Shown here in pieces: positions 1 through 64,000 of a stretch of DNA of 64,000 bases (positions are counted from its first letter, which is position 1; the number at the start of each line of letters is the position of its first letter). The notes below the pieces were generated by a model that was not told the DNA's origin, did not search any database, and saw nothing but the letters and a program-made list of their open reading frames with translations. Where the stretch lies: NCBI GenBank assembly GCA_030584065.1, contig CP129489.1, positions 3,574,235-3,638,234 of the forward strand, in the 5' to 3' direction. The position numbers were made by a program, and so were the translations under genes. Source of the stretch: Flavobacteriales bacterium. GTDB lineage: Bacteria; Bacteroidota; Bacteroidia; Flavobacteriales_F; PHOS-HE28.

Positions 1-1445
1 GCACGCATGTCGCAGGCCGCGGTGTCAATGCCATGACCGAAGAGCGCGATGCGATCGATGACCGGCGGAGCGCCGGAGCGGATGTGCGCGTCGAGCCAAT
101 CGAGGCAGTTGACATGGCCTTCCATGAGCCCGCGCAGCTCCCTCGGCAGCTCCGGGCACCAGATCAAGGGGAAGTACCCCGTGGCGCACTCGTAGTTGTC
201 CAGGAGCGTCACGGGCCGCTCCACGGTGAGCAGCGGCGCTGCATGGGCCATGAGCCAATTGCCGTCGCGGTTGATCGGCAGCACGGTGCTTCCCTCCGGC
301 AGGTGCGCGGCCGCCTCGGCGAGCAGGTCGCGCTCCCAGGCCAACGGAGCGGCGGTGGCGCGGTAGTGCCCCAGCCGCGCCTGGTGCAGCAGCAGCAGCA
401 TGATCACGGGCAGGGCCGCCGCCACGGGCCGCACGGGCTGGAGTGCCATCCAGGCGATCAGCGGCAGCAGTGCCATCAGCTGGAGCCGCAGGGTGATGTA
501 GCTGGCGAAGCCGGCCGAATCGGGCAGGAAGAAATAGAGGCCGAGGAGGAGGAGGGATGCCCCGAGCAGCGCATCGCCGGCCGCGATCCGCCAAGGGCGT
601 TCCGCGGAGGCACGCCCGATCGCGGCAGCGGCCAGCGCCCCGACCAGGATGAGCTTGAGCGCATAGGAGAATTTCACCTCTTCGCCGCCGAAGAGCACAA
701 GCACCCGCAGGTTGAACAGCTGGCGCAGGTTGTCCAGGGGGTCGACCGCCGACCAGGCGATGGCCTGGCCGGTACCGAAGCGCTGCATGAGCCAGAGGGC
801 CGGCACCGCCATGGCCACGAATGCAGCCAGCGCGAGCCACGGCCGCGCGAAACGGACATCCTCCCTGGCGCGGAGGCCGAGCGCCACCGTCAGCTCATGG
901 GCGCCGCAGAGCAGCAGGAAAAGCGGCAGGGCCATGGTGTGCGTGTACAGGATGACCAGTGAAGCAGGGAGGAGCAGTGCAGTGTGCCACCAGGTCACGC
1001 GTGCGCGGGAGATCCACGCGGCGGCCAGGAGCAATGCCAGCGACAGGCCCAGCAGGAAGTTGTGGAAGCCCATCAGCAGCAGGAAGTTCACCGTGAAGGG
1101 CAGCGCCATCAGGATGAGCGGGCTGGGCCGTCCGAAGGCTGCCGCCAAGGCCCAGGTCCCCAGGCCCAGGCCGAGGATGAGCGCGGCGAGGAATACCCGC
1201 TCGGCCACCAGCGGCGGAAGCACCTGGGCCAGTGCGCCGAGGGCCATGTGCCCGCCCGCATTCGGCACCAGGCCCGGGTTGCGGCAGAAGACGCCCTCCG
1301 GGATGCCCTCGAACAGCATGCGCGCCGTGTAGAGGTGCGTCCAGCCATCGAGCGAAGGGAAGAAGGGGATCACCACCACCCACGCCGCGCTCCCCAGGAA
1401 GGCAAGGGCGATAAGGAGGTTCACCCAGCGCGTGCGCAATGCCAT
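1..1445 (-). CDS. Polytopic membrane protein, unknown function (runs off the left edge)
   Basis: An open frame of at least 481 residues starts at 1445 on the minus strand and continues past base 1, so the C-terminus is missing. The start reads MALRTRWVN, followed at once by a hydrophobic segment. About ten hydrophobic stretches follow, then a soluble portion near the visible end with an N-R-D-G-N-W-L-M segment. The layout resembles glycosyltransferase-C-like membrane proteins, but I see no diagnostic catalytic motif, so the function is unassigned. It begins 7 bases after the gldA stop, so it is probably cotranscribed with gldA and could serve envelope or gliding functions (inference). Confidence 0.7.
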   Translation of the reverse strand, partial: MALRTRWVNLLIALAFLGSAAWVVVIPFFPSLDGWTHLYTARMLFEGIPEGVFCRNPGLVPNAGGHMALGALAQVLPPLVAERVFLAALILGLGLGTWALAAAFGRPSPLILMALPFTVNFLLLMGFHNFLLGLSLALLLAAAWISRARVTWWHTALLLPASLVILYTHTMALPLFLLLCGAHELTVALGLRAREDVRFARPWLALAAFVAMAVPALWLMQRFGTGQAIAWSAVDPLDNLRQLFNLRVLVLFGGEEVKFSYALKLILVGALAAAAIGRASAERPWRIAAGDALLGASLLLLGLYFFLPDSAGFASYITLRLQLMALLPLIAWMALQPVRPVAAALPVIMLLLLHQARLGHYRATAAPLAWERDLLAEAAAHLPEGSTVLPINRDGNWLMAHAAPLLTVERPVTLLDNYECATGYFPLIWCPELPRELRGLMEGHVNCLDWLDAHIRSGAPPVIDRIALFGHGIDTAACDMR

Positions 1446-1452
1446 CGGCCTC

Positions 1453-2364
1453 CTAGCGGTTGCCCGTGAGTTCCTTGAAGACCTCCTCCAGCCCGCGCTC
1501 GCTGCGCTGCATGCCCAGCACCTTCAGCCCCTGCTGCACGGCGAACTCGAAGATGGCGGGCCGGATGTCGCGGTCGGCAGGGTGCGCCAGCAGCCAAGTG
1601 CCGCCCTCCTTGCGCCGCGCGTTGAGCACACCCGCCACCTGGAGGAGCTCGTTGGCCTGCGGCGAGCGGTCGAACTCCACCTCGAGCACCGCCCCTTGGG
1701 CTTGGCGCCCGCGCAGGGTGCTGGCCTTGTCATCGGCCACGATGCGTCCCTTGTCGATGATGATCACGCGGTCGCAGATGGCCTCCACCTCCTGCATGAT
1801 GTGCGTGCTGAGCATCACCGTCTTCTCGCGCCCCAGGCTCTTGATCAGCGCGCGGATGTCCACCAGCTGGTTGGGGTCGAGGCCGCTGGTGGGCTCGTCG
1901 AGGATCAGCACCTGCGGATCGTGGATGAGCGCTTGCGCCAGTCCCACGCGCTGGCGGTAGCCCTTGCTGAGCTGGCCGATGCGCTTGTGCTGTTCGGGCC
2001 CCAGGCCAACGCGCTGCACGAGCGCATCCACGCGCTTCGAGCGGTCGCGCAGCCCATGCACGCCCGCCACGAAGTCGAGGTGCTCGCGCACATACAGGTC
2101 GAGGTAGAGCGGGTTGTGCTCGGGGAGGTAGCCCACGCGGCGCCTCACCTCCATGCTGTGCGTCCGCGTGTCGAAGCCGCCCACGACGGCATCACCGCTG
2201 CTGGGCGGGATGAAGCAGGTGAGGATCTTCATCATCGTGCTCTTCCCGGCGCCGTTGGGCCCCAGGAAGCCCACCACCTCGCCGGCTCCGATCTCGAAGG
2301 AGGCGTCATCGAGCGCTTTCTGGGCACCGTAGAACTTGGTGATCCGGCGGACGGAAATGGACAT
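1453..2364 (-). CDS. gldA: Gliding-motility ABC transporter ATP-binding subunit GldA
   Basis: A 303-residue ABC ATPase of GldA length and style. Walker A GPNGAGKST is at about residues 35-43, the signature LSKGYRQR at about 133-140 and Walker B LILDEPTSGLDP at about 151-163. A D-loop and switch histidine (MLSTHIMQE) follow. In flavobacteria GldA works with the membrane proteins GldF and GldG in gliding motility; neither is in this window. The next gene downstream is a polytopic membrane protein 7 bases away. A TACCTTCG -7 element lies 4 bases before the start codon, predicting a leaderless message. A generic ABC-2 exporter ATPase is the main alternative. Confidence 0.85.
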   Translation of the reverse strand: MSISVRRITKFYGAQKALDDASFEIGAGEVVGFLGPNGAGKSTMMKILTCFIPPSSGDAVVGGFDTRTHSMEVRRRVGYLPEHNPLYLDLYVREHLDFVAGVHGLRDRSKRVDALVQRVGLGPEQHKRIGQLSKGYRQRVGLAQALIHDPQVLILDEPTSGLDPNQLVDIRALIKSLGREKTVMLSTHIMQEVEAICDRVIIIDKGRIVADDKASTLRGRQAQGAVLEVEFDRSPQANELLQVAGVLNARRKEGGTWLLAHPADRDIRPAIFEFAVQQGLKVLGMQRSERGLEEVFKELTGNR

Positions 2365-2368
2365 GGGG

Positions 2369-2376
2369 CGAAGGTA
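2369..2376 (-). promoter_or_regulatory. -7 promoter element for gldA
   Basis: TACCTTCG on the minus strand matches the Bacteroidota -7 consensus TAnnTTTG except for C at the seventh position, a change seen repeatedly in this window. It ends 4 bases before the gldA ATG, so transcription would start at or next to the start codon. Confidence 0.5.
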
Positions 2377-2391
2377 GTCGGCTCCCAGCGG

Positions 2392-2916
2392 TCAGTCAGG
2401 CAGCTGCAGGATGGCGGCCCAAGCGGTCGCAAGGCGCTGTTCAAGCGTGCCCTCGATGATCCGGAAGGGCCTTGCGAGCCGCTGCAGCCGAGATGCGTAA
2501 GCCACGAAGAGCCGTTCCCGGTCGTGCGGATTCTCCCGGAGCGGATCGGGCTCCCAGGGGATGTCCGGCCGGCATAGCAGCCACAGGTCATAGCGGCGGC
2601 GCTCGCACTCCGCCACGATCCATGGGTCGCAGCGGCCGAACTTCTCCTCGGACCAGATGCGGATGGTGAGCAGGTCGGTGTCACAGAGGAGCAGGCCGCT
2701 GCCGGACCGCCCGCTGGCGTCGGCTTCCAGTTCCTCACGCTCGACCTGCAGCTTTGCGATCGTGAGCAGGTCCGCTTCCGCATAGGGCCGGCCGAGCCCG
2801 GTCAGGAATGCGCGCGCGGCCTCGGGCACCGCCGCAGCGCCCAGACGCTCGGAGAGTTCCAGGGCCAGCGTGGTCTTGCCGCTGCTCTCGGGGCCTACGA
2901 TCGCGATCCGCCGCAT
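2392..2916 (-). CDS. NadR-like AAA kinase (nicotinamide riboside kinase-type domain)
   Basis: A 174-residue P-loop protein beginning MRRIAIVGPESSGKTT, the Walker A form of the AAA_28/NadR C-terminal kinase domain. An acidic CDTDLLTIRIW segment follows at about residues 100-110, with R-rich lid residues after it. The family phosphorylates nicotinamide riboside and sometimes other nucleosides. The adenylyltransferase domain of full NadR is absent, and the length fits a stand-alone kinase. A PnuC-type vitamin transporter is encoded about 6 kb away at 8474-9094, which supports a salvage role (inference). It is the first gene of a minus-strand group with gldA, but gldA has its own -7 element in the 27-base gap. 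Confidence 0.75.
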   Translation of the reverse strand: MRRIAIVGPESSGKTTLALELSERLGAAAVPEAARAFLTGLGRPYAEADLLTIAKLQVEREELEADASGRSGSGLLLCDTDLLTIRIWSEEKFGRCDPWIVAECERRRYDLWLLCRPDIPWEPDPLRENPHDRERLFVAYASRLQRLARPFRIIEGTLEQRLATAWAAILQLPD

Positions 2917-3002
2917 CCGACGACAAAGTAACTTTCCATCACGGGCCGGGCAGCAGCGGTCGGCCCGGCCCTGTCATGGAAGGGAACCCAAACCCTCCAC
3001 GC

Positions 3003-4829
3003 ATGCGATCGCTCCCAACATTCCTCTGCCTCTTTTGCATGGTCTTCGGCGCCAGCGCCGCATTGCCGCCCGTTGCGCATGCCCCTTTGGGCAGGCACAT
3101 GCAGGAGGTGAACGCCCAATGGCCGCAGATGGATCCGATTGGCGCCGCCGATGGCACCACCGCGCGGTTCGGCACGGAAGCGGATCGGATCCGCATGCAC
3201 CTGCAGCTCGTGCGCGAGCGATTGGCCATGCGCTCCGGGCCTGCCTTGGATCCTTCGCAGCGCGCCAAGCGCGCCATGCTGCTGGGCAGGCTGGGCGACT
3301 ACGCCGATGCGCGCACCTTCCCGCGCAATGAATCGGTCGCGCACCGCAACCCGGTCTTCATCGATGCCTACGGGAATGCCTGCGCGGTGGGCTGGCTGAT
3401 GATCGAGAGCGGCCATGGCGAGCTGGCGCACCGCATCAGCGAAACGATGAACCTCGCCTATGTGCTTGAGATGCCCCGTTCGCCGCTATGGCCGCAGGTC
3501 GCCGCATGGGCGGATGCGCATGGATTCGATGCCGCCGAGCTCGCTTGGATACAGCCGGCCTATCCGCCCAATCTGCCCTGGCAGCCCTTGGGGGATGGAA
3601 CGAACGGCACGGTGCGCGTGGCGCTGCCCCTATCGGATGGCCGTCTGCTCATCGCCGGTGATTTCACGGAGGCCGGAGGGATGGCCGCGAGCGGCGTGGC
3701 CATCTGGGATGGCTCGGCCCACCAGGCGCTGGGTGGCGGCGTGATGGGAACGGTGGCTTGCGCCGTGGAGCATGAAGGCGCGTTGTACGTAGGCGGAAGC
3801 GGCCTCAGCGGCGCAGCGGACCTCGGCAAGTGGAACGGGACCGCCTGGGAGTTCAGCACCGTGTTCGAGGGCAAGGCGCCACGGGTGACTGCGCTGCATG
3901 TCCACAACGGTGCATTGCATGCTGCGGGCACCATCGTGGGCTTCGCCGGCGAGAGCGATGGCGTGATGCGGTGGGAGGGCGGCCAATGGCAGCCGGTGGG
4001 CAGCCTGCTCAACGGTGCCGTGACCGCCCTGGCCTCGCATGCCGGTCGGCTGGTGGCCGCGGGTGAATTCACCGGCTTCGAGCTGGATCCGGTGCCGATG
4101 CTGCGGCATGTAGCGGAGCTGGAGGGCAATGAATGGAGCGAGCTGGTCGGCGGCCTTGATGCGCCGGTGCATGACCTGATGAGCGTCGAAGGCGTGCTCT
4201 ATGCCGCCGGGGCCCTCTATGCCAACATCGCACCTGTCTTCGGCATGGCACGCCTGGCACCCGGTGGGGCGGCATGGGAGCTCCTGCTGCCGAACCTCAG
4301 CGGGTACATCCAGCCGTCCATCGGCCCTGCCCGCATCAACAGCATGGTGGAGCACGAAGGCGCCATCTACATCGCCGGGTCGTTCGTCAGCTACACCTTC
4401 GTCACCGTCGGCACCGGCATCGCCCGATGGTCCGGCATCGACCAGGTTGAGCCGCTGGGCATCCCTGAGCAGCCGGTGCTTGCCGTGGCGACCTACGCCG
4501 GTGAATTGGTGGCCGGCGGGGAGTTCTCGCAATGGCAGCCCTACATCACGAGCGTGGGCCTGGCGACGGGCATTGCCGATGAGCCCATGCAAGGGATGGT
4601 GACGGTGACGCCCAATCCGGCAGCGGACCGCGTTCGGATCGGTGGGGTGAAGGGCGCTGCAACCGCCGCGGTCCTCATCATGGATGCCTCCGGCCGTGCG
4701 GTGCAAGCGCCGCTCGAGCGGTTCTCGGATGCGGTGGTGGTGGATGCTTCCCGGTTGGCGGGCGGGGCCTATCTGGTCCGCATCGGGCACCCTGGGGCGT
4801 CCGTGCTCGCGCGGTTCGTGCGCGAGTGA
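3003..4829 (+). CDS. T9SS cargo protein with a conserved N-terminal domain and beta-propeller-like repeats
   Basis: A 608-residue secreted protein. The chosen start (MRSLPTFLCLFCMVFG) gives a clean signal peptide; an in-frame ATG at 2976 would add nine polar residues. Residues about 25-190 form a helical domain with the pattern RNPVFIDAYGNACAVGWL and, later, LAWIQPAYPPN. I have a general memory of similar stretches in other Bacteroidota secreted proteins but cannot name a function. The middle carries Kelch/delta-60-like repeats (LIAGDFTEAGG, LYVGGSG, LVAAGEFTG). The last ~75 residues are a type A sorting domain (VTPNPAADRVRI, then GGAYLVRI). The 3' end overlaps the convergent CrtA-like gene by 61 bases. 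Confidence 0.82.
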   Translation: MRSLPTFLCLFCMVFGASAALPPVAHAPLGRHMQEVNAQWPQMDPIGAADGTTARFGTEADRIRMHLQLVRERLAMRSGPALDPSQRAKRAMLLGRLGDYADARTFPRNESVAHRNPVFIDAYGNACAVGWLMIESGHGELAHRISETMNLAYVLEMPRSPLWPQVAAWADAHGFDAAELAWIQPAYPPNLPWQPLGDGTNGTVRVALPLSDGRLLIAGDFTEAGGMAASGVAIWDGSAHQALGGGVMGTVACAVEHEGALYVGGSGLSGAADLGKWNGTAWEFSTVFEGKAPRVTALHVHNGALHAAGTIVGFAGESDGVMRWEGGQWQPVGSLLNGAVTALASHAGRLVAAGEFTGFELDPVPMLRHVAELEGNEWSELVGGLDAPVHDLMSVEGVLYAAGALYANIAPVFGMARLAPGGAAWELLLPNLSGYIQPSIGPARINSMVEHEGAIYIAGSFVSYTFVTVGTGIARWSGIDQVEPLGIPEQPVLAVATYAGELVAGGEFSQWQPYITSVGLATGIADEPMQGMVTVTPNPAADRVRIGGVKGAATAAVLIMDASGRAVQAPLERFSDAVVVDASRLAGGAYLVRIGHPGASVLARFVRE

Positions 4830-5575
4830 GCGGATTCAGTCCACGGCTCAGGGAGCCCCTGCCAGCCGTCCTGTACGGGGTTGCGGCCGTGCCAGCTGCC
4901 TTCCGTGGACACCACGCTGAACCGGGCATACAGCTCCTCGCTGAAGCCCGCCGCTTGTCGCGTGCGCCGAACCGCCTGCGCATGGGGGGTGGAAGGCGCG
5001 TGGGCGAAGGCCATCATGTCCGCACGGGACCTCCATACGCTGAAGGTGGCCTGCTCCACCCAAGGCAGCTCTCCCACGCCCTTGGTGAACAGGAGCCCTT
5101 CGCGGCCCTGCAGGGAGCGCGCCACGCGCGCCACCTGCTGCCAGAACCCGATCACGTAGCCCGGCTTGATGGTGGCGCGGGTGAGGACCGCCAGAGGCGC
5201 ATCGTCCGGTGCATCCGCTTGGGGTGCGAAGGGGTTCACACCTGACCACTGGCCGCGGCTCGAAGCGGGTCGCAGGTGCAGGGTGTACACCTCGGCGGAA
5301 TGCGCCCGCCAGGCCGCATGCGCGGCATGCCCTGCATGGAAGCGGTCGGCGTCCTCATGCGAGGCCCAGCTGCCCAGCAGCGCATAGGTGCCGAAGTCGG
5401 GCCAGAAGCCGTAGCCGGAGCCGCCGCCCGTGCCCAGCAGCTTGAAGAAGCGGAGCCCCGAGACGGCCGCGAGGGGCTTCCGCATCTCCGCCATCTGCCG
5501 CATGCCCCACAGCCGGGCGTTGAAGCCGCTGTAGCGAAAGAAGGAGAGGGTGACGTGGGCACCGGCCGCAGGCAT
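4769..5575 (-). CDS. CrtA-type carotenoid monooxygenase (spheroidene monooxygenase-like)
   Basis: A 268-residue protein with the CrtA-family pattern: an N-terminal VTLSFFRYSG region, then LAVLTRATIKPGYVIGFW, a GVGELPWVEQATFSVW core, and a C-terminal FSEELYARFSVVSTEGSW-H-G block. CrtA enzymes oxidise the C-2 position of acyclic carotenoid ends to a ketone. The start at 5575 (MPAAGAH) was chosen over an upstream extension that would run into the divergent desaturase gene. The conserved domain ends near HGRNPV; the last ~30 residues read antisense into the converging T9SS gene, so this tail may be incidental. It is divergent from the carotenoid operon, probably sharing its regulatory region. Confidence 0.78.
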   Translation of the reverse strand: MPAAGAHVTLSFFRYSGFNARLWGMRQMAEMRKPLAAVSGLRFFKLLGTGGGSGYGFWPDFGTYALLGSWASHEDADRFHAGHAAHAAWRAHSAEVYTLHLRPASSRGQWSGVNPFAPQADAPDDAPLAVLTRATIKPGYVIGFWQQVARVARSLQGREGLLFTKGVGELPWVEQATFSVWRSRADMMAFAHAPSTPHAQAVRRTRQAAGFSEELYARFSVVSTEGSWHGRNPVQDGWQGLPEPWTESAHSRTNRASTDAPGCPMRTR

Positions 5576-5617
5576 GAATGAGTGAACGATCCGGGCCTCG
5601 CAACTGTTCTCCCCACC

Positions 5618-7123
5618 GTGCGCAAGAAGGCCATCATCATCGGCTCCGGCATCGCTGGCATGGCGACCGCCATCCGCTTGGCGGCCAAGGGCCATGAAGT
5701 GGAGGTCTTCGAGGCCGCCGATGCCCCCGGTGGCAAGCTGGCCGAGTTCACCGAAGGCGGCTTCCGGTTCGACATGGGCCCTTCGCTATTCACGCGGCCC
5801 GATCTGGTGGAGGAGCTTTTCCGGGAGGCCGGCGTGGACATGGAGGGCCGGTTCCGCTTCGTCCGGCTGGAGGAGGCTAATCGGTACTTCTGGGAGGATG
5901 GCACGCGGGTCACCGGCTTCTGCGATGCCGATCGGTTCGCTGCCGAGCTGCAGGACCGATTGGGCGTACCTGTCGAACGCACCAAGGCCCATATCGCACG
6001 TGCGGTGGAGCTGCTGGGCACCACCGGACGCACATTCCTGGAGCATTCGCTGCACCGCATGGACACCGTGTTGCGCGGCGGCTTCCTCAAGGCCCTGGCT
6101 AGCGCCCGCCCGACAGAGCTCATGGGCACCCTGGACAGCGTGAACCGGACCGCCCTCGGCGACCACCCGAAGGCCGTGCAGCTCTTCAACCGCTTCGCCA
6201 CTTACAATGGCAGCAATCCGTTCACCACGCCGGGGCTGATGCGCATGATTCCCGGTCTGGAGCACGGGCAGGGCGCCTTCTACCCGGTGGGCGGCATGTA
6301 CGCCATCGCCCGGGCGCTGCACCTGCTGGCCGTTGACCTCGGCGTCCGGTTCAGGTTCGGCACGCCGGTGGAGCGCATCCTCCTCGATGAAGAGGACCGT
6401 CGCGCAAGGGGGGTGCGTGCCGCCGGCCGTGACCATGCGGCGGAGCTGGTGGTGAGCAACATGGACATCGTTCCCACCTACCGGAAACTGCTTCCCGGAC
6501 TGAAGGCCCCCGAGCGCACGCTGGCCCAGGAGCGCAGCAGCAGCGCCTTGGTATTCTATTGGGGCGTGCGCGGCAGCTTCCCGGAGCTCGGCCTGCACAA
6601 CATCCTCTTCAGCAACGATTATACTGCCGAGTTCGATCACCTTTTCGGGAAGCTGGCGGTCTATGATGACCCCACGGTGTACATCAACATCACCAGCAAG
6701 TTCACGCCCGGCGATGCGCCTGCGGGGTGCGAGAACTGGTTCACCATGATCAATGCCCCGCGCGATGCCGGCCAGGACCGCGCCACGCTGGTGCACCAGG
6801 CGCGCCGGGCCATCACCGCCAAGGTGAAGCGTACGCTGGGCGTCGATGTGGAGCCCTTGATCGCCGTGGAGCGGGTGCTCGACCCGCGGATGATCGCCGA
6901 GCGCACCTCCAGCTGGCAGGGCTCGCTGTATGGCACCAGCAGCAATTCGCGCTGGTCCGCCTTCCTGCGCCATCCCAATTTCCACAGCAGCATACAGGGC
7001 CTCTTCTTCTGCGGGGGGAGCGTCCACCCGGGTGGCGGCATCCCCCTGGCGCTGCTCAGTGCCCGCATCGTTGCCTCCCTCATCCCGGCGGCTTCGCCGC
7101 AACGAACCCCCGCAAGCGCATGA
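5618..7123 (+). CDS. Carotenoid desaturase, CrtI/CrtD family
   Basis: A 501-residue FAD-dependent desaturase. The dinucleotide-binding fold AIIIGSGIAGMATAIRLAAKG is at the N-terminus, and the C-terminal CrtI block GLFFCGGSVHPGGGIPLALLS is intact. No ATG suits the start; GTG at 5618 gives MRKKAIIIGSG, while GTG at 5582 would add 12 residues and leave 6 bases to the divergent gene. CrtI family members include phytoene desaturase and 1-hydroxycarotenoid 3,4-desaturase (CrtD). The neighbouring CruF-type hydratase and CrtA-like enzyme favour CrtD, but sequence alone does not settle it. The stop overlaps the next start (ATGA), indicating translational coupling. Confidence 0.85.
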   Translation: MRKKAIIIGSGIAGMATAIRLAAKGHEVEVFEAADAPGGKLAEFTEGGFRFDMGPSLFTRPDLVEELFREAGVDMEGRFRFVRLEEANRYFWEDGTRVTGFCDADRFAAELQDRLGVPVERTKAHIARAVELLGTTGRTFLEHSLHRMDTVLRGGFLKALASARPTELMGTLDSVNRTALGDHPKAVQLFNRFATYNGSNPFTTPGLMRMIPGLEHGQGAFYPVGGMYAIARALHLLAVDLGVRFRFGTPVERILLDEEDRRARGVRAAGRDHAAELVVSNMDIVPTYRKLLPGLKAPERTLAQERSSSALVFYWGVRGSFPELGLHNILFSNDYTAEFDHLFGKLAVYDDPTVYINITSKFTPGDAPAGCENWFTMINAPRDAGQDRATLVHQARRAITAKVKRTLGVDVEPLIAVERVLDPRMIAERTSSWQGSLYGTSSNSRWSAFLRHPNFHSSIQGLFFCGGSVHPGGGIPLALLSARIVASLIPAASPQRTPASA

Positions 7124-7767
7124 GAGCCCTCGTACAGCGCCTCGACCGGCGCCATGCCACCGGACTGGTGCTGATCCTCCACCTGGTGGGCCTCGTGGCC
7201 CTGGCCACGCCCCTGGCCCCGCATGTGCTCCCGCTCACGCCGATCAACCTATTGCTCACGGCGGCGGCCATGGTGCTCTTCGCCAACCTTGATCGACGCA
7301 CGGTGGCCCTGGCCTTGTTGGTGGGCGCCCTGGGTTATTCCGTGGAAGTGCTGGGCGTGTGGACGGGCCGTGTCTTCGGTTCCTACACCTACGGCGATGT
7401 GCTCGGCGTCAAGCTGCTCAACGTCCCCTTGCTCATCGGCCTCAACTGGAGCATGCTTGTCTTCGCCATCGGCGCCGTCCTGGAGCGCCTGCGCCTTCCG
7501 GTGTGGCTGAAGGTGGCGGCGGGCAGCGCAGCCATGGTGGCGCTCGACCTGCTCATTGAGCCCGTGGCCGTGCACCTCGGCTTCTGGACCTGGGCGCAGG
7601 GCGACATCCCGCTGCAGAACTACCTCGCGTGGGGAGGGGTGAGCGCGGTCTTCTTCACGCTCTTCTTCGCCGCTCCGGTGCGGCGCGAGAATCCGCTGGG
7701 CCCTGCCGTGCTGCTGGCGCAGGTGGTTTTCTTTGCCGGGCTCAACCTGGTGCTGGGCGCCGTGTGA
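7120..7767 (+). CDS. cruF: CruF-type carotenoid 1',2'-hydratase (carotenoid biosynthesis membrane protein)
   Basis: A 215-residue membrane protein with about six or seven hydrophobic segments. Conserved features of the CruF/CrtF (DUF422) family are visible, including GYSVEVLGVWTGRVFGSYTYG and, near the end, DLLIEPVAVHLGFWTW. CruF adds water to the psi end of monocyclic or acyclic carotenoids, giving the 1'-hydroxyl found in myxol- and saproxanthin-type pigments. It overlaps the desaturase stop by ATGA and its own stop overlaps the lycopene cyclase start (TGATG), so the three genes form a tightly coupled operon. Confidence 0.82.
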   Translation: MRALVQRLDRRHATGLVLILHLVGLVALATPLAPHVLPLTPINLLLTAAAMVLFANLDRRTVALALLVGALGYSVEVLGVWTGRVFGSYTYGDVLGVKLLNVPLLIGLNWSMLVFAIGAVLERLRLPVWLKVAAGSAAMVALDLLIEPVAVHLGFWTWAQGDIPLQNYLAWGGVSAVFFTLFFAAPVRRENPLGPAVLLAQVVFFAGLNLVLGAV

Positions 7768-8483
7768 TGGAGCACTACTACTACCTCGGCCTCGACCTCT
7801 TCACCCTGTCGTTCCCGCTGCTGCGGAGCTTCGAGCCCAAGCTGCAGTACTGGCGCAAGTGGCCAGGCCTCTTCACCGGCATCGCGGTGATGGCCACCGT
7901 CTTCCTCATCTGGGACGCCATCTTCACCGCCCATGGGGTGTGGGGATTCAACCCGCGCTACCTCACCGGCCCGAAGTTCTTCCACCTGCCCATCGAGGAG
8001 TGGCTCTTCTTCCTGGTGGTGCCCTACAGCTGCGTGTTCATCTATGAGGCCCTGCGCCATTATGTGCGGCGCGACATCCTGGGGAGGGTGGCACGGCCGC
8101 TGAGCATCGCCCTCATCGCGGTGCTGCTCGTGGTCGGTGGGCTCCACATCGACCGCATCTACACCGCCATCACCTTCCTCAGCACGGCCGCCATGCTGGC
8201 CTTGCATGTGTTCGTGTTGAAGAGCCCTTACCTCGGGCGGTTCTATCTGGGCTATGCCGTGAGCCTAATCCCCTTCTTCCTGGTGAACGGCATCCTCACC
8301 GGCTGGCTGCTCGAGGAGCCCATCGTGTGGTACAACGATGCGGAGAACCTCGGCATCCGCCTCAACACGATTCCTATCGAGGACAGTCAGTACCTGCTCT
8401 TCTTCCTGCTGCTCACCATCACTTTCTACGAGCGGCCGCTGAAGCGGGGGCATGGCGACCTGCCGCCGGTGGATCAGCCCTGA
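7767..8483 (+). CDS. Lycopene cyclase, CrtYc/CrtYd fused type
   Basis: A 238-residue integral membrane protein made of two lycopene cyclase domains in tandem. The first contains FFHLPIEEWLFFLVVPYSC and the second IRLNTIPIEDSQYLLFFLL. The paired P-I-E-E/P-I-E-D motifs are typical of CrtYcd/CrtY-B-type cyclases. It closes the psi end of lycopene into a beta-ring. With CruF and a CrtD-like desaturase the likely product is a monocyclic carotenoid with one beta-end and one hydroxylated acyclic end (inference). The gene starts inside the cruF stop and ends overlapping the convergent pnuC gene by 10 bases. Confidence 0.87.
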   Translation: MEHYYYLGLDLFTLSFPLLRSFEPKLQYWRKWPGLFTGIAVMATVFLIWDAIFTAHGVWGFNPRYLTGPKFFHLPIEEWLFFLVVPYSCVFIYEALRHYVRRDILGRVARPLSIALIAVLLVVGGLHIDRIYTAITFLSTAAMLALHVFVLKSPYLGRFYLGYAVSLIPFFLVNGILTGWLLEEPIVWYNDAENLGIRLNTIPIEDSQYLLFFLLLTITFYERPLKRGHGDLPPVDQP

Positions 8484-9094
8484 GCCGCCTTCCACGTCCG
8501 GTGCCATCGGACCAGCGCGGAGATGGAGAGCCCCACGTAGATGATGTAGAGCGCCGCGTACCACCACATGCCGAGCAGCGCATAGAGCGCGATGGCCACG
8601 GCATCCGCCGCGATCCAGTAGGCCCAGTTCTCGAGGATCTTGCGGGCCAGCATCCATGTGGCGAGCAGGCTGAAGGCGGTGGCAAAGCCGTCCAGCCCGG
8701 TGAGCCGGGCATCGGGAAGCAGGCGGAGGGCCAGGGCAAGGCAGAGCGTGAGCAGTGCGCCAAGGGCCACGATGCCTAGATGGAAGCGCGGCTTGCGGCG
8801 GGTGATGGGCAAGGCATCTGAGCTGCTCCGGCCCCAGGTCCTCCAGCCGTAGACGCCCATGCCGACATAGAAGGCGTTGAGCGCCACTTGGGCATACACC
8901 TGTTGGTGGAGGAACAGGGCGACACCCAGCGCCGAGGCGACGATGCCGAACAGCCAGCCCACGCGCCGCTCATAGAGCATCAGCACGGTGTAAGTCAGGT
9001 TGCCCGCGGCGGCGGCGGCTTCGATAGCGGTCCAGGCCAAGGTGGTCGGGGTGGGTGAGAGCGGGTCGAGGGGGCGCGACAACCGGGTGTTCAC
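8474..9094 (-). CDS. pnuC: PnuC-family vitamin transporter
   Basis: A 206-residue membrane protein with about seven hydrophobic segments and the PnuC block LENWAYWIAADAVAIALY near residues 150-170. PnuC proteins import nicotinamide riboside by facilitated diffusion and substrate trapping; the Bacteroidota relative PnuT imports thiamine. No TPP riboswitch precedes this copy. It lies 25 bases downstream of the LRR gene and shares a minus-strand operon with ribF, a cofactor gene. The NadR-like kinase at 2392-2916 is a plausible trapping enzyme. Nicotinamide riboside is favoured, but substrate specificity cannot be read from what I can see. Confidence 0.85.
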   Translation of the reverse strand: MNTRLSRPLDPLSPTPTTLAWTAIEAAAAAGNLTYTVLMLYERRVGWLFGIVASALGVALFLHQQVYAQVALNAFYVGMGVYGWRTWGRSSSDALPITRRKPRFHLGIVALGALLTLCLALALRLLPDARLTGLDGFATAFSLLATWMLARKILENWAYWIAADAVAIALYALLGMWWYAALYIIYVGLSISALVRWHRTWKAAQG

Positions 9095-9119
9095 CCCCGG
9101 CTGCAGCGTGGCAGGGGCG

Positions 9120-12331
<3,212 letters not shown>

Positions 12332-12401
12332 GCCCGTTGCACCGCCCGTAGAAAGACACCGAAACGCTCTGCATACTTTAGGCACCTAGCATTCGTCCGA
12401 G

Positions 12402-12447
12402 GTCCTTTGCCTGAGCCCGGGCGGGCGATCGGGGTCAGGCATAGGAC
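12402..12447 (+). other. Hairpin in the atpD-atpC spacer
   Basis: GTCCTTTGCCTGA at 12402-12414 and TCAGGCATAGGAC at 12435-12447 are complementary at 12 of 13 positions. The 20-base loop contains its own short GCCCG/CGGGC pairing. No T-run follows, so it does not look like a simple terminator. It could set the ratio of epsilon to beta translation or protect the transcript end (inference). Confidence 0.5.
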
Positions 12448-12472
12448 ATCAGGCAACCGTCAGCAAGCACCG

Positions 12473-12706
12473 ATGCGCGTTGAAATAATCACCCCCGACA
12501 AGGAGCTCTTCAAGGGCGAGGCCACCGGTGTCACCGTACCCGGCGTGGATGGCAGCCTGGGCTTCCTGAACAACCATGCCCCGCTGATCACGGTGCTCAA
12601 GGCCGGTGAGGTGAAAGTGAAGACCGAGAAGGGCGAGGAGTCCTTCGCCGTGAAGGGCGGCGTGGTGGAGGTGATGAACAACACCGTGCTCGTGCTGGCG
12701 GAGTAG
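12473..12706 (+). CDS. atpC: F-type ATP synthase subunit epsilon (short form)
   Basis: A 77-residue protein, MRVEIITPDKELFKGEA onward, with the epsilon N-terminal beta-sandwich motif DGSLGFLNNHAPLI. It forms part of the central stalk joining F1 to the c-ring. The C-terminal two-helix inhibitory domain of longer epsilon subunits is absent, as in many Bacteroidota, so regulation by that domain is not expected. It follows atpD after a 141-base spacer that holds a strong inverted repeat, and a terminator hairpin follows at 12733-12758. Confidence 0.9.
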   Translation: MRVEIITPDKELFKGEATGVTVPGVDGSLGFLNNHAPLITVLKAGEVKVKTEKGEESFAVKGGVVEVMNNTVLVLAE

Positions 12707-12732
12707 AGGCACGAATGAGCAAGACCACTGTG

Positions 12733-12758
12733 GAAGGGCGCCCGGAAGAGCGCCCTTC
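12733..12758 (+). terminator. Intrinsic-type terminator after atpDC
   Basis: GAAGGGCGC (12733-12741) pairs perfectly with GCGCCCTTC (12750-12758) around an 8-base loop and is followed by TATTT. It lies 26 bases after the atpC stop. Confidence 0.65.
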
Positions 12759-12891
12759 TATTTGGCCGTTGCTGGCACCACTGGCCGTATTGAGCGTTTG
12801 TGCTGATGCAGCCATCAGCCAGCACCCTGCTGGGTGGGGCTCGTTCAGCGGCTGCCGGCGGGTTCAGGACCCATGGATCTAGCTTTGCCCT

Positions 12892-13308
12892 GTGCCGAGC
12901 CAGCGCACCCCGTCAAGCAGCAGCGGAATCATCTTCTTCGACGGCGTTTGCGGCCTGTGCAACCGATTCGTTGACCGGTTGCTCCGGATTGACAGGTCCG
13001 CGCGCTTCCGTTTCGCGCCGCTGCAAGGGCCCACCGCGCAGGAGCAGCTTCCAGTCGGCCTGGCTCAAGGGCTTGAAAGCGTGGTCTACCTGCGCCGAGG
13101 CGTGGTGCTGCAGCGCTCGGCGGCGGCCATACGCATCCTCATGGACTTGGGCGGTTGGCGGCGCGGCTACGGTCTGCTGCTGCTGGTGCCAAGCTTCATC
13201 CGGGATGGAATCTATACTTGGGTGGCGCGCAACCGGTATGCCTGGTTCGGCAAGCGCGATGCGTGCCGCGTGCCGACGGAGGCGGAGCGCGGACGCTTCC
13301 TGCCCTAG
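12892..13308 (+). CDS. DCC-family thiol-disulfide oxidoreductase-like protein (DUF393)
   Basis: A 138-residue protein with the family hallmark FFDGVCGLCNRFVDRLL near residues 15-31 (D-G-x-C-x-x-C). FRFAPLQGPTAQ follows, and a hydrophobic GLLLLVPSFIRDGIY segment lies toward the end, as in other DCC proteins. The family is predicted to have a thioredoxin-like redox role, but the substrate is unknown. The only sensible start is GTG at 12892. The 3' end overlaps the convergent mlaD gene by 4 bases. It stands alone on its strand, between the atpDC terminator and the mla operon. Confidence 0.8.
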   Translation: MPSQRTPSSSSGIIFFDGVCGLCNRFVDRLLRIDRSARFRFAPLQGPTAQEQLPVGLAQGLESVVYLRRGVVLQRSAAAIRILMDLGGWRRGYGLLLLVPSFIRDGIYTWVARNRYAWFGKRDACRVPTEAERGRFLP

Positions 13309-14291
13309 GGCCGCGACCGGCCGTCGCGCTTCAGGTCCCTTTCCTTCTCCTTGAAGTACTTGCGGAAGAACCAGTTGCGCTGGAGGGCATTGAGGTTCTC
13401 ATTGAGGGTGGCGGTCCCCTTCTCCAGGTTGGCAATGGAGCGCCGCACTTCGCCGGCCACGGCGGTGTCCCGGGTGAGGGTATGCGCAAGTCCCTGCGGG
13501 TCGTTGAGGCCCGTGCTGAAACGGTCGACCTGTCCGGCTGCACGGGCCAGCGAGTCGGAGAGGACCTGGAGCTGGTGGAGCAGGCCCTTCACCTGCTCCT
13601 CCGCCACGGGGTCGCCGATCAGGGTGCCTAGGGCGCCCTTGCCGCCGCGTACATCGGCCACGAGCTCGTTCACCTGTCGGGTGGCGGCGTGGGCGGCGGC
13701 GGCGGTGGCATTGAGCTCGCCTAGAGAGCCGCGGAGCTGGTCGGCCAGGACGGTGTCCGCGAACAGATCGATTACGCTGCCCGGCCTGTTGAGCCGTTCG
13801 GCCAGCTGCCGCAGGTCGGAGGTGATGGCGGCGAGGTTGTCGTTCGTGAGGTCGAGGGTGCGCAGCATGGCATCGGTGTCGAGCGGCACCGAGGTGGGCA
13901 GGACGGCCCCCTCCGCGAGCGGTTCGCCCGGGCCATCGCCCGGCTCCAGGTTCACCAGCTTGTTGCCCATGAGGCCGTCGGAGCCGATGGTGGCCACGGC
14001 GTTGCTGCGCAGGTGCTCGACCTGATCGGCGCGGATGGCCATGTCCACGCGCACGGTGCTGTCATTGACGATGGAGAGGCGCTCCACCGTGCCCACATTG
14101 ATGCCGGCGTAGCGCACGTTGTTGCCCGGGCGCAGGCCGCCCACCTGCCTGAACTCGGCGCTCACGGTCATGGTGCTGCTGAAGAGCCCGCGCTTGCTGC
14201 CGAGCAGGTACAGGCCGACCACGAGCACCGCCGTGCCGATGAGCACGAAGAGCCCGAGGCGCGCGTTCACGTTCCCTTCCTTGGCCATCAC
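13305..14291 (-). CDS. mlaD: MlaD-family (MCE domain) lipid-transport protein
   Basis: A 328-residue protein with an N-terminal transmembrane helix (LGLFVLIGTAVLVVGLYLLG, residues about 12-31). One MCE domain follows at about 38-115, with VSAEFRQVGGLRPGNNVRYAGINVG at its start. The rest is a long helical region with low aromatic content. MCE proteins form hexamers that bind phospholipid in the periplasm and couple to the MlaE/MlaF ABC module. The start codon overlaps the mlaF stop by 4 bases. Direction of lipid transport cannot be inferred. Confidence 0.86.
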   Translation of the reverse strand: MMAKEGNVNARLGLFVLIGTAVLVVGLYLLGSKRGLFSSTMTVSAEFRQVGGLRPGNNVRYAGINVGTVERLSIVNDSTVRVDMAIRADQVEHLRSNAVATIGSDGLMGNKLVNLEPGDGPGEPLAEGAVLPTSVPLDTDAMLRTLDLTNDNLAAITSDLRQLAERLNRPGSVIDLFADTVLADQLRGSLGELNATAAAAHAATRQVNELVADVRGGKGALGTLIGDPVAEEQVKGLLHQLQVLSDSLARAAGQVDRFSTGLNDPQGLAHTLTRDTAVAGEVRRSIANLEKGTATLNENLNALQRNWFFRKYFKEKERDLKRDGRSRP

Positions 14292-15067
14292 ATGAAAATG
14301 AAGAATGAGCGCACCACGGGGTCGTTCGAGGCGCGAAGATCGTCGTAGCTGCCCTCCACGTGGTTGCGTCCTTCGTGCAGGACGATGATGCGGTTGGCGG
14401 CGAGCTTCGCCACGTTGAGGTCGTGCGAGATGATGATGGAGGAGGTGTTGTAGCTGCGCTGCAGTTGCAGGATCAGCTCAACGATCTCCTTGCCGGTGAT
14501 CGGGTCGAGGCCGGTGGTCGGCTCGTCGTAGAGCACGATCTCCGGCTTCAGGATCAGCGTGCGCGCCAGCCCGATGCGCCGCTTCATGCCGCCGCTGAGC
14601 TCGCTGGGGTAAAGGTCGCGCGTGTGCGGGAGGCCCACGGCGTTGAGCACTTCCTCAACGAGGTCGTTGGTACTGCGGGCATCGCGGGCCAGCCAATGCC
14701 TGCGGAGGGGGAACTCCAGGTTCTCCTGCACGGTCATGCTGTCGTAAAGCGCGCTGCTCTGGAACAGGAAGCCGATGCGGACGCGCAGCCTGTCGAGCTC
14801 CTCCTGCCCCAGGGCCAGCACATCCTGGCCCAGCACGCGGATGCTGCCGGCATCGGGCTGGAGCAGCCGGACGATGCATTTGATGCAGACGCTCTTGCCG
14901 CTCCCGCTCTTGCCCAGCACCATCAGGTTCTCGCCGCGCCGCAGGTCGAGGTCGAAGCCATTGAGCACCCTATTGGCGCCGAAGGCCTTCACCAGGCCGC
15001 GTACCTCCACCACGCGCTCGTCGGTGATGGCGGCTTGCGGGGCCTGGGGCACGGTCAGGGTTTCCAT
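14288..15067 (-). CDS. mlaF: MlaF-type ABC transporter ATP-binding protein
   Basis: A 259-residue ATPase with Walker A GKSGSGKS, Q-loop LFQSSALYDSMTV, signature LSGGMKRRIGLART, Walker B IVLYDEPTTGLDP and switch histidine ISHDL. The FQSSALYDSMTVQENL segment and the KRRIGLAR signature are typical of MlaF/TTG2A-type ATPases. It energises phospholipid movement between the membranes with MlaE. The start METLTVPQAP at 15067 leaves 1 base after the mlaE stop; longer versions would read into mlaE. Confidence 0.9.
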   Translation of the reverse strand: METLTVPQAPQAAITDERVVEVRGLVKAFGANRVLNGFDLDLRRGENLMVLGKSGSGKSVCIKCIVRLLQPDAGSIRVLGQDVLALGQEELDRLRVRIGFLFQSSALYDSMTVQENLEFPLRRHWLARDARSTNDLVEEVLNAVGLPHTRDLYPSELSGGMKRRIGLARTLILKPEIVLYDEPTTGLDPITGKEIVELILQLQRSYNTSSIIISHDLNVAKLAANRIIVLHEGRNHVEGSYDDLRASNDPVVRSFFIFM

Positions 15068-15068
15068 C

Positions 15069-15839
15069 TCAATTGAGGCCGAGGATGTCCGTGATCTGCA
15101 CGGCGATGAGGTCGAGGATGAAGATGAGCAGCGAGGCGGTGACCACGGCGGTGTGCGCGGCTTGCCCGACCCCCTCCGTGCCCTTCTCGGTGGCATAGCC
15201 GCGGTAGCAGCCCACGATGCCGATGGCGAAGCCGAAGAAGTAGCTCTTGATGAAGGCCGGCACGAAGTCGGAGAACTCCAGCGAATCGAAGACCTGCCGG
15301 TAGAACAGGTCCCAGCTCACGTCATCCTTGATGTTCACGCCGATCCAGGTGGCCCAGATGGCGATGGCATCGCTCAGCACCACGAGCACCGGAAGCATCA
15401 GGGTCGTGCTCCAGACCCGGGTCACGACCAGGTAGCGGAAGGGATTGGTGCCGCTCACCTCCATGGCGTCGATCTGCTCGGTCACCTTCATGCTGCCGAG
15501 CTCTGCGCCCATGCTGCTGCCGATCTTGCCCGCTCCGATGAGCGCGGTGATCACAGGGGCGATCTCGCGCACCACGCTGATGGCCACCATGGCCGGGAGC
15601 ATGCTGGCTGCCCCGAACCGCTCGAGGGTGGGCCTGCTCTGCACGGTGAGCACCAGGCCCATGATGAAGGCCGTGATGCCCACCAGGGGAAGCGAGCGGT
15701 AGCCGTTCAGGAAGCATTGGCGGAAGAGCTCGCTCCATTCAAAGCGGGCGTGGAACGCATTCGCGAAGAAGCGGCCCGCGAAGGCGGTGATGTCGCCGAC
15801 CTCCTCCAGCATGGCGCGGAGTCCCTTTACTGTGGCCAT
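15069..15839 (-). CDS. mlaE: MlaE-family ABC transporter permease
   Basis: A 256-residue permease with about five hydrophobic segments. The MlaE block is clear: VREIAPVITALIGAGKIGSS, then MKVTEQIDAMEVSGTNPFRYLV. It forms the membrane channel of the Mla-type phospholipid transporter. It is the first gene of the mlaE-mlaF-mlaD operon. MATVKGLRAMLEEVG was chosen as start because the upstream extension is rich in low-complexity residues and crosses the intergenic region toward the divergent TonB receptor gene. Confidence 0.9.
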   Translation of the reverse strand: MATVKGLRAMLEEVGDITAFAGRFFANAFHARFEWSELFRQCFLNGYRSLPLVGITAFIMGLVLTVQSRPTLERFGAASMLPAMVAISVVREIAPVITALIGAGKIGSSMGAELGSMKVTEQIDAMEVSGTNPFRYLVVTRVWSTTLMLPVLVVLSDAIAIWATWIGVNIKDDVSWDLFYRQVFDSLEFSDFVPAFIKSYFFGFAIGIVGCYRGYATEKGTEGVGQAAHTAVVTASLLIFILDLIAVQITDILGLN

Positions 15840-15953
15840 GGCCCGGTGTTCAGCGGGGGAAGATACCCCGTGAGACGGCTTCCGGTCATGATGATGGGCA
15901 CGATGGGACCCGGTGTGGGGCATTCACCCGGCCGGGTGCATTTTCGCGGCCCC

Positions 15954-17930
15954 ATGCCGTGGTCCTGCGCGCGCCGAGTGCTCCTGTCCGGGTGCATCGC
16001 CTTCGCCGGAGGGCTGCATGGCCAGGGCACGGACGCGCAGCGTCTGGACACCGTGCAGGTCACGGCTACGCGCATCACCAGCCCGCTCCCCCGCACCGCA
16101 CGCCATCTGCAGGTGCTGGATTCGCTGCGCATTGCAACCGCTCCGCGGCCGGAGGTGAGCGAACTGCTCCGCACGGCCACCTTGGTCGACGTCCGCCAGC
16201 GTGGACCGTTCGATGCACAGACCGACATCGGAATCCGTGGAGGCACCTTCGACCAGGCCCTGGTGCTCGTGGACGGCATACCCATGACCGACCCGCAGAC
16301 CGGGCACCACCTGATGAACCTGCCGCTGCTGGGCGATGCCATTGAACGGATCGAGGTGCTCTACGGCGGTGCGGCCCGCACCTTCGGCGCCAATGCCATG
16401 ACGGGCGCGATCAACGTGCTGACCCGCGCTCCGGAGGGCCGCAAGGGAAGCCTGCAGGTGGAGGGCGGGGAGTTCGGCGCCCGCCTGGTGCGGGCAGCGC
16501 AGGACATCGGAGGGGCCAAAGGCGGGGTGCGCCTCTCCGCATTCCACGGAAGGCACGCCGGCTATGTGCCCAACAGCGACATGGACCGCACCGGCGGACA
16601 CCTTTCCGCGCTGTACCGGATCCGGCGCGTGGTGGTGAAGGGCCAGCTCGCCGGGCTGCACCGGCGTTTCGGCGCCCAGAACCACTACTCGTCCACGTTC
16701 CCCGATCAGCAGGAGATCATCGGCAGCTACCTCGCGGCCGCAGAGGTGCGCAATGAGGAGGCCCCCTGGCCGTGGAGCATCAAGGCCTATGGGCGGCGCC
16801 ACGACGACCGTTTCCAGCTGTTCCGGGAGAGCGAGGGGTACTACCGCTATGCCGGTGGCTTCTTCATCCGCGGCGAGGCCGATACCGCAAGATTCGCGCC
16901 CACCCTCTTCTACACCTTCCACAACCGGCACCGCACCCAGGTTTCGGGCGCCGATGCCAGTGTGAAGCGGCGGTGGCGGGCAGGCACCACCGCCATCGGG
17001 GCGCATGCCCGGCTGGAGCGCATCCTGAGCAATGTGCTGGGCGAGCCGATGGCGCAGCCCATCGCGGCCAGGGGAGCGCGCGAGGCGTTCACGCGCCGGG
17101 CCGAGCGCCGCAACCTTGCGCTTCATCTCGACCACCGCTCGGAGCTGGGCCGCTGGGGCGTGGACGCGGGTGTGCTGCTCAACGTCAATTCGGATTTCGC
17201 GCCCGAGTGGGCGCCGGGGATCGACCTGCATCATCGGTGGTCCCAGGGGCAGGTGTCCTACGTGAACGCAGGCCGCGCCTTCCGGTTCCCGACCTGGACG
17301 GACCTCTACTACACGCGGGGCGGTGCCCAAGGGAGCAAGGACCTCCGCGCAGAGCACGCCGACCAGGTGGAGGTGGGCCATCGCATGCACGGTGCAGCGT
17401 GGAGCCTGGTGGTTTGCGCATGGCGCCGCAAGGGCATGGACCTGATCGACTGGCGGCGCCTGCCCGGCGATCCGGTGACGCGGGCCGCCAATCTCACCGT
17501 GGTGGACCTGAACGGCATCGAGATCCAGTTCGATCTCCGGCCTGGCCGCAGGAACGGCGGAGGGGGGCTGCTCTATGGCTACCAGTGGTCGGATCAGCGG
17601 TCCTTCCCCTTCGCCTCGCTCTACGTGCTCGACCACCTCGAGCATCACGCCGTGCTGTGGTGGGCTCAGCGCCTTGCTCGGCGTTGGATGTTCCGCGCGG
17701 ACCTGTCGTGGCGCACGCGTAACGGCACCTATGCCAGCTTTCCGGACGGACGGGAGCTGGCCTATCCCTCACCGCTGCGGCTCGATGTGCGCATGGATAG
17801 GAGGCTGGGACCGCTCACCGTGCATGTGGGCGTCACCAACCTCCTGGATGCGGCGCAGGTGGATCGCGGCAACGTGGCGCTGCCGGGCCGCTGGCTCACG
17901 GCAGGGGTAAGGGTGGATTGGGGCCGCTGA
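15954..17930 (+). CDS. TonB-dependent outer-membrane receptor
   Basis: A 658-residue receptor. The signal peptide is followed by a TonB-box-like stretch (LDTVQVTATRI) and a plug domain (TDIGIRGGTFDQALVLVDGIPM, then ERIEVLYGGAARTFGANAMTGAINVLT). The rest is a long 22-strand-type barrel ending in W-G-R, close to the usual aromatic C-terminus. There is no N-terminal carboxypeptidase-like domain and no SusD partner, so it is not a SusC glycan transporter. It resembles BtuB/vitamin or metal receptors. The substrate is unknown and no inner-membrane uptake system is adjacent. The following ABC pair looks like an exporter. Confidence 0.86.
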   Translation: MPWSCARRVLLSGCIAFAGGLHGQGTDAQRLDTVQVTATRITSPLPRTARHLQVLDSLRIATAPRPEVSELLRTATLVDVRQRGPFDAQTDIGIRGGTFDQALVLVDGIPMTDPQTGHHLMNLPLLGDAIERIEVLYGGAARTFGANAMTGAINVLTRAPEGRKGSLQVEGGEFGARLVRAAQDIGGAKGGVRLSAFHGRHAGYVPNSDMDRTGGHLSALYRIRRVVVKGQLAGLHRRFGAQNHYSSTFPDQQEIIGSYLAAAEVRNEEAPWPWSIKAYGRRHDDRFQLFRESEGYYRYAGGFFIRGEADTARFAPTLFYTFHNRHRTQVSGADASVKRRWRAGTTAIGAHARLERILSNVLGEPMAQPIAARGAREAFTRRAERRNLALHLDHRSELGRWGVDAGVLLNVNSDFAPEWAPGIDLHHRWSQGQVSYVNAGRAFRFPTWTDLYYTRGGAQGSKDLRAEHADQVEVGHRMHGAAWSLVVCAWRRKGMDLIDWRRLPGDPVTRAANLTVVDLNGIEIQFDLRPGRRNGGGGLLYGYQWSDQRSFPFASLYVLDHLEHHAVLWWAQRLARRWMFRADLSWRTRNGTYASFPDGRELAYPSPLRLDVRMDRRLGPLTVHVGVTNLLDAAQVDRGNVALPGRWLTAGVRVDWGR

Positions 17931-17996
17931 GGCCACCCGCTGTGACCACCGGTCCGGCCGATCCATGCGCGGCCCGGAAGCCGATGGCGCCCCGTC

Positions 17997-18004
17997 TATC
18001 TTCG
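17997..18004 (+). promoter_or_regulatory. -7 promoter element for the ABC exporter pair
   Basis: TATCTTCG ends 9 bases before the ATG at 18014, predicting an almost leaderless transcript. Confidence 0.45.
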
Positions 18005-18013
18005 CCGCCACGC

Positions 18014-18955
18014 ATGCTTGAGCTGCACGGGATCACCAAGCGCTTCGGCGCCTTCACCGCCCTCGACGGCATCACCATGGAGGTGCCTTCCGGGCAGGTC
18101 TTCGGCCTCCTCGGCCCCAACGGGGCGGGCAAGACCACGCTCATCCGCATCATCACCCGCATCACCGGCCCTGATGAGGGGCGCGTGCTGCTCGACGGGC
18201 ACGAGATGGGGCCTGATGACGTCGCGCGCATGGGCTATCTCCCCGAGGAGCGCGGGCTGTACAAGAAGATGAAGGTGGGTGAGCAGGCCCTCTACCTGGC
18301 GCAGCTCAAGGGCCTGAAGAGGGGCGATGCCGCCAGGCGCCTGAAGGCATGGTTCGAGCGATGGGAGATGACGGGCTGGTGGAACAAGAAGGTGGAGGAG
18401 CTCAGCAAGGGCATGGCGCAGAAGGTGCAGTTCATCACCACCGTGCTCCACGAGCCCCGGCTGCTCATCCTCGATGAGCCCTTCAGCGGCTTCGACCCCA
18501 TCAACGCCGAGCTGATCCGCAGCGAGATCCTCCGCCTGCGCGATGCAGGCGTCACCGTGATGCTGAGCACCCACAGCATGCCGAGCGTGGAGGAGCTGTG
18601 CGACCACATCGGCCTCATCGACAGGGCGCGCCTGATGCTGCATGGGGATGTGCGCGAGATCCGCAGGCGCTACTCCGATAGCACCTACCGGATCGAGTAC
18701 AAGGGCAGCAGGGTGGCGCTGGCCAACGCCCTGGCCTTCACCGGCGAGCTGCTCGAGGCCGAGGAGAGCGGCGAGCACAGCCGCGCGCGCATCCGGCTGG
18801 GGAAGGGCGCAAAGCTCAACGATGTGCTGCGCCAGCTCCTGCCCACGGTGGAGATCCATGGCGTGCAGGAGGAGGTGCCCCGCATGCACGACATCTTCAT
18901 CCGGGTGGTGAGCGAGCGCGATCCGGGAGCCGTTGCAAAAGGGATGACGGAATGA
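18014..18955 (+). CDS. ABC-2 exporter ATP-binding protein (NatA-like)
   Basis: A 313-residue ATPase with Walker A GPNGAGKTTLI, signature LSKGMAQKVQF, Walker B LLILDEPFSGFDP and a switch histidine in MLSTHSM. The C-terminal ~80 residues form the DUF4162 extension found in NatA-type exporters. The ATG at 18014 lies just after a -7 element. Its partner permease begins 69 bases downstream. NatAB-type systems export sodium or other cations, or drugs; the substrate is not evident here. Confidence 0.87.
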   Translation: MLELHGITKRFGAFTALDGITMEVPSGQVFGLLGPNGAGKTTLIRIITRITGPDEGRVLLDGHEMGPDDVARMGYLPEERGLYKKMKVGEQALYLAQLKGLKRGDAARRLKAWFERWEMTGWWNKKVEELSKGMAQKVQFITTVLHEPRLLILDEPFSGFDPINAELIRSEILRLRDAGVTVMLSTHSMPSVEELCDHIGLIDRARLMLHGDVREIRRRYSDSTYRIEYKGSRVALANALAFTGELLEAEESGEHSRARIRLGKGAKLNDVLRQLLPTVEIHGVQEEVPRMHDIFIRVVSERDPGAVAKGMTE

Positions 18956-19024
18956 GCCATCGCCCCTGCGGACCGCACGCCGGCCGCCCTGGCCGCGCAC
19001 ACGCTCGCATGATAACCTGCGCAC

Positions 19025-20344
19025 ATGAATAAGATCCGCCTCATCATCTGGCGCGAGTTCATCACCCGCGTGCGGAAGCCCAGCTTCCTGATCATGACGA
19101 TCCTGGGGCCCGTGCTCATCACCGGGGCGATCCTGGCCATGGCGTGGATCGGCGCTCAGGAGGCCACGGATCACCAGGTGCTGGTGGTGGACCCCGAGGG
19201 GGTGATCGGCCGCAGGCTCGAGGACGGCCGCAACGTCCGGTTCTTCCTCGATGGCCACCAGTGGACGGATTCGGCCTTCAAGGCCAGCCCCTTCACCGTG
19301 CGGATCAACCTCCTGCCCGGCGTGCTCAACGACCCGCGGGCCGATCTCTACTACAAGTCGCTGCCCAGCGAGTTCGTGATGAACCACATCCGCGGGCAGC
19401 TCGACAAGAGCATTGAGCTCGCCCGGCTCCAGCAGGCCAGCATCGATCCCGAGGCCTTCGAGCGCGTGCGACGGCCGCTCGACATCCGCAGCTTCGACAT
19501 CGAGGACGTGGACAATGAGTCCTTCGCCCAGGAGCGTGCGATGATCGGGTTCTTCTTCGGCTACTTCATGTTCATCTTCATCTTCATGTACGGTGTGCAG
19601 GTGATGCGCGGCGTGATGGAGGAGAAGCAGAACCGGATCGTCGAGGTGCTCATCAGCAGCGTGCGCCCCTTCCAGCTCATGATGGGCAAGATCGTGGGCG
19701 TGGCCATGGTCGGATTCACGCAGTTCATGCTCTGGATCGGCATCACCGTCATCATGGTGGTGGTGGGCCTGGCCCTGTTCGCCAGCTCGGGGTTCGACCC
19801 CGCCACGCTCGCGGAGAACGGCATGACCGCCCAGGTGGAGCAGCAGCTGCTGGAGCAGCAGGGCGCAGCACCCAAGGCCGTGGACAGCGACAAGGTGATG
19901 GACCTGATCGCGCAGGTGAACATCCCCCTGGTGCTGGCCGTGTTCGCCTTCTTCTTCATCGGGGGCTACCTGCTCTACAGCTCGCTGCTCGCGGCCATCG
20001 GCAGCGCCGTGGACAGCGAGACGGACACGCAGCAGTTCATGTTCCCGGTGACGCTGCCCATGATCGTGGCCATCTTCATCGCGCAGCTGGGCGTGCTCAA
20101 TCCCGAGAGCCCGGCCGTGCTCTGGGGAAGCCTTGTGCCCTTCACCGCCCCGATCGTGATGATGGTGCGGGTGGTGATGGGGACGGTGCCGGCCTGGCAG
20201 CTCTTGCTGAGCATGGCCCTGCTGGTGGCCACCTTCATCGGCAGCGTGTGGCTGGCCGGCCGCATCTACCGCACCGGCATCCTCATGTACGGCAAGAAGG
20301 TGAGCTGGAAGGAATTGGGGAGGTGGTTGATGTACAATGGCTGA
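19025..20344 (+). CDS. ABC-2 family permease (NatB-like)
   Basis: A 439-residue membrane protein starting MNKIRLIIWREFITRVRKPSF, the usual opening of NatB-like ABC-2 permeases. One hydrophobic segment is near residues 20-40. A large soluble loop of about 140 residues follows, then about six membrane segments from about 175 to 425, including GVQVMRGVMEEKQNRIVEVL just after the second helix, a hallmark of the family. It pairs with the ATPase at 18014-18955 as one transporter. It ends 52 bases before the ppx gene, with a hairpin between them. Confidence 0.87.
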   Translation: MNKIRLIIWREFITRVRKPSFLIMTILGPVLITGAILAMAWIGAQEATDHQVLVVDPEGVIGRRLEDGRNVRFFLDGHQWTDSAFKASPFTVRINLLPGVLNDPRADLYYKSLPSEFVMNHIRGQLDKSIELARLQQASIDPEAFERVRRPLDIRSFDIEDVDNESFAQERAMIGFFFGYFMFIFIFMYGVQVMRGVMEEKQNRIVEVLISSVRPFQLMMGKIVGVAMVGFTQFMLWIGITVIMVVVGLALFASSGFDPATLAENGMTAQVEQQLLEQQGAAPKAVDSDKVMDLIAQVNIPLVLAVFAFFFIGGYLLYSSLLAAIGSAVDSETDTQQFMFPVTLPMIVAIFIAQLGVLNPESPAVLWGSLVPFTAPIVMMVRVVMGTVPAWQLLLSMALLVATFIGSVWLAGRIYRTGILMYGKKVSWKELGRWLMYNG

Positions 20345-20368
20345 GGGCTGCAGGCCGGCCGACTGCAG

Positions 20369-20389
20369 CGTCGATCCACGGGATCGACG
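20369..20389 (+). other. Perfect 9-bp hairpin between the permease and ppx genes
   Basis: CGTCGATCC (20369-20377) and GGATCGACG (20381-20389) are perfectly complementary around a 3-base loop, 8 bases before the ppx ATG. A CTGCAG direct pair lies just upstream. There is no T-run, so it may modulate ppx translation instead of ending transcription. Confidence 0.4.
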
Positions 20390-20396
20390 TTGACGC

Positions 20397-21302
20397 ATGA
20401 ACGCAATCATCGACCTCGGCACGAACACCTTCAACCTGCTGGTCTTTGAGCAGGGAGAGAGGGGGCTGCGCATCATCCACAGCGAGGAGCTGCCGGTGTT
20501 CCTCGGAAGGGGAGGCATCGAACAGGGGCTTATCGCGTCGGACGCCTTCGAGCGCGGCATGGAGGCGCTGCGGCTGCACAAGGCCACGGCCTTGGGGCAT
20601 GGCGTCGGGCGCATCCGCGGCTTCGGCACCTCGATGCTGCGCAACGCGCGCAATGCGGAGGAGTTCGTGCGGGCGGCGGAGCGTGAGCTCGGCATCACGA
20701 TCGGCATCATACCCGGAGACCGGGAGGCGGAGCTGATCCTGGCGGGCGTGCGTCAGGCCGTGCGCTTCGGAGCGCAGCCCTCGCTGGTGATGGACATCGG
20801 CGGCGGCAGCACTGAGTTCATCCTGGCCACCGACAAGGCGCTGATGTGGAAGCGCAGCTTCGAGCTGGGCGTGACGCGCCTGCGCGAGCGGATCCCCATC
20901 AGCGACCCCATCACACTGGAGCAGGAGGCCCGCATCGCCGCGCACCTTGACGATCGGCTGGCGGCGCTCTATGCCGTGGTGGAGCGCCAGGAGCCGCATG
21001 TGCTCGTGGGGAGTGCGGGCAGCTTCGATTCATTGGCGCGCATCATCAGCGCCGGGCGCGGCGAGGCGCTCGCTCCCGATGCCGTCACGCTCAGCTTCCC
21101 GGCCCTGGAGTTCGATGCCCTCAAGGACCGGCTGCTGCGCATGAGCCGCGCGGAGCGCCTGCAGGTGCCCGGCCTGCCCGCGCACCGCGTGGACACCATG
21201 CCCTACGCGCTCATCCAGGTCGACCGCGTGCTCCTGGCCGGTGGCATCCGCGAGCTCGCATGGAGCAGGTACGCCCTGAAGGAGGGGGCGGCAGTGGCCT
21301 AG
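20397..21302 (+). CDS. Ppx/GppA-family phosphatase (exopolyphosphatase)
   Basis: A 301-residue ASKHA-fold enzyme. The phosphate-1 loop MNAIIDLGTNTFNLLVFE opens the protein, and the second loop VMDIGGGSTEFIL is at about residues 130-143. The length matches the short two-domain bacterial Ppx/GppA forms lacking the C-terminal HD domain. The family hydrolyses polyphosphate or pppGpp; which one cannot be decided here. The start ATG is unambiguous because the conserved loop begins at residue 4. It follows an ABC exporter pair and precedes a YitT gene, with no obvious functional tie. Confidence 0.87.
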   Translation: MNAIIDLGTNTFNLLVFEQGERGLRIIHSEELPVFLGRGGIEQGLIASDAFERGMEALRLHKATALGHGVGRIRGFGTSMLRNARNAEEFVRAAERELGITIGIIPGDREAELILAGVRQAVRFGAQPSLVMDIGGGSTEFILATDKALMWKRSFELGVTRLRERIPISDPITLEQEARIAAHLDDRLAALYAVVERQEPHVLVGSAGSFDSLARIISAGRGEALAPDAVTLSFPALEFDALKDRLLRMSRAERLQVPGLPAHRVDTMPYALIQVDRVLLAGGIRELAWSRYALKEGAAVA

Positions 21303-21332
21303 GTCGGGAGCGAACCGCCTATTTTGGGCGGC

Positions 21333-22298
21333 ATGTCCCGCAAGCATCGCCACCGGCTGCTCAAGCGCATGCCTGTCCCGAGGCGGGCCACGGAGGAAGG
21401 GAGCCGCTATCGCCGCGCACGCCGGCTGCATGCGATGCGCGTCACCTTCCGGCGCAGGCTGAAGGATGTGGTCTTCATCACGTTGGGCGTCTTCAGCGCA
21501 GCGTTCGGGCTCGAGGGATTCCTGATACCGAACGCCTTCATCGACGGTGGCGCCACCGGCATCGCCCTGCTCTGCACGCACCTCACGGGCCTCCCTCTGC
21601 CCGTGCTTCTGGTGCTGGTGAACGCGCCCTTCATGGTGGCGGCCTACCGCATCATCGGCAGGGAGTTCGCCTTCAAGACCTCCGTGGCCATCGCTGCGCT
21701 GGCCCTGGTCACGGCAACGGTGCATTTCCCTGATGTCACGCACGACAAGCTCCTGGTGGCGGTCTTCGGCGGCTTCTTCCTCGGTGCGGGCATCGGCCTT
21801 GCGGTGCGCGGGGGCAGCGTCATCGACGGCACCGAGGTGGTGGCGCTCTACCTGAGCCGGAAGCTGGGCACCACCATCGGCGACATCATCATGGTGATCA
21901 ACGTGGTCATCTTCGGCGCCGCGGCCTGGCTGCTGGGCGTGGAGACCGCGCTCTACGCCATGGTCACCTACCTGGCCGCCAGCAAGACGGTCGATTTCGT
22001 GATCGAAGGCATCGAGGAGTACACCGGCCTCACCATCATCAGCCCGCACCACGCCGAGCTGCGGCACATGATCAGCCATGTGATGGGCCGGGGCATGACC
22101 GTGTATGCGGGGAGGCGCGGCTACGGCAAGGACGGACTCAGCCACGAGACGGAGATCATCTATTGCGTCATCACCCGGCTCGAGCTCAGCCGCGTGCTCA
22201 CCGAGATCGAGAAGATCGACCCCCATGCTTTCGTGGTGATGAGCCCCGTGAAGGACACGCGCGGCGGGATGATCAAGAAGCGGCCGCTGCAGCATTGA
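21333..22298 (+). CDS. YitT-family membrane protein
   Basis: A 321-residue protein with a basic N-terminal tail (MSRKHRHRLLKRMPVPRR), five or six hydrophobic segments from about residue 50 to 215, and a C-terminal DUF2179 domain (GRGMTVYAGRRGYGK and ETEIIYCVITRLEL). The segment IPNAFIDGGATGIALL is the typical YitT signature. Function in the family is poorly known; transporter or regulatory roles are proposed. A TTG nine bases upstream is less likely than the ATG, and a TATTTTGG -7-like element ends at 21327, just before it. Confidence 0.85.
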   Translation: MSRKHRHRLLKRMPVPRRATEEGSRYRRARRLHAMRVTFRRRLKDVVFITLGVFSAAFGLEGFLIPNAFIDGGATGIALLCTHLTGLPLPVLLVLVNAPFMVAAYRIIGREFAFKTSVAIAALALVTATVHFPDVTHDKLLVAVFGGFFLGAGIGLAVRGGSVIDGTEVVALYLSRKLGTTIGDIIMVINVVIFGAAAWLLGVETALYAMVTYLAASKTVDFVIEGIEEYTGLTIISPHHAELRHMISHVMGRGMTVYAGRRGYGKDGLSHETEIIYCVITRLELSRVLTEIEKIDPHAFVVMSPVKDTRGGMIKKRPLQH

Positions 22299-22372
22299 GC
22301 GGACAGCCGCCAGGGAGCGCCCAGCCGAACGGATGCCATATTTGCCAACCGCGGAGAAGACCGCTGCTACCC

Positions 22373-23548
<1,176 letters not shown>

Positions 23549-23716
23549 GGCCGGCTTGGGCCGAACCGTTGGTGGATCGGGCGCAGCCGTTGGCTGAACT
23601 CACATACGGTTGGGGATAGAAGGAGCCGTTGACAGGCAACCGGGGCCCTCTGGAGCCGTCTCTTTGGTGGAACCCGCCTGGAATCGGTGCATCCCGTAAA
23701 ACCAAGCCTGCACGCC

Positions 23717-24175
23717 ATGGACTACCTGATCGCCTTCCACGACTACTTCTACAAGACCCTCGGCATGGGCAACGCCTTCTACTATGCCCTGGGCTTCATC
23801 GCGGCCATCGCCATCCTGGCGCAATGGCGCCTCTACGAGAAGTGCCGTCAGCCCGGGATCGCGGCCTTCATCCCGGTCTGGAACGTCATCGTCTTCATGC
23901 GCATCGTGGGCCGTCCGGCGAGCGATGCCTGGAAGGTGCTCATCCCCCTCTATGGCCAGCTCTACTTCATCCCCAAGGTGTGGATCGAGGTGGTGCAGTG
24001 CTTCGGCAAGCGCAGCATGCTCGATTACGTGCTCGTGATCGCGCTCAACGGCCTCTACGTGATGAACTTGGCCTTCAATGAGAGCGACCAATACCTCGGC
24101 CCCCTGCGCAATGCCACCTACCTGCCGCCGCCCACGAAGCTGAACAAAGGCGGTGCCCGCCCTCAGTTGGCGTGA
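23717..24175 (+). CDS. Small membrane protein of the DUF5684 type
   Basis: A 152-residue protein with three or four hydrophobic segments and the pattern LYEKCRQPGIAAFIPVWN near residues 38-55. This is a recurring motif of DUF5684 proteins and of N-terminal extensions of some Bacteroidota signal peptidases. No peptidase catalytic Ser/Lys motif is present. Function is unknown. The start MDYLIAFHDYFYKT at 23717 was chosen because the upstream extension lacks similarity and hydrophobicity. A strong bidirectional terminator follows at 24200-24233. Confidence 0.75.
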   Translation: MDYLIAFHDYFYKTLGMGNAFYYALGFIAAIAILAQWRLYEKCRQPGIAAFIPVWNVIVFMRIVGRPASDAWKVLIPLYGQLYFIPKVWIEVVQCFGKRSMLDYVLVIALNGLYVMNLAFNESDQYLGPLRNATYLPPPTKLNKGGARPQLA

Positions 24176-24199
24176 AGTAGCCCGTAGCACCTCACGCCG

Positions 24200-24233
24200 C
24201 AACAAGGCCCTTCCGACCGGAAGGGCTTTGTTG
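24200..24233. terminator. Strong bidirectional terminator
   Basis: A 15-bp stem (24200-24214 with 24219-24233, one G-T pair) with loop GACC, flanked by A-rich and T-rich sides so it can work in both directions. It separates the DUF5684 gene from the alaS fragment, and on the minus strand would sit 8 bases after the fragment's stop codon, suggesting it may be the original alaS terminator. Confidence 0.75.
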
Positions 24234-24240
24234 TTTCGGG

Positions 24241-24420
24241 TCAGCTCAACAACTCCGCCGCCTTCTTCAACGCTTCTGCCATGCCACCGGGCTCCTTGCC
24301 GCCGGCCGTGGCGAAGTCGGGTTGGCCACCGCCACCGCCCTTGATCAGCGGACCGATCTGCTTGATGATGTCGACCGCCTTGAGACCTGTGGCCTCCATA
24401 GCCTGCTTTCCGAGCGATAC
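24241..24420 (-). pseudogene. Detached 3' end of alaS (about 60 codons)
   Basis: This segment repeats the last 180 bases of the intact alaS at 28680-28859, in the same orientation and including the stop codon. By eye the two differ at roughly 16 positions, mostly third codon positions; the encoded residues differ at only about four (for example QAMEATG for QALEATG). Upstream homology ends abruptly after 24420. With no start and no catalytic core it cannot encode a synthetase. The mainly silent differences suggest both copies evolved under selection before being brought together. It marks one boundary of the accessory segment carrying the two T9SS genes. Confidence 0.85.
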
Positions 24421-24507
24421 TTCCAGCAATTACAGATCGGGGAGCAAGGGTGTAACGCTGCCGGCTTATTCCGCTATCGTTGCATTCCAGTTACATTGAA
24501 CTACCTC

Positions 24508-24538
24508 TTGGAGTCGGCTCGTTGTTGGATTAGCTTCG
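24508..24538 (+). promoter_or_regulatory. Promoter of the poly-C T9SS gene
   Basis: TTG at 24508-24510, a 20-base spacer, then TAGCTTCG at 24531-24538 fits the Bacteroidota pattern TTG-N19-21-TAnnTTTG. It ends 49 bases before the ATG at 24588. Confidence 0.5.
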
Positions 24539-24587
24539 CTTACCTCAGTTCTGAAGCAACCATAAGAACTTCAACACTTCCAACGCC

Positions 24588-27099
24588 ATGAAGCACCTGA
24601 TACTCGCCATTACGCTGTCCGTGAGCTTCACCCCCCCCCCATTTGCAAGCGCAGCTTGAGCTGCCGGATTACTACGGCGAAGCCTGCAAGGAGATCATCG
24701 GTTTCTGGGAGAACGAAGGCCAACTCAAATACCCGGACGGATCGCCAGTGGACCCGGTCCTCTATTACTCGCAAGGCACCATGCCACGGGCCTATTTCCG
24801 TAAGAACAGCACCATGAGCATCGTAGTTCACGAGCCAACTTCCTTGCTGCCGAATGCGCCGCTGCTCGCGCACCGCCTGGATGTGCGGCCCTATTTGGCA
24901 GCCAATGTGGATCCCATGGCGAACGTAGTGAAGGACCACTACAAGAAGTTCTACCTGCCATGGTGCGGACCGAACGGTGTACATGCACAGGGCTACGACT
25001 GGCTGAAGTACCCGGATGTGTATGACAACATCGACATGGTCTTCTACAGCGGCAGCGGGGGACAGAAGATGGCCTTTTACTGCTGGCCCGGCAGCGACCC
25101 CACCAAGCTGGCACTGCAATTCTGGGGACAGGATAGCCTGAAGGTGGACGTGGCGGGCTTCCTGAAGATCTGGAAGAACGGCACCTGGGTGAAACTGGAT
25201 GAGGCCGTGGCCTATCAGGTAGGTAACAACAACGAGGTGATCCCTCTGGCCTGGAACGCCAGCTATGTGAACCCCAACAACGACGACGTGATCGAGATCG
25301 CCTTCGACAGCTACGACACTTCTCTTCCATTGGTGCTGCAGATCGGCCCCACGCCTGTCTCGGCCTCCTCCGATGCGCAAGGCTTCTGCTGGAACACCTT
25401 CTATGGCGGCAACGAGCGTGAAGAAGTGTTCGGAACAACCACCGATGCCGATGGGAACTTCTACGCCACCGGCTACACGTATAGTGCCCTCACCTTTCCG
25501 AACGTGACCGGATCTTCCATCATCAACAGCACGAATGCTGTGGTGCTGGCGAAGTTCGACCCGTTGCACGATGAGCAATGGACCCTCTTCTACGGCGGCA
25601 GCGATGAGCAGAGCGGCGAGGCCGTGGTGGCTCGTTCACCCAACGAGATCTACATCACCGGGTGGACGGTGGCCACGGATCTGTTCACATGGAATCAATC
25701 CGGGGCGTATTACGATGCAACCGACAACCAATTCACCGCAAAAGGCTTCATCGCAAAGTTCGATGCCTTTGGCACCATCCAGTGGGGCACCTACTTCGGC
25801 GATGGCAATGAGTGGTTGCGTGGCATGGCGCTGGATAGCCAAGGACGCCTGATGGTGGTGGGAACCTGCACCAGCACCTTCCCGGCGCAATCGGCCAGCG
25901 GCGCCACCAGTTGGAGCCAGGCAGGTGGGCGCGACATCCTGCTGGCACGCTTCGCCCCGAACGATGCGCTACAATGGTGTACGGCCTACGGCGGCAGCGG
26001 CGATGACGATGCGCACGATGTCGCCTTTATCCAGGACCGCGCAGTGGTGCTGGGGCAGTCGACGAGCAGCAATTTGCCCATGGTGAACGGAGGCAGTGGC
26101 TCCTTCAACCAGACCAGCTCGGGTGGGCAGACCGATATGAACCTGCTCGCCTTCAACGGCAGCGGCACCTGTACTTGGGCCACCTACCTAGGCGGTAGCG
26201 GCATCGATGAGCCAGGCTTCAATGGGTTGTGCATCACGGAGAATGGCGATATCGCGGTCGGGGGCGTCAGCTACAGCACCAACATGCCTACACAGAATGC
26301 CAGTGGGTTCTATCAAGCCGCAGGCAGCACGAACGGCGCGGGCTACCTGGCCCGCTTCAACGGCGGCACACGCGCGCTCAACTGGGCCACGCACATCGGC
26401 GGGGCGCAGCTCACGCGCCTCGAGGGTGTGGAGCAACTGGGCAACAAGCTCTTCGCCTTCGGTTTCAGCAACGATGGAGGGTTGAGCAACGTGCAGACGA
26501 ATGGACTGTATACCCAAGGCTTCAACCCCGGCCAAGCCGCTGCTCAGAACGGTAAGGACGCGATCTTGATGGCCTTCGATGCCAACACCGCTCTGGCTTA
26601 CAGCACCTACGTGGGCGGCACCGAAGGCGGCATCGGCGAAGCCATCCGGCACATGGCCTACCACGATGGCACCGCCTACTTCGCTGGGGTCACCAGCCCC
26701 AGCTTCCCCTTTGTGGACGATTTCCCCTTGCACGACCCCGGCCCGCCCGCCTACTTCAAAGGCAGCTGGCTGGCCGGTGATTTCTGGATGGATTGGTTCC
26801 TCGGCGCGCTTTGCACGGGCAGCTTCACCGGGGCGGTGGGGATCGCTGAATGGACCGGCGGCGATGGCCTTGCGGTGGTGCCGATCGGCGGTGGCCAATA
26901 TCAAGTCGTTATGCCTTTGGGCACGGTATACCGCTTACGCGTGGTGGATGCGGTTGGGCGTGAGGTGCGATCGTTTTCGCCGGTGGTGACTTCCGGCAAC
27001 ACCATCCTTGACTTCCAGCCCTATGCGGATGGACTCTACGTAGTGCAGGTGCTGGAGCCGACAGGATCCCGAAGCGTACAACTTGTACATACGCGCTGA
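24588..27099 (+). CDS. T9SS cargo protein with SBBP repeats, start out of frame at a poly-C tract
   Basis: The main frame runs 24643-27099 (TTG start, 818 residues). It carries an N-terminal DUF7948-like region (YPDVYDNIDMVFYSGSGG), about seven SBBP-type repeats (YGGSGDDDAHDVAF and similar), and a C-terminal T9SS type A sorting domain (YADGLYVVQVLEP). A signal-peptide start, MKHLILAITLSVSFT at 24588, lies in another frame and stops at 24657-24659. Between them is a run of ten C. With nine C (or twelve) the signal peptide reads straight into ...HLQAQLELPDYYGE. As sequenced the gene is therefore off, unless the TTG start is used without a signal peptide. Sequencing error in the homopolymer is the alternative. 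Confidence 0.8.
24631..24640 (+). repeat. Poly-C tract (10 C) in the signal-peptide region
   Basis: Ten consecutive C between A24630 and A24641, the longest homopolymer I noticed in the window. It sits in the signal-peptide coding region of a surface protein and decides its reading frame. Confidence 0.9.
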
Positions 27100-27102
27100 G
27101 CC

Positions 27103-28491
27103 ATGCGTAGGCTTGCATGGCTAGGCCTATGCGCCTGTGCGCCGTTGTGCGCCCAGCATTGGGTGGATACTGGGATGCCTGGCTACAATCCGACCAGCCT
27201 CATCAAGGTATTGGTTGACCAAACCGAGGATCGCTTGTTGGTGGTTGGGTACACGACTGTCACGGGCGAGAACAGCGAACAATCGATAGTACGCTACAAG
27301 GATGGTGCATGGGATACGCTTGGCACCTTCTACGGTGGCCTATCTGATGCGGAGCGGTTTGGAGACACCTTGGTCGTTGCAGGTACAAGCAACCTGGACT
27401 TCGTAAACGAAATCCCAATAGAAGGAGCAGCTGCCCACTATGATGGCGCTTGGCACCCCTACGGCAGCTTTGATCTCGGCATCCGCAACCTCAAGATCAT
27501 CAACGGTGAACTCTACGCCATCGGCGGTTTCGAGTACGTAGATGGCCAGCTCTGCAACGGCATCGCCAAGCGTGTGGGTGGGGTCTGGCAGTGTTTCGAT
27601 CCGCCTCCGCAAACGCAAACCGGTGGCGGCCCAGACTTCTACGATGCCGAGTGGTACCAAGGTGAGCTCTATGCCTGCGGAAACTTCAGCTTCAATGCGA
27701 ATGGCGAGAACGACATCATCGCCTTCGATGGCTCGGGCTGGTATGCACCTGGTGGAGGTTTGAGCGATGGCTTTGCCAATGGCCGTTGCCTCACGGTCTA
27801 TCAAGATGAGCTCTACTTCGGCGGCGGCTTCACGGTGGCCGATGGCAACGCGGGCAATTGCATCATGAAATGGAACGGCACAGAGTGGAGCGGCCTCAAT
27901 GGCGATCTGCAGGGCGTATTCAACGACAACCTCACCCGCGCCACCGCCCTGAGCTTCCTGCACCACGACGGCAAATTGCTGGTGGGTGGCGAGTTCAGCT
28001 ACGTGGCGGGCAACCAGGCCAACCGCTTCGCCGTGTGGGACGGCACCAAGTGGTGCGGCTACAGCGACACCTTCGGGCCCACCAGCTTCTGCCAGTCCCT
28101 GGCCTTATATCACGATACGGTCTTTGCCGCTTGCGGCTTCGAGCTCAACGGCCAGCCCATCAATCAGGTGATCAAGTGGGTGGGCGATGCAGGCTTCGAA
28201 GGGGAATGGTGCAACTCACCGATCGGCGTTGAAGAAAGGTCTTCCGCGCAAGGCCTCTCGGTAGCTGCCTTGGGTGACGGCGCTTATCAACTGATGGTTC
28301 CAGCGGGAACCGCCATCGCACAGGTACGCCTCTTCGATCCGGCCGGTAGGATGGTGAAAGACCTGGGTTCCGCGATGCCCGGCGTTGGACGATTGCTGTT
28401 CGACCTCTCGACGCAAGCCGAGGGTCTTTACGTGTTGCAGGTGAACGTTGAAGGCATGCCACATGTCGTGCGCTTCAACCATAGCCACTGA
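27103..28491 (+). CDS. T9SS cargo protein with Kelch/delta-60-like repeats
   Basis: A 462-residue secreted protein with signal peptide MRRLAWLGLCACAPLCAQ. Six or seven blade-like repeats follow, of the form LYAIGGFEYVDGQLCNGIAK and LYFGGGFTVADGNAGNCIMKW, where each short strand is followed by a tryptophan-containing turn. The C-terminal ~85 residues are a T9SS type A sorting domain ending YVLQVNVEGMPHVVRF. It starts 3 bases after the stop of the SBBP gene, so the two are cotranscribed. The repeat type resembles the middle of the 3003-4829 protein. Ligand or role unknown; surface exposure is predicted. Confidence 0.82.
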   Translation: MRRLAWLGLCACAPLCAQHWVDTGMPGYNPTSLIKVLVDQTEDRLLVVGYTTVTGENSEQSIVRYKDGAWDTLGTFYGGLSDAERFGDTLVVAGTSNLDFVNEIPIEGAAAHYDGAWHPYGSFDLGIRNLKIINGELYAIGGFEYVDGQLCNGIAKRVGGVWQCFDPPPQTQTGGGPDFYDAEWYQGELYACGNFSFNANGENDIIAFDGSGWYAPGGGLSDGFANGRCLTVYQDELYFGGGFTVADGNAGNCIMKWNGTEWSGLNGDLQGVFNDNLTRATALSFLHHDGKLLVGGEFSYVAGNQANRFAVWDGTKWCGYSDTFGPTSFCQSLALYHDTVFAACGFELNGQPINQVIKWVGDAGFEGEWCNSPIGVEERSSAQGLSVAALGDGAYQLMVPAGTAIAQVRLFDPAGRMVKDLGSAMPGVGRLLFDLSTQAEGLYVLQVNVEGMPHVVRFNHSH

Positions 28492-28679
28492 CCAATGTGG
28501 GGCTAGAAAACACCTTTATGGTCGAGCTCAATGAGCCTCAGCACCGTTAGCGCAGGCGCGCGTTAGCCGCCGAAGCGTTTGGAGCGAGTCGTGGCAAAGT
28601 AGACCCTCTCTTACCCTGCGACCTGAACTACGGCACTGTGCACCAGCGCGGCCAGTACAGGATGCGGCGTGCTCATGGC

Positions 28680-31286
28680 TCAGCTCAGCAACTCCGCCGC
28701 CTTCTTCAACGCATCGGCCATGCCGCCGGGCTCCTTGCCGCCGGCCGTGGCGAAGTCCGGTTGGCCACCGCCGCCGCCCTTGATCAGCGGACCGATCTGC
28801 TTGATGATGTCGACGGCCTTGAGGCCCGTGGCTTCCAGCGCTTGCTTGCCCAGGGATACCGCGAGCAGCGGCTTGCCGTCGATCACGGAGCCGGCCACGA
28901 AGGCGAGGTCGGCGTGCTGTTCGCGCAGTGTGAAGCCGAGGTCCTTCAGGCCCTGGGCATCGAGGTCGAGCTGTTCCACCAGCACCTTCACGCCCTTGCT
29001 GTTGGCCGTGGCCTTGGCGGGGATGGCGGTGGCATAACGCTTCACCTTCTCGCGGGCCGCCTTCTCCAGCTCCTTGGTGAGCGCGGTGTTCTGCTCCGCG
29101 AGCTTCTGCACGGCGGCCACCACATCGGCGGGGTTCTTCAGCAGGGCCTCGATGGCCTCCAGCTTCGCGAGCTTCTCGTTGATCATGCGCTCGGCCTCCA
29201 GGCTGGTGATGGCCTCGATGCGGCGGATGCCTGCGGCCAGTGCGCTCTCGCTCACGATCCGGAAGGGACCGATCACGCCGGTGCGCGGCACGTGCGTACC
29301 ACCGCAGAGCTCGATGCTGGGGCCGAACTTCACCACCCGCACGTTGTCACCGTACTTCTCGCCGAAGAGCGCCATGGCGCCCATGGCCTTCGCCTCGGCG
29401 ATGGGCACGTTGCGCTTGTCCTCGAACACGATGTCATCCGTGATCATCGCGTTCACCTCGCGCTCGATGGTGGACAGCTCCTCGGGCGTCACCTTGGCGA
29501 AGTGGCTGATGTCGAAGCGCAGGCGGTCGGGCGCCACCAAAGAACCCTTCTGCTCTACGTGCGTGCCCAGGTGCTTGCGCAGGGCGTGGTGCAACAGGTG
29601 CGTGGCGGTGTGGTTGCGCGCGGTGAGGCCGCGGCGCTGCGTGTTCACCTGCGCGGTGAGCGGCTGGGTCACATCCTTCGGCAGCTCCTTGGTGAAGTGC
29701 ACGATCAGCTGGTTCTCGCGCTTGGTGTCGATCACTTCGACCTGATCGGCACCTTGCACCAACCAGCCCTGGTCGCCCACCTGGCCGCCGCCTTCCGCAT
29801 AGAAGGGCGTGCGGTCGAGCACGAGCTGGAACTGGTCGCCGCCCTTGCCGGAGACCTTGCGGTAGCGCAGGATGCGGGCCTCGGTGCCGAGTTCGTCATA
29901 GCCGATGAAGGCGGTCTCGCCTTTGCCGAGCTCCACCCAATCTCCGGTGGTGACGGCCGTGGCGGCGCGGGAGCGTTCCTTCTGCTTCTGCAGCTCCGCC
30001 TCGAAGCCTTTCATGTCCACGCTCATCCCCTGCTCGCGCGCCATGAGCTGCGTGAGGTCGATGGGGAAGCCGTAGGTGTCGAAGAGCTCGAAGGCACGGT
30101 CGCCAGCGAGCGTCTCCTTCGACTCCGCAAGCGCTTGTTCGAGACGCTTCGTTCCTTGCTCCAGGGTGCGGAGGAAGGCCTTCTCCTCTTCCTGCATCAC
30201 GCTCTCCACCAGCTGCTGCTGCTTGCGCAGTTCGGGGAACTGGTCGCCCATCTGCCCGGCCAAGGTCCTCACCAGCTCGTGCATGAAGGGCTCATTGAAG
30301 CCGAGGAAGCTGTAGCCGTAGCGCACGGCCCTCCGCAGAATGCGGCGGATCACATAACCCGCGCCGGTGTTGCTGGGCAGCTGCCCGTCGGCGATGGCGA
30401 AGCTGATGGCACGCAGGTGGTCGGCGCACACACGCATGGCGATGTCGGCCTTCTCCTCTGCACCGTAGGTCTTGCCGCTCCGTTTCGCGATGGCCTGGAT
30501 CAGCGGCTGGAACACATCCGTGTCATAGTTGCTGCGCTTGCCTTGCAGCACCATGCACAGGCGCTCGAAGCCCATGCCGGTGTCCACGTGCTGGGCGGGC
30601 AATGTCACGAGCGAACCATCGGCCTTGCGCTCGAACTGCATGAACACGTTGTTCCAGATCTCGATCACCTGCGGGTGATCGTTGTTCACCAGCTCGCGGC
30701 CGGGCTTCTGCGCCTTTTCCTCGGCGGTGCGCACATCCACGTGGATCTCGGTGCACGGCCCGCAGGGACCGGTGTCGCCCATCTCCCAGAAGTTGTCCTT
30801 GCGGCTGAAGGGCAGGATGCGCTCGGCGGGCAGGTACTGCTTCCACAGGTCGCGCGTCTCCTCATCGGCGGGCAGGCCGTCCTTCTCATCGCCGCCGAAG
30901 TAGGTCACGTAGATGTCGGCCGTGTTGATCCTGTACTCGTCCACCAGCAGTTCCCAGGCCCACTGGATCGCCTCCTTCTTGAAGTAGTCCCCGAAGCTCC
31001 AGTTGCCGAGCATCTCGAACATCGTGTGGTGGTACGTGTCGATGCCCACCTCCTCCAGGTCGTTATGCTTGCCCGAGACGCGCAGGCACTTCTGCGTGTC
31101 GGCGATGCGTTTGTGCTTGGCCTCGCGGTTGCCCAGGAAGAGGTCCTTGAACTGGTTCATGCCCGCGTTGGTGAACATCAACGTGGGGTCGTCCTTCACC
31201 ACCATGGGCGCGCTGGGCACGATGGTGTGGCCGTGCTTGGCGAAATGGTCGAGGAACTTCTGGCGGATCTGCTGGCTGGTGAGCAT
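28680..31286 (-). CDS. alaS: Alanyl-tRNA synthetase
   Basis: An 868-residue synthetase of normal length. The class II core opens with LTSQQIRQKFLDHFAKHGH and contains FTNAGMNQFKDLFLG. The editing domain has RNHTATHLLHHALRKHLG and the zinc-binding CGGTHVPRTG. The C-terminal DHHA1-like domain ends GGGGGQPDFATAGGK. It charges tRNA-Ala and clears mischarged Ser/Gly. The start at 31286 (MLTSQQIRQ) was chosen over an upstream extension because it follows a TACCTTCG promoter element and matches the family. Its last 180 bases are duplicated at 24241-24420. Confidence 0.96.
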   Translation of the reverse strand: MLTSQQIRQKFLDHFAKHGHTIVPSAPMVVKDDPTLMFTNAGMNQFKDLFLGNREAKHKRIADTQKCLRVSGKHNDLEEVGIDTYHHTMFEMLGNWSFGDYFKKEAIQWAWELLVDEYRINTADIYVTYFGGDEKDGLPADEETRDLWKQYLPAERILPFSRKDNFWEMGDTGPCGPCTEIHVDVRTAEEKAQKPGRELVNNDHPQVIEIWNNVFMQFERKADGSLVTLPAQHVDTGMGFERLCMVLQGKRSNYDTDVFQPLIQAIAKRSGKTYGAEEKADIAMRVCADHLRAISFAIADGQLPSNTGAGYVIRRILRRAVRYGYSFLGFNEPFMHELVRTLAGQMGDQFPELRKQQQLVESVMQEEEKAFLRTLEQGTKRLEQALAESKETLAGDRAFELFDTYGFPIDLTQLMAREQGMSVDMKGFEAELQKQKERSRAATAVTTGDWVELGKGETAFIGYDELGTEARILRYRKVSGKGGDQFQLVLDRTPFYAEGGGQVGDQGWLVQGADQVEVIDTKRENQLIVHFTKELPKDVTQPLTAQVNTQRRGLTARNHTATHLLHHALRKHLGTHVEQKGSLVAPDRLRFDISHFAKVTPEELSTIEREVNAMITDDIVFEDKRNVPIAEAKAMGAMALFGEKYGDNVRVVKFGPSIELCGGTHVPRTGVIGPFRIVSESALAAGIRRIEAITSLEAERMINEKLAKLEAIEALLKNPADVVAAVQKLAEQNTALTKELEKAAREKVKRYATAIPAKATANSKGVKVLVEQLDLDAQGLKDLGFTLREQHADLAFVAGSVIDGKPLLAVSLGKQALEATGLKAVDIIKQIGPLIKGGGGGQPDFATAGGKEPGGMADALKKAAELLS

Positions 31287-31291
31287 GGTCT

Positions 31292-31305
31292 GGGCGAAAA
31301 CGCCC
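31292..31305 (-). other. Hairpin in the alaS leader
   Basis: GGGCG-TTTT-CGCCC on the minus strand forms a 5-bp stem between the predicted transcription start and the alaS start codon, 5 bases before the ATG. Confidence 0.35.
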
Positions 31306-31306
31306 G

Positions 31307-31314
31307 CGAAGGTA
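31307..31314 (-). promoter_or_regulatory. -7 promoter element for alaS
   Basis: TACCTTCG on the minus strand ends 20 bases before the alaS start at 31286. Transcription would begin a few bases downstream, within the short hairpin-containing leader. Confidence 0.5.
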
Positions 31315-31415
31315 CCGAGGCGCGCCAACCGGTGGAGGTTGGGGGCCACGGCTCGGATCAACAGGCTTTAACAGCCGGGTGGGGCGGCTGCGGCGGGCTG
31401 GTGGAGGTGGGGGGC

Positions 31416-31423
31416 TATCTTCG
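31416..31423 (+). promoter_or_regulatory. -7 promoter element for the M23 peptidase gene
   Basis: TATCTTCG ends 16 bases before the ATG at 31440. Confidence 0.45.
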
Positions 31424-31439
31424 GCAGCCGCCTGTTGCC

Positions 31440-32411
31440 ATGGCCGAGCACAAGTATCGCTTCAATCCCAAGACGCTCAATTTCGAGCGCATTCGCCTGA
31501 GCACCTGGCAAAAGGTGCGGCGAACTGCGCTGCTTCTGCTCCCGGGCGTGGCCGTGGGGCTGCTGGGCATCTTCCTGGTCTACCAGTTCGTGGACAGTCC
31601 CAAGGAGGCGGAGCTCCGTCGCGAGAACAAGCAGCTGCTGGTGCAGTATGAATTGCTGAACAAGCAGCTCGCCGAGCTGGAGGGAGTGATGGCCGATGTG
31701 CGCCGCAGGGACGATAATATCTACCGGGTGATCTTCGAGGCCGATCCGGTGCCCGAGAGCATGCGCCAGGCAGGGGTGGGGGGCATCAACCGCTACCGCG
31801 AGCTGGCTGGCTATGCCAGCAGCGACCTGGTGATGGATACGCGCAAGCGCCTGGACCTGCTGGCCCGTCAGTTGGTGGTGCAATCGGTGTCGCTGGATGA
31901 AGTGGCCGAGCTGGTGCTCCGCAAGCAGGAGATGCTCGCCAGCATCCCGGCCATCCAGCCCATCCCCAATGAGGACCTCACCCAGACGGCCGGCGGCTTC
32001 GGCTGGCGCATCCACCCGATCCACAAGATCCAGAAGTTCCACGCGGGAATGGACTTCACCGCCAAGCTGGGCACCCCCATCCATACCACCGGCGATGGCA
32101 AGGTGGTATATGCGGATTACGGCACCAACGGCTACGGCATGCACGTGGTCATCGACCACGGCTTCGACTACCAGACGCTCTACGCCCACCTGAGCCGGAT
32201 CGAGGTGCGCGTGGGCCAGCGCGTGAAGCGTGGAGATGTCATCGGGCTGGTGGGGAACACGGGTCTGAGCGTGGGGCCGCACCTCCACTACGAGGTGCAC
32301 AAGGGCGGGCAGCCTGTCGATCCGGCCAACTACTACTTCAACGACCTGAGCCCGGAGGAATACGCGCGGCTGGTGGAGCTGTCGCGCAGCGCTGGGCAGG
32401 CGCTCGACTGA
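31440..32411 (+). CDS. M23-family peptidoglycan metallopeptidase
   Basis: A 323-residue protein with a cytoplasmic tail of about 25 residues, one transmembrane helix (TALLLLPGVAVGLLGIFLVYQ), a coiled-coil region (about 55-95) and a C-terminal LytM domain. The zinc ligands are visible in FHAGMDFTAKLGTPI and GPHLHYEVH (H-x-H). It cuts peptidoglycan cross-bridges in the periplasm or activates amidases. Bacteroidota homologues commonly sit, as here, beside alaS and a MerR regulator. The ATG at 31440 follows a TATCTTCG promoter element. The active site looks intact. Confidence 0.9.
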   Translation: MAEHKYRFNPKTLNFERIRLSTWQKVRRTALLLLPGVAVGLLGIFLVYQFVDSPKEAELRRENKQLLVQYELLNKQLAELEGVMADVRRRDDNIYRVIFEADPVPESMRQAGVGGINRYRELAGYASSDLVMDTRKRLDLLARQLVVQSVSLDEVAELVLRKQEMLASIPAIQPIPNEDLTQTAGGFGWRIHPIHKIQKFHAGMDFTAKLGTPIHTTGDGKVVYADYGTNGYGMHVVIDHGFDYQTLYAHLSRIEVRVGQRVKRGDVIGLVGNTGLSVGPHLHYEVHKGGQPVDPANYYFNDLSPEEYARLVELSRSAGQALD

Positions 32412-32415
32412 TCGA

Positions 32416-32423
32416 TACCTTCG
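32416..32423 (+). promoter_or_regulatory. -7 promoter element for the merR gene
   Basis: TACCTTCG ends 5 bases before the ATG at 32429, predicting a leaderless transcript. Confidence 0.5.
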
Positions 32424-32428
32424 CGCCG

Positions 32429-32806
32429 ATGCCGCTCAAGCCCAAGACCATCGGAAAGCTCTACTGGACCATCGGCGAAGTAGCCGAGGAGCTGGGCGTG
32501 AACACTTCCTCCATCCGTTTCTGGGAGAAGGAGTTCGGCACGATCATACCCAAGCGCACCAACCGTGGTGACCGGCTCTACACCACCAAGGAGATCGACC
32601 AGCTGCGCACCATCCAACGGTTGGTGAAGGAGGAGGGCTTCACGCTCAATGGAGCGAAGAGCCAGATGAAGCAGGGCGCGGTGGCGAAGGATCCGGTGCC
32701 GGCCGCGGACCATGAGGCCATCCGCGAGCGGCTCCTTGCCATCCGGCGGTCCTTGGTGGAGCTGCGGAACGCGCTGGGAGGGGAGCCCGCATCGCCTCAG
32801 CAGTAG
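32429..32806 (+). CDS. MerR-family transcriptional regulator
   Basis: A 125-residue protein with an N-terminal MerR helix-turn-helix (YWTIGEVAEELGVNTSSIRFW, then RLYTTKEIDQLRTIQRL) and a short helical C-terminal part of about 45 residues. No metal-binding cysteines are present, so it belongs to the uncharacterised short MerR group common in Bacteroidota. Its place directly after the M23 peptidase suggests an envelope-related target (inference). It ends overlapping the convergent hldD gene by 10 bases. Confidence 0.85.
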   Translation: MPLKPKTIGKLYWTIGEVAEELGVNTSSIRFWEKEFGTIIPKRTNRGDRLYTTKEIDQLRTIQRLVKEEGFTLNGAKSQMKQGAVAKDPVPAADHEAIRERLLAIRRSLVELRNALGGEPASPQQ

Positions 32807-33765
32807 GCGCCCTTCGCGAGGTAGTTCGTCACGTAGTCGTTTACGCCCTCTTCAAGTGAGGCGAAGGGCTTGTCGTACCCGATGGCCTTCAGCTTGGCCA
32901 TGTCGGCCTCCGTGAAGTATTGGTACTTGTCGCGGATATCGGCCGGGGTGTCGATGAAGGAGATGCGCTCCTCCCGGCCCATCGCCTTGAAGGTGGCCCG
33001 CGCAAGGTCGAGGAAGGTGCGGGCCTTGCCGCTGCCGAGGTTGTAGAGCCCGCTGTGCTTCCGGTGCTCCATCAGGTAGAGGCACACGCTGCAGACGTCC
33101 TTCACGTAAACGAAATCGCGGAGCTGCTCACCGTCCTTGTAGTCCGGCCGGTGGCTGCGGAAGAGCTTCATGCCCCCGGTATCACGGATCTGGTTGAAGG
33201 CGTGGAGCACCACGCTTGCCATGCGGCCCTTGTGGTACTCATTGGGCCCGTAGACGTTGAAGAACTTGAGGCCCGCCCAGAAGAAAGGCTTGTGATCCTG
33301 GGCCAGCGCCCACTTGTCGAAGTCGTTCTTGCTCTCCCCATAGGGGTTCAGCGGATGCAGGCGTTGGGGCAGGCTGTCGTCGTGATCGCTGTAGCCGAGC
33401 TCACCACTGCCATAGGTGGCCGCGCTGGAGGCATAGACCAGGGGGAGGCCGTACTTGACGCAGGCCTCCCACATGCGCTGGCTGTAGTGCAGGTTCAGCT
33501 CGTCGAAGATCGCCGCATTGAACTCGGTGGTATCGGTGCGTGCGCCGAGGTGGAAGATGAACTGCACGAGCTTCTCGTTCCGGTCCAGCCAGCGGAAGAA
33601 ATCCGTGCGGTCGACCATGGCGGAGAGTTCCTTGCCCGACAGGTTGGGGGCCTTGTCCGTGCGGCTGAAATCGTCCACTGCCACGATGTCCTGCCAGCCC
33701 TGGCGCAGCAGCTCGCCCACCAAGGCGCTGCCGATGAAGCCTGCGGCTCCGGTCACTACGATCAT
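32797..33765 (-). CDS. hldD: ADP-L-glycero-D-manno-heptose 6-epimerase
   Basis: A 322-residue short-chain dehydrogenase-fold epimerase. The NADP-binding motif VTGAAGFIGSALV opens the protein, the active-site YxxxK is in NPYGESKNDFD, and the heptose-epimerase blocks YHKGRMASVVLHAFNQI and YNLGSGKARTFLDLA are conserved. It converts ADP-D-glycero- to ADP-L-glycero-D-manno-heptose for the LPS inner core. The -7 element TACCTTCG lies 4 bases before its ATG. Other LPS genes in the window (waaA at 48212) fit the same pathway. Confidence 0.9.
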   Translation of the reverse strand: MIVVTGAAGFIGSALVGELLRQGWQDIVAVDDFSRTDKAPNLSGKELSAMVDRTDFFRWLDRNEKLVQFIFHLGARTDTTEFNAAIFDELNLHYSQRMWEACVKYGLPLVYASSAATYGSGELGYSDHDDSLPQRLHPLNPYGESKNDFDKWALAQDHKPFFWAGLKFFNVYGPNEYHKGRMASVVLHAFNQIRDTGGMKLFRSHRPDYKDGEQLRDFVYVKDVCSVCLYLMEHRKHSGLYNLGSGKARTFLDLARATFKAMGREERISFIDTPADIRDKYQYFTEADMAKLKAIGYDKPFASLEEGVNDYVTNYLAKGAYC

Positions 33766-33769
33766 GCAG

Positions 33770-33777
33770 CGAAGGTA
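33770..33777 (-). promoter_or_regulatory. -7 promoter element for hldD
   Basis: TACCTTCG on the minus strand ends 4 bases before the hldD start codon at 33765. Confidence 0.5.
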
Positions 33778-33848
33778 GGGGGGCGGCCATCGGGTCGGGC
33801 CATGCGCGGCCCCGCTTGCTCAAGCCCGCATCCCAACGCCCTGCCCGC

Positions 33849-33856
33849 TACCTTTG
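33849..33856 (+). promoter_or_regulatory. -7 promoter element for the PTPS-folE operon
   Basis: TACCTTTG, an exact TAnnTTTG match, ends 6 bases before the ATG at 33863. Confidence 0.55.
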
Positions 33857-33862
33857 ACGGCA

Positions 33863-34285
33863 ATGCCCATCGTGCACATCACCCGCCGGGAGCGCTTCAG
33901 CGCCTCCCACCGCCTCGCCCGCGCCGATTGGGACGATGCGAAGAACCTGGCCGTGTTCGGCAAGTGCTCCAATCCGAACGGCCACGGCCACAATTACGTG
34001 CTGTGGGTGACCGTGAGCGGTGAGCAGGATCCCGAGACGAGCTTCGTCACCGACCTCAGCCGGTTGAGCCGGATCATCAAGGAGCATGTGATCGATCACC
34101 TGGACCACAGGAACATCGATGCGGATGTGGCGTTCATGAAGGGGAGGCGCAGCAGCACAGAGAACCTGTGCGTGGCCATCTGGGAGCAGCTGGAGGTGCC
34201 GGTGAAGGCCTTGGGAGCCACGTTGCGTACGGTGAAGGTGGAGGAGACCGAGAACAATTATGCCGAGTACCATGGCGAGCGGTGA
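33863..34285 (+). CDS. 6-pyruvoyl-tetrahydropterin synthase family protein
   Basis: A 140-residue enzyme with zinc-ligand and catalytic motifs [25 protein letters not shown] (Cys, H-x-H) and DHLDHRNID, then [10 protein letters not shown] and [13 protein letters not shown]. The family includes PTPS, which makes 6-pyruvoyl-tetrahydropterin, and QueD for queuosine. The spacing C-S-N-P-N-G-H-G-H and the C-terminal block look closer to the eukaryote-like PTPS-II than to E. coli QueD, as I recall them. It overlaps folE, the preceding enzyme of either pathway, by 26 bases. Confidence 0.85.
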
Positions 34286-34901
34286 ACACGAGACCAGCGG
34301 CGAGGGCTATGAACGGATAGACCAGTACGATCCCAAGCGGCTGGCCGAGATCAGCGGTCATTTCGCGCCCATCCTGAAGGCCATCGGCGAGGACCCCGGG
34401 CGCGAGGGCCTGAAGAAGACCCCGGAGCGCGTGGCCAAGGCCCTGCAGTACCTGACCCACGGCTATGACCTCGACCCGGCCGCCATCCTGCGCAGCGCCA
34501 TGTTCACCGAGGACTATAGCCAGATGGTGCTGGTGAAGGACATCGAGGTGTATTCCATGTGCGAGCACCACATGCTGCCCTTCTTCGGCAAGGCGCACGT
34601 TGCCTACATCCCCAACGGGCGTATCGTGGGCCTGAGCAAGGTGCCGCGTGTGGTGGACGCCTTCGCCCGCCGCCTGCAGGTGCAGGAGCGCCTCACCGAC
34701 CAGATCCGCGACTGCCTGCACGACACCCTTCAGCCCTTGGGCGTGGCGGTGGTGCTGGAGTGCTCCCACCTGTGCATGCAGATGCGGGGCATCCAGAAGC
34801 AGAACTCCGTGACCACCACCAGCGCCTTCACGGGCATCTTCCTGACCGATAACCGCACCCGGGAGGAGTTCATCCAGCTCTTGAGCGCGAGGCTCCATTG
34901 A
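34260..34901 (+). CDS. folE: GTP cyclohydrolase I
   Basis: A 213-residue enzyme with the family core: [18 protein letters not shown], the zinc site [21 protein letters not shown] (Cys, His) and [12 protein letters not shown]. It converts GTP to 7,8-dihydroneopterin triphosphate, the substrate of the PTPS encoded just upstream. The ATG at 34260 lies inside the PTPS gene (26-base overlap); an in-frame ATG at 34272 ([10 protein letters not shown]) would shorten the overlap. It is translationally coupled to PTPS. Confidence 0.95.
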
Positions 34902-34994
34902 GCAGGCACTGCCTGCCGACCGCTTCCGGTGGCTACCTTGGCCGTGGCCGCGGCCGTGATGACCGCAGGCCTCACCACGAATCAAAGAGCACGC

Positions 34995-35732
34995 ATGGAG
35001 CAGCATCCCGCACCCGCCACCGGCCAGGTCATCTACGGCCCCGACGCCAGTGTGCGCACCTTCCTCAGCCACGTCTTCGCCTACATGGCCGCCGCGCTCA
35101 TCATCAGCGGCGCCATGTCCTGGCTCTTCGCCAGCACGCCCGGGCTGCTCGCCTACCTCTATAGCGTCGATGGCGCAGGGCAGGTCACCGGCCGCAGCCT
35201 GCTGGGGTGGGGGGTGATGCTGGCGCCGCTCGGGCTGGTCTTCCTCATGGGCGGCATGGTCAATCGGCTCAGCGGCACGGCGATGCTGCTCACCTTCCTG
35301 GCCTTCGCCACGCTCATGGGCATCAGCCTGTGCTACATCTTCATCCTCTACGCGGCGTCGGCCATCATCAAGGTCTTCTTCATGAGTGCAGCCATTTTCG
35401 GCATCATGGCCGTGGCCGGCTACACCACACGGACGGACCTCACCCGGCTCGGCAGCCTCCTCTTCGTCGGCCTCATCGGCATCATCATCGCCACCGTGGT
35501 GAACATGTTCCTGGGCAGCAGCAGCATGGATTACATCATCAGCATCCTCGGGGTCATCGTCTTCACGGGACTCACCGCCTACGACATGCAGAAGCTCAAG
35601 CGCATGGGAGAGGAGGTGGCCACGGGAACGGAGACCTCACAGAAGATGGCCCTGATGGGCGCCTTGACCCTTTACCTCGACTTCATCAACCTCTTCCTGA
35701 TGCTGCTGCGCCTTTTCGGACGGCGCGACTGA
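34995..35732 (+). CDS. Bax inhibitor-1 (YccA/YbhL) family membrane protein
   Basis: A 245-residue protein with seven hydrophobic segments and the BI-1 motifs GISLCYIFILYAASAIIKVF and a C-terminal DFINLFLMLLRLFGRRD. Conserved acidic residues of the calcium-leak pore are likely among those near GLTAYDMQKLKRM. Bacterial BI-1 proteins form pH-sensitive calcium leak channels or regulate membrane proteases. The start MEQHPAPATGQ at 34995 leaves a 93-base spacer after folE with a TACCTTGG -7-like element at 34934-34941. Confidence 0.87.
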   Translation: MEQHPAPATGQVIYGPDASVRTFLSHVFAYMAAALIISGAMSWLFASTPGLLAYLYSVDGAGQVTGRSLLGWGVMLAPLGLVFLMGGMVNRLSGTAMLLTFLAFATLMGISLCYIFILYAASAIIKVFFMSAAIFGIMAVAGYTTRTDLTRLGSLLFVGLIGIIIATVVNMFLGSSSMDYIISILGVIVFTGLTAYDMQKLKRMGEEVATGTETSQKMALMGALTLYLDFINLFLMLLRLFGRRD

Positions 35733-35825
35733 CCAGGTACGAGGAGCGCGCCCGCAGGTCCATGCCAGATGCGCGCTCCATCCGCCCATGAGCCAGCCCG
35801 AGACCCAACATTGATCAACGACCGC

Positions 35826-36701
35826 ATGACCGCCTACGTTTTCCCCGGACAGGGCAGCCAGTTCCCCGGCATGGGCAAGGACCTGTACGACGCCGACAGC
35901 AATGCCCGCATCTGGTTCGAGCATGCCAACGACATCCTGGGCTTCAACCTCACCGCGGTGATGTTCACCGGTAGCGATTCCGACCTGAAGCAGACCAATG
36001 TGACGCAACCCGCCATCTTCCTGCACAGCGTGGTGAAGGCCAAGGTGCTGGGCGATGCGTTCCAGCCCGCCATGGTGGCCGGGCACAGCTTGGGCGAGTT
36101 CAGCGCGCTGGTGGCCGCCGGGGCCATGGAGTTCGCCGATGGCCTGAAGCTGGTGGCTGCGCGGGCCAATGCCATGCAGAAGGCCTGCGAACTGCAGCCG
36201 AGCACCATGGCCGCCATCCTGGGCTTGGAGGACGAGAAGGTGGAGGAGGTGTGCAGGGCCATCCCCGGCGTGGTGGTGCCCGCCAACTACAACTGCCCCG
36301 GTCAGCTGGTGATCAGCGGCACCGTGGAGGCCGTGAACGCCGCCTGCGAGGCCCTGAAGGCTGCCGGTGCCAAGCGCGCGCTCGTCTTGCAGGTGGGCGG
36401 TGCCTTCCACAGCCCGCTGATGGAGCCTGCCCGCGTGGAGCTGGAAACAGCCATCGCCTTCACGCCCATCGTGAACCCGCGCTGCCCGGTGTACCAGAAC
36501 GTGGACGCCCGTCCGCACACCGACCCCGCCCGCATCAAGGCCAACCTGATCGCCCAGCTCACCGCCCCTGTGCGTTGGACCCAGACGATGCAGCACATGC
36601 TCGCCGATGGGTGCAACAAGGTGGTGGAAGTAGGCCCCGGCAACGTGTTGCAGGGGCTGTTCAAGAAGGTGAGCAAGGAACTCGAGACGAGCGCCGCATA
36701 G
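35826..36701 (+). CDS. fabD: Malonyl-CoA:ACP transacylase
   Basis: A 291-residue enzyme beginning MTAYVFPGQGSQFPGMG, with the active-site serine in GHSLGEFSALVA, the arginine/glutamine-type oxyanion residues in AARANAMQKAC, and the catalytic histidine in GGAFHSPLM. It transfers malonyl groups from CoA to acyl carrier protein to start fatty-acid elongation. No other fab gene is adjacent, so it is separate from a fatty-acid cluster here. An upstream extension in the same frame lacks similarity. Confidence 0.95.
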   Translation: MTAYVFPGQGSQFPGMGKDLYDADSNARIWFEHANDILGFNLTAVMFTGSDSDLKQTNVTQPAIFLHSVVKAKVLGDAFQPAMVAGHSLGEFSALVAAGAMEFADGLKLVAARANAMQKACELQPSTMAAILGLEDEKVEEVCRAIPGVVVPANYNCPGQLVISGTVEAVNAACEALKAAGAKRALVLQVGGAFHSPLMEPARVELETAIAFTPIVNPRCPVYQNVDARPHTDPARIKANLIAQLTAPVRWTQTMQHMLADGCNKVVEVGPGNVLQGLFKKVSKELETSAA

Positions 36702-36719
36702 GCGCCACCGCGCTCCCGG

Positions 36720-36727
36720 TACCTTTG
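36720..36727 (+). promoter_or_regulatory. -7 promoter element for the MFS gene
   Basis: TACCTTTG, an exact TAnnTTTG match, ends 8 bases before the ATG at 36736. Confidence 0.55.
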
Positions 36728-36735
36728 CGCCGCCC

Positions 36736-37944
36736 ATGCCCCCGAGCGGCCCCTCTTCCGTATTTGCCGCGCAGCGGACGGCCTATCCGGTCCTCCTCGC
36801 CATCGCATTCTCGCACCTGCTGAACGATACGGTGCAGGCGCTGGTCCCGGCCATCTATCCGCTGGTGAAGGCTTCCTTTCAGCTGAGCTACGCGCAGATC
36901 GGCCTCATCACGCTCACCTTCCAGCTCACCGCGTCCATCCTGCAGCCGCTGGTGGGCCACTGGACGGACAAGCACCCCCGGCCCTTTGCGCTGGTGGGCG
37001 GCATGGGCTCCACGCTGATCGGCCTGGCGCTGCTCTCCCAGGCGCACAGCTTTCCGATGATCCTGGGGTCGGTGGCCCTGGTGGGCGTGGGCTCTTCCAT
37101 CTTCCACCCCGAGGCTTCGCGCATGGCCTACATGGCCTCAGGCGGCAAGCGCTCGCTCTCCCAATCGGTCTTCCAGCTCGGCGGGAACATGGGCTCCTCA
37201 CTGGGCCCGCTGCTGGCGGCGGCGGTGGTGGTGCCCCTCGGTCAAGCCACGGTGGGCTGGTTCGCGGTGCTGCCGCTCGTGGCCATGGTCGTTCTGTGGC
37301 GTGTAGGGAGATGGTACATGCGCATCCTGGCCCTTCATCGCCGCGGGACCGCCCATGATGGGCCTGTGCGGCGCTCGGTGCTGCCCCGGAGCAAGGTGGC
37401 TCTCATCATCGCCACGCTGATGCTGCTGATCTTCTCCAAGCAGTTCTATGTGGCCAGCATGACGAGCTACTACACCTTCTACCTCATCGGCCGCTTCGGC
37501 CTCAGCGTGCAGGAGGCGCAGGTGCAGCTCTTCCTCTTCCTCTTCGCCGCCGCCATCGGCACCCTGCTCGGCGGCTTCCTCGGCGACCGCATCGGCTACA
37601 AGCGGATCGTATGGGCCAGCATTCTCGGCGCCGCGCCGTTCACCCTGGCCCTCCCTTACGCCGATCTCTTCTGGACCGGCGTGCTGGCCTTCCTGGCCGG
37701 TTTCATCCTAGCATCGGCCTTCTCCGCCATCCTGGTGTATGCCCAGCTGCTCATCCCCGGTCGTGTGGGGCTCGTGTCCGGACTGTTCTTCGGCTTCGCT
37801 TTCGGCATGGCCGGCCTGGGCAGTGCGTTGCTCGGACGCCTCGCCGATGCCACCGACATCGACACCGTTTTCCGGGTCTGCTCCTTCCTGCCCCTGCTGG
37901 GCCTGCTCTGCTGGTACCTGCCGGACCAGAAGCGCTTCACCTGA
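36736..37944 (+). CDS. MFS transporter, fosmidomycin-resistance (Fsr)-like
   Basis: A 402-residue transporter with twelve predicted membrane helices. The N-terminal SHLLNDTVQALVPAIYPLVK and the SSIFHPEASRMAYMAS block are typical of the Fsr-type MFS group. A charged central loop separates the two six-helix halves at about residues 198-215. Fsr exports fosmidomycin and related compounds; the natural substrate in this group is uncertain. It has its own near-leaderless promoter, 18 bases after the fabD stop. It converges with the polysaccharide cluster, leaving only 3 bases between the stops. Confidence 0.85.
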   Translation: MPPSGPSSVFAAQRTAYPVLLAIAFSHLLNDTVQALVPAIYPLVKASFQLSYAQIGLITLTFQLTASILQPLVGHWTDKHPRPFALVGGMGSTLIGLALLSQAHSFPMILGSVALVGVGSSIFHPEASRMAYMASGGKRSLSQSVFQLGGNMGSSLGPLLAAAVVVPLGQATVGWFAVLPLVAMVVLWRVGRWYMRILALHRRGTAHDGPVRRSVLPRSKVALIIATLMLLIFSKQFYVASMTSYYTFYLIGRFGLSVQEAQVQLFLFLFAAAIGTLLGGFLGDRIGYKRIVWASILGAAPFTLALPYADLFWTGVLAFLAGFILASAFSAILVYAQLLIPGRVGLVSGLFFGFAFGMAGLGSALLGRLADATDIDTVFRVCSFLPLLGLLCWYLPDQKRFT

Positions 37945-37947
37945 GGC

Positions 37948-38697
37948 TCATAGCCGGGCGTTCAGCAGCTTGCCGCTGGCAATCAGCTTGTGCAGATAGG
38001 GCCGCGCAAGGGTATTCCGGATCGCTTCCACGTGGTTCATGTTGTGGCAATCCGTGCCCAGCAGCTCATAGGAGCCCGCATCGATGAGGCGCTCCGCCAC
38101 TTCCCTGGCCTTCGGGCCGTAGGCGCCGGAAAGGGCCACCAGGTTGAGCTGGAACAGCACGCCGCGCTCCTTCAGCCGCTCGTACTTGCTGAAGTCGCTG
38201 TGCCAGAATCCGTAGCGCTCGGGATGCGCCAGCACCGGACGGTAGCCTTGCGTCTGCATCAGGAAGACGATGTTGAGCAGCATGGCCGGCTCGCTGATGA
38301 AGGGCAGCTCGAAGAGCAGGAGCCGGTCGCCGAAGGTGAGCACCCGCCCTTCGGTCACCTTGCGCTCCAGCTCGTGGTCCAGGTAGTACTCGGCCGCCGC
38401 ATCCACCTGGATGTCGATGCCCTGGCGCCGCACCTCGGCCCGCAGCTTCTCCAACCCGCCGAGGATGATCTCGGGTGTGTTGCGGTAGCCGTCGGCCATG
38501 CTGTGCGGCGTGGTGATCACCTTGCGGTAGCCGAGTTCGCGCATGGCGGCGAGCAGATCCATGCTCTGCTCCAGGCTCTGCGCCCCATCGTCGATGCCCG
38601 GGATGAAATGGCTGTGCACATCGCAGCCCAGGACGGACAGGTCTGCCGGGCCGAGCACCGGCTCCTTCTTCCCGAACAGGCTGCCGAAGAGGCCCAT
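37948..38697 (-). CDS. CpsB/YwqE-type tyrosine-protein phosphatase (PHP domain)
   Basis: A 249-residue PHP-fold metalloenzyme with CDVHSHFIPGIDDGAQSLEQS near residue 28 (H-x-H), TTPHSMADGYRN, LAHPERYGFW and GTDCHN, which supply the expected histidine and aspartate metal ligands. Family members dephosphorylate the bacterial tyrosine kinases that drive capsule or exopolysaccharide assembly. It is the last gene of the minus-strand sugar-precursor cluster, 2 bases after the rfbB stop, which fits a role in controlling polysaccharide export. No cognate kinase is in the window. Confidence 0.88.
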   Translation of the reverse strand: MGLFGSLFGKKEPVLGPADLSVLGCDVHSHFIPGIDDGAQSLEQSMDLLAAMRELGYRKVITTPHSMADGYRNTPEIILGGLEKLRAEVRRQGIDIQVDAAAEYYLDHELERKVTEGRVLTFGDRLLLFELPFISEPAMLLNIVFLMQTQGYRPVLAHPERYGFWHSDFSKYERLKERGVLFQLNLVALSGAYGPKAREVAERLIDAGSYELLGTDCHNMNHVEAIRNTLARPYLHKLIASGKLLNARL

Positions 38698-38699
38698 CG

Positions 38700-39761
38700 T
38701 CAGCGCTGGGCGTAGTGCGCCTGGTAGTACAGCTGGTAGGCGCCGCTCGTCACGTGGTCCAGCCATTCGGTGTTGGCGAGGTACCAGTCCACGGTGCGTT
38801 CCAGACCCTCCTCGAAAGTGATGCTCGGCCTCCATCCCAACTCCCGCTCGATCTTGGAGGCATCGATGGCGTAGCGCAGGTCATGGCCGGCGCGGTCGGT
38901 GACGTAGGTGATCAGCTTCGCGCTCTCCCCTTCGGCACGGCCGAGCTTGCGGTCCATGATGGAGCAGAGCAGGTGCACCAGGTCGATGTTCTTCCACTCG
39001 TTGTGGCCGCCGATGTTGTAGGTCTCACCGTTCCTGCCCTTATGGAAGATGGCGTCGATGGCGGCGGCATGGTCCTCCACCCACAGCCAGTCGCGCACGT
39101 TCTCGCCCTTTCCGTACACGGGCAGCGGCTTGCTGCTGCGGATGTTGTTGATCATGAGCGGGATCAGCTTCTCCGGGAAGTGGTGGCTGCCGTAGTTGTT
39201 GCTGCAGTTGCTCACCACGAAGGGCAGCTTGTAGGTGTTGCCGTAGGCCCGCACGAAGTGGTCGCTCGCTGCCTTGCTGGCGCTGTAGGGGCTCTGCGGG
39301 TCATAGGGCGTCTCCTCGGTGAAGAAGCCATCGTCATGGAGCGAGCCGTAGACCTCATCGGTGCTCACATGGTAGAAGCGCCTGCCCTCAAAGCTGCCCT
39401 TCCACGCTTCCTTCGCAGCGTTCAGCAGCGTGACCGTACCGAACACATTGGTGCGGACGAACGCCAGCGGATCGGTGATGCTGCGGTCCACATGGCTCTC
39501 GGCCGCGAGGTGGATGACACCATCGATGGCGTACTCCTTGAACACCCGGGCGACCGCTTCCGCATCACAGATGTCGGCCTTCACGAAGGTGTAGTTGGGG
39601 GCGTTCTCGACGTCGCGCAGGTTCTCCAGATTGCCCGCGTAGGTGAGGGCATCGAGGTTGATGATGCGGTGCTGCGGGTACTTCGTGACGAAGCGCCGCA
39701 CCACATGGCTGCCGATGAAGCCGGCGCCGCCGGTGATGAGGAGGTTGCGTGTGTTGCTCAT
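38700..39761 (-). CDS. rfbB: dTDP-glucose 4,6-dehydratase
   Basis: A 353-residue enzyme with the NAD-binding motif LITGGAGFIGSHVV, the STDEVYGSL block, active-site YSASKAASDH (YxxxK) and the specific NNYGSHHFPEKLIPL and RDWLWVEDHAAAI segments. It converts dTDP-glucose to dTDP-4-keto-6-deoxyglucose for deoxysugars such as rhamnose. rfbA, rfbC and rfbD are not in the window. A 97-base spacer with a two-stem hairpin separates it from the upstream dehydrogenase gene. Confidence 0.94.
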   Translation of the reverse strand: MSNTRNLLITGGAGFIGSHVVRRFVTKYPQHRIINLDALTYAGNLENLRDVENAPNYTFVKADICDAEAVARVFKEYAIDGVIHLAAESHVDRSITDPLAFVRTNVFGTVTLLNAAKEAWKGSFEGRRFYHVSTDEVYGSLHDDGFFTEETPYDPQSPYSASKAASDHFVRAYGNTYKLPFVVSNCSNNYGSHHFPEKLIPLMINNIRSSKPLPVYGKGENVRDWLWVEDHAAAIDAIFHKGRNGETYNIGGHNEWKNIDLVHLLCSIMDRKLGRAEGESAKLITYVTDRAGHDLRYAIDASKIERELGWRPSITFEEGLERTVDWYLANTEWLDHVTSGAYQLYYQAHYAQR

Positions 39762-39773
39762 GTTCTAGCCTGG

Positions 39774-39842
39774 ACGGCGCGACGAGTCGACTTCCGCTGT
39801 GCATGGAACGCGCTTGGCGTTCCCGTCGCGTCGTTGCGCCGT
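39774..39842 (-). other. Two-stem hairpin in the wbpA-rfbB spacer
   Basis: ACGGCGCGACGA (39774-39785) pairs with TCGTTGCGCCGT (39831-39842) with one mismatch, enclosing a second hairpin GGAACG (39805-39810) with CGTTCC (39818-39823). It lies within the presumed operon transcript, so RNA stability or attenuation are possible roles. Confidence 0.4.
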
Positions 39843-39858
39843 TGCGATGGGATGCATG

Positions 39859-41157
39859 TCAAAGGCTCCAGTACGTGATGTCCTTGATCTTCTTGCGGAA
39901 GACGCCCTTCAGGTCGACCAGCACGCCCTTGGGCCTCAGCATGCCCTTGAACCAGGCCTCGTCCTTGCTGGCGTACTCCGCGTGGTTCACCGCCACGATG
40001 ATCGCATCGTAGGGCCCCTTCATCTCCTTTGCCAGCTCATAGCCGTACTCGTGCTTCACCTCATCGCTGTCGGCATGGGGGTCGGTCACGTCCACATGGC
40101 AGCTGAAGCTCTTCAGCTCGTTCACCACGTCGGCCACCTTGCTGTTGCGGATGTCGGTGACGTTCTCCTTGAAGGTGGCGCCCATCACCAGCACGCGCGC
40201 GTCGGCCGGGTTGGTGCCGGCGGCGATGATCTTCTTCACCGTCTGCTTGGCGGTGTAGCCGCCCATGCTGTCGTTCACGAAGCGGCCGGCATCGATGATC
40301 TGCGCGTGGTAGCCCAGTTCCTTCGCCTTGTACACGAGGTAGTAGGGGTCCACGCCGATGCAGTGGCCGCCCACCAGGCCCGGCTGGAACTTGAGGAAGT
40401 TCCACTTGGTGCCTGCGGCCTCCAGCACATCGTACGTATTGATACCCATCCGGTTGAAGATGATCGAGAGCTCGTTGATCAGGGCGATGTTCACGTCGCG
40501 CTGCGTGTTCTCGATGATCTTGGCGGCCTCGGCCACCTTGATGCTGGCCGCGCGGTGCACACCCGCCTTCACCACCAGCTCGTACACCCTGGCGACGGTC
40601 TCCGCGCTCTCGGCATCGCAGCCGCTGGTCACCTTCACGATGCGTTCCAGGGTGTGCTCCTTGTCGCCGGGATTGATCCGCTCCGGGCTGTATCCCACCT
40701 TGAAGTCCTCCACGAACCTCAGGTTGCTCAGGCGCTCCAGCAGGGGCACGCAGTCCTCCTCGGTGCAGCCGGGGTACACGGTGCTCTCGTACACCACGTA
40801 GTCGCCCTTCTTCAGCACCTGGCCCACGGTGCGCGTGGCCCCGAGCAGCGGGCCCAGGTCGGGGATGTTCTGGCTGTCGATGGGCGTGGGCACGGCCACG
40901 ATGAAGAACTCCACCTCCTTCAGGTCGCTCAGTTCGGCGGTGAAGTGGATGTCGCATCCCTCGAAGTCCTCAGCGGGCAGCTCGTTGCTGGGGTCCTCGC
41001 CGCGGCGCATCATGTCCACGCGCTTCTGGTTGATGTCGAAGCCCACCACCTTGATCCTGCGCGCGAAGGCCAGGGCGATGGGAAGGCCCACGTAGCCCAG
41101 GCCGATCACGGCCAGCTTGGCCTCCTTCCTCAGCAGTCGGTCATACAGGTTGCTCAT
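39859..41157 (-). CDS. UDP-N-acetylhexosamine 6-dehydrogenase (WbpA/TviB-type)
   Basis: A 432-residue nucleotide-sugar dehydrogenase: Rossmann motif LAVIGLGYVGLPIALAFA, the middle-domain SPERINPGD, and the catalytic cysteine in GLVGGHCIGVDPYYL. The SPERINPGD and GGHCIGVDPYY forms mark the UDP-HexNAc branch, not UDP-glucose dehydrogenases, which read GGSCFPKD (seen in 44833-46164). It oxidises UDP-GlcNAc or UDP-GalNAc to the uronic acid. The neighbouring WbpB-, WbpD- and WbpE-like genes point to UDP-GlcNAc. It overlaps the oxidoreductase gene by 17 bases. Confidence 0.88.
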   Translation of the reverse strand: MSNLYDRLLRKEAKLAVIGLGYVGLPIALAFARRIKVVGFDINQKRVDMMRRGEDPSNELPAEDFEGCDIHFTAELSDLKEVEFFIVAVPTPIDSQNIPDLGPLLGATRTVGQVLKKGDYVVYESTVYPGCTEEDCVPLLERLSNLRFVEDFKVGYSPERINPGDKEHTLERIVKVTSGCDAESAETVARVYELVVKAGVHRAASIKVAEAAKIIENTQRDVNIALINELSIIFNRMGINTYDVLEAAGTKWNFLKFQPGLVGGHCIGVDPYYLVYKAKELGYHAQIIDAGRFVNDSMGGYTAKQTVKKIIAAGTNPADARVLVMGATFKENVTDIRNSKVADVVNELKSFSCHVDVTDPHADSDEVKHEYGYELAKEMKGPYDAIIVAVNHAEYASKDEAWFKGMLRPKGVLVDLKGVFRKKIKDITYWSL

Positions 41158-42178
41158 CCCTCTTCTCGTAGATGCGTTCGATGATCTCCACCACCTTGAG
41201 GCCCTCGAGGGCGTTGGTGGTCATGGTATTGCGTCCCTTCAGGGTGTCCACCACGTTGTCGATGATGTACCCGTGGTTGTTGGCGCTGCCCTTGTACGCG
41301 CCATAGTCGTTGGCGGGATTGGTGGGCGCCAGGTCGGGCATGGTGTAGCCCTGGATGTGGCAATGCTCCACCTTGTCCATGTACTGCCCGCCGATCTTCA
41401 CGCTGCCCTTGCTGCCGATCACCGTGAGGCTGCTCTCCAGGTTCCTGTCCCACACGGCGGTGCTGTAGTTGAGGCAGCCCATGCCCCCGTTAAGGAAGCG
41501 GAAGGTGACCAGGCCGCTGTCCTCGAAGGCCGTGAGGTCATGGTGGCTGAAGTCGGCGAAGCGCCCGCGGATGTCGGTGATGTCGCCGAAGAGCCAGTAC
41601 AGGATGTCGATGAAGTGGCTGAACTGGGTGAAGAGCGTGCCTCCGTCCAAGTCGGCCGTGCCCTTCCAGCTGCCGGGCTTGTAGTAGCGCTCGTCGCGGT
41701 TCCAGTAGCAGTTCACCTGCACCAGGTGGATGTCGCCGAGCAGCCCCTGGTCCACCACGCCCTTGATCCACTGGCTGGGCGGGCTGTAGCGGTTCTGCAT
41801 CACCCCGAACACGGTGCGGTGCACCTGCAGGGCCTTGTAGAGCACGGCCTCGCAGCTGGCCTTGGTGAGCGCCATGGGCTTCTCGCACACCACGTGCTTG
41901 CGGGCCTCCAGCGCCTTGATGCTCTGCGGCGCATGCAGCCCGTTGGGCGTGCAGATGTTCACGACCTCGATTCCGGGGACGGCGGTGAGCATCGCTTCCA
42001 GGTCCGGGAACCAGGGGGCATCGAAGCCCTCCAGCCCGAGCTCCTCCTTGGGCCGGGTATCGCACAGGGCCACCAGCTCGCACTCGGGATGGCGCCGGAT
42101 CATGTCAGCGTGCCGCTTGCCGATATGGCCGCAGCCGACCACCGCGAATCGGATCCTCTGTTCCGTGGGCAGCGGCAT
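41141..42178 (-). CDS. Gfo/Idh/MocA oxidoreductase, WbpB-like
   Basis: A 345-residue oxidoreductase with the NAD motif FAVVGCGHIGKRHAD at the N-terminus and the family block CEKPMALTKASCEAVL (EKP motif). The length and the central QNRYSPPSQWIK segment resemble WbpB/WlbA, which oxidise C-3 of UDP-GlcNAcA. In that pathway the product is aminated by a WbpE-type transaminase and acetylated by WbpD, and both are encoded nearby. It overlaps the dehydrogenase start by 17 bases and follows the acetyltransferase by 3. Confidence 0.85.
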   Translation of the reverse strand: MPLPTEQRIRFAVVGCGHIGKRHADMIRRHPECELVALCDTRPKEELGLEGFDAPWFPDLEAMLTAVPGIEVVNICTPNGLHAPQSIKALEARKHVVCEKPMALTKASCEAVLYKALQVHRTVFGVMQNRYSPPSQWIKGVVDQGLLGDIHLVQVNCYWNRDERYYKPGSWKGTADLDGGTLFTQFSHFIDILYWLFGDITDIRGRFADFSHHDLTAFEDSGLVTFRFLNGGMGCLNYSTAVWDRNLESSLTVIGSKGSVKIGGQYMDKVEHCHIQGYTMPDLAPTNPANDYGAYKGSANNHGYIIDNVVDTLKGRNTMTTNALEGLKVVEIIERIYEKRDEQPV

Positions 42179-42181
42179 GGC

Positions 42182-42754
42182 TCAGGCGATGCGCGTCACG
42201 CGCCCGTTCTCCAGCCGGTAGCGCTGACCGCTCTCCGGGCAGGCGGCCTCACCGGCCTCATTGAACCTCAGCTTATGGCCGAACTCGCTCATCCAGCCGG
42301 TCTGCCGGGCGGGATTGCCGACCACGAGCGCGTAGTCGGGTACCTCCCGGGTCACCACGGCGCCGGCCCCCACGAAGGCGTAGCGGCCGATATCGTGCCC
42401 GCAGACGATGGTGGCGTTGGCCCCGATGGAAGCGCCCTGTTTCACGAGCGTGCGAAGGTACTGGTCCCTGCGCGCCACGGCGCTGCGCGGGTTGATGACG
42501 TTGGTGAACACGCACGACGGGCCGAGGAACACGTCGTCCTCGCACTCCACGCCGGTGTAGATGCTCACGTTGTTCTGCACCTTCACGTTGCGGCCCAGCC
42601 TCACGCCAGGGCTCACCACCACGTTCTGCCCGATGTTGCAGCCATCCCCGATCACGCAGCCCGGCATGATGTGCGAGAAATGCCAGATGCGCGTGCCCTC
42701 GCCAATGGTGCAGCCCTCGTCGATGACGGCGGTGGGGTGGGCGGTGTAGGGCAT
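42182..42754 (-). CDS. WbpD/WlbB-type N-acetyltransferase (left-handed beta-helix)
   Basis: A 190-residue hexapeptide-repeat protein: [20 protein letters not shown] followed by repeating I-G-x-x-x-x-I rungs, then [15 protein letters not shown] and [21 protein letters not shown]. The loop NVINPRSAV and the overall size are characteristic of WbpD/WlbB, which acetylate the 3-amino group of UDP-GlcNAc3NA. The gene opens the wbpD-wbpB-wbpA-rfbB-cpsB run on the minus strand, with a TACATTCG promoter element 50 bases upstream. Confidence 0.88.
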
Positions 42755-42804
42755 GCGCTCAAGCCGTCATGCGCTCATCAGGCCAGCAGCGCATGACAGG
42801 GCCG

Positions 42805-42812
42805 CGAATGTA
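42805..42812 (-). promoter_or_regulatory. -7 promoter element for the sugar-precursor operon
   Basis: TACATTCG on the minus strand ends 50 bases before the acetyltransferase start at 42754, giving an expected leader of about 45 bases. Confidence 0.4.
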
Positions 42813-42860
42813 CCTCTTCCGGTTGATGTGGGAGTGCGCTGGCTGCCAGTAGGTTACCTA

Positions 42861-43718
42861 TTACTCCTGGGGTCCGCAGCACACGCGGGTCAAGTCCGCA
42901 TCCTCCGGCACCAGGGCAAGGTCCTGAAGGGTGGCGATCAGCGGTTGCAGCACCCTGCCATCCGGCCTCGCGACCTGCCAGCGCACGTGCCGCAGCCATT
43001 CCCGCGCCAGTTCATTCCGGAAACCCGCGTTCTGCGTCACCAGGTCCACGGTGTGCGCGCTGTGGTCCAGGCCGCGCACGGCACGGTCCAGTACGGCGAG
43101 GGCTTCTTGCATGGTGCCCTGATGGGCAAGCGCGAACTCCTCCCGCGCCACGATCACGAAGCCGGGCCAGTCGCCACGCACCTCGTCCACGCGGCGCATC
43201 ACACCGGCCTCCACGTAGTGTGAGGTGACGTAGGTCTCCCACAGGAAGATGACCGGGGGGCCTTCGGCCATGCGCCGGGCCGCACCCTCCATGTTGTGCA
43301 CCACCACAAGGTCCTCTGGGCGCGGACGCCAGCCGAGCCGCTCGGCATAGAGCATGGCCATGATGTGGCTTCCGCTGCCCAGCCTGCTGATGGCGAAGGG
43401 AACACCCTTGAGGTCGCTGGGATGGTGCAGGGCGGACGAGGCGGGCACGTGCACGCCCCACGGCAGCGGGCTCTCCACGAAGGTGCTCACGATGCGGTGC
43501 GGGCCGCCGTTGAGGATGTCGCGCACGGCGCCCTCGGTCACCAGCACGGCCATGTCGAGTTCGCCATCGCGGAGCATCTGGCACATGCGTCCGGTGCCTT
43601 CATGCACGGTGTGCCACTGCAGGTCGATGCCCGCCTCCGCGAATCGGCCCTGCTCCATGGCCAGGTGCCAGGGCAGGTTGTAGGGCTCGGGAACACCCGC
43701 GATGCGGAGGGTCGTCAT
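42861..43718 (-). CDS. Cytosolic NMT1/ThiY-like substrate-binding protein
   Basis: A 285-residue periplasmic-binding-protein fold, MTTLRIAGVPEPYNLPWHLAMEQG onward, with MCQMLRDGELDMAVLVTEGAV in the typical place. There is no signal peptide or lipobox, so it should be cytoplasmic. The family includes pyrimidine-precursor binding proteins and THI5-like enzymes. No ABC permease or ATPase is nearby. It sits inside the polysaccharide cluster, flanked by a promoter on one side and an inverted heptamer array on the other. Its role there is unclear. Confidence 0.7.
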   Translation of the reverse strand: MTTLRIAGVPEPYNLPWHLAMEQGRFAEAGIDLQWHTVHEGTGRMCQMLRDGELDMAVLVTEGAVRDILNGGPHRIVSTFVESPLPWGVHVPASSALHHPSDLKGVPFAISRLGSGSHIMAMLYAERLGWRPRPEDLVVVHNMEGAARRMAEGPPVIFLWETYVTSHYVEAGVMRRVDEVRGDWPGFVIVAREEFALAHQGTMQEALAVLDRAVRGLDHSAHTVDLVTQNAGFRNELAREWLRHVRWQVARPDGRVLQPLIATLQDLALVPEDADLTRVCCGPQE

Positions 43719-43723
43719 GCAAG

Positions 43724-43820
43724 GGTCAAGTCACAAGGAACAAGTGCCAAGGGACAAAGGTGCCTCGAGATGTCCTGTTCCTTGTCACTTGCTACTTGAC
43801 ACTTGTCACTTGTCACTTGC

Positions 43821-43822
<2 letters not shown>
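43724..43822. repeat. Inverted array of 7-bp tandem repeats
   Basis: The left arm holds about five degenerate heptamers of form NNNCAAG (43724-43758). The right arm holds six of form CTTGNNN, mostly CTTGTCA (43781-43822). The arms are complementary, with 43727-43742 and 43776-43791 matching at 15 of 16 positions, so the array can fold into a long hairpin. It fills the spacer between the UDP-glucuronate decarboxylase and the NMT1-like gene and runs to the decarboxylase stop codon. Confidence 0.75.
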
Positions 43823-44819
<997 letters not shown>

Positions 44820-44832
44820 GGGGCGTTGGGGC

Positions 44833-46164
44833 TTAGGCGTTCACCGGCTTCTTGGCGCCCACGGTCTGCCGGCCCACGCTCTCATAGGTGAATCCGAGCT
44901 TGGCCATCTCCTCCAGCTCGTACAGGTTGCGGCCATCGAAGATGGTCTTCTCCTTGAGCAGCTCCCCCACGCGCTTGAAGTCGGGGGTGCGGAAGAGCGC
45001 CCATTCCGTGGCGATGATGAGCGCATCGGCTCCCTTGAGCGCCTCATACTCGTCCTTTGCGAAGGCGACCTTGTCCCCGACGAGCTTCTTCACGTTGGCC
45101 ATGGCTTCGGGGTCGAAGGCGGTGACGCTGGCGCCGGCCTTCAGCAGCTCGTCGATCACATAGAGGGCCGGTGCTTCGCGGATGTCGTCCGTGTCGGGCT
45201 TGAAAGCGAGGCCCCAAAGCGCGAAGTGCCTGCCCTTCAGTTCGCCGAAATGCCGCTTGATCTTGGGGATGATGGAGGTCTTCTGCCCCTCGTTCACCTC
45301 CATCACGGCATTGATGATCTGGAACTCGTAGCCGGCCTCTTTGCCGCTCTTGGCCAGGGCCTGCACATCCTTGGGGAAGCAGCTGCCGCCGTAGCCGATT
45401 CCGGGGAAGAGGAAGCGCTTGCCGATGCGGCTGTCCGTGCCGATGCCGATGCGCACCTTGTCCACATCGGCGCCCACGCGCTCGCAGAAGTTCGCGATCT
45501 CGTTCATGAACGTGATCTTGGTGGCCAGGAAGGCGTTGGCGGCGTATTTGGTGAGCTCCGCGCTGCGCTCGTCCATGAAGATGATGGGGTTGCCCTGGCG
45601 CACGAAGGGCTTGTAGAGGTCCTCCATCACCTTGCGGGCGCGCTCGCTGCTGGTGCCCACCACCACGCGGTCGGGCTTCAGGAAATCGTCCACCGCGAAG
45701 CCCTCGCGCAGGAACTCGGGGTTGCTCACCACATCGAAGAGCTCCTCCTTGGCGTGCTTCGCCAGTGCGGCATGCACCTTCTCCGACGTGCCTACGGGCA
45801 CGGTGCTCTTGTCCACGATCACCTTGTAGTCGGTGATGATGCGGCCCAGCTCATCGGCGACGCCCAGCACGTACTTCAGGTCGGCGCTGCCGTCCTCGCC
45901 CGGGGGCGTGGGCAGGGCCAGGAAGATGATCTGGGCATCCTTGATGGCGCTGGCCAGGTCGGTGGTGAAGTGCAGGCGGCCCTGGCGGATGTTGCGCTCG
46001 AAGAGCACATCGAGGTGCGGCTCGTAGATGGGCACCTTGCCATCCTTCATCATCTGCACCTTGTTGGCGTCGATGTCGACGCAGATCACATGGTTGCCGG
46101 TCTCGGCGAAGCAGGTGCCGGTCACCAGCCCTACGTACCCTGTTCCTACTACTGCGATGTTCAT
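44833..46164 (-). CDS. UDP-glucose 6-dehydrogenase
   Basis: A 443-residue enzyme with the Rossmann motif [20 protein letters not shown], the [14 protein letters not shown] segment, [16 protein letters not shown], and the catalytic cysteine in [16 protein letters not shown]. These are the UDP-glucose dehydrogenase forms. It oxidises UDP-glucose twice to UDP-glucuronate, the substrate of the decarboxylase immediately downstream. A 38-base spacer with a GC-rich hairpin separates it from the aminotransferase. Confidence 0.94.
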
Positions 46165-46174
46165 GGGAAGGTGG

Positions 46175-46194
46175 GGGCCGGAGCTTCCCGGCCC
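46175..46194 (-). other. GC hairpin in the aminotransferase-ugd spacer
   Basis: GGGCCGG (46175-46181) and CCGGCCC (46188-46194) are perfectly complementary around a 6-base loop. On the transcribed minus strand no T-run follows before the ugd start codon, so it may set relative expression of the two genes instead of terminating. Confidence 0.4.
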
Positions 46195-46202
46195 TTGCTT
46201 GT

Positions 46203-47351
46203 TTACTGGTTGAAGAAGCGCTTCACCGCGCCGGTGATGTGGCTGAGTTGGTCGTTGTCGAGCTCGGTGCTCATGGGCAGGGAGAGCACCTCGTGGGTGA
46301 TGGATTCGGTCACGGGCAATGATCCTTCGCCGAAGCGGGCCGTCTTGTACGCATTCTGCAGGTGGCAGGGTACAGGGTAGTAGATCATGGCGGGAACGCC
46401 CCGGTCCTCCAGGTGCTTCTTGAGGGCGTCGCGCCTTCCGCCCGCCACCTTCAGGGTGTACTGGTGGAAGACATGGGTGCTGCTGGCGCTGCGCTCCGGC
46501 AGGGTCAGCCCCGGAATCCCTGCGAAAGCCTCGTCGTAGGCGGAGGCGGCGCGGTTGCGCGCTGCGGCGTAATCATCCAGGTGCCGCAGCTTGATCCGCA
46601 GGATGGCGGCCTGAAGGCTGTCCAGCCGGCTGTTCACGCCCACCACCTCGTGGTAGTAGCGCACATCGCTGCCGTGGTTGCACACCCGGCGGAGCTTCTT
46701 CGCCAGGTCGTCGTCATTGGTGAACAGGGCGCCGCCGTCGCCGTAGCAGCCCAGGTTCTTGCTGGGGAAGAAGCTGGTGGTGCCGATGTGGCCGATGGTC
46801 CCGGCCTTCTTCTTCGAACCGTCGCTGAAGGCGTAGTCGCTGCCCACGGCTTGGCAGTTGTCCTCGATCACGAAGAGGCCGTGTTCCTTGGCGATGGCCA
46901 TGACCTGCTCCATGTCGGCGCTTTGGCCGAAAAGGTGGACGGGTACGATGGCCCGTGTCTTCGGCGTGACCTTCCGCTTGACGTCGGCGGGGTCGATGTT
47001 GAAGGTGCCGGGCAGCACATCCGCGAACACCGGCGTGAGGCCCAGCAAGCCGATCACCTCCACGGTGGCCACGAAGGTGAAGCTGGGGGTGATCACCTCA
47101 TCGCCTGGCTTCAGCCCCAGCGCCATCATGGCGATCTGCAGGGCGTCGGTGCCATTGGCGCAGCCGATCGCATGCTTCACGCCGAGGTAGGCAGCCAGCT
47201 CCTGCTCGAAGCTCTTCACCTCCGGGCCATTGATGAAGGCGGCGCTCTCCAGCACCCGGATCACCGCGGCATCCACTTCGTCCTTGATCCTGTGGTATTG
47301 GCCGACGAGGTCGACCATTTGGATGGGCTTCGTAGGCGCGGTGGATTCCAT
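46203..47351 (-). CDS. DegT/DnrJ/EryC1-family sugar aminotransferase (WbpE-like)
   Basis: A 382-residue PLP enzyme. Features include the N-terminal QMVDLVGQYHRIKDEVDAAV, the HAIGCANGTDALQIAMMALG substrate region, IEDNCQAVGSDYAF, the PLP lysine in TTSFFPSKNLGCYGDGGAL, and the NSRLDSLQAAIL block. The IEDNCQA form and length resemble WbpE, which aminates C-3 of the keto sugar made by WbpB. With the WbpA-, B- and D-like genes this completes a four-enzyme route to UDP-GlcNAc3NAcA. It is the first gene of the upstream part of the cluster. Confidence 0.88.
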   Translation of the reverse strand: MESTAPTKPIQMVDLVGQYHRIKDEVDAAVIRVLESAAFINGPEVKSFEQELAAYLGVKHAIGCANGTDALQIAMMALGLKPGDEVITPSFTFVATVEVIGLLGLTPVFADVLPGTFNIDPADVKRKVTPKTRAIVPVHLFGQSADMEQVMAIAKEHGLFVIEDNCQAVGSDYAFSDGSKKKAGTIGHIGTTSFFPSKNLGCYGDGGALFTNDDDLAKKLRRVCNHGSDVRYYHEVVGVNSRLDSLQAAILRIKLRHLDDYAAARNRAASAYDEAFAGIPGLTLPERSASSTHVFHQYTLKVAGGRRDALKKHLEDRGVPAMIYYPVPCHLQNAYKTARFGEGSLPVTESITHEVLSLPMSTELDNDQLSHITGAVKRFFNQ

Positions 47352-47448
47352 CGATCGGCGGATGAAGGGGTTCGGAGAGCGGCGCCGAAGATAGCCACGC
47401 CCCTTGCCGGGTGGCGGCTGCCGGCATTCCGCCGACGGACGCACACGG

Positions 47449-47456
47449 TACCTTCG
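47449..47456 (+). promoter_or_regulatory. -7 promoter element for the outer-membrane protein gene
   Basis: TACCTTCG ends 4 bases before the ATG at 47461, predicting a leaderless transcript. Confidence 0.5.
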
Positions 47457-47460
47457 CCGC

Positions 47461-48210
47461 ATGCGCGCCCTCATCGCCCTCCTCGCGTTCCTTCCCTGCG
47501 CCGCCCAGGCCCAGCGGACGGGCAGCATCCGGGACAGCACCATCGCCTTGGTGGCCGTGCAGCCTAGCTATGCGCACCAATGGCCGGGCGGCGACCTCGA
47601 GACCCGATTCGGCCATAACAGCAACATCGGCATCTCGGCCTACCGCAAATTCCGGAGCAATTGGCTGGTAGGCGGGGAGGGGAGCTTCCTCTTCGGCAAT
47701 CAGGTGCGCGAGCCGGGCATCCTGCGGAACGTGGTGAACAGCGCGGGGCAGATCGTGGACAAGGACGGACTCATGGCCGATGTCTTCCTCTACCAGCGGG
47801 GCTGGACGGCCTTCGGGTTCGCCGGGCGCCTGTTCCCGGTCATCGGACCCAATCCCAACAGCGGGCTGGTGGTGAAGGTGGGCGCCGGCTACATGCGTCA
47901 CAAGGTCAGGGTGCAGACCCAGCGCAACGTGGTGCCGCAGCTCGAGGGCGACTACCTGCAGGGCTATGACCGCCTCACTGCGGGCCCGGCGGTGCTCGGC
48001 TACGTGGGCTACCACCATTTCGGCAATCGCCGGCTCATGAACTTCCACATGGGCGCAGAGGTGATGGCGGGCTTCACGGAGCCGCTGCGGGCCTACAACT
48101 TCGATACGGAACAGTACAATACCGGCGGTCGTACGGACCTGCTCATGGGGCTCCGGGCGGGCATCACCCTGCCCATCTACCGCCGGGCGGACGATCGCTA
48201 CCGGTACTGA
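47461..48210 (+). CDS. Predicted outer-membrane beta-barrel protein, unknown function
   Basis: A 249-residue protein with signal peptide MRALIALLAFLPCAAQAQ and alternating hydrophobic/polar strands with aromatic girdles, for example VGGEGSFLFG and GLVVKVGAGYMRHKV. It ends R-Y-R-Y, compatible with an outer-membrane barrel. No plug or enzymatic motif is seen. The start is fixed by a TACCTTCG element 4 bases upstream. waaA begins 1 base after its stop, so the pair is probably one operon linking an outer-membrane protein with LPS core synthesis. Confidence 0.72.
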   Translation: MRALIALLAFLPCAAQAQRTGSIRDSTIALVAVQPSYAHQWPGGDLETRFGHNSNIGISAYRKFRSNWLVGGEGSFLFGNQVREPGILRNVVNSAGQIVDKDGLMADVFLYQRGWTAFGFAGRLFPVIGPNPNSGLVVKVGAGYMRHKVRVQTQRNVVPQLEGDYLQGYDRLTAGPAVLGYVGYHHFGNRRLMNFHMGAEVMAGFTEPLRAYNFDTEQYNTGGRTDLLMGLRAGITLPIYRRADDRYRY

Positions 48211-48211
48211 G

Positions 48212-49501
48212 ATGCCGCTGCTCTACGACTTGGGCCTGGGGCTCTACCATGCAGGCATCCGGCTGGCCGCGCCGTTCCACCCGAAGGCCCGGCGATGGGT
48301 GGCCGGCAGGCACGGGCTCTGGGAGCGGCTGCAGGCCAGGCGGAGCGAGCTGAACGGCTGCCTGTGGATGCACTGCGCCAGCGTGGGGGAGTTCGAGCAG
48401 GGCCTGCCGGTGCTGGAGGCGCTCAAGGCGGACCGCCCTGACCTGCCGGTACTCGTCACCTTCTTCAGCCCCAGCGGGTATGAGGCGCGCCGGCACCATC
48501 CCATCGCCACGCATGTGGAGTACCTGCCGGCCGATGGCGCCGCCAGGGCCCGCCGGATGATCGGCTTGGTGCAGCCGAAGGCCGTGCTGTGGGTGAAGTA
48601 CGAGTTCTGGTACCACTGGCTGAGCGCATTCCGCCGTGCGCGCGTGCCGGTCTTCCTGGTATCCGGCATTTTCAGGCCGGAGCAGCCGTTCTTCCGGTGG
48701 TGGGGGCGCACGCACCGGCGGATGCTCGCCTGCTTCGAGCGGCTATTCGTGCAGGACGAGGCCTCGCGCGACCTCCTCGCTACGATCGGGGTCGGCCAGG
48801 TGACCGTGAGCGGCGACACCCGCTACGATCGCGTGGATGCCATCGCCCGCACCGCGGGCGTAGTGCCCATCGGCAAGGCCTTCCAGCGCGCCATGGAAGG
48901 CCCCGTGCTCATCGCCGGCAGCACATGGCCCCAGGATGAGCAGGTCATCGCAACGGCTTTGGGCCGCATGAGTCGGCCGCCCCGCCTGCTGCTTGTGCCC
49001 CATGAGCTGGATGAGGCCGGGCTGCAGCGCGCCGAGCGCATGATGCCGAAGCCCGTGGTGCGTTGGAGCCATTTGGAGGAGCTGCTCGCGGCTCCCTCCG
49101 CTCCGGCCGGGGATGGCCCTCCGGACGAGGATCCCTTGTTCGCGCGCACCCTGCTGGTGGACCGCATGGGGCTGCTGGCCCGCCTTTACCAGCACGGGAG
49201 CATCGCCTATGTGGGAGGGGGGTTCGGTGATGGCATTCACAGCACCTTGGAGGCCGCGGCCTGGGGCCTGCCGATCCTCTTCGGCCCCGAGCACCGCAAG
49301 TTCGCCGAGGCCAAGGCCCTGCTCGAGGCCGGCGGCGCCCGTGAGGTGCGCGATGCCGAAGGCCTTCAGCACGCGCTGACGGGCCTCATCCAGGACGCGG
49401 GAATCCGTGAGGCAGCCGCAGTCGCTTCGCTCGGCGTGGTACGCGAGGGCGTTGGGGCCACGCGTCGCATCGCCGCGGCAGTGGCGCCGTTCCTCGGCTG
49501 A
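48212..49501 (+). CDS. waaA: 3-deoxy-D-manno-octulosonic acid (Kdo) transferase
   Basis: A 429-residue GT-B enzyme: a short N-terminal membrane anchor, LWMHCASVGEFEQGLPVL with the acceptor-site glutamate, LVTFFSPSGYEARR, VKYEFWYHWLSAF, LVSGIF and the C-terminal GGGFGDGIHSTLEAAAWGLPI. It transfers Kdo to lipid A precursor at the inner membrane. It lies 1 base after the outer-membrane protein gene. It ends 1 base before the convergent gene at 49503-51176, with no terminator between. Confidence 0.93.
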   Translation: MPLLYDLGLGLYHAGIRLAAPFHPKARRWVAGRHGLWERLQARRSELNGCLWMHCASVGEFEQGLPVLEALKADRPDLPVLVTFFSPSGYEARRHHPIATHVEYLPADGAARARRMIGLVQPKAVLWVKYEFWYHWLSAFRRARVPVFLVSGIFRPEQPFFRWWGRTHRRMLACFERLFVQDEASRDLLATIGVGQVTVSGDTRYDRVDAIARTAGVVPIGKAFQRAMEGPVLIAGSTWPQDEQVIATALGRMSRPPRLLLVPHELDEAGLQRAERMMPKPVVRWSHLEELLAAPSAPAGDGPPDEDPLFARTLLVDRMGLLARLYQHGSIAYVGGGFGDGIHSTLEAAAWGLPILFGPEHRKFAEAKALLEAGGAREVRDAEGLQHALTGLIQDAGIREAAAVASLGVVREGVGATRRIAAAVAPFLG

Positions 49502-49502
49502 A

Positions 49503-51176
49503 TCAGCGCGCCGTTTCCTTGATCAGATCGATCCGCACCGGCTGGTAAGTGCTGCCGTTCAGCGTGCCGGTGCCGAGCAGGTAGTGCTCGTCCTTCCCCG
49601 CGGTGAGGATCCGCGCGCCGCAGATCAGGTCCTGCGCTCCGCCGCTGGAGAGGATGGACTTGGTGATGAAGGCGCCCTTGTCATCGAAGGCGGCATAGAC
49701 CGAGTACGGCACCCCCACGTCCTTGGTCGTCACCGGCTGCTTGGCCTTGCGCAGGGCGGCCATGTTCTCGCTGTCGAGCAGGAAAAGGAAGAGCCGGTCG
49801 CCGTGCAGCACGCCGTGCGGTGCGCCCACGATCGGGCTCAGGGAGTCCACCCAGCGCTGGAACACGGTGCTCCATTGCTCGTTGCCATCCTTGTCGAAGC
49901 TGCGCGCCTGCACCGGGCCATGGTAGTGGATGAGGAACTCGCGACGGGCACCCTGTTCGCGGCGAACGATGGTGAAGCGCACGGCATTGATGATGAAGAA
50001 TCCGCCATCGCTGCGATGCAGCACCGCCGCCACATCCGTGCCCCAATCCAGGCGCTCCTCGAACTTCTTGCCGCTCTTGAGCAGGGCCTTCACCTCTTCA
50101 TCCTCCTCCGCATCGGAGGATTCCGTCACCGAGCGGCCGCCGCCATCGCCGAGCCCTTCGCCCGAGAAGGGCGCCAGCCAGGGCGCACCCCATTCCGAGG
50201 AGCCCTTCGGGAGCAGGCACGTGAAATTCCCGGCGGCGCTGCCCCGGGAGTCCGTTGCATATAGCCCGTGGTAGGCGAGGGCGCCGTCGCGGGTTCCCAT
50301 CAGCAGGCCGCCCGTGGGTCGCTTGCCCTCCTCCAGCGGCAGCTGGGCGGGTGCGATATCCGCCGCATCGAGCCGATAGAGCACAACCTCCGAGGTGCTG
50401 CCGTTGAAGGCGTTCTCCTTGGACCGATTGCGCAGGATCACATAGGCCGAGCCGTCCGTGTGGGGCATGGCCGAGACAAGGTCGACGCCCTCGGCACGCG
50501 GATCGAGCCGAAGCAGGTGCTGCCACTTCACCGTCATGGTGCGGTCCACCAGCGCGAAGAGGTAGAAGCGCTGCTCATCCTTGTCGCGCAGCTCGGCGCT
50601 GTGGAGGAGCATGTGTGAGCTGTCACCGGCCACGATGGCACGGAAGGGCTGCCGGGTGGGGGTGCCGGGCTTGGGCTGGCCGGGCTCCTTGGGCTGCGGC
50701 TTGGGTTCATCGAGCTGCACGGGGAAGGTGCAGATCCGGTCGAATGCGGGTGGCTGCCGCGTCAGGTTGGGGTCCACATGCTGCCAGAAGAGGGCCACCT
50801 CCTCATCGCGCTGGTTGCGGGCGATGAGCATGGGCTTCCCCCGGAAGACCACCAGGTCCTCCAGCAGCAGCTTCTCGTTCGATGGACCCTTGATTGCCGG
50901 CTCCAGGTTGCGCAGGAACACGAGCTTGTCCCGGTCGTAGAGCTCCAGCCGCGCCTCCTGCTTGGTGGTGGGGCGCCGGTCGAACTCGGGATTGCGGAGC
51001 AGCATCACGGCGTTGGCATTGCTGGCAATCAGGCTGGTGGGCATGATGCTCGCGTCGCCCATGGGGAATTCGCCCATCCGGGCCTTTACCTTCACCTTCA
51101 CCTCGGTCTTGGGCTGGGCATGCGTGAGGCCGGGGATGAGGGCGATGAGCAGGAGCATTGTTCGGATGGCGGTCAT
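49503..51176 (-). CDS. Secreted protein of unknown function
   Basis: A 557-residue protein with signal peptide MTAIRTMLLLIALIPGLTHAQ. A proline/lysine-rich linker (EPKPQPKEPGQPKPGTPTR) is at about residues 160-180. An acidic stretch (SDAEEDEEVKALLKSG) lies near the middle. Several strand-turn segments such as SAMPHTDGSAYVILRNRSKENAFNG suggest a propeller-like fold. There is no T9SS sorting domain and no recognisable enzyme motif, so I cannot assign a function. The start at 51176 was chosen for its signal peptide. A TACATTCA -7-like element lies upstream. It converges with waaA. Confidence 0.7.
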   Translation of the reverse strand: MTAIRTMLLLIALIPGLTHAQPKTEVKVKVKARMGEFPMGDASIMPTSLIASNANAVMLLRNPEFDRRPTTKQEARLELYDRDKLVFLRNLEPAIKGPSNEKLLLEDLVVFRGKPMLIARNQRDEEVALFWQHVDPNLTRQPPAFDRICTFPVQLDEPKPQPKEPGQPKPGTPTRQPFRAIVAGDSSHMLLHSAELRDKDEQRFYLFALVDRTMTVKWQHLLRLDPRAEGVDLVSAMPHTDGSAYVILRNRSKENAFNGSTSEVVLYRLDAADIAPAQLPLEEGKRPTGGLLMGTRDGALAYHGLYATDSRGSAAGNFTCLLPKGSSEWGAPWLAPFSGEGLGDGGGRSVTESSDAEEDEEVKALLKSGKKFEERLDWGTDVAAVLHRSDGGFFIINAVRFTIVRREQGARREFLIHYHGPVQARSFDKDGNEQWSTVFQRWVDSLSPIVGAPHGVLHGDRLFLFLLDSENMAALRKAKQPVTTKDVGVPYSVYAAFDDKGAFITKSILSSGGAQDLICGARILTAGKDEHYLLGTGTLNGSTYQPVRIDLIKETAR

Positions 51177-51250
51177 GAGCGGTCGGTATTGCGGGGCGTG
51201 AATGTAGCGGGACGGGCCTTGCCAGCACCGTGCCAAGCCGGTCGTGAGGC

Positions 51251-51613
51251 TCACCGGAGCTTGGGGTTGCTGCGGTGCCGGTCGGCATCGCGCGCTGTCT
51301 TGGCCGCCATGCGGCGGTGCCATGCGGCCTGCAGGTCCGTGCCGGTCTGGTTGGCCAGGCAGATGACCACGAAGAGCACATCGGCGAGTTCCTCGCCGAG
51401 GTCCTTGGCCTTGTCGCTCTCCTTCTCGCTCTGCTCGCCATAGCGCCTTGCCATGATCCGCGCCACTTCGCCGACCTCTTCGGTGAGCATGGCCATGTTC
51501 GTCAGCGGGTCGAAGTACCGCACGCCGGTTGATCCGATCCAGGAATCCACTTCGGTGCTCAAAAGTTCCAGCGGGGCTGGCGCATTAATCCCGAATTCCT
51601 TAGTTTCGATCAT
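51251..51613 (-). CDS. MazG-like nucleotide pyrophosphohydrolase
   Basis: A 120-residue all-alpha enzyme with the metal-binding pattern MLTEEVGEVARIMARRYG, then DLGEELADVLFVVICLAN (E-E-x-x-E ... E-x-x-D). It hydrolyses nucleoside triphosphates to monophosphates, probably as a house-cleaning enzyme. An unusually long N-terminal segment (WIGSTGVRYFDPLTNMAM) precedes the domain, as in Bacteroidota homologues. It is divergent from the gene at 51629, with only 15 bases between start codons. Confidence 0.87.
   Translation of the reverse strand: MIETKEFGINAPAPLELLSTEVDSWIGSTGVRYFDPLTNMAMLTEEVGEVARIMARRYGEQSEKESDKAKDLGEELADVLFVVICLANQTGTDLQAAWHRRMAAKTARDADRHRSNPKLR
51601..51608 (+). promoter_or_regulatory. 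-7 promoter element for the 51629 gene
   Basis: TAGTTTCG ends 20 bases before the ATG at 51629. It overlaps the first codons of the divergent mazG gene on the other strand. Confidence 0.4.
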
Positions 51614-51628
51614 CTTTCAGGCTGAGTT

Positions 51629-52018
51629 ATGCACAAAGGTCTGTGTCCTTCGGGGAGAAGCAACTGGGCGCTGGCCTTGCTGACCCTTGTGCTGCTGTGC
51701 CTGGCGCCGCGCAAGGCCGTCGGCCAGGATTTGGTGCAGGCGGCCGTTGATGGCCTTTCGGACCCGCAGCAGGCCCGCACGGCGAGTGAAGCGGTGCTCG
51801 CGCTGCCGGGGGTGCTGATGGCCCGGTTCGACGTGCCCACGCGCAACATGATGCTGCACGCCACGGAGCAAGCGGTGCTGGACAAGGCCACGCTCAACGC
51901 TGCGCTGGCCGGCACCGGGGTGCAGGTGCGGTGCGTCAGTCGCCGGCCGGTGCGGCTCGGGCCCTTCCGGCATGTGGATTCCGGTCGCTGTCCGGAGCAA
52001 CCCTTCATCGATCGATGA
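51629..52018 (+). CDS. Small secreted protein with an HMA-like domain
   Basis: A 129-residue protein with an N-terminal signal or anchor segment (WALALLTLVLLCLAPRKAVG). A region of about 65 residues (ARTASEAVLALPGVLMARFDV ... LNAALAGTGVQVRC) has the beta-alpha-beta spacing of a heavy-metal-associated domain but lacks the CxxC copper site. Function is unknown. The stop overlaps the start of the following T9SS protein gene (ATGA), so the two are coupled, and it may be an accessory of that secreted protein (inference). Confidence 0.65.
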   Translation: MHKGLCPSGRSNWALALLTLVLLCLAPRKAVGQDLVQAAVDGLSDPQQARTASEAVLALPGVLMARFDVPTRNMMLHATEQAVLDKATLNAALAGTGVQVRCVSRRPVRLGPFRHVDSGRCPEQPFIDR

Positions 52019-54279
52019 CCGCAGCGGCGCAACGGATGAAGGCCACCCGGGTGCCGCAATCGCTGCGGTTGCTGGCGCTCCTGGCGGCCGCTCTCGTCAT
52101 GGAAGCCGCGGTGGCGTGCATCAACGCCACGCCGTTCGGCACGGCGACAGCGCCGACCAACAACACGCCGCTGACCATCAGCACCTGTACCTTCCAGAGC
52201 GAGTACAATACGGTCAACGGCATCGTGGCGGGCGCCACTTACCAGGTGACGAGTTCCTGCGGCGGCTACGTCACGGTGCGCCGCGGCACACCGGGGGGCG
52301 TCATCGTGGCACAGGGTAATTCGCCGGTATCCTTCACGGCGCCGGTCGCCGGCACCTACTACCTGCACCTCAATACCAATGCAGCGTGCGGAACGGCATC
52401 GGTGTGCTGCACCACCACCATCACCTGCACATCGTGCACCGGGACTACGGGGTGCGTGAATACGGTCGCGTTCGGGACGGTCACCGCGCCGGTGAACCTT
52501 ACGCCGCTCACCATCAGCACCTGCACCTACCAGAGCGAGTACAATACCATCAATGCCGTGGTGGCGGGCGCGACCTATACGGTCGCAAATTCCTGTGGCG
52601 GATACATCACGGTGCGCCAGACCACCTTCAACGGACCGGTGGTGGCCCAGGGCAACGCGCCGCTCACCTTCACGGCACCCGCCAACGGCACCTACTTCGT
52701 GCACTACAACACCAGCGCGGCCTGCGGTACGGCCAGCACCTGCTGCACCACCACCATCACCTGCACGTCGTGCACGGTGACCCCGCCTGCTGGAGCTTGC
52801 ACTGCGGTGAACATCCCCAGCCTACCCGTCACCAATCAAGCGGTGGCGTGCCACGCATCCAACCTCCTGTCCCTGGCCAACATCGCCAACATCTGCGGTT
52901 CGGCCAGCACGCTCTACCTCGGCGGCAACGAAGCCCTTTACACGGTCACGCCCACCGTCACGGGCAACTATGCCATCAATTACACCGGGCAGACCTACAG
53001 TTCCATCTGGGTCTTCAGCGGCGCCTGCCCCGGTGCCGGAGGATTATGCCAAGGGTCGGTGAGCGGCACGGGAGCCGTACAGAATCTGACGGTGACCATG
53101 ACGGCCGGTGTGCAGTACTGGATCCTCTTCGACACCTGGCCTTCGCCCCCCAGCCCCTGCCCGGGGACGTTCAGCATCACCACCTCCTCGGTACCGCCGC
53201 CGGTGGTGGCCAGCGACTGCAACCAGGCTGTGAACGTTTGCACCAACATCAATTTCCAGATTGACCCCAATGGGTTCGGCACGGTGAACGAGGTGCCGCC
53301 GTTGGGGTCGCTGGGCAACCCGGATTATCTAACCGACGGGCTGCCGAGCCCTTGGGGCACGGACAATTGGGGATGCCTCCGGGCCGGAGAGCTCAACAGC
53401 ACATGGATGATCGTGAACGTCCTCACGGGCGGCAGCCTCGAGTTCACTTTCGGCGGGCTGGGCACGCAGGGCGGCTTCTACGATTGGATCATGTACCCCT
53501 ACAATGCATCGGCCTGCTCGCAGGTGGCCGGGAACACGTTGGCCCCGGTCCGTTGCAACTGGAACGGCGTTTCGTTCGGAGGCACAGGATTGGCCGCCAC
53601 GCTCCCGGCTGGCGGCGACGCGACCAACTTCGAGCCGCCGCTCATGGTGGGCAGCTATACGCAATGGCTCATCTGCTTCAGCAACTGGAGTTCGGTGACC
53701 ACGGCGGTTCCGCTCCAGTTCGGCGGTACCGCCGTGGTGAGCTGTTCGCCATTGCCGGTGGAGCTCCTTTCCTTCGAGGCGGAGCGGCGTACCGGCGGGG
53801 TCCAGCTGGAGTGGGTCACAGCGGCGGAGCGGAATGCCTCCCGCTTCGTGGTGGAGCGCTCCTCGGATGCTGAAGCGTGGATGGAAGTGGCAACGGTTGC
53901 GGCCCAAGGGGAGTCCCATGTCACGCTCGTGTACAGGACGGAGGACCGTCACGCGCCATACGGTCAGCTTTACTACCGCCTTCGCATGGTCGATTCGGAT
54001 GGCTCATTCGTGCATTCACCGGTGCGCACCGTTGGAATGGCCGGTGGCCACACGGTGGTGCCGAATCCGGCGACGGAGGGATTCACTGTATGGGATGTGC
54101 CGGAAGGTGCGCACGTGGAGCTGCTGGATGCGTTGGGCCGAGAGGTCCCTGTGCACTGGGAGCGCCATGCGGATGGCTCCGTGCATGCATCGTCATTCGA
54201 TGCGGTTCCGGGCCTCTATTCCGTCCGGGTGGCCGGTTCAGGGGCCGTGGCGGTCACACGCCTGCTGCTGCAGCGCTGA
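52015..54279 (+). CDS. Cys/Thr-rich T9SS cargo protein with duplicated domain
   Basis: A 754-residue secreted protein. The signal peptide (LRLLALLAAALVMEAAVA) is followed by two tandem ~107-residue units at about residues 35-142 and 148-256. They share CxxxxxFGTxTAP, STCTxQSEYNT, SCGGYxTVR and the ending CCTTTITCTSC. A PPC-like domain with LYTVTPTVTGNYAINY follows, then an adhesin-type region, and finally a T9SS type A sorting domain (VVPNPATEGFTVWD ... GLYSVRVAG). Cysteines are frequent and paired, suggesting disulfides outside the cell. It may act as an adhesin; ligand unknown. The start overlaps the upstream small gene. Confidence 0.82.
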   Translation: MTAAAQRMKATRVPQSLRLLALLAAALVMEAAVACINATPFGTATAPTNNTPLTISTCTFQSEYNTVNGIVAGATYQVTSSCGGYVTVRRGTPGGVIVAQGNSPVSFTAPVAGTYYLHLNTNAACGTASVCCTTTITCTSCTGTTGCVNTVAFGTVTAPVNLTPLTISTCTYQSEYNTINAVVAGATYTVANSCGGYITVRQTTFNGPVVAQGNAPLTFTAPANGTYFVHYNTSAACGTASTCCTTTITCTSCTVTPPAGACTAVNIPSLPVTNQAVACHASNLLSLANIANICGSASTLYLGGNEALYTVTPTVTGNYAINYTGQTYSSIWVFSGACPGAGGLCQGSVSGTGAVQNLTVTMTAGVQYWILFDTWPSPPSPCPGTFSITTSSVPPPVVASDCNQAVNVCTNINFQIDPNGFGTVNEVPPLGSLGNPDYLTDGLPSPWGTDNWGCLRAGELNSTWMIVNVLTGGSLEFTFGGLGTQGGFYDWIMYPYNASACSQVAGNTLAPVRCNWNGVSFGGTGLAATLPAGGDATNFEPPLMVGSYTQWLICFSNWSSVTTAVPLQFGGTAVVSCSPLPVELLSFEAERRTGGVQLEWVTAAERNASRFVVERSSDAEAWMEVATVAAQGESHVTLVYRTEDRHAPYGQLYYRLRMVDSDGSFVHSPVRTVGMAGGHTVVPNPATEGFTVWDVPEGAHVELLDALGREVPVHWERHADGSVHASSFDAVPGLYSVRVAGSGAVAVTRLLLQR
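52117..52779 (+). repeat. Tandem ~320-bp duplication within a T9SS gene
   Basis: Two units (about 52117-52437 and 52456-52779) repeat the same coding blocks in the same order, both ending in a CCTTTITCTSC segment. Their sequences have diverged at many positions, so the duplication is not recent. Confidence 0.8.
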
Positions 54280-54282
54280 GGC

Positions 54283-54735
54283 TCACTCGCGCGTGCGGCT
54301 GTCGATGATGATGGTCACAGGGCCGTCGTTGACCAGGGAGACCTTCATGTCGGCGCCGAATTCCCCCGTTTTCACCGGCCTTCCCACCAGCTCGGCCAGG
54401 CGCTGCTTGGCGCGCAGGTAGAGCGGCATGGCTTCCTCGGGCCTCGCGGCCCGCAGGTAGCTCGGGCGATTCCCCTTCACGGTGCTCGCATGCAGGGTGA
54501 ATTGGCTCACGAGCAGCACTTCGCCATGCGCCTGCGTTACGTCCCTGTTCATCACGCCGGCCTCGTCCGGGAAGATGCGCAGCCGGGCGATCTTGCCGCA
54601 GAGCCACTCCAGGTCGTCCACCGTATCGCCGGCCTGCACACCCAGCAGCACCAGCAATCCAGGCCGTATGCGCCCATGCTCCACGCCGCCGATGGTGACG
54701 GCCGCCTCGCTCACTCGTTGCACCACTGCGCGCAT
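54283..54735 (-). CDS. dtd: D-aminoacyl-tRNA deacylase
   Basis: A 150-residue enzyme of normal length with the two signature motifs: LLVSQFTLHASTVKGNRPSY (SQFT) and a C-terminal NDGPVTIIID (GP). It removes D-amino acids, and glycine from mischarged tRNA-Ala, protecting translation. It lies 1 base upstream of an acid phosphatase gene's stop on the same strand, and its own stop is 3 bases from the converging T9SS gene. Confidence 0.95.
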   Translation of the reverse strand: MRAVVQRVSEAAVTIGGVEHGRIRPGLLVLLGVQAGDTVDDLEWLCGKIARLRIFPDEAGVMNRDVTQAHGEVLLVSQFTLHASTVKGNRPSYLRAARPEEAMPLYLRAKQRLAELVGRPVKTGEFGADMKVSLVNDGPVTIIIDSRTRE

Positions 54736-54736
54736 G

Positions 54737-55582
54737 TCAGTAGCCGTTCCGTTCGAACCAGGCCCTCATCCGAGCCAGCTTCTCCGCATCGGTGCCTTTG
54801 CCATGTATGGCATCGCGCCAGGTGCCGTACATGGGGTTTGGGAGCAGGATGAAGTATTGGGATAAGCTGTCGGCCAAGGCTGTGAGGTGGCCCTTGCCAT
54901 CGTCCCTAGACCGGTCCTTGAAGCGCTCATCGAAATCGCGCAACTGATCGCCCACCAGAAGCAGCACCCGGTGGGTGGAGTAAACGCGTGCCCGGCGCTC
55001 TGTCTTGTCACTCGTTCCATCCATGAGCAGCAGATGCTTCTCGTCCGCGAAGGGGAAGCCGAGGTCGCCCAGGTTCTTCAGCGTGCTGGCCTTCTCACGG
55101 ATGTCGCGGTTGGTGATGTAGAACACCTCGCAATCCATGGAGGCCGCGTGGTGCAGGAACCCGAGCGCGCCGGGGGAGGCCTTGGCCGCGGCCCTGTCGG
55201 TCCATGCCTTCCAGTCGCTCTGGTCGAAGGTGCGGCCCTCGCGGATGGCATTCACCTGATATGGGCTGTTGTCCAGCACGGTCTCATCGATGTCCACGAT
55301 CACGGCCAGGGGACGGCGGTCCCACTGCGCGCTGTCGAGCATCTGGCGATCGGCCTCGGCGGCCTGCCAGTTGGCCTCAAGCTTCCGATGGGCATGGTCG
55401 TAGGCCTGTTCGTACAGCCAGGCCGCTTCGGCTGAGGCATGCTGCCACAGTACGGCATCGGCGCCCTGCCAGGCCAGGCGTTGCATGGCTTCGGGTTGCC
55501 CCTCCTGGGGCAGGCGCGCAGCCCGGCAGCCCAGCAGCAGCAGGATGCCGGTAACGGTTATCAGGATGGGGTGCTTGGCCAT
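54737..55582 (-). CDS. e(P4)-family 5'-nucleotidase/acid phosphatase lipoprotein
   Basis: A 281-residue HAD-fold enzyme with a lipoprotein signal (TGILLLLGC, lipobox cysteine at about residue 19). The catalytic site AVIVDIDETVLDNSPYQ holds the D-x-D motif, and VFYITNRDIREKA and LLLVGDQLRDFDERF follow, the last carrying metal ligands. Family members dephosphorylate nucleotides such as NMN at the outer membrane, linking it to NAD salvage. Given PnuC and the NadR-like kinase elsewhere in the window, an NMN-to-NR step is plausible (inference). It shares a minus-strand group with dtd and rsgA. Confidence 0.9.
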   Translation of the reverse strand: MAKHPILITVTGILLLLGCRAARLPQEGQPEAMQRLAWQGADAVLWQHASAEAAWLYEQAYDHAHRKLEANWQAAEADRQMLDSAQWDRRPLAVIVDIDETVLDNSPYQVNAIREGRTFDQSDWKAWTDRAAAKASPGALGFLHHAASMDCEVFYITNRDIREKASTLKNLGDLGFPFADEKHLLLMDGTSDKTERRARVYSTHRVLLLVGDQLRDFDERFKDRSRDDGKGHLTALADSLSQYFILLPNPMYGTWRDAIHGKGTDAEKLARMRAWFERNGY

Positions 55583-55588
55583 GGGGCT

Positions 55589-56548
55589 TCAATCCAATCG
55601 GTAAGGGCTTTCCTCGTCGATGCCGGCGAGCATGTCCAGATAGCTGCGGTACCGGCTTTCGGCGATGCGGCCGTCCTCAACCGCCTCCCGCACGGCGCAG
55701 CCCGGCTCGTCCTTGTGCAGGCAATCGTTGAAGCGGCAGCTGCCCTTCAGCTTGAACATCTCGGGGAACTGGTCGCCGATATCCTCGGGGCGCAGGTCCA
55801 CCAGGCCGAAGCCTTTCACGCCGGGCGTGTCGATGATGAAGGTGTGGCTCCCTATGCCGGCCCCCTGGAGCTCGAACATCTCCGCGAAGGTGGTGGTATG
55901 CTGCCCCTTCTCGCTCGCATCGCTGATCTCGGCCGTGTGCAGGTCGAGCGAAGGGTCGATGGCATTGATGAGCGTGCTCTTGCCCACGCCGCTGTGCCCC
56001 GCGATGAGGGTCACCTTGCCTGAGAGCAGCTCCGCTACCTGCTGCACGCCGAGCCCCTGCCTGGCCGAGGTGATGAGGGTGGGGTAGCCGGCCCCTTCAT
56101 AGGTGTCCTGGTACTCGGCCAACAGGTCCAGTTCGCGCTCAGCGGTCAGGTCATCCACCTTGTTGAGGATGATGACCACAGGTACCCGGTAGGCTTCCGC
56201 GGTGACCAGGAACCGGTCGATGAATCCGCAGGAGGTGCGCGGCCGAGCCACCGTCACCAGGAGGATCGCCTGGTCGAGGTTGGCGGCGATCACGTGCTTG
56301 TAGTGGCTGAGGTTCACGCTGCGCCGCACCAGGTAGTTGCGCCGGTCGTGCAGGTCGGTGATGACCCCCGGATGCTCGGCGTCGGCTTGGGGCTCGAAGG
56401 AGACGCGGTCGCCCACGGCCACGGGATTGGTGCTCTTCCAGCCCTTGATGCGCAGGTTGCCGCGCGCCACGCATTCATGCCGCATGCCGTCGTCGCCGCG
56501 CACGAGGTAGCGGCTGCCGGTGCTGCGCATCACGAGTCCGGTGGGCAT
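55589..56548 (-). CDS. rsgA: Ribosome small-subunit GTPase RsgA
   Basis: A 319-residue circularly permuted GTPase. The N-terminal OB domain (GLVMRSTGSRYLVR) is followed by the G4 motif IILNKVDDL before the G1 motif LIAGHSGVGKSTLIN, then G3 DTPGVKGFG, and a C-terminal zinc site SCRFNDCLHKDEPGC. It helps 30S subunit maturation. The start MPTGLVMRSTG at 56548 was chosen because the upstream frame is low-complexity. The promoter faces the TPP-riboswitch promoter on the other strand. Confidence 0.94.
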   Translation of the reverse strand: MPTGLVMRSTGSRYLVRGDDGMRHECVARGNLRIKGWKSTNPVAVGDRVSFEPQADAEHPGVITDLHDRRNYLVRRSVNLSHYKHVIAANLDQAILLVTVARPRTSCGFIDRFLVTAEAYRVPVVIILNKVDDLTAERELDLLAEYQDTYEGAGYPTLITSARQGLGVQQVAELLSGKVTLIAGHSGVGKSTLINAIDPSLDLHTAEISDASEKGQHTTTFAEMFELQGAGIGSHTFIIDTPGVKGFGLVDLRPEDIGDQFPEMFKLKGSCRFNDCLHKDEPGCAVREAVEDGRIAESRYRSYLDMLAGIDEESPYRLD

Positions 56549-56687
56549 GATGGCAAAGGAATGCGGTTGACGGCGGAATAGGGAATTCCGCCGGGCTGGG
56601 CGCCGTCGGGCCGTTGTCCCCCGTCGTGCGCGCGTGCTTTCGGTGCTTGGGACAGGCGCACAGTCCATTCGCATCAACCGCACCACC

Positions 56688-56695
56688 TACCTTTG
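56688..56695 (+). promoter_or_regulatory. -7 promoter element for the TPP-controlled TonB receptor
   Basis: TACCTTTG, an exact TAnnTTTG match, placed so that transcription would start around 56701, right at the 5' edge of the riboswitch aptamer. Confidence 0.6.
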
Positions 56696-56701
56696 CCCCG
56701 T

Positions 56702-56788
56702 CTTGCAACGGGGTGCTCCGCCCAAGGGCGGAAGCTGAGATCATACCCGAAGAACCTGGGCAGGTAATGCTGCCAAGGGAACGGCTTC
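56702..56788 (+). promoter_or_regulatory. TPP riboswitch aptamer
   Basis: The invariant THI-box pieces are present in order: ACGGGGTGC at about 56708-56716, a P3 stem CCGCC/GGCGG, GCTGAGATCATACCC at about 56734-56748, GAACCTGGGCAGGTAATGC, and the closing AAGGGAACG at about 56775-56783. It binds thiamine pyrophosphate and controls the TonB receptor that follows. It starts immediately after a strong -7 element. Confidence 0.92.
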
Positions 56789-56800
56789 CATCTGGAGGCG

Positions 56801-56827
56801 CCTCCGTGCAAGTCTTCAACACGGAGG
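56801..56827 (+). promoter_or_regulatory. Shine-Dalgarno-sequestering hairpin
   Basis: CCTCCGTG (56801-56808) pairs perfectly with CACGGAGG (56820-56827), which contains the GGAGG ribosome-binding site 3 bases before the ATG. The same CCTCC can also pair with GGAGG at 56794-56798 upstream, so two exclusive structures are possible. This suggests the riboswitch controls translation. Confidence 0.6.
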
Positions 56828-56830
56828 AAC

Positions 56831-59212
56831 ATGCGACCGATCCTTGCACTCTTCGCCGCGGCCCTGCTCAGTATGGGCGCCGCCGCCCAATCACGCCTCA
56901 CCGGCACCATCACCGGCGGCGATGGCGTCCCGCTCGAGGGCGTGAGCATCGTGGTGGGCCCGGATGCCCGTTTCGGTGCGGCCACCGACCGGCTCGGCCG
57001 GTACGCCATCGGGGGACTGCGCGAGGGCCCGTTGCGCGTGCGCCTGTCGCGCATCGGCCATGCGCCGGTGGACACCACCGTGTCGATCGCGGCCGGTGAG
57101 AACACCTTCGACCTGCGCCTGCCCGCTGCTCCCGTCCTGCTGTCGGCCGCCGAAGTGACCGCATTGCGGGCGGGCGATCGCGCGCCCTTCGCGAAGACCG
57201 TGCTTCAGCGTGAAGACATCGACCGCATCAACACCGGCGTGGACCTGCCCTTCCTGCTGGAGCAGCAGCCCGGCGTGGTGGCCACCAGCGATGGCGGCAC
57301 CGGCATCGGCTACACCTACATGCGCATACGCGGCACCGATGCCGCGCGCACCAACATCACCCTCAATGGAGTGCCCTTCAACGATGCGGAGAGCCAGGGC
57401 GCCTTCCTCGTGAACCTGCCGGACCTGGCCACCAGCGCCGAGGACATCGAGGTGCAGCGCGGCGTGGGCACCAGCACCAATGGCCCGGCCGCCTTTGGTG
57501 CCAGCTTGAACGTACGCACCACAGCGGTGAGGCGTGAGCCCTGGGCGCTCGCCAGCGTGAGCGGCGGGTCCTTCAACACGCAGCGCTACAGCGTGAGCGC
57601 CGGCACGGGATTGATCGATGGCCGCTTCAGCCTCGATGCGCGCCTCTCGTCCATCACCACCGACGGCTACATCGACCGCGCGACCGCCGACCTGAAGAGC
57701 TACTTCCTCCAAGGTGCATGGCTCGGCCGGCAGCGCGCCCTGCGGTTCATAACCTTCCGGGGGAAGGAGGTCACCTACCAGGCCTGGGGAGGCGTGCCGC
57801 GCGAGGCCATCGACACCAATCGCACCTTCAATCCCTACACCTACGAGAACGAGGTGGACAACTATGACCAGACGCACTACCAGCTGCTCCTCGACCAGCG
57901 GCTGGGTGGGAGTGTGGCGCTGAACCTCACGGTCTTCCGGGTGCTCGGTGCGGGCTATTTCGAGCAGTTCCGCGAAGACGATGACCTGGGCCGCTACGGC
58001 ATCGCACCGGCCGTCATCAATGGCGACACGGTGATCAGCACCGACCTCATCCGGCGTCGCTGGCTGGACAATGCGCTCACCGGCGCGAATGCCAGCGCCG
58101 AGATCAAGCTGGGCGGGCACCGGCTCGTGGTCGGCGGCAGCTACAGCGAATACCGCGGCACGCACTTCGGAGAGGTGGTCTGGGCGCGATGGGCCGGTAC
58201 GCTCGATATCCGCGACCGCTACTACGACAATGACGCACGGAAGACCGACGCGAACGCCTACGCCAAGCTCACCTATGCCCTGGGCGACCGGCTCGATGCA
58301 TTCGGTGATGCGCAGGTTCGCATGGTGGAACACCGCCTGGAGATGCTCAACAGCGATTTCGCGCCGCAGCAGCAGTCCATCGCCTTCAGCTTCTTCAACC
58401 CAAAGGCGGGGCTCCTCTGGCGCGTGCACGATGGCGGCAAGGCATATGCATCGGTGGCCGTGGCGCACCGTGAGCCCAACCGCGAGGACCTGCAGGAGAG
58501 TACGCCCGATCGCCGCCCCCGCGCCGAGCGGCTGGTCGACTACGAACTGGGCTATGAGCGGGGTGCCAGCCGCACGAACGCGGGCATCAACCTCTACTTC
58601 ATGGACTATGCGGATCAGCTCGTGCTCACCGGCGAGCTCAATGACGTGGGCGCAGCGCTCCGCACCAATGTGGCAAAGAGCTACCGTGCGGGCATCGAGC
58701 TGACGGGAGCGGTGCGCATCGGGCAGCGCATAACCTGGCGTGCCAACGCCGCGTTCAGCCGCAACCGCGTGCGCGACTTCACGGAATTCGTGGACGATTG
58801 GGACACCGGCGGGCAGGCCGCATTCGCCTATGCCGAGCGTGAGCTCCCGTTCTCGCCGGGTCTCGTGGCGGGCAGCGAACTGGGCTATCGCGCATGGAGC
58901 AGCGAGCGCGGCACGGCCGACATCACGTTCGTCACGAAGTACGTGGGCACGCAATACCTCGACCTCAGTACCAGCCCCGACCGCAGGCTCGACCCCTTCC
59001 TGGTGAACGACCTGCGGCTGAATGCCACATGGTTGGCCAAGGGCACCAGGGGCATCGACTTCAATCTCACGGTCCGCAACCTCTTCAGCGAGCTCTACGA
59101 GAGCAACGGCTGGGCCTACAGCTTCATCAGCGATGGCAGGCGCCAGCAGCTTGTGGGGCTGTTCCCGCAGGCGCCGCTGCATGTGCTGGCGGGCGTGAGC
59201 GTGAAGCTCTAG
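56831..59212 (+). CDS. TonB-dependent receptor under TPP-riboswitch control (probable thiamine receptor)
   Basis: A 793-residue receptor: signal peptide MRPILALFAAALLSMGAAAQ, a carboxypeptidase-regulatory-like beta-sandwich (RLTGTITGGDGVPLEGVSIVV, residues about 22-100), a plug with YTYMRIRGTDAARTNITLNG and FGASLNVRT, and a barrel ending KL after HVLAGVSV. The TPP riboswitch strongly implies uptake of thiamine or a precursor across the outer membrane. It is monocistronic: no PnuT or thiamine pyrophosphokinase follows, unlike the omr1-pnuT-tnr3 operons known from Bacteroidota. A GGAGG site precedes its ATG, unusual in a group that mostly lacks Shine-Dalgarno sequences. Confidence 0.92.
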   Translation: MRPILALFAAALLSMGAAAQSRLTGTITGGDGVPLEGVSIVVGPDARFGAATDRLGRYAIGGLREGPLRVRLSRIGHAPVDTTVSIAAGENTFDLRLPAAPVLLSAAEVTALRAGDRAPFAKTVLQREDIDRINTGVDLPFLLEQQPGVVATSDGGTGIGYTYMRIRGTDAARTNITLNGVPFNDAESQGAFLVNLPDLATSAEDIEVQRGVGTSTNGPAAFGASLNVRTTAVRREPWALASVSGGSFNTQRYSVSAGTGLIDGRFSLDARLSSITTDGYIDRATADLKSYFLQGAWLGRQRALRFITFRGKEVTYQAWGGVPREAIDTNRTFNPYTYENEVDNYDQTHYQLLLDQRLGGSVALNLTVFRVLGAGYFEQFREDDDLGRYGIAPAVINGDTVISTDLIRRRWLDNALTGANASAEIKLGGHRLVVGGSYSEYRGTHFGEVVWARWAGTLDIRDRYYDNDARKTDANAYAKLTYALGDRLDAFGDAQVRMVEHRLEMLNSDFAPQQQSIAFSFFNPKAGLLWRVHDGGKAYASVAVAHREPNREDLQESTPDRRPRAERLVDYELGYERGASRTNAGINLYFMDYADQLVLTGELNDVGAALRTNVAKSYRAGIELTGAVRIGQRITWRANAAFSRNRVRDFTEFVDDWDTGGQAAFAYAERELPFSPGLVAGSELGYRAWSSERGTADITFVTKYVGTQYLDLSTSPDRRLDPFLVNDLRLNATWLAKGTRGIDFNLTVRNLFSELYESNGWAYSFISDGRRQQLVGLFPQAPLHVLAGVSVKL

Positions 59213-59216
59213 CGGC

Positions 59217-59224
59217 TACTTTTG
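59217..59224 (+). promoter_or_regulatory. -7 promoter element for the frameshifted T9SS gene
   Basis: TACTTTTG, an exact TAnnTTTG match, ends 4 bases before the ATG at 59229 and starts 5 bases after the upstream receptor's stop. Confidence 0.5.
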
Positions 59225-59228
59225 GGTT

Positions 59229-60105
59229 ATGGCGCCCCGATGCCTCTTCAGCGCATCGCTCTGTTGTTGGGCCATATGCGCAACAGCGCAGTTCCACGCG
59301 CTGCCGCAGGGCTATGCCGTGTGGGTGGGTGCGGGATGGGTAGGCCCCGGCTATGAGCACTACGGCTGGTCATTCACCTATGACCCTTCTGCACCGGACA
59401 CGGTCATCGGTGGAGTGGCCTACATGAACTGGAATGGCATGCCGGTGCGCGAGAGCGGTACCGGTCAGGTGTATTACCGCCGCCCATGGATGGAGGAAGA
59501 CCTGCTCTGGTACGACTACGATGTTGCGGTCGGGGATACCGTGCGTTTCGGGGAGGTGATGGGATTCCCTTCGGTCGATGCCGTCCGCGTGGTGAGTGTC
59601 GATACGGTTTTTCTTGGTGGGTACGCCGCGCAAACGGATCGGAGTGGCATCCTTGATCGATCCGGGAGATTGGCCCTGCGCCCATTGGATACAAGGCGTG
59701 GGAAGCACGCTCGGGCCGTTCAATATGTGCGCGGGTCCGTCGGTCTCAGGCAGCCAGTGGCTCGTGTGCATGAGCGTCGATGGAATCGTGCACTACGGGT
59801 TGTGGGAAGGTGAGCCCAATGATTGCATGGTCCACTTGGGTGTGCCGGCAAGGAACGGCCTGCAGCCGGCCTTGCGCCTGCGCCCGAACCCCGGTTCAGG
59901 GGAATTGAGCATCGGCCTTGGCAACGCCGTCGGCCTGGTTAGCATTCGCGTGTTCAACATGTCCGGGCAGATGGTGCATTCGTCTTCCGGATGGGCGGGA
60001 AGCGCGTTGGACACAACGGGCTGGCCGGCAGGCATCTACCTCGTGGAGGCCCGGGATGATGGCGGTACGGTGCGGCAAGGGCGCTGGGTGAAGCTGGCGG
60101 ATTGA
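59229..60105 (+). pseudogene. Frameshifted T9SS cargo gene
   Basis: The first frame (59229 to about 59620) encodes MAPRCLFSASLCCWAI and a strand-rich region ending VDTVFLGG, then runs on into unlike sequence. The second frame, from about 59619 to 60105, continues sensibly as TPRKRIGVASLIDPGDWPC and ends in a T9SS type A sorting domain (LRPNPGSGELSI ... AGIYLVEARDDGG). Removing one G from the GGG at 59619-59621 joins them as LGGTPRKRIG; the T5 run just upstream is another possible slip site. It is either a decaying or phase-variable gene, or a sequencing error. Function unknown; about 290 residues if restored. Confidence 0.7.
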
Positions 60106-60183
60106 CCTCGGCTGGGCACTAACCAAAGTTCTATTGCGGAGCGCAGGCCGGGCGTCTAGTTTGGCGCCATCAAAGCTCCTCCC

Positions 60184-61155
60184 ATGCTTCGCTCAGTCAT
60201 CTCGTCATGCGCACTCGCTTCAGTGCTCCTCGCTGCTGCACAGGCGACCTACGACGCACGGATCCTGGACTATACGGGCCTGCGCTTCGCCTGTGAGGGG
60301 AGCGCTTCGCCTGTGCTGCGGATCCAGAATGCGGGCTCGGCCACCATGGGCAGCTGCGTGGTGGAGACCTGGAGCAATGGGCTGATGGTGAACACCTTCA
60401 ATTGGACCCTGGCGGTCCCAGCGCTCCAGGGCGATGTGCGCCAGCCGGTGCTGCCCGTGGTGCCGGACCTCGAGCCGGGCGATGTGCTGGAGTTCCGCAT
60501 CATCAGCGTGAACGGGATCGCCGATGAGGACCCGAACGGCAATATCATGTCCGTGCCGCTCGATGTTCCAGTGGTGGCCGCCGGCAGCTATGTGATGGGC
60601 CTGGTCCTGAGCATGGCTGCCGCCCCTGATTCGCTCACGTGGGCGATCACCAATGGTGCAGCGCAGGTGGTGGCGCAGGGCGGGCCATACACCACCGGCG
60701 ATGAGGTGGAGCAATGGGTGCAGCTGATGCCCGAGGAATGCTACATGTTGCGGCTGGCGGAGGTGGGCGGTGATCCGGTCGGGGGGGCGCAACTGAGCGT
60801 CTTCGTCGACGGCACTCCCGTGACGGTGCTGGATGCGGGCACCGCGGCGGCGCCCGCGCGCTCGGGAATCATCACCGGCCTCGCGATGGCTCAACCGGAT
60901 CGCGGGCCGAGCGCGCTGCAGGTGTACCCGAACCCCGCTGCGGATGTTCTGCATTTGCGCCTGCCCAACGCCAAGGGCGAGCTGCGGTACCGGCTTATCG
61001 ATGCCACAGGCCGCGTAGTGCTTGAGCGCGCGGCGGTCCAGGTGGCGGAAGGGCTGAGCATCGACCTGGGCCGGGTGCCGGCCGGCCACTATGCGCTGGA
61101 AGCGCAGGCGGGGCAGTCGGCGGCTCAGCGCACGCGCGTGGTGGTGCAGCGCTGA
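60184..61155 (+). CDS. T9SS cargo protein, unknown function
   Basis: A 323-residue secreted protein with signal peptide MLRSVISSCALASVLLAAAQ and a CARDB-like beta-sandwich region (YTGLRFACEGSASPVLRIQNAG). It ends in a T9SS type A sorting domain (LQVYPNPAADVLHLRL ... VPAGHYALEAQAG). No catalytic motif. A 14-base direct repeat (60282-60295 and 60302-60315) lies in the early coding region, read in two different frames. A TAGTTTGG -7-like element is 19 bases upstream. Likely surface-exposed or released. Confidence 0.8.
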   Translation: MLRSVISSCALASVLLAAAQATYDARILDYTGLRFACEGSASPVLRIQNAGSATMGSCVVETWSNGLMVNTFNWTLAVPALQGDVRQPVLPVVPDLEPGDVLEFRIISVNGIADEDPNGNIMSVPLDVPVVAAGSYVMGLVLSMAAAPDSLTWAITNGAAQVVAQGGPYTTGDEVEQWVQLMPEECYMLRLAEVGGDPVGGAQLSVFVDGTPVTVLDAGTAAAPARSGIITGLAMAQPDRGPSALQVYPNPAADVLHLRLPNAKGELRYRLIDATGRVVLERAAVQVAEGLSIDLGRVPAGHYALEAQAGQSAAQRTRVVVQR

Positions 61156-61157
61156 GC

Positions 61158-63113
61158 TCAGCCCTGCCGGCGCTCGGCGAACCACATCTCCAGCTCTCCC
61201 TTGCCCTTGGCGCTCACCCGGCCGCGCGGGAAGAAGGCGAGGTCAGGGGCATGCACGGCCAGGGCGTGGGTGGCGCCGCTGATGTTCACCCGGCCGGCCT
61301 CGCCGGACGATTCCATGCGAGCCGCGGTGTTCACGGCATCGCCCCAGATGTCGTACTGGAACTTGCGGGAGCCGACGATGCCGGCCACCACGGCACCGGT
61401 GTGCACCCCGGCGCGCATCTCGAAGGCGGGTAGCCCTTGCGCGGTGCGCGCCTCGTGCCGCGCACGCATGAATGCCTGCATGGCCAGGGCTGCGCGGATG
61501 ACGTCGGCGGCGGCATCGGGGCGCGGCTCCGGCACGCCCCCGGCGGCCATGTAGGCATCGCCGATGGTCTTGATCTTCTCCACGCCGTAGCGTTCCATGA
61601 TGGCATCGAAGGCCGTGAAGCAGCAGTTGAGCTCCTCCACCAGTTCGGCCGGGGAGAGGCGCTCGCTCACCCCTGTGAATCCCTTGAAGTCCGTGAACAG
61701 GATGGTCACCTGGTCGAAGTGCCGGGCCTCCGCATGCCCCTTGGCCTTTAGCTCGGCGGCCACCTCCTCGGGCAGGATGTTGTGCAGGAGGCCATCGCTG
61801 CGGTCCTTCTCCCGCTGGATGGCGGCCCGTGACCGCCTGGTGTACCGCAGCCTGTTCCAAAGCCCGCCTGCCAGCAGCAGCACTCCGATGCCGGAGAACA
61901 GGAAGATGTTGCGCTGCTCGCGCTCCCGGCCGAGCTGCTGCTGATAGGCCAGCTGGTCCTCGTACCGCTGCCGCACATTGCTCAGGCTATCGGCCAGCAT
62001 GCGCTCCTGGAAGCTCCTGCTCACCTCCAGCCGGGTCACCTCCTTGCTGTTGTTGATGCGCTGGAGCGAATCATGCACCGTGGTGTATTCCGCGTGCGCC
62101 GCGTAGGCTTTCCGGTAGTCCCCCAGGCGCTCATAGGCTTGATGCAGGCAGGAAAGGCATTCGCGGCGCTGCTGCAGCAGATTGCCCTCCAGCGCGATGC
62201 GCTCACCTGCCCTGCAAGCCGCCACCGCATCGCGGGCGCGGCCGGCTTTCAGCAGGAGGGTGCCGCGGTTCACATGGGTCCGTGCCAGCGGTTTGGCGGT
62301 GCCGATGGCACCGAGGATGCGCTCCGCCGAATCGAGGCTCGCGAAGGCCTCAGGCAGTCGCCCCAATTGCCCGTACGCCCGTCCAAGGTTGTTGAGCACC
62401 ATGCCCTGCTCAGGCTTCCGGCCCAGCTTGCGGTAGCGCTCCAGGCTTTGGCGGAAGAGGATGATCGCCGTGTCGGGCCTTCCGAGGTCGAGGAGCGTGC
62501 TGCCCAGGTTCATCGCCGCCTGGGCCCGGCCTTTGTCGCTGTTCAGCGCGTCGGCCAGTTCGGCGCTGCGCCGGTAGTTCTCCAAGGCCTTGGCGGGTTC
62601 CCCGAGCTCCGTGTAGAGGTTGCCGATGTTGTTGTAGGTGCCTTCGAGCCCTTCGCTGTTGCCCAGCTCCGTGTCGATGCGCAGGCTCTTCTGGAGCTGC
62701 TCAAGGGCGAGCGGCAGGTCGCCGATGCTCCGGTACACGTTGCTCTGGTTGCGGTAGGTGCTCGATTGCCGCTTGAGGTCGCCCATGGACTTGGCCAGCG
62801 CCATGCACTGCGAGAGGTGCTCCAATGCGGCCGCATGGTCGCCGCGCATGCTGCTCCCTACGGCGATGGTGGTATGCGCCTCGTAGATGGAACGGGCGGA
62901 GCGGGCACGCGTGGCCAGTTCGAGCTGCTTCCAGGCCAGGGCCACGCCGCTGTCGGGCTGCTCGAAGACGGCTTTCCAGGCCAGCTGCTGGATCGCCTGC
63001 AGCCTGGCGCTGTCAGGCCTTCCGGTATCGCTCCACACGCGCCAGAGCGAATCGGCCTGCGCCCGCGCCGAGAGCGCAACCAGGATGAGCAGCAAGGAAA
63101 GCGGGCCCCGCAT
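61158..63113 (-). CDS. TPR-containing class III adenylate cyclase
   Basis: A 651-residue protein: signal peptide MRGPLSLLLILVALSARAQA, about six or seven TPR units (residues about 55-340), a coiled coil, one transmembrane helix (IFLFSGIGVLLLAGGLW), and a C-terminal cyclase domain. The catalytic pieces are present: metal site VTILFTDFKGFTGVSE, KIKTIGDAYMAAGG with the substrate lysine, YDIWGDAVNTAARMES with the aspartate that favours ATP, and the transition-state arginine. It should sense through periplasmic TPRs and make cAMP inside the cell. The ATG at 63113 was chosen over GTG at 63143, which would overlap the upstream gene. Confidence 0.9.
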   Translation of the reverse strand: MRGPLSLLLILVALSARAQADSLWRVWSDTGRPDSARLQAIQQLAWKAVFEQPDSGVALAWKQLELATRARSARSIYEAHTTIAVGSSMRGDHAAALEHLSQCMALAKSMGDLKRQSSTYRNQSNVYRSIGDLPLALEQLQKSLRIDTELGNSEGLEGTYNNIGNLYTELGEPAKALENYRRSAELADALNSDKGRAQAAMNLGSTLLDLGRPDTAIILFRQSLERYRKLGRKPEQGMVLNNLGRAYGQLGRLPEAFASLDSAERILGAIGTAKPLARTHVNRGTLLLKAGRARDAVAACRAGERIALEGNLLQQRRECLSCLHQAYERLGDYRKAYAAHAEYTTVHDSLQRINNSKEVTRLEVSRSFQERMLADSLSNVRQRYEDQLAYQQQLGREREQRNIFLFSGIGVLLLAGGLWNRLRYTRRSRAAIQREKDRSDGLLHNILPEEVAAELKAKGHAEARHFDQVTILFTDFKGFTGVSERLSPAELVEELNCCFTAFDAIMERYGVEKIKTIGDAYMAAGGVPEPRPDAAADVIRAALAMQAFMRARHEARTAQGLPAFEMRAGVHTGAVVAGIVGSRKFQYDIWGDAVNTAARMESSGEAGRVNISGATHALAVHAPDLAFFPRGRVSAKGKGELEMWFAERRQG

Positions 63114-63139
63114 GATGCGTGTATGGTCGGCGTACGGCT

Positions 63140-63880
63140 TCACCCGTGAACCGCATCGCTCATGGCGAAGATCAGTTCAGGGTCCTGCTCGAAGGCGGTG
63201 CCCACCACCAGCAGGTCCGCTCCGGCTTTGCAGAGCGCTCGCGCCGTGGCCGCATCGCGGATGCCGCCGCCCACGATGATGGGCAGCCCGACCGTGGCCC
63301 GCACCGCCGCGACCATGGCCGGGGACACGCTCCGGGGCGCGCCGCTGCCGGTGTCGAGGTAGAGGGCCCGGAGCCCCAGAAGCTCTCCGGCCATGGCGGT
63401 GGCGGCGGCAATGCCGGCCTTGTCATGGGGGATGGGGGCCGATTGGCTCACATAATGGGCGGTCGTGGTGCGGCCTCCGTCCACCAGCAGGTAGCCCGTT
63501 GGAATCGCTTCGATCCCCAGCGCCCGCACCGTGGGGGCCGCCGTGACATGGTGGCCGATGAGCAGCTCCGGGTTCCGGCCGCTGATCAGGCTCAGGAAGA
63601 GTACGGCATCGGCATGCGCGCTCAATTGGGAGGGACTGCCGGGGAAGAGCACCACCGGACGGTCGCTCCACTCCTTCACCCGCCGCACGCAGCGGTCGAA
63701 GGAGGACGAGGTGAGCAGGCTACCGCCCACCAGGAGCAGGTCGGCGCGCGCCATGCAGGCGTTGTGCACGGTGCGCTCCAGGGCCGCCTCATCCTGCCCG
63801 AAATCGGGATCGATGAGCACGGCCAGCAGCTTCCGTCCCGAACCCTTGGCCTCCTCGATGTGTTCCAGCACGCGGCCCAT
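63140..63880 (-). CDS. Geranylgeranylglyceryl phosphate synthase family protein (GGGPS/PcrB)
   Basis: A 246-residue TIM-barrel prenyltransferase with LLAVLIDPDF near the N-terminus, VGGSLLTSSSFD, FPGSPSQLSAHADAVLFLSL and PIIVGGGIRD for the phosphate sites. These are the GGGPS/PcrB signatures. In Bacteroidota such enzymes join a polyprenyl diphosphate to glycerol-1-phosphate, giving ether lipid precursors. The start MGRVLEHIEE at 63880 was chosen because a TATGTTCG element at 63886-63893 would place transcription after an upstream ATG at 63892. It is upstream of the cyclase in a likely operon. Confidence 0.9.
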   Translation of the reverse strand: MGRVLEHIEEAKGSGRKLLAVLIDPDFGQDEAALERTVHNACMARADLLLVGGSLLTSSSFDRCVRRVKEWSDRPVVLFPGSPSQLSAHADAVLFLSLISGRNPELLIGHHVTAAPTVRALGIEAIPTGYLLVDGGRTTTAHYVSQSAPIPHDKAGIAAATAMAGELLGLRALYLDTGSGAPRSVSPAMVAAVRATVGLPIIVGGGIRDAATARALCKAGADLLVVGTAFEQDPELIFAMSDAVHG

Positions 63881-63885
63881 GCCCG

Positions 63886-63893
63886 CGAACATA
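63886..63893 (-). promoter_or_regulatory. -7 promoter element that fixes the GGGPS start
   Basis: TATGTTCG on the minus strand ends 5 bases before the ATG at 63880 and overlaps the alternative ATG at 63892, arguing that the internal start is the real one. Confidence 0.45.
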
Positions 63894-63922
63894 GGGAAAG
63901 GCCTTGTTCGTCAGGAAGGCCG

Positions 63923-63930
63923 TAATTTCG
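63923..63930 (+). promoter_or_regulatory. -7 promoter element for the right-edge gene
   Basis: TAATTTCG ends 8 bases before the ATG at 63939. Confidence 0.45.
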
Positions 63931-63938
63931 CCGACCCT

Positions 63939-64000
63939 ATGAACACCACGATGCCCCAGACCAAGGAACAGTTGAAGTACAAGGTGAAAGACATGGCCCT
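63939..64000 (+). CDS. ahcY: Probable adenosylhomocysteinase, N-terminus only (runs off the right edge)
   Basis: Only about 20 codons are visible: MNTTMPQTKEQLKYKVKDMA. The LKYKVKDM segment is how many bacterial S-adenosylhomocysteine hydrolases begin, just before a SLADWGRKEI-type block that would lie beyond the window. The call rests on this short match and is tentative. A TAATTTCG promoter element lies 8 bases before the ATG, so the start is well supported even if the product is not. Confidence 0.45.
   Translation, partial: MNTTMPQTKEQLKYKVKDMA

Follow-up and report, generated by a model that had tools for sequence, protein, structure and literature searches.

A ten-C tract in a DUF7948 gene and a probable repertoire of repeat-switched secreted surface proteins in an uncultured Flavobacteriales genus

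The tract, its gene and the alaS locus

The window, meaning the whole 64-kb stretch of DNA that was analysed, lies in G000, a single-contig 3.9-Mb genome. On its forward strand, an ATG and signal peptide (MKHLILAITLSVSFT, 24588-24630) lead into a tract of ten C (24631-24640), which is followed by a long open frame (24643-27099) for a mature protein with a DUF7948 domain, beta-propeller-like repeats and a C-terminal T9SS-like tail. The signal peptide was judged without a predictor; inspection of the C9 frame shows it clearly, and homologues have signal peptides ending in ...AQ. The tract begins 43 nt past the first base of the ATG, and its unit is not divisible by three. As assembled, the frame from ATG 24588 (MKHLILAITLSVSFTPPPFASAA) reads through MKHLILAITLSVSFT, the ten C and PPPFASAA to a stop codon at 24657-24659, giving a 23-aa product, and the gene is OFF. 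With nine or twelve C the signal peptide and the mature protein share one frame, and the gene is intact in one tract-set frame, with predicted products of 836 aa at C9 and 76 aa at C11. An earlier sequence-only reading had placed the tract and the stop at exactly these positions and had stated that one C fewer restores the long frame, and both statements proved correct. Long runs of C are under-represented in the window, which has five matches to seven C (four of them the C10 tract itself) against 27.5 expected. Eleven simple repeats occur in the 64 kb, ten with a unit of 3 or 6, and the C10 tract is the sole frame-shifter.

The single firm domain of the window protein (P0001) is DUF7948 (PF25778; E 4e-17, 63.3 bits against a cut-off of 27). 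The same reading had expected some 800 further residues with SBBP repeats and a sorting domain. The length held, with 818 further codons open, whereas the domain assignments were reached only below cut-off: the TIGR04183 sorting domain scored 14.5 against 23 bits, the domain scan gave no match to PF06739 (SBBP), and the SBBP signal is confined to a sub-cut-off match to NF047494, a leptospiral SBBP lipoprotein family. Four scanned homologues also matched PF18962, all below cut-off. The window protein is likely T9SS cargo, with the reservation that its sorting domain falls below cut-off. G000 as a whole has at least 150 T9SS sorting-domain matches (150 of 232 candidates scored). The good promoter claimed for the gene was not recovered, as a scan for sigma-70-type promoters found none there, with Bacteroidota-type promoters outside its coverage.

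The window gene and its neighbour occupy a segment of about 4.4 kb bounded by alaS and by a 191-nt duplicate of its 3' end. The duplicate (24238-24428, reverse strand; 90% identical to 28677-28867) forms the left edge, and the 3' end of alaS (alanine-tRNA ligase, 28680-31361, reverse strand) forms the right. This flanking duplicate supports the earlier placement of the tract in accessory DNA. The segment looks as if it was acquired at alaS, with the empty site not shown: in G098, a second genome of the same species, the left-flank contig stops near window position 24048, and a search of that assembly did not turn up the alaS end. Three nt downstream of the window gene lies a gene for a DUF5122/delta-60 repeat protein with a sub-threshold T9SS tail (27103-28491, forward strand). 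We infer that the two genes are probably co-transcribed, and by further inference the downstream gene, which encodes a beta-propeller secreted protein, may be co-switched via polarity.

Tract length in paralogues and in a second family

The nearest paralogue in G000 (G000:C1:2658824-2661290) shares 43% identity with the window gene across most of its length and carries C11 at the identical signal-peptide position, with the DNA directly flanking the two tracts nearly the same. In G098 the paralogue tract is C9 and in frame. Over 2.9 kb the two paralogue sequences differ by 9 SNPs and by no indel except the tract. A second frameshift lies about 330 nt downstream in both strains (L063 at about 1825, G000:C1:2659153; L103 in G098), where there is one extra base relative to the window gene and no homopolymer. 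Because both strains share this frameshift, the paralogue whose tract varies may be a pseudogene, and its tract length would then be free to drift. Near G000:C1:3566900 lies a third family member, which starts with ATGCAGAACGCAGAAC... and contains a heptamer in 5.6 copies; it is out of frame. The window gene itself was looked for in G098, which is 83% complete, and was not found, leaving no second allele.

A second family of large secreted proteins, family B, behaves similarly. At G000:C1:3053464 (MRTRRLWLAALAAAFIA...) the tract is CCT plus C11 and the gene is OFF in G000; in G098 it is C10 and ON, the tract there sitting 128 nt from a contig end. Seven more family-B genes in five other genomes have C9-C13 in their signal peptides, and all are out of frame as assembled, which makes one in nine ON. 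Repeat number thus differs at two loci, the paralogue and family B, between two genomes of one species. As a control, other comparable C9 tracts had the same length in G000 and G098 in 10 of 10 cases, and the length difference is therefore particular to the signal-peptide tracts, with the caveat that the variable tracts exceed the constant ones by one or two bases.

Other C runs in G000 are recorded here for completeness. The longest found is a C17 at G000:C1:1556045-1556061 (L146). A C10 at L144 2316-2325 (G000:C1:124815) lies some 120 codons downstream of the start of an open frame of 913 aa that has a signal peptide, and it is in frame as assembled. A tandem lipoprotein pair (G000:C1:242738 and 243698, L143) has C9 or C10 after the lipobox cysteine; the C9 copy is in frame and the C10 copy, a fragment, is out of frame. 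This pair was set aside, as one copy is a fragment.

Frame-shifting repeats across the genus

Genus-wide loci were located with the pattern ATGA-N15-45-C9, which is noisy and served only to find loci because several poly-C clusters are GC-rich junk beside scaffold gaps. Such poly-C/poly-G clusters, several of them beside gaps, occur at G098:C226:50592-50674, C105:2692-2739 and C129:3950-3995 and at L276 in G002; they look like assembly junk that inflates tract counts. The named relatives from the same genus are the Flavobacteriales bacterium MAGs SJ6 and Gw_SlAct_bin_418, and the latter's name alone suggests an activated-sludge or water sample. Scanning with P0001 turned up no relative.

Among the P0001-like DUF7948 genes, which we call family A, 23 of 44 carry a repeat within the 260 nt before the DUF7948 domain, or 21 of 41 without near-copies. 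The repeats comprise C9-C22, G18, (CT)10-21, (GAAG)8, five kinds of heptamer and two octamers; (TCGA)3 is a weak member of the 21, and one further P0001-like gene outside these counts carries (AGAA)9. None of the 21 has a unit divisible by three, as against 19 of 23 repeats elsewhere in the loci and the window (p 6e-9). Classical DUF7948 genes have a 5' repeat in 3 of 30 cases, all weak, so that family A is enriched by comparison (Fisher p 3e-4), and of 40 further T9SS cargo genes in G000, scanned over wider zones, 2 carry repeats. Both p-values are rough, since related sequences were treated as independent.

Most of the 7- and 8-base repeats begin at the ATG or within two codons of it, and a change in their unit count shifts the signal peptide in or out of frame. 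A tree of the 44 members requires at least 15 changes of repeat state. From such frequent gain and replacement of repeat types we infer that random ON/OFF expression of these proteins is probably favoured by selection. The weak point is that most tracts are OFF as assembled, which fits decay too; in family A, four of about 21 tract genes are ON. L037 and L040, two family-A members without a repeat, do not read in frame from their ATG, possibly through decay after tract loss.

Proposed slipped-strand switching, its alternatives and known systems

We consider slipped-strand mispairing at the tract, leading to phase variation of the window gene, to be very probably the best explanation, on sequence evidence alone. 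The C10 tract would be a contingency locus at which replication slippage adds or removes C's; with C9 or C12 the DUF7948 surface or secreted protein of 818 residues would be made together with its signal peptide (ON), and C10 and C11 would yield short abortive peptides (OFF). For the window gene, slippage as the cause, reversible switching and surface location are inferred, without read data. The tract looks like a member of a genus-wide switch set because relatives carry many frame-shifting repeats there; this putative set would take in about half of family A together with family B, the repeats lying within the signal peptide or immediately ahead of it. Phase variation had been proposed at the outset, and the proposal gains support from the C11 and C9 alleles of the paralogue within one species and from the non-triplet repeats in about half of the subfamily. 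It also withstands the refuting condition set at the outset, relatives fixed in frame without a tract.

The tenth C could instead be an assembly error, the true tract being C9 and the gene simply on. Most of the genomes are draft assemblies, homopolymers of ten or more bases are error-prone and several homologues do have C9. We nevertheless regard such an error as unlikely: two independent assemblies give the same length for each of the control C9 tracts, the tracts of the paralogue and of family B are likewise off their in-frame length, and the switch reading does not hinge on the exact count of C. A pseudogene with the tract as an incidental hot spot for an inactivating indel would also account for a gene that is OFF as assembled, and the paralogue's second frameshift and the tractless, out-of-frame L037 and L040 lend it some weight. 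Against this, the remaining 818 codons of the window gene are open, about eleven kinds of non-triplet repeat recur at one spot and are renewed on the tree, and such repeats hardly occur in other parts of these loci, which together leave decay a small chance only. Homopolymers can, as a general matter, promote transcriptional or ribosomal slippage, by which a C10 gene would make some full-length protein with its DNA unchanged. This is very improbable here, given that the homologues' 4-, 7- and 8-base repeats in the same place are without obvious support for slippage by polymerase or ribosome, and that tract lengths differ in the DNA between strains.

The slipped-strand reading has precedents that share some of its elements. 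The phase-variable capsule O-acetyltransferase gene neuO of E. coli K1 has heptanucleotide repeats at its 5' end that set the frame. Family A likewise has 5' repeats controlling frame, heptamers among them, whereas neuO encodes a phage-borne enzyme and family A secreted surface proteins. To our knowledge, randomly flipping repeat switches of surface proteins have mainly been described in host-dwelling bacteria. The Neisseria opa genes offer another likeness, a non-triplet repeat within the signal-peptide code of a surface-protein family, as CTCTT repeats in the leader-peptide code set the frame by slipped-strand mispairing (PMC3960869). There, however, one pentamer serves all genes and the products are outer-membrane opacity proteins, whereas family A uses poly-C/G and 2-, 4-, 7- and 8-base units for DUF7948/T9SS-like proteins in a genus not known to be pathogenic. 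A variable poly-C also controls the Neisseria surface protein Opc (PMC3960869), but that tract lies in the promoter and alters transcription, unlike the coding tract of the window gene. Within the same phylum, Bacteroides switches surface features at random by DNA inversion (PMC11868660), through invertases and not through a repeat-driven change of reading frame.

A 2025 review leaves open why phase-variable-rich genomes seem confined to pathogens, or whether they only appear so through database bias (PMC11868660), and an earlier survey, as far as its citation in PMC4060949 conveys, linked long repeats with reliance on a eukaryotic host. A search of open-access literature found no account of phase variation through repeats, either for this group or for T9SS cargo, and this absence is weak evidence. 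We think it likely that, in this uncultured Flavobacteriales genus, secreted surface proteins form a phase-variable repertoire driven by repeats at multiple loci, in which units of 1, 2, 4, 7 and 8 bases have been acquired and exchanged again and again at the start of the genes of one family. We can only guess at its use, and infer that random exposure of surface proteins might serve as bet-hedging against phage, grazer or attachment pressure. A repeat-switched secreted-protein family in such organisms makes the question of pathogen restriction testable through tract lengths in metagenome reads, and family A offers naturally occurring parallel gains, with distinct repeat types serving a single gene family. 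If it is true, the multi-locus repertoire would be a repeat-based Bacteroidota counterpart to the inversion switches of gut species.

Follow-up and report, generated by a model that had tools for sequence, protein, structure and literature searches.

The RNA leader of the TonB-dependent receptor gene described here probably forms a TPP-sensing translational OFF riboswitch that controls a thiamine-uptake receptor through exchange of the strand at the 5' end of the RNA between two partners. The window (the whole stretch of DNA analysed, 64,000 nucleotides) is part of a single-contig genome of 3.92 Mb, and the features of the locus are listed in Table 1. In the mechanism we propose, transcription would start where the aptamer starts and, without TPP, the first ~20 nt (the 5' end and the 5' sides of P2 and P3) would bind the distal strand at 56794-56814, a pairing that would disrupt the aptamer as well as the start hairpin and expose the start region. 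When TPP is bound, P2-P5 would lock and the distal strand would be freed, whereupon CCUCCGUG could close a hairpin that ends 3 nt before the AUG. The GGAGG in this hairpin would act mainly as an arm that rivals the ACGGGG strand of the aptamer for CCUCCGUG, and would not be read by the 16S tail. The elements, their conservation, the matched changes (between the 5' strand and the tail, and between the hairpin arms) and the near-equal energies of the two states were computed, and from these we infer the direction of control and the effect on the ribosome. An earlier reading of this DNA from its letters (the sequence-only reading) described elements that are all present in the sequence. Its interpretation stands for the hairpin, the 5' end of the RNA and control at translation, but not for a pairing with an upstream GGAGG or for a Shine-Dalgarno (SD) role of the GGAGG before the start codon.

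Table 1. Features of the receptor leader and gene (window coordinates)
Feature	Position	Strand	Basis or remark
Promoter, Bacteroidota -7 box TACCTTTG	56688..56695	+	Sequence and leader comparison
Aptamer 5' strand (5' end, P2 and P3 5' sides)	56700..56719	+	18 pairs; own-versus-swapped tests
TPP aptamer core	56711..56778	+	RF00059, 40.1 bits; pairing and covariation in 36 leaders
P2	56711-56714/56745-56748	+	Within aptamer core
P3	56715-56735	+	Within aptamer core
CTGAGA	56735-56740	+	Within aptamer core
P4/P5	56755-56778	+	Within aptamer core
Extra hairpin, between aptamer and anti-strand	56784..56799	+	Folds; 3' arm is part of the ON strand
Distal strand	56794..56814	+	Partner of the 5' strand (ON), or CCTCCGTG pairs into the start hairpin (OFF)
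Start hairpin CCTCCGTG/CACGGAGG	56801..56827	+	Fold; stem in 34/36 leaders; covariation
GGAGG, SD-like	56823..56827	+	Probably mainly a switch strand
TonB-dependent receptor, 793 aa	56831..59212	+	Plug PF07715, CarboxypepD_reg PF13620

Four bases downstream of the promoter box the sequence GTC begins. A sigma-A box at -12 to -5 is reported for F. psychrophilum (PMC9723704), and with the box in that position +1 falls at 56700, so that the aptamer would begin at the start set by the promoter, as had been proposed. The arrangement TAnnTTYG-N4-RTC (box, spacing and RTC) is kept in 35 of the 37 leaders of the genus. The alignment with RF00059 covers 56699-56798 at an E value of 1.1e-6 (301-nt search) and scores under the gathering score of 54.3, and this aptamer is the sole TPP match in the whole genome (E 3.4e-6). 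Exactly one RF00059 match was found in each of 37 of the 45 genomes of the genus and none in the other eight, with no match over the cut-off in any of the 45; all 37 aptamers lie upstream of a gene for the orthologous receptor, whose aligned parts are 57.6-100 % identical, and this recurrence places the arrangement beyond chance. A model trained on 36 leaders (L015, from the same species as L001, was left out of the 36-leader tests) found a match in 37 of 44 genomes, a count that includes its own training sequences, and none in 3 of 29 good-quality genomes. Searches of the family and the order returned the same genus only and added no leader.

Across the 36 leaders, 90.1 % of the cells in the aptamer core are paired and 33 cells carry double changes. 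The pocket stretches and the helices P2, P3 and P4/P5 are present, and CTGAGA, ACCC, GAACCTG and ATGC are invariant; we take these invariant stretches to be the ligand pocket, with the bases that touch TPP. The ligand is presumably TPP. Compared with 200 shuffles of its sequence, the entire leader has the more stable fold (z -2.7; three shuffles did as well). A conventional P1 was sought and rejected: the 5' nucleotides do not match the first 12-14 nt right after the aptamer, and 4994 of 5000 and 2996 of 3000 permutations were as good.

The sequence-only reading had a hairpin that folds onto the start region, and this is well supported. Its stem of 8 bp joins CCTCCGTG (56801-56808) to CACGGAGG (56820-56827) around a loop at 56809-56819, and only 3 nt (AAC) separate its end from the ATG at 56831. 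Taken alone, the hairpin region folds better than shuffles at z -2.2. In 34 of the 36 leaders the stem is 5 bp or longer, the exceptions being L006 and L009 with 4 bp each, and the median distance from its 3' arm to the ATG is 3 nt. The covariation of this stem among relatives that had been named as possible support is seen: 87.1 % of the cells in its columns pair, nine cells are doubly changed against 3.3 in shuffles, and none of 500 shuffles reached the covariation score. Arms from the same leader also pair better than arms swapped between leaders (z -6.5, 0/3000; median z -5.0 after thinning to 24-26 leaders). The upstream GGAGG (56794-56798), which had been put forward as the alternative partner of the anti-strand, was rejected, as it is found in this species only (L001 and L015); the alternative partner with support is the 5' strand of the aptamer itself.

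That 5' strand (56700-56719) can pair with the distal strand over 18 bp, and doing so breaks P2 and the start hairpin. Over the 36 leaders, the mean energy of the 5' strand with its own tail is -26.91 kcal/mol, compared with -24.28 for swapped tails (z -7.2, 0/3000) and -17.7 kcal/mol for shuffled tails. Both portions of the strand contribute, the part 5' of GGGG giving z -4.3 against the tails when taken alone and the part from GGGGTG onwards z -5.0. Thinning by the identity of whole leaders, at 72 %, gave three clusters and no power, and was then based on the tails. With the limit for tail identity at 80 % (24-26 leaders) the median z for the whole strand is -6.2, at 70 % (6-10 leaders) it is -3.2, with the part 5' of GGGG weak at -1.6, and at 62 % (2-4 leaders) no significance is left. 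When only the flanks around GGGGTG were shuffled, the gap between own and other tails shrank from -2.71 to -0.42, hence composition does not explain the match of the strands; the composition control gave z -6.8. Matching changes can be seen in single leaders, namely GTCAT/ATGAC in L019, GTCC/GGAC in L006 and GTCGC/GCGAC in L013, and in each of the 36 leaders half or more of the anti-arm falls within the ON strand. A covariation test of the ON helix in fixed columns showed no excess of pairing (69.3 % versus 69.2 % in shuffles), with only the doubly changed pairs raised in number (seven against 4.1, 3/500). We count this test as inconclusive to negative, because the register varies among leaders and the loop of the hairpin aligns badly.

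A model in which the 5' end makes only a pseudoknot was favoured at first. In it, once TPP is bound and the switch is OFF, the 5' end GUCUUGCA would pair with the start-hairpin loop, UGCAAGUC, and replace the missing P1, so that the ligand would stabilise the start hairpin directly. The part of the strand 5' of GGGG does prefer its own loop (-7.62 versus -5.97 for swapped loops, 0/5000; 33 distinct of 36, with L009 dropped as no loop could be parsed), there is no local P1, and the loop sequences are able to pair while most of the stem stays closed. However, the GGGGTG part, which a pseudoknot does not need, matches its own tail too (z -5.0), and it was for this reason that the model was demoted; moreover, the two stretches directly adjoin each other and are nested, and distant leaders keep the pairing of the 5' strand with different hairpins. 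We regard the pseudoknot as unlikely and strand exchange as the better reading of the leader.

For strand exchange to be switched by a ligand, the balance between the two states matters, and this was estimated for 37 leaders by folding with either the ON helix or P2 forced. The ON minus OFF difference averages -0.9 kcal/mol and is +0.5 for the leader studied here, with a range of -14.2 to +10.6; near-equal energies of this kind are a setting in which the ligand could decide. A preference for ON is seen in some leaders, reaching 14 kcal/mol in L007, and L009, which lacks a proper start hairpin and whose arms are just 4 bp long, favours OFF by 10.6 kcal/mol. An RNA that ends at the AUG folds ON (-57.0), and one 9 nt longer folds OFF (-59.5). 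In F. johnsoniae, structure near the start tunes initiation (PMC6847099). Transcription termination, intrinsic or Rho-dependent, would be another way for the switch to act, and many TPP riboswitches do act on transcription (PMC2258182), but no terminator-like site was found and the hairpin abuts the start codon, at a median gap of 3 nt, making termination very improbable. Control is thus more likely to be translational, in keeping with the earlier view that it is not transcriptional only.

The GGAGG was held by the sequence-only reading to be unusual in front of starts, and this is so: among 50 open reading frames (ORFs) of this one window, picked by a simple GC3 rule, it precedes two, the receptor gene included. 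That it is kept as a working ribosome site for control, so that the switch would be an ordinary sequestration of an SD, appears quite improbable. The usual 16S 3' end is GGATCACCTCC, whereas the 16S of this genome ends in GGAACATCTCC. A pattern allowing both was matched in 15 of 44 genomes of the genus, among them drafts that may lack 16S, and these comprised 12 with GGAACATCTCC, three with variants and none with the usual end. In 12 of the 15 matched genomes (this one and 14 others, L128-L142) the anti-SD core UCUCC (GGAACAUCUCC) replaces CCUCC. The changed anti-SD in the genus is not new in kind, as an altered anti-SD is known in Chryseobacterium and relatives (PMC6107228, PMC8710568). GGAG precedes three of the 50 ORFs against 2.9 expected, which is no enrichment, and rpsU, which carries an extended SD in many Flavobacteriales (PMC9976891), is preceded here by AAAAAGGACACGACGACC with no extended SD. 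Among the 36 leaders, 20 have GGAGG, 11 GGAGA, four GGAGT or GGAGC, and L006 none of these; to the 16 without GGAGG, L009 can be added as a 17th, its GGAGG lying outside the hairpin arm. The spacing to the ATG is 3 nt in our leader and in 11 of the 20 GGAGG leaders, and in L021 there are 0 nt between GGAG and the start. Sequestration of an SD can still draw on the rarity of GGAGG in the window set beside its presence in 20 of 36 leaders, on the fact that GGAGG can pair with UCUCC through one G-U, and on F. johnsoniae ribosomes without bS21, which read SDs (PMC9976891). Given the G-U needed by the 16S tail, the short spacing and the lack of general use, the GGAGG is probably not a normal working SD site. 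The aptamer strand AACGGGG and the arm CACGGAGG are alike in sequence and rival each other for CCTCCGTG; this resemblance, rather than the ribosome, may well be what fixes the GGAGG sequence.

The search for the receptor in genome contigs kept 80 loci, of which 67 are distant (L058-L124). By pattern, a TPP aptamer precedes 45 of the 67 distant orthologs, and of the 22 pattern-negative loci 18 were scanned with Rfam (L104, L108, L110 and L114 were left out), 13 of them carrying an aptamer over the cut-off. The strand test was run without these 13 on 44 of the 45 pattern loci, L072 being dropped as no GGGGTG was found, and the 5' strand again pairs better with its own tail (-13.5) than with swapped tails (-11.8; 0/5000). 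With thinning to 24 loci z is -4.5, and the composition-controlled value is -3.6; in L115 the 5' strand forms 17 consecutive pairs with the tail. The start region is modestly affected, its paired fraction falling from 0.46 to 0.35 and being lowered in 20 of 41 leaders (L066, L073 and L103 were dropped, their distances being out of range), and the idea that the distal strand closes a start hairpin in the distant orthologs too is only weakly supported by these folds. We advance only tentatively the wider possibility that in the Bacteroidota, which do not read SD sites, the TPP riboswitches of thiamine receptors work throughout the phylum by strand exchange that begins at the extreme 5' end, with the first strand of the aptamer and a strand at the start codon competing for one anti-strand, in which case the GGAGG of this genus would be a look-alike of ACGGGG and not a ribosome site, and other sequences would take its place elsewhere.

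Because a TPP aptamer precedes its orthologs across the Bacteroidota, the receptor is probably a thiamine receptor of the OMthi type, and it has both the TonB fold and the upstream aptamer, found across the phylum, that mark this type. ThiC was not found in the genome and is present in 13 of 14 control genomes. A PnuC/PnuT-like transporter is encoded at window positions 8474-9094 or, on a narrower placement, about 8498-9028 on the minus strand (PF04973, 133.5 bits), 48 kb from the receptor, and its gene has no TPP aptamer of its own. A lifestyle of thiamine uptake is plausible on this gene content. Searches of the genome, which is 99.97 % complete, with PF04263 and PF04265 did not find a thiamine pyrophosphokinase, the enzyme that would convert thiamine to TPP. 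Five of 37 relatives (L030, L034, L035, L036 and L037) carry an in-frame insert of ~41-181 codons between the ATG and the signal peptide. These inserts are palindromic repeat DNA, with translations that include LARASTLVP, LPQGLRPGTLR and LHQGLAQRTLM; alternatively, the start in these five relatives has moved to a GTG inside the insert. In-frame palindromic elements are known from Rickettsia, and the receptor inserts resemble them.

No paper on this expression platform was found in a search that most of the subscription literature, including the classical THI-element work, falls outside. The aptamer is like RF00059 in its core of P2-P5, in CUGAGA, ACCC, GAACCUG and UAAUGC, and in the putative thiamine-uptake gene downstream, and differs in that all 37 genus members score under the gathering cut-off and that no conventional P1 is present here; it represents a genus-wide group missed by the Rfam cut-off. 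In a published covariation model of transcriptional TPP riboswitches, the 5' strand shares two nucleotides with the expression platform (PMC13273304), as against ~20 nt here. Sequestor/antisequestor riboswitches follow the same OFF logic with mutually exclusive pairings (PMC2258182), but here the antisequestor is the very 5' end together with the P2 side of the aptamer, and what is sequestered is probably the start region and not a functional SD. Autoregulation of rpsU in the Flavobacteriales likewise involves a rare, strong-looking SD among SD-poor genes (PMC9976891, PMC8710568); unlike that case, a structural origin of the GGAGG is more likely here, where rpsU itself has no extended SD, and with the anti-SD in the 16S of the genus itself altered, the perfect-looking GGAGG makes better sense as a switch strand than as a ribosome site. 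By its published description, OMthi (BT2390) of Bacteroides thetaiotaomicron is likewise a TonB-dependent thiamine receptor with a TPP aptamer upstream (PMC5613172). The way in which TPP riboswitches of the phylum work, BT2390 included, has been called uncertain, and the mRNA of OMthi is unchanged by thiamine (PMC5613172), which suits translational control; strand exchange at the start codon is a concrete and testable proposal for how TPP riboswitches may act at the thiamine receptors of the Bacteroidota.
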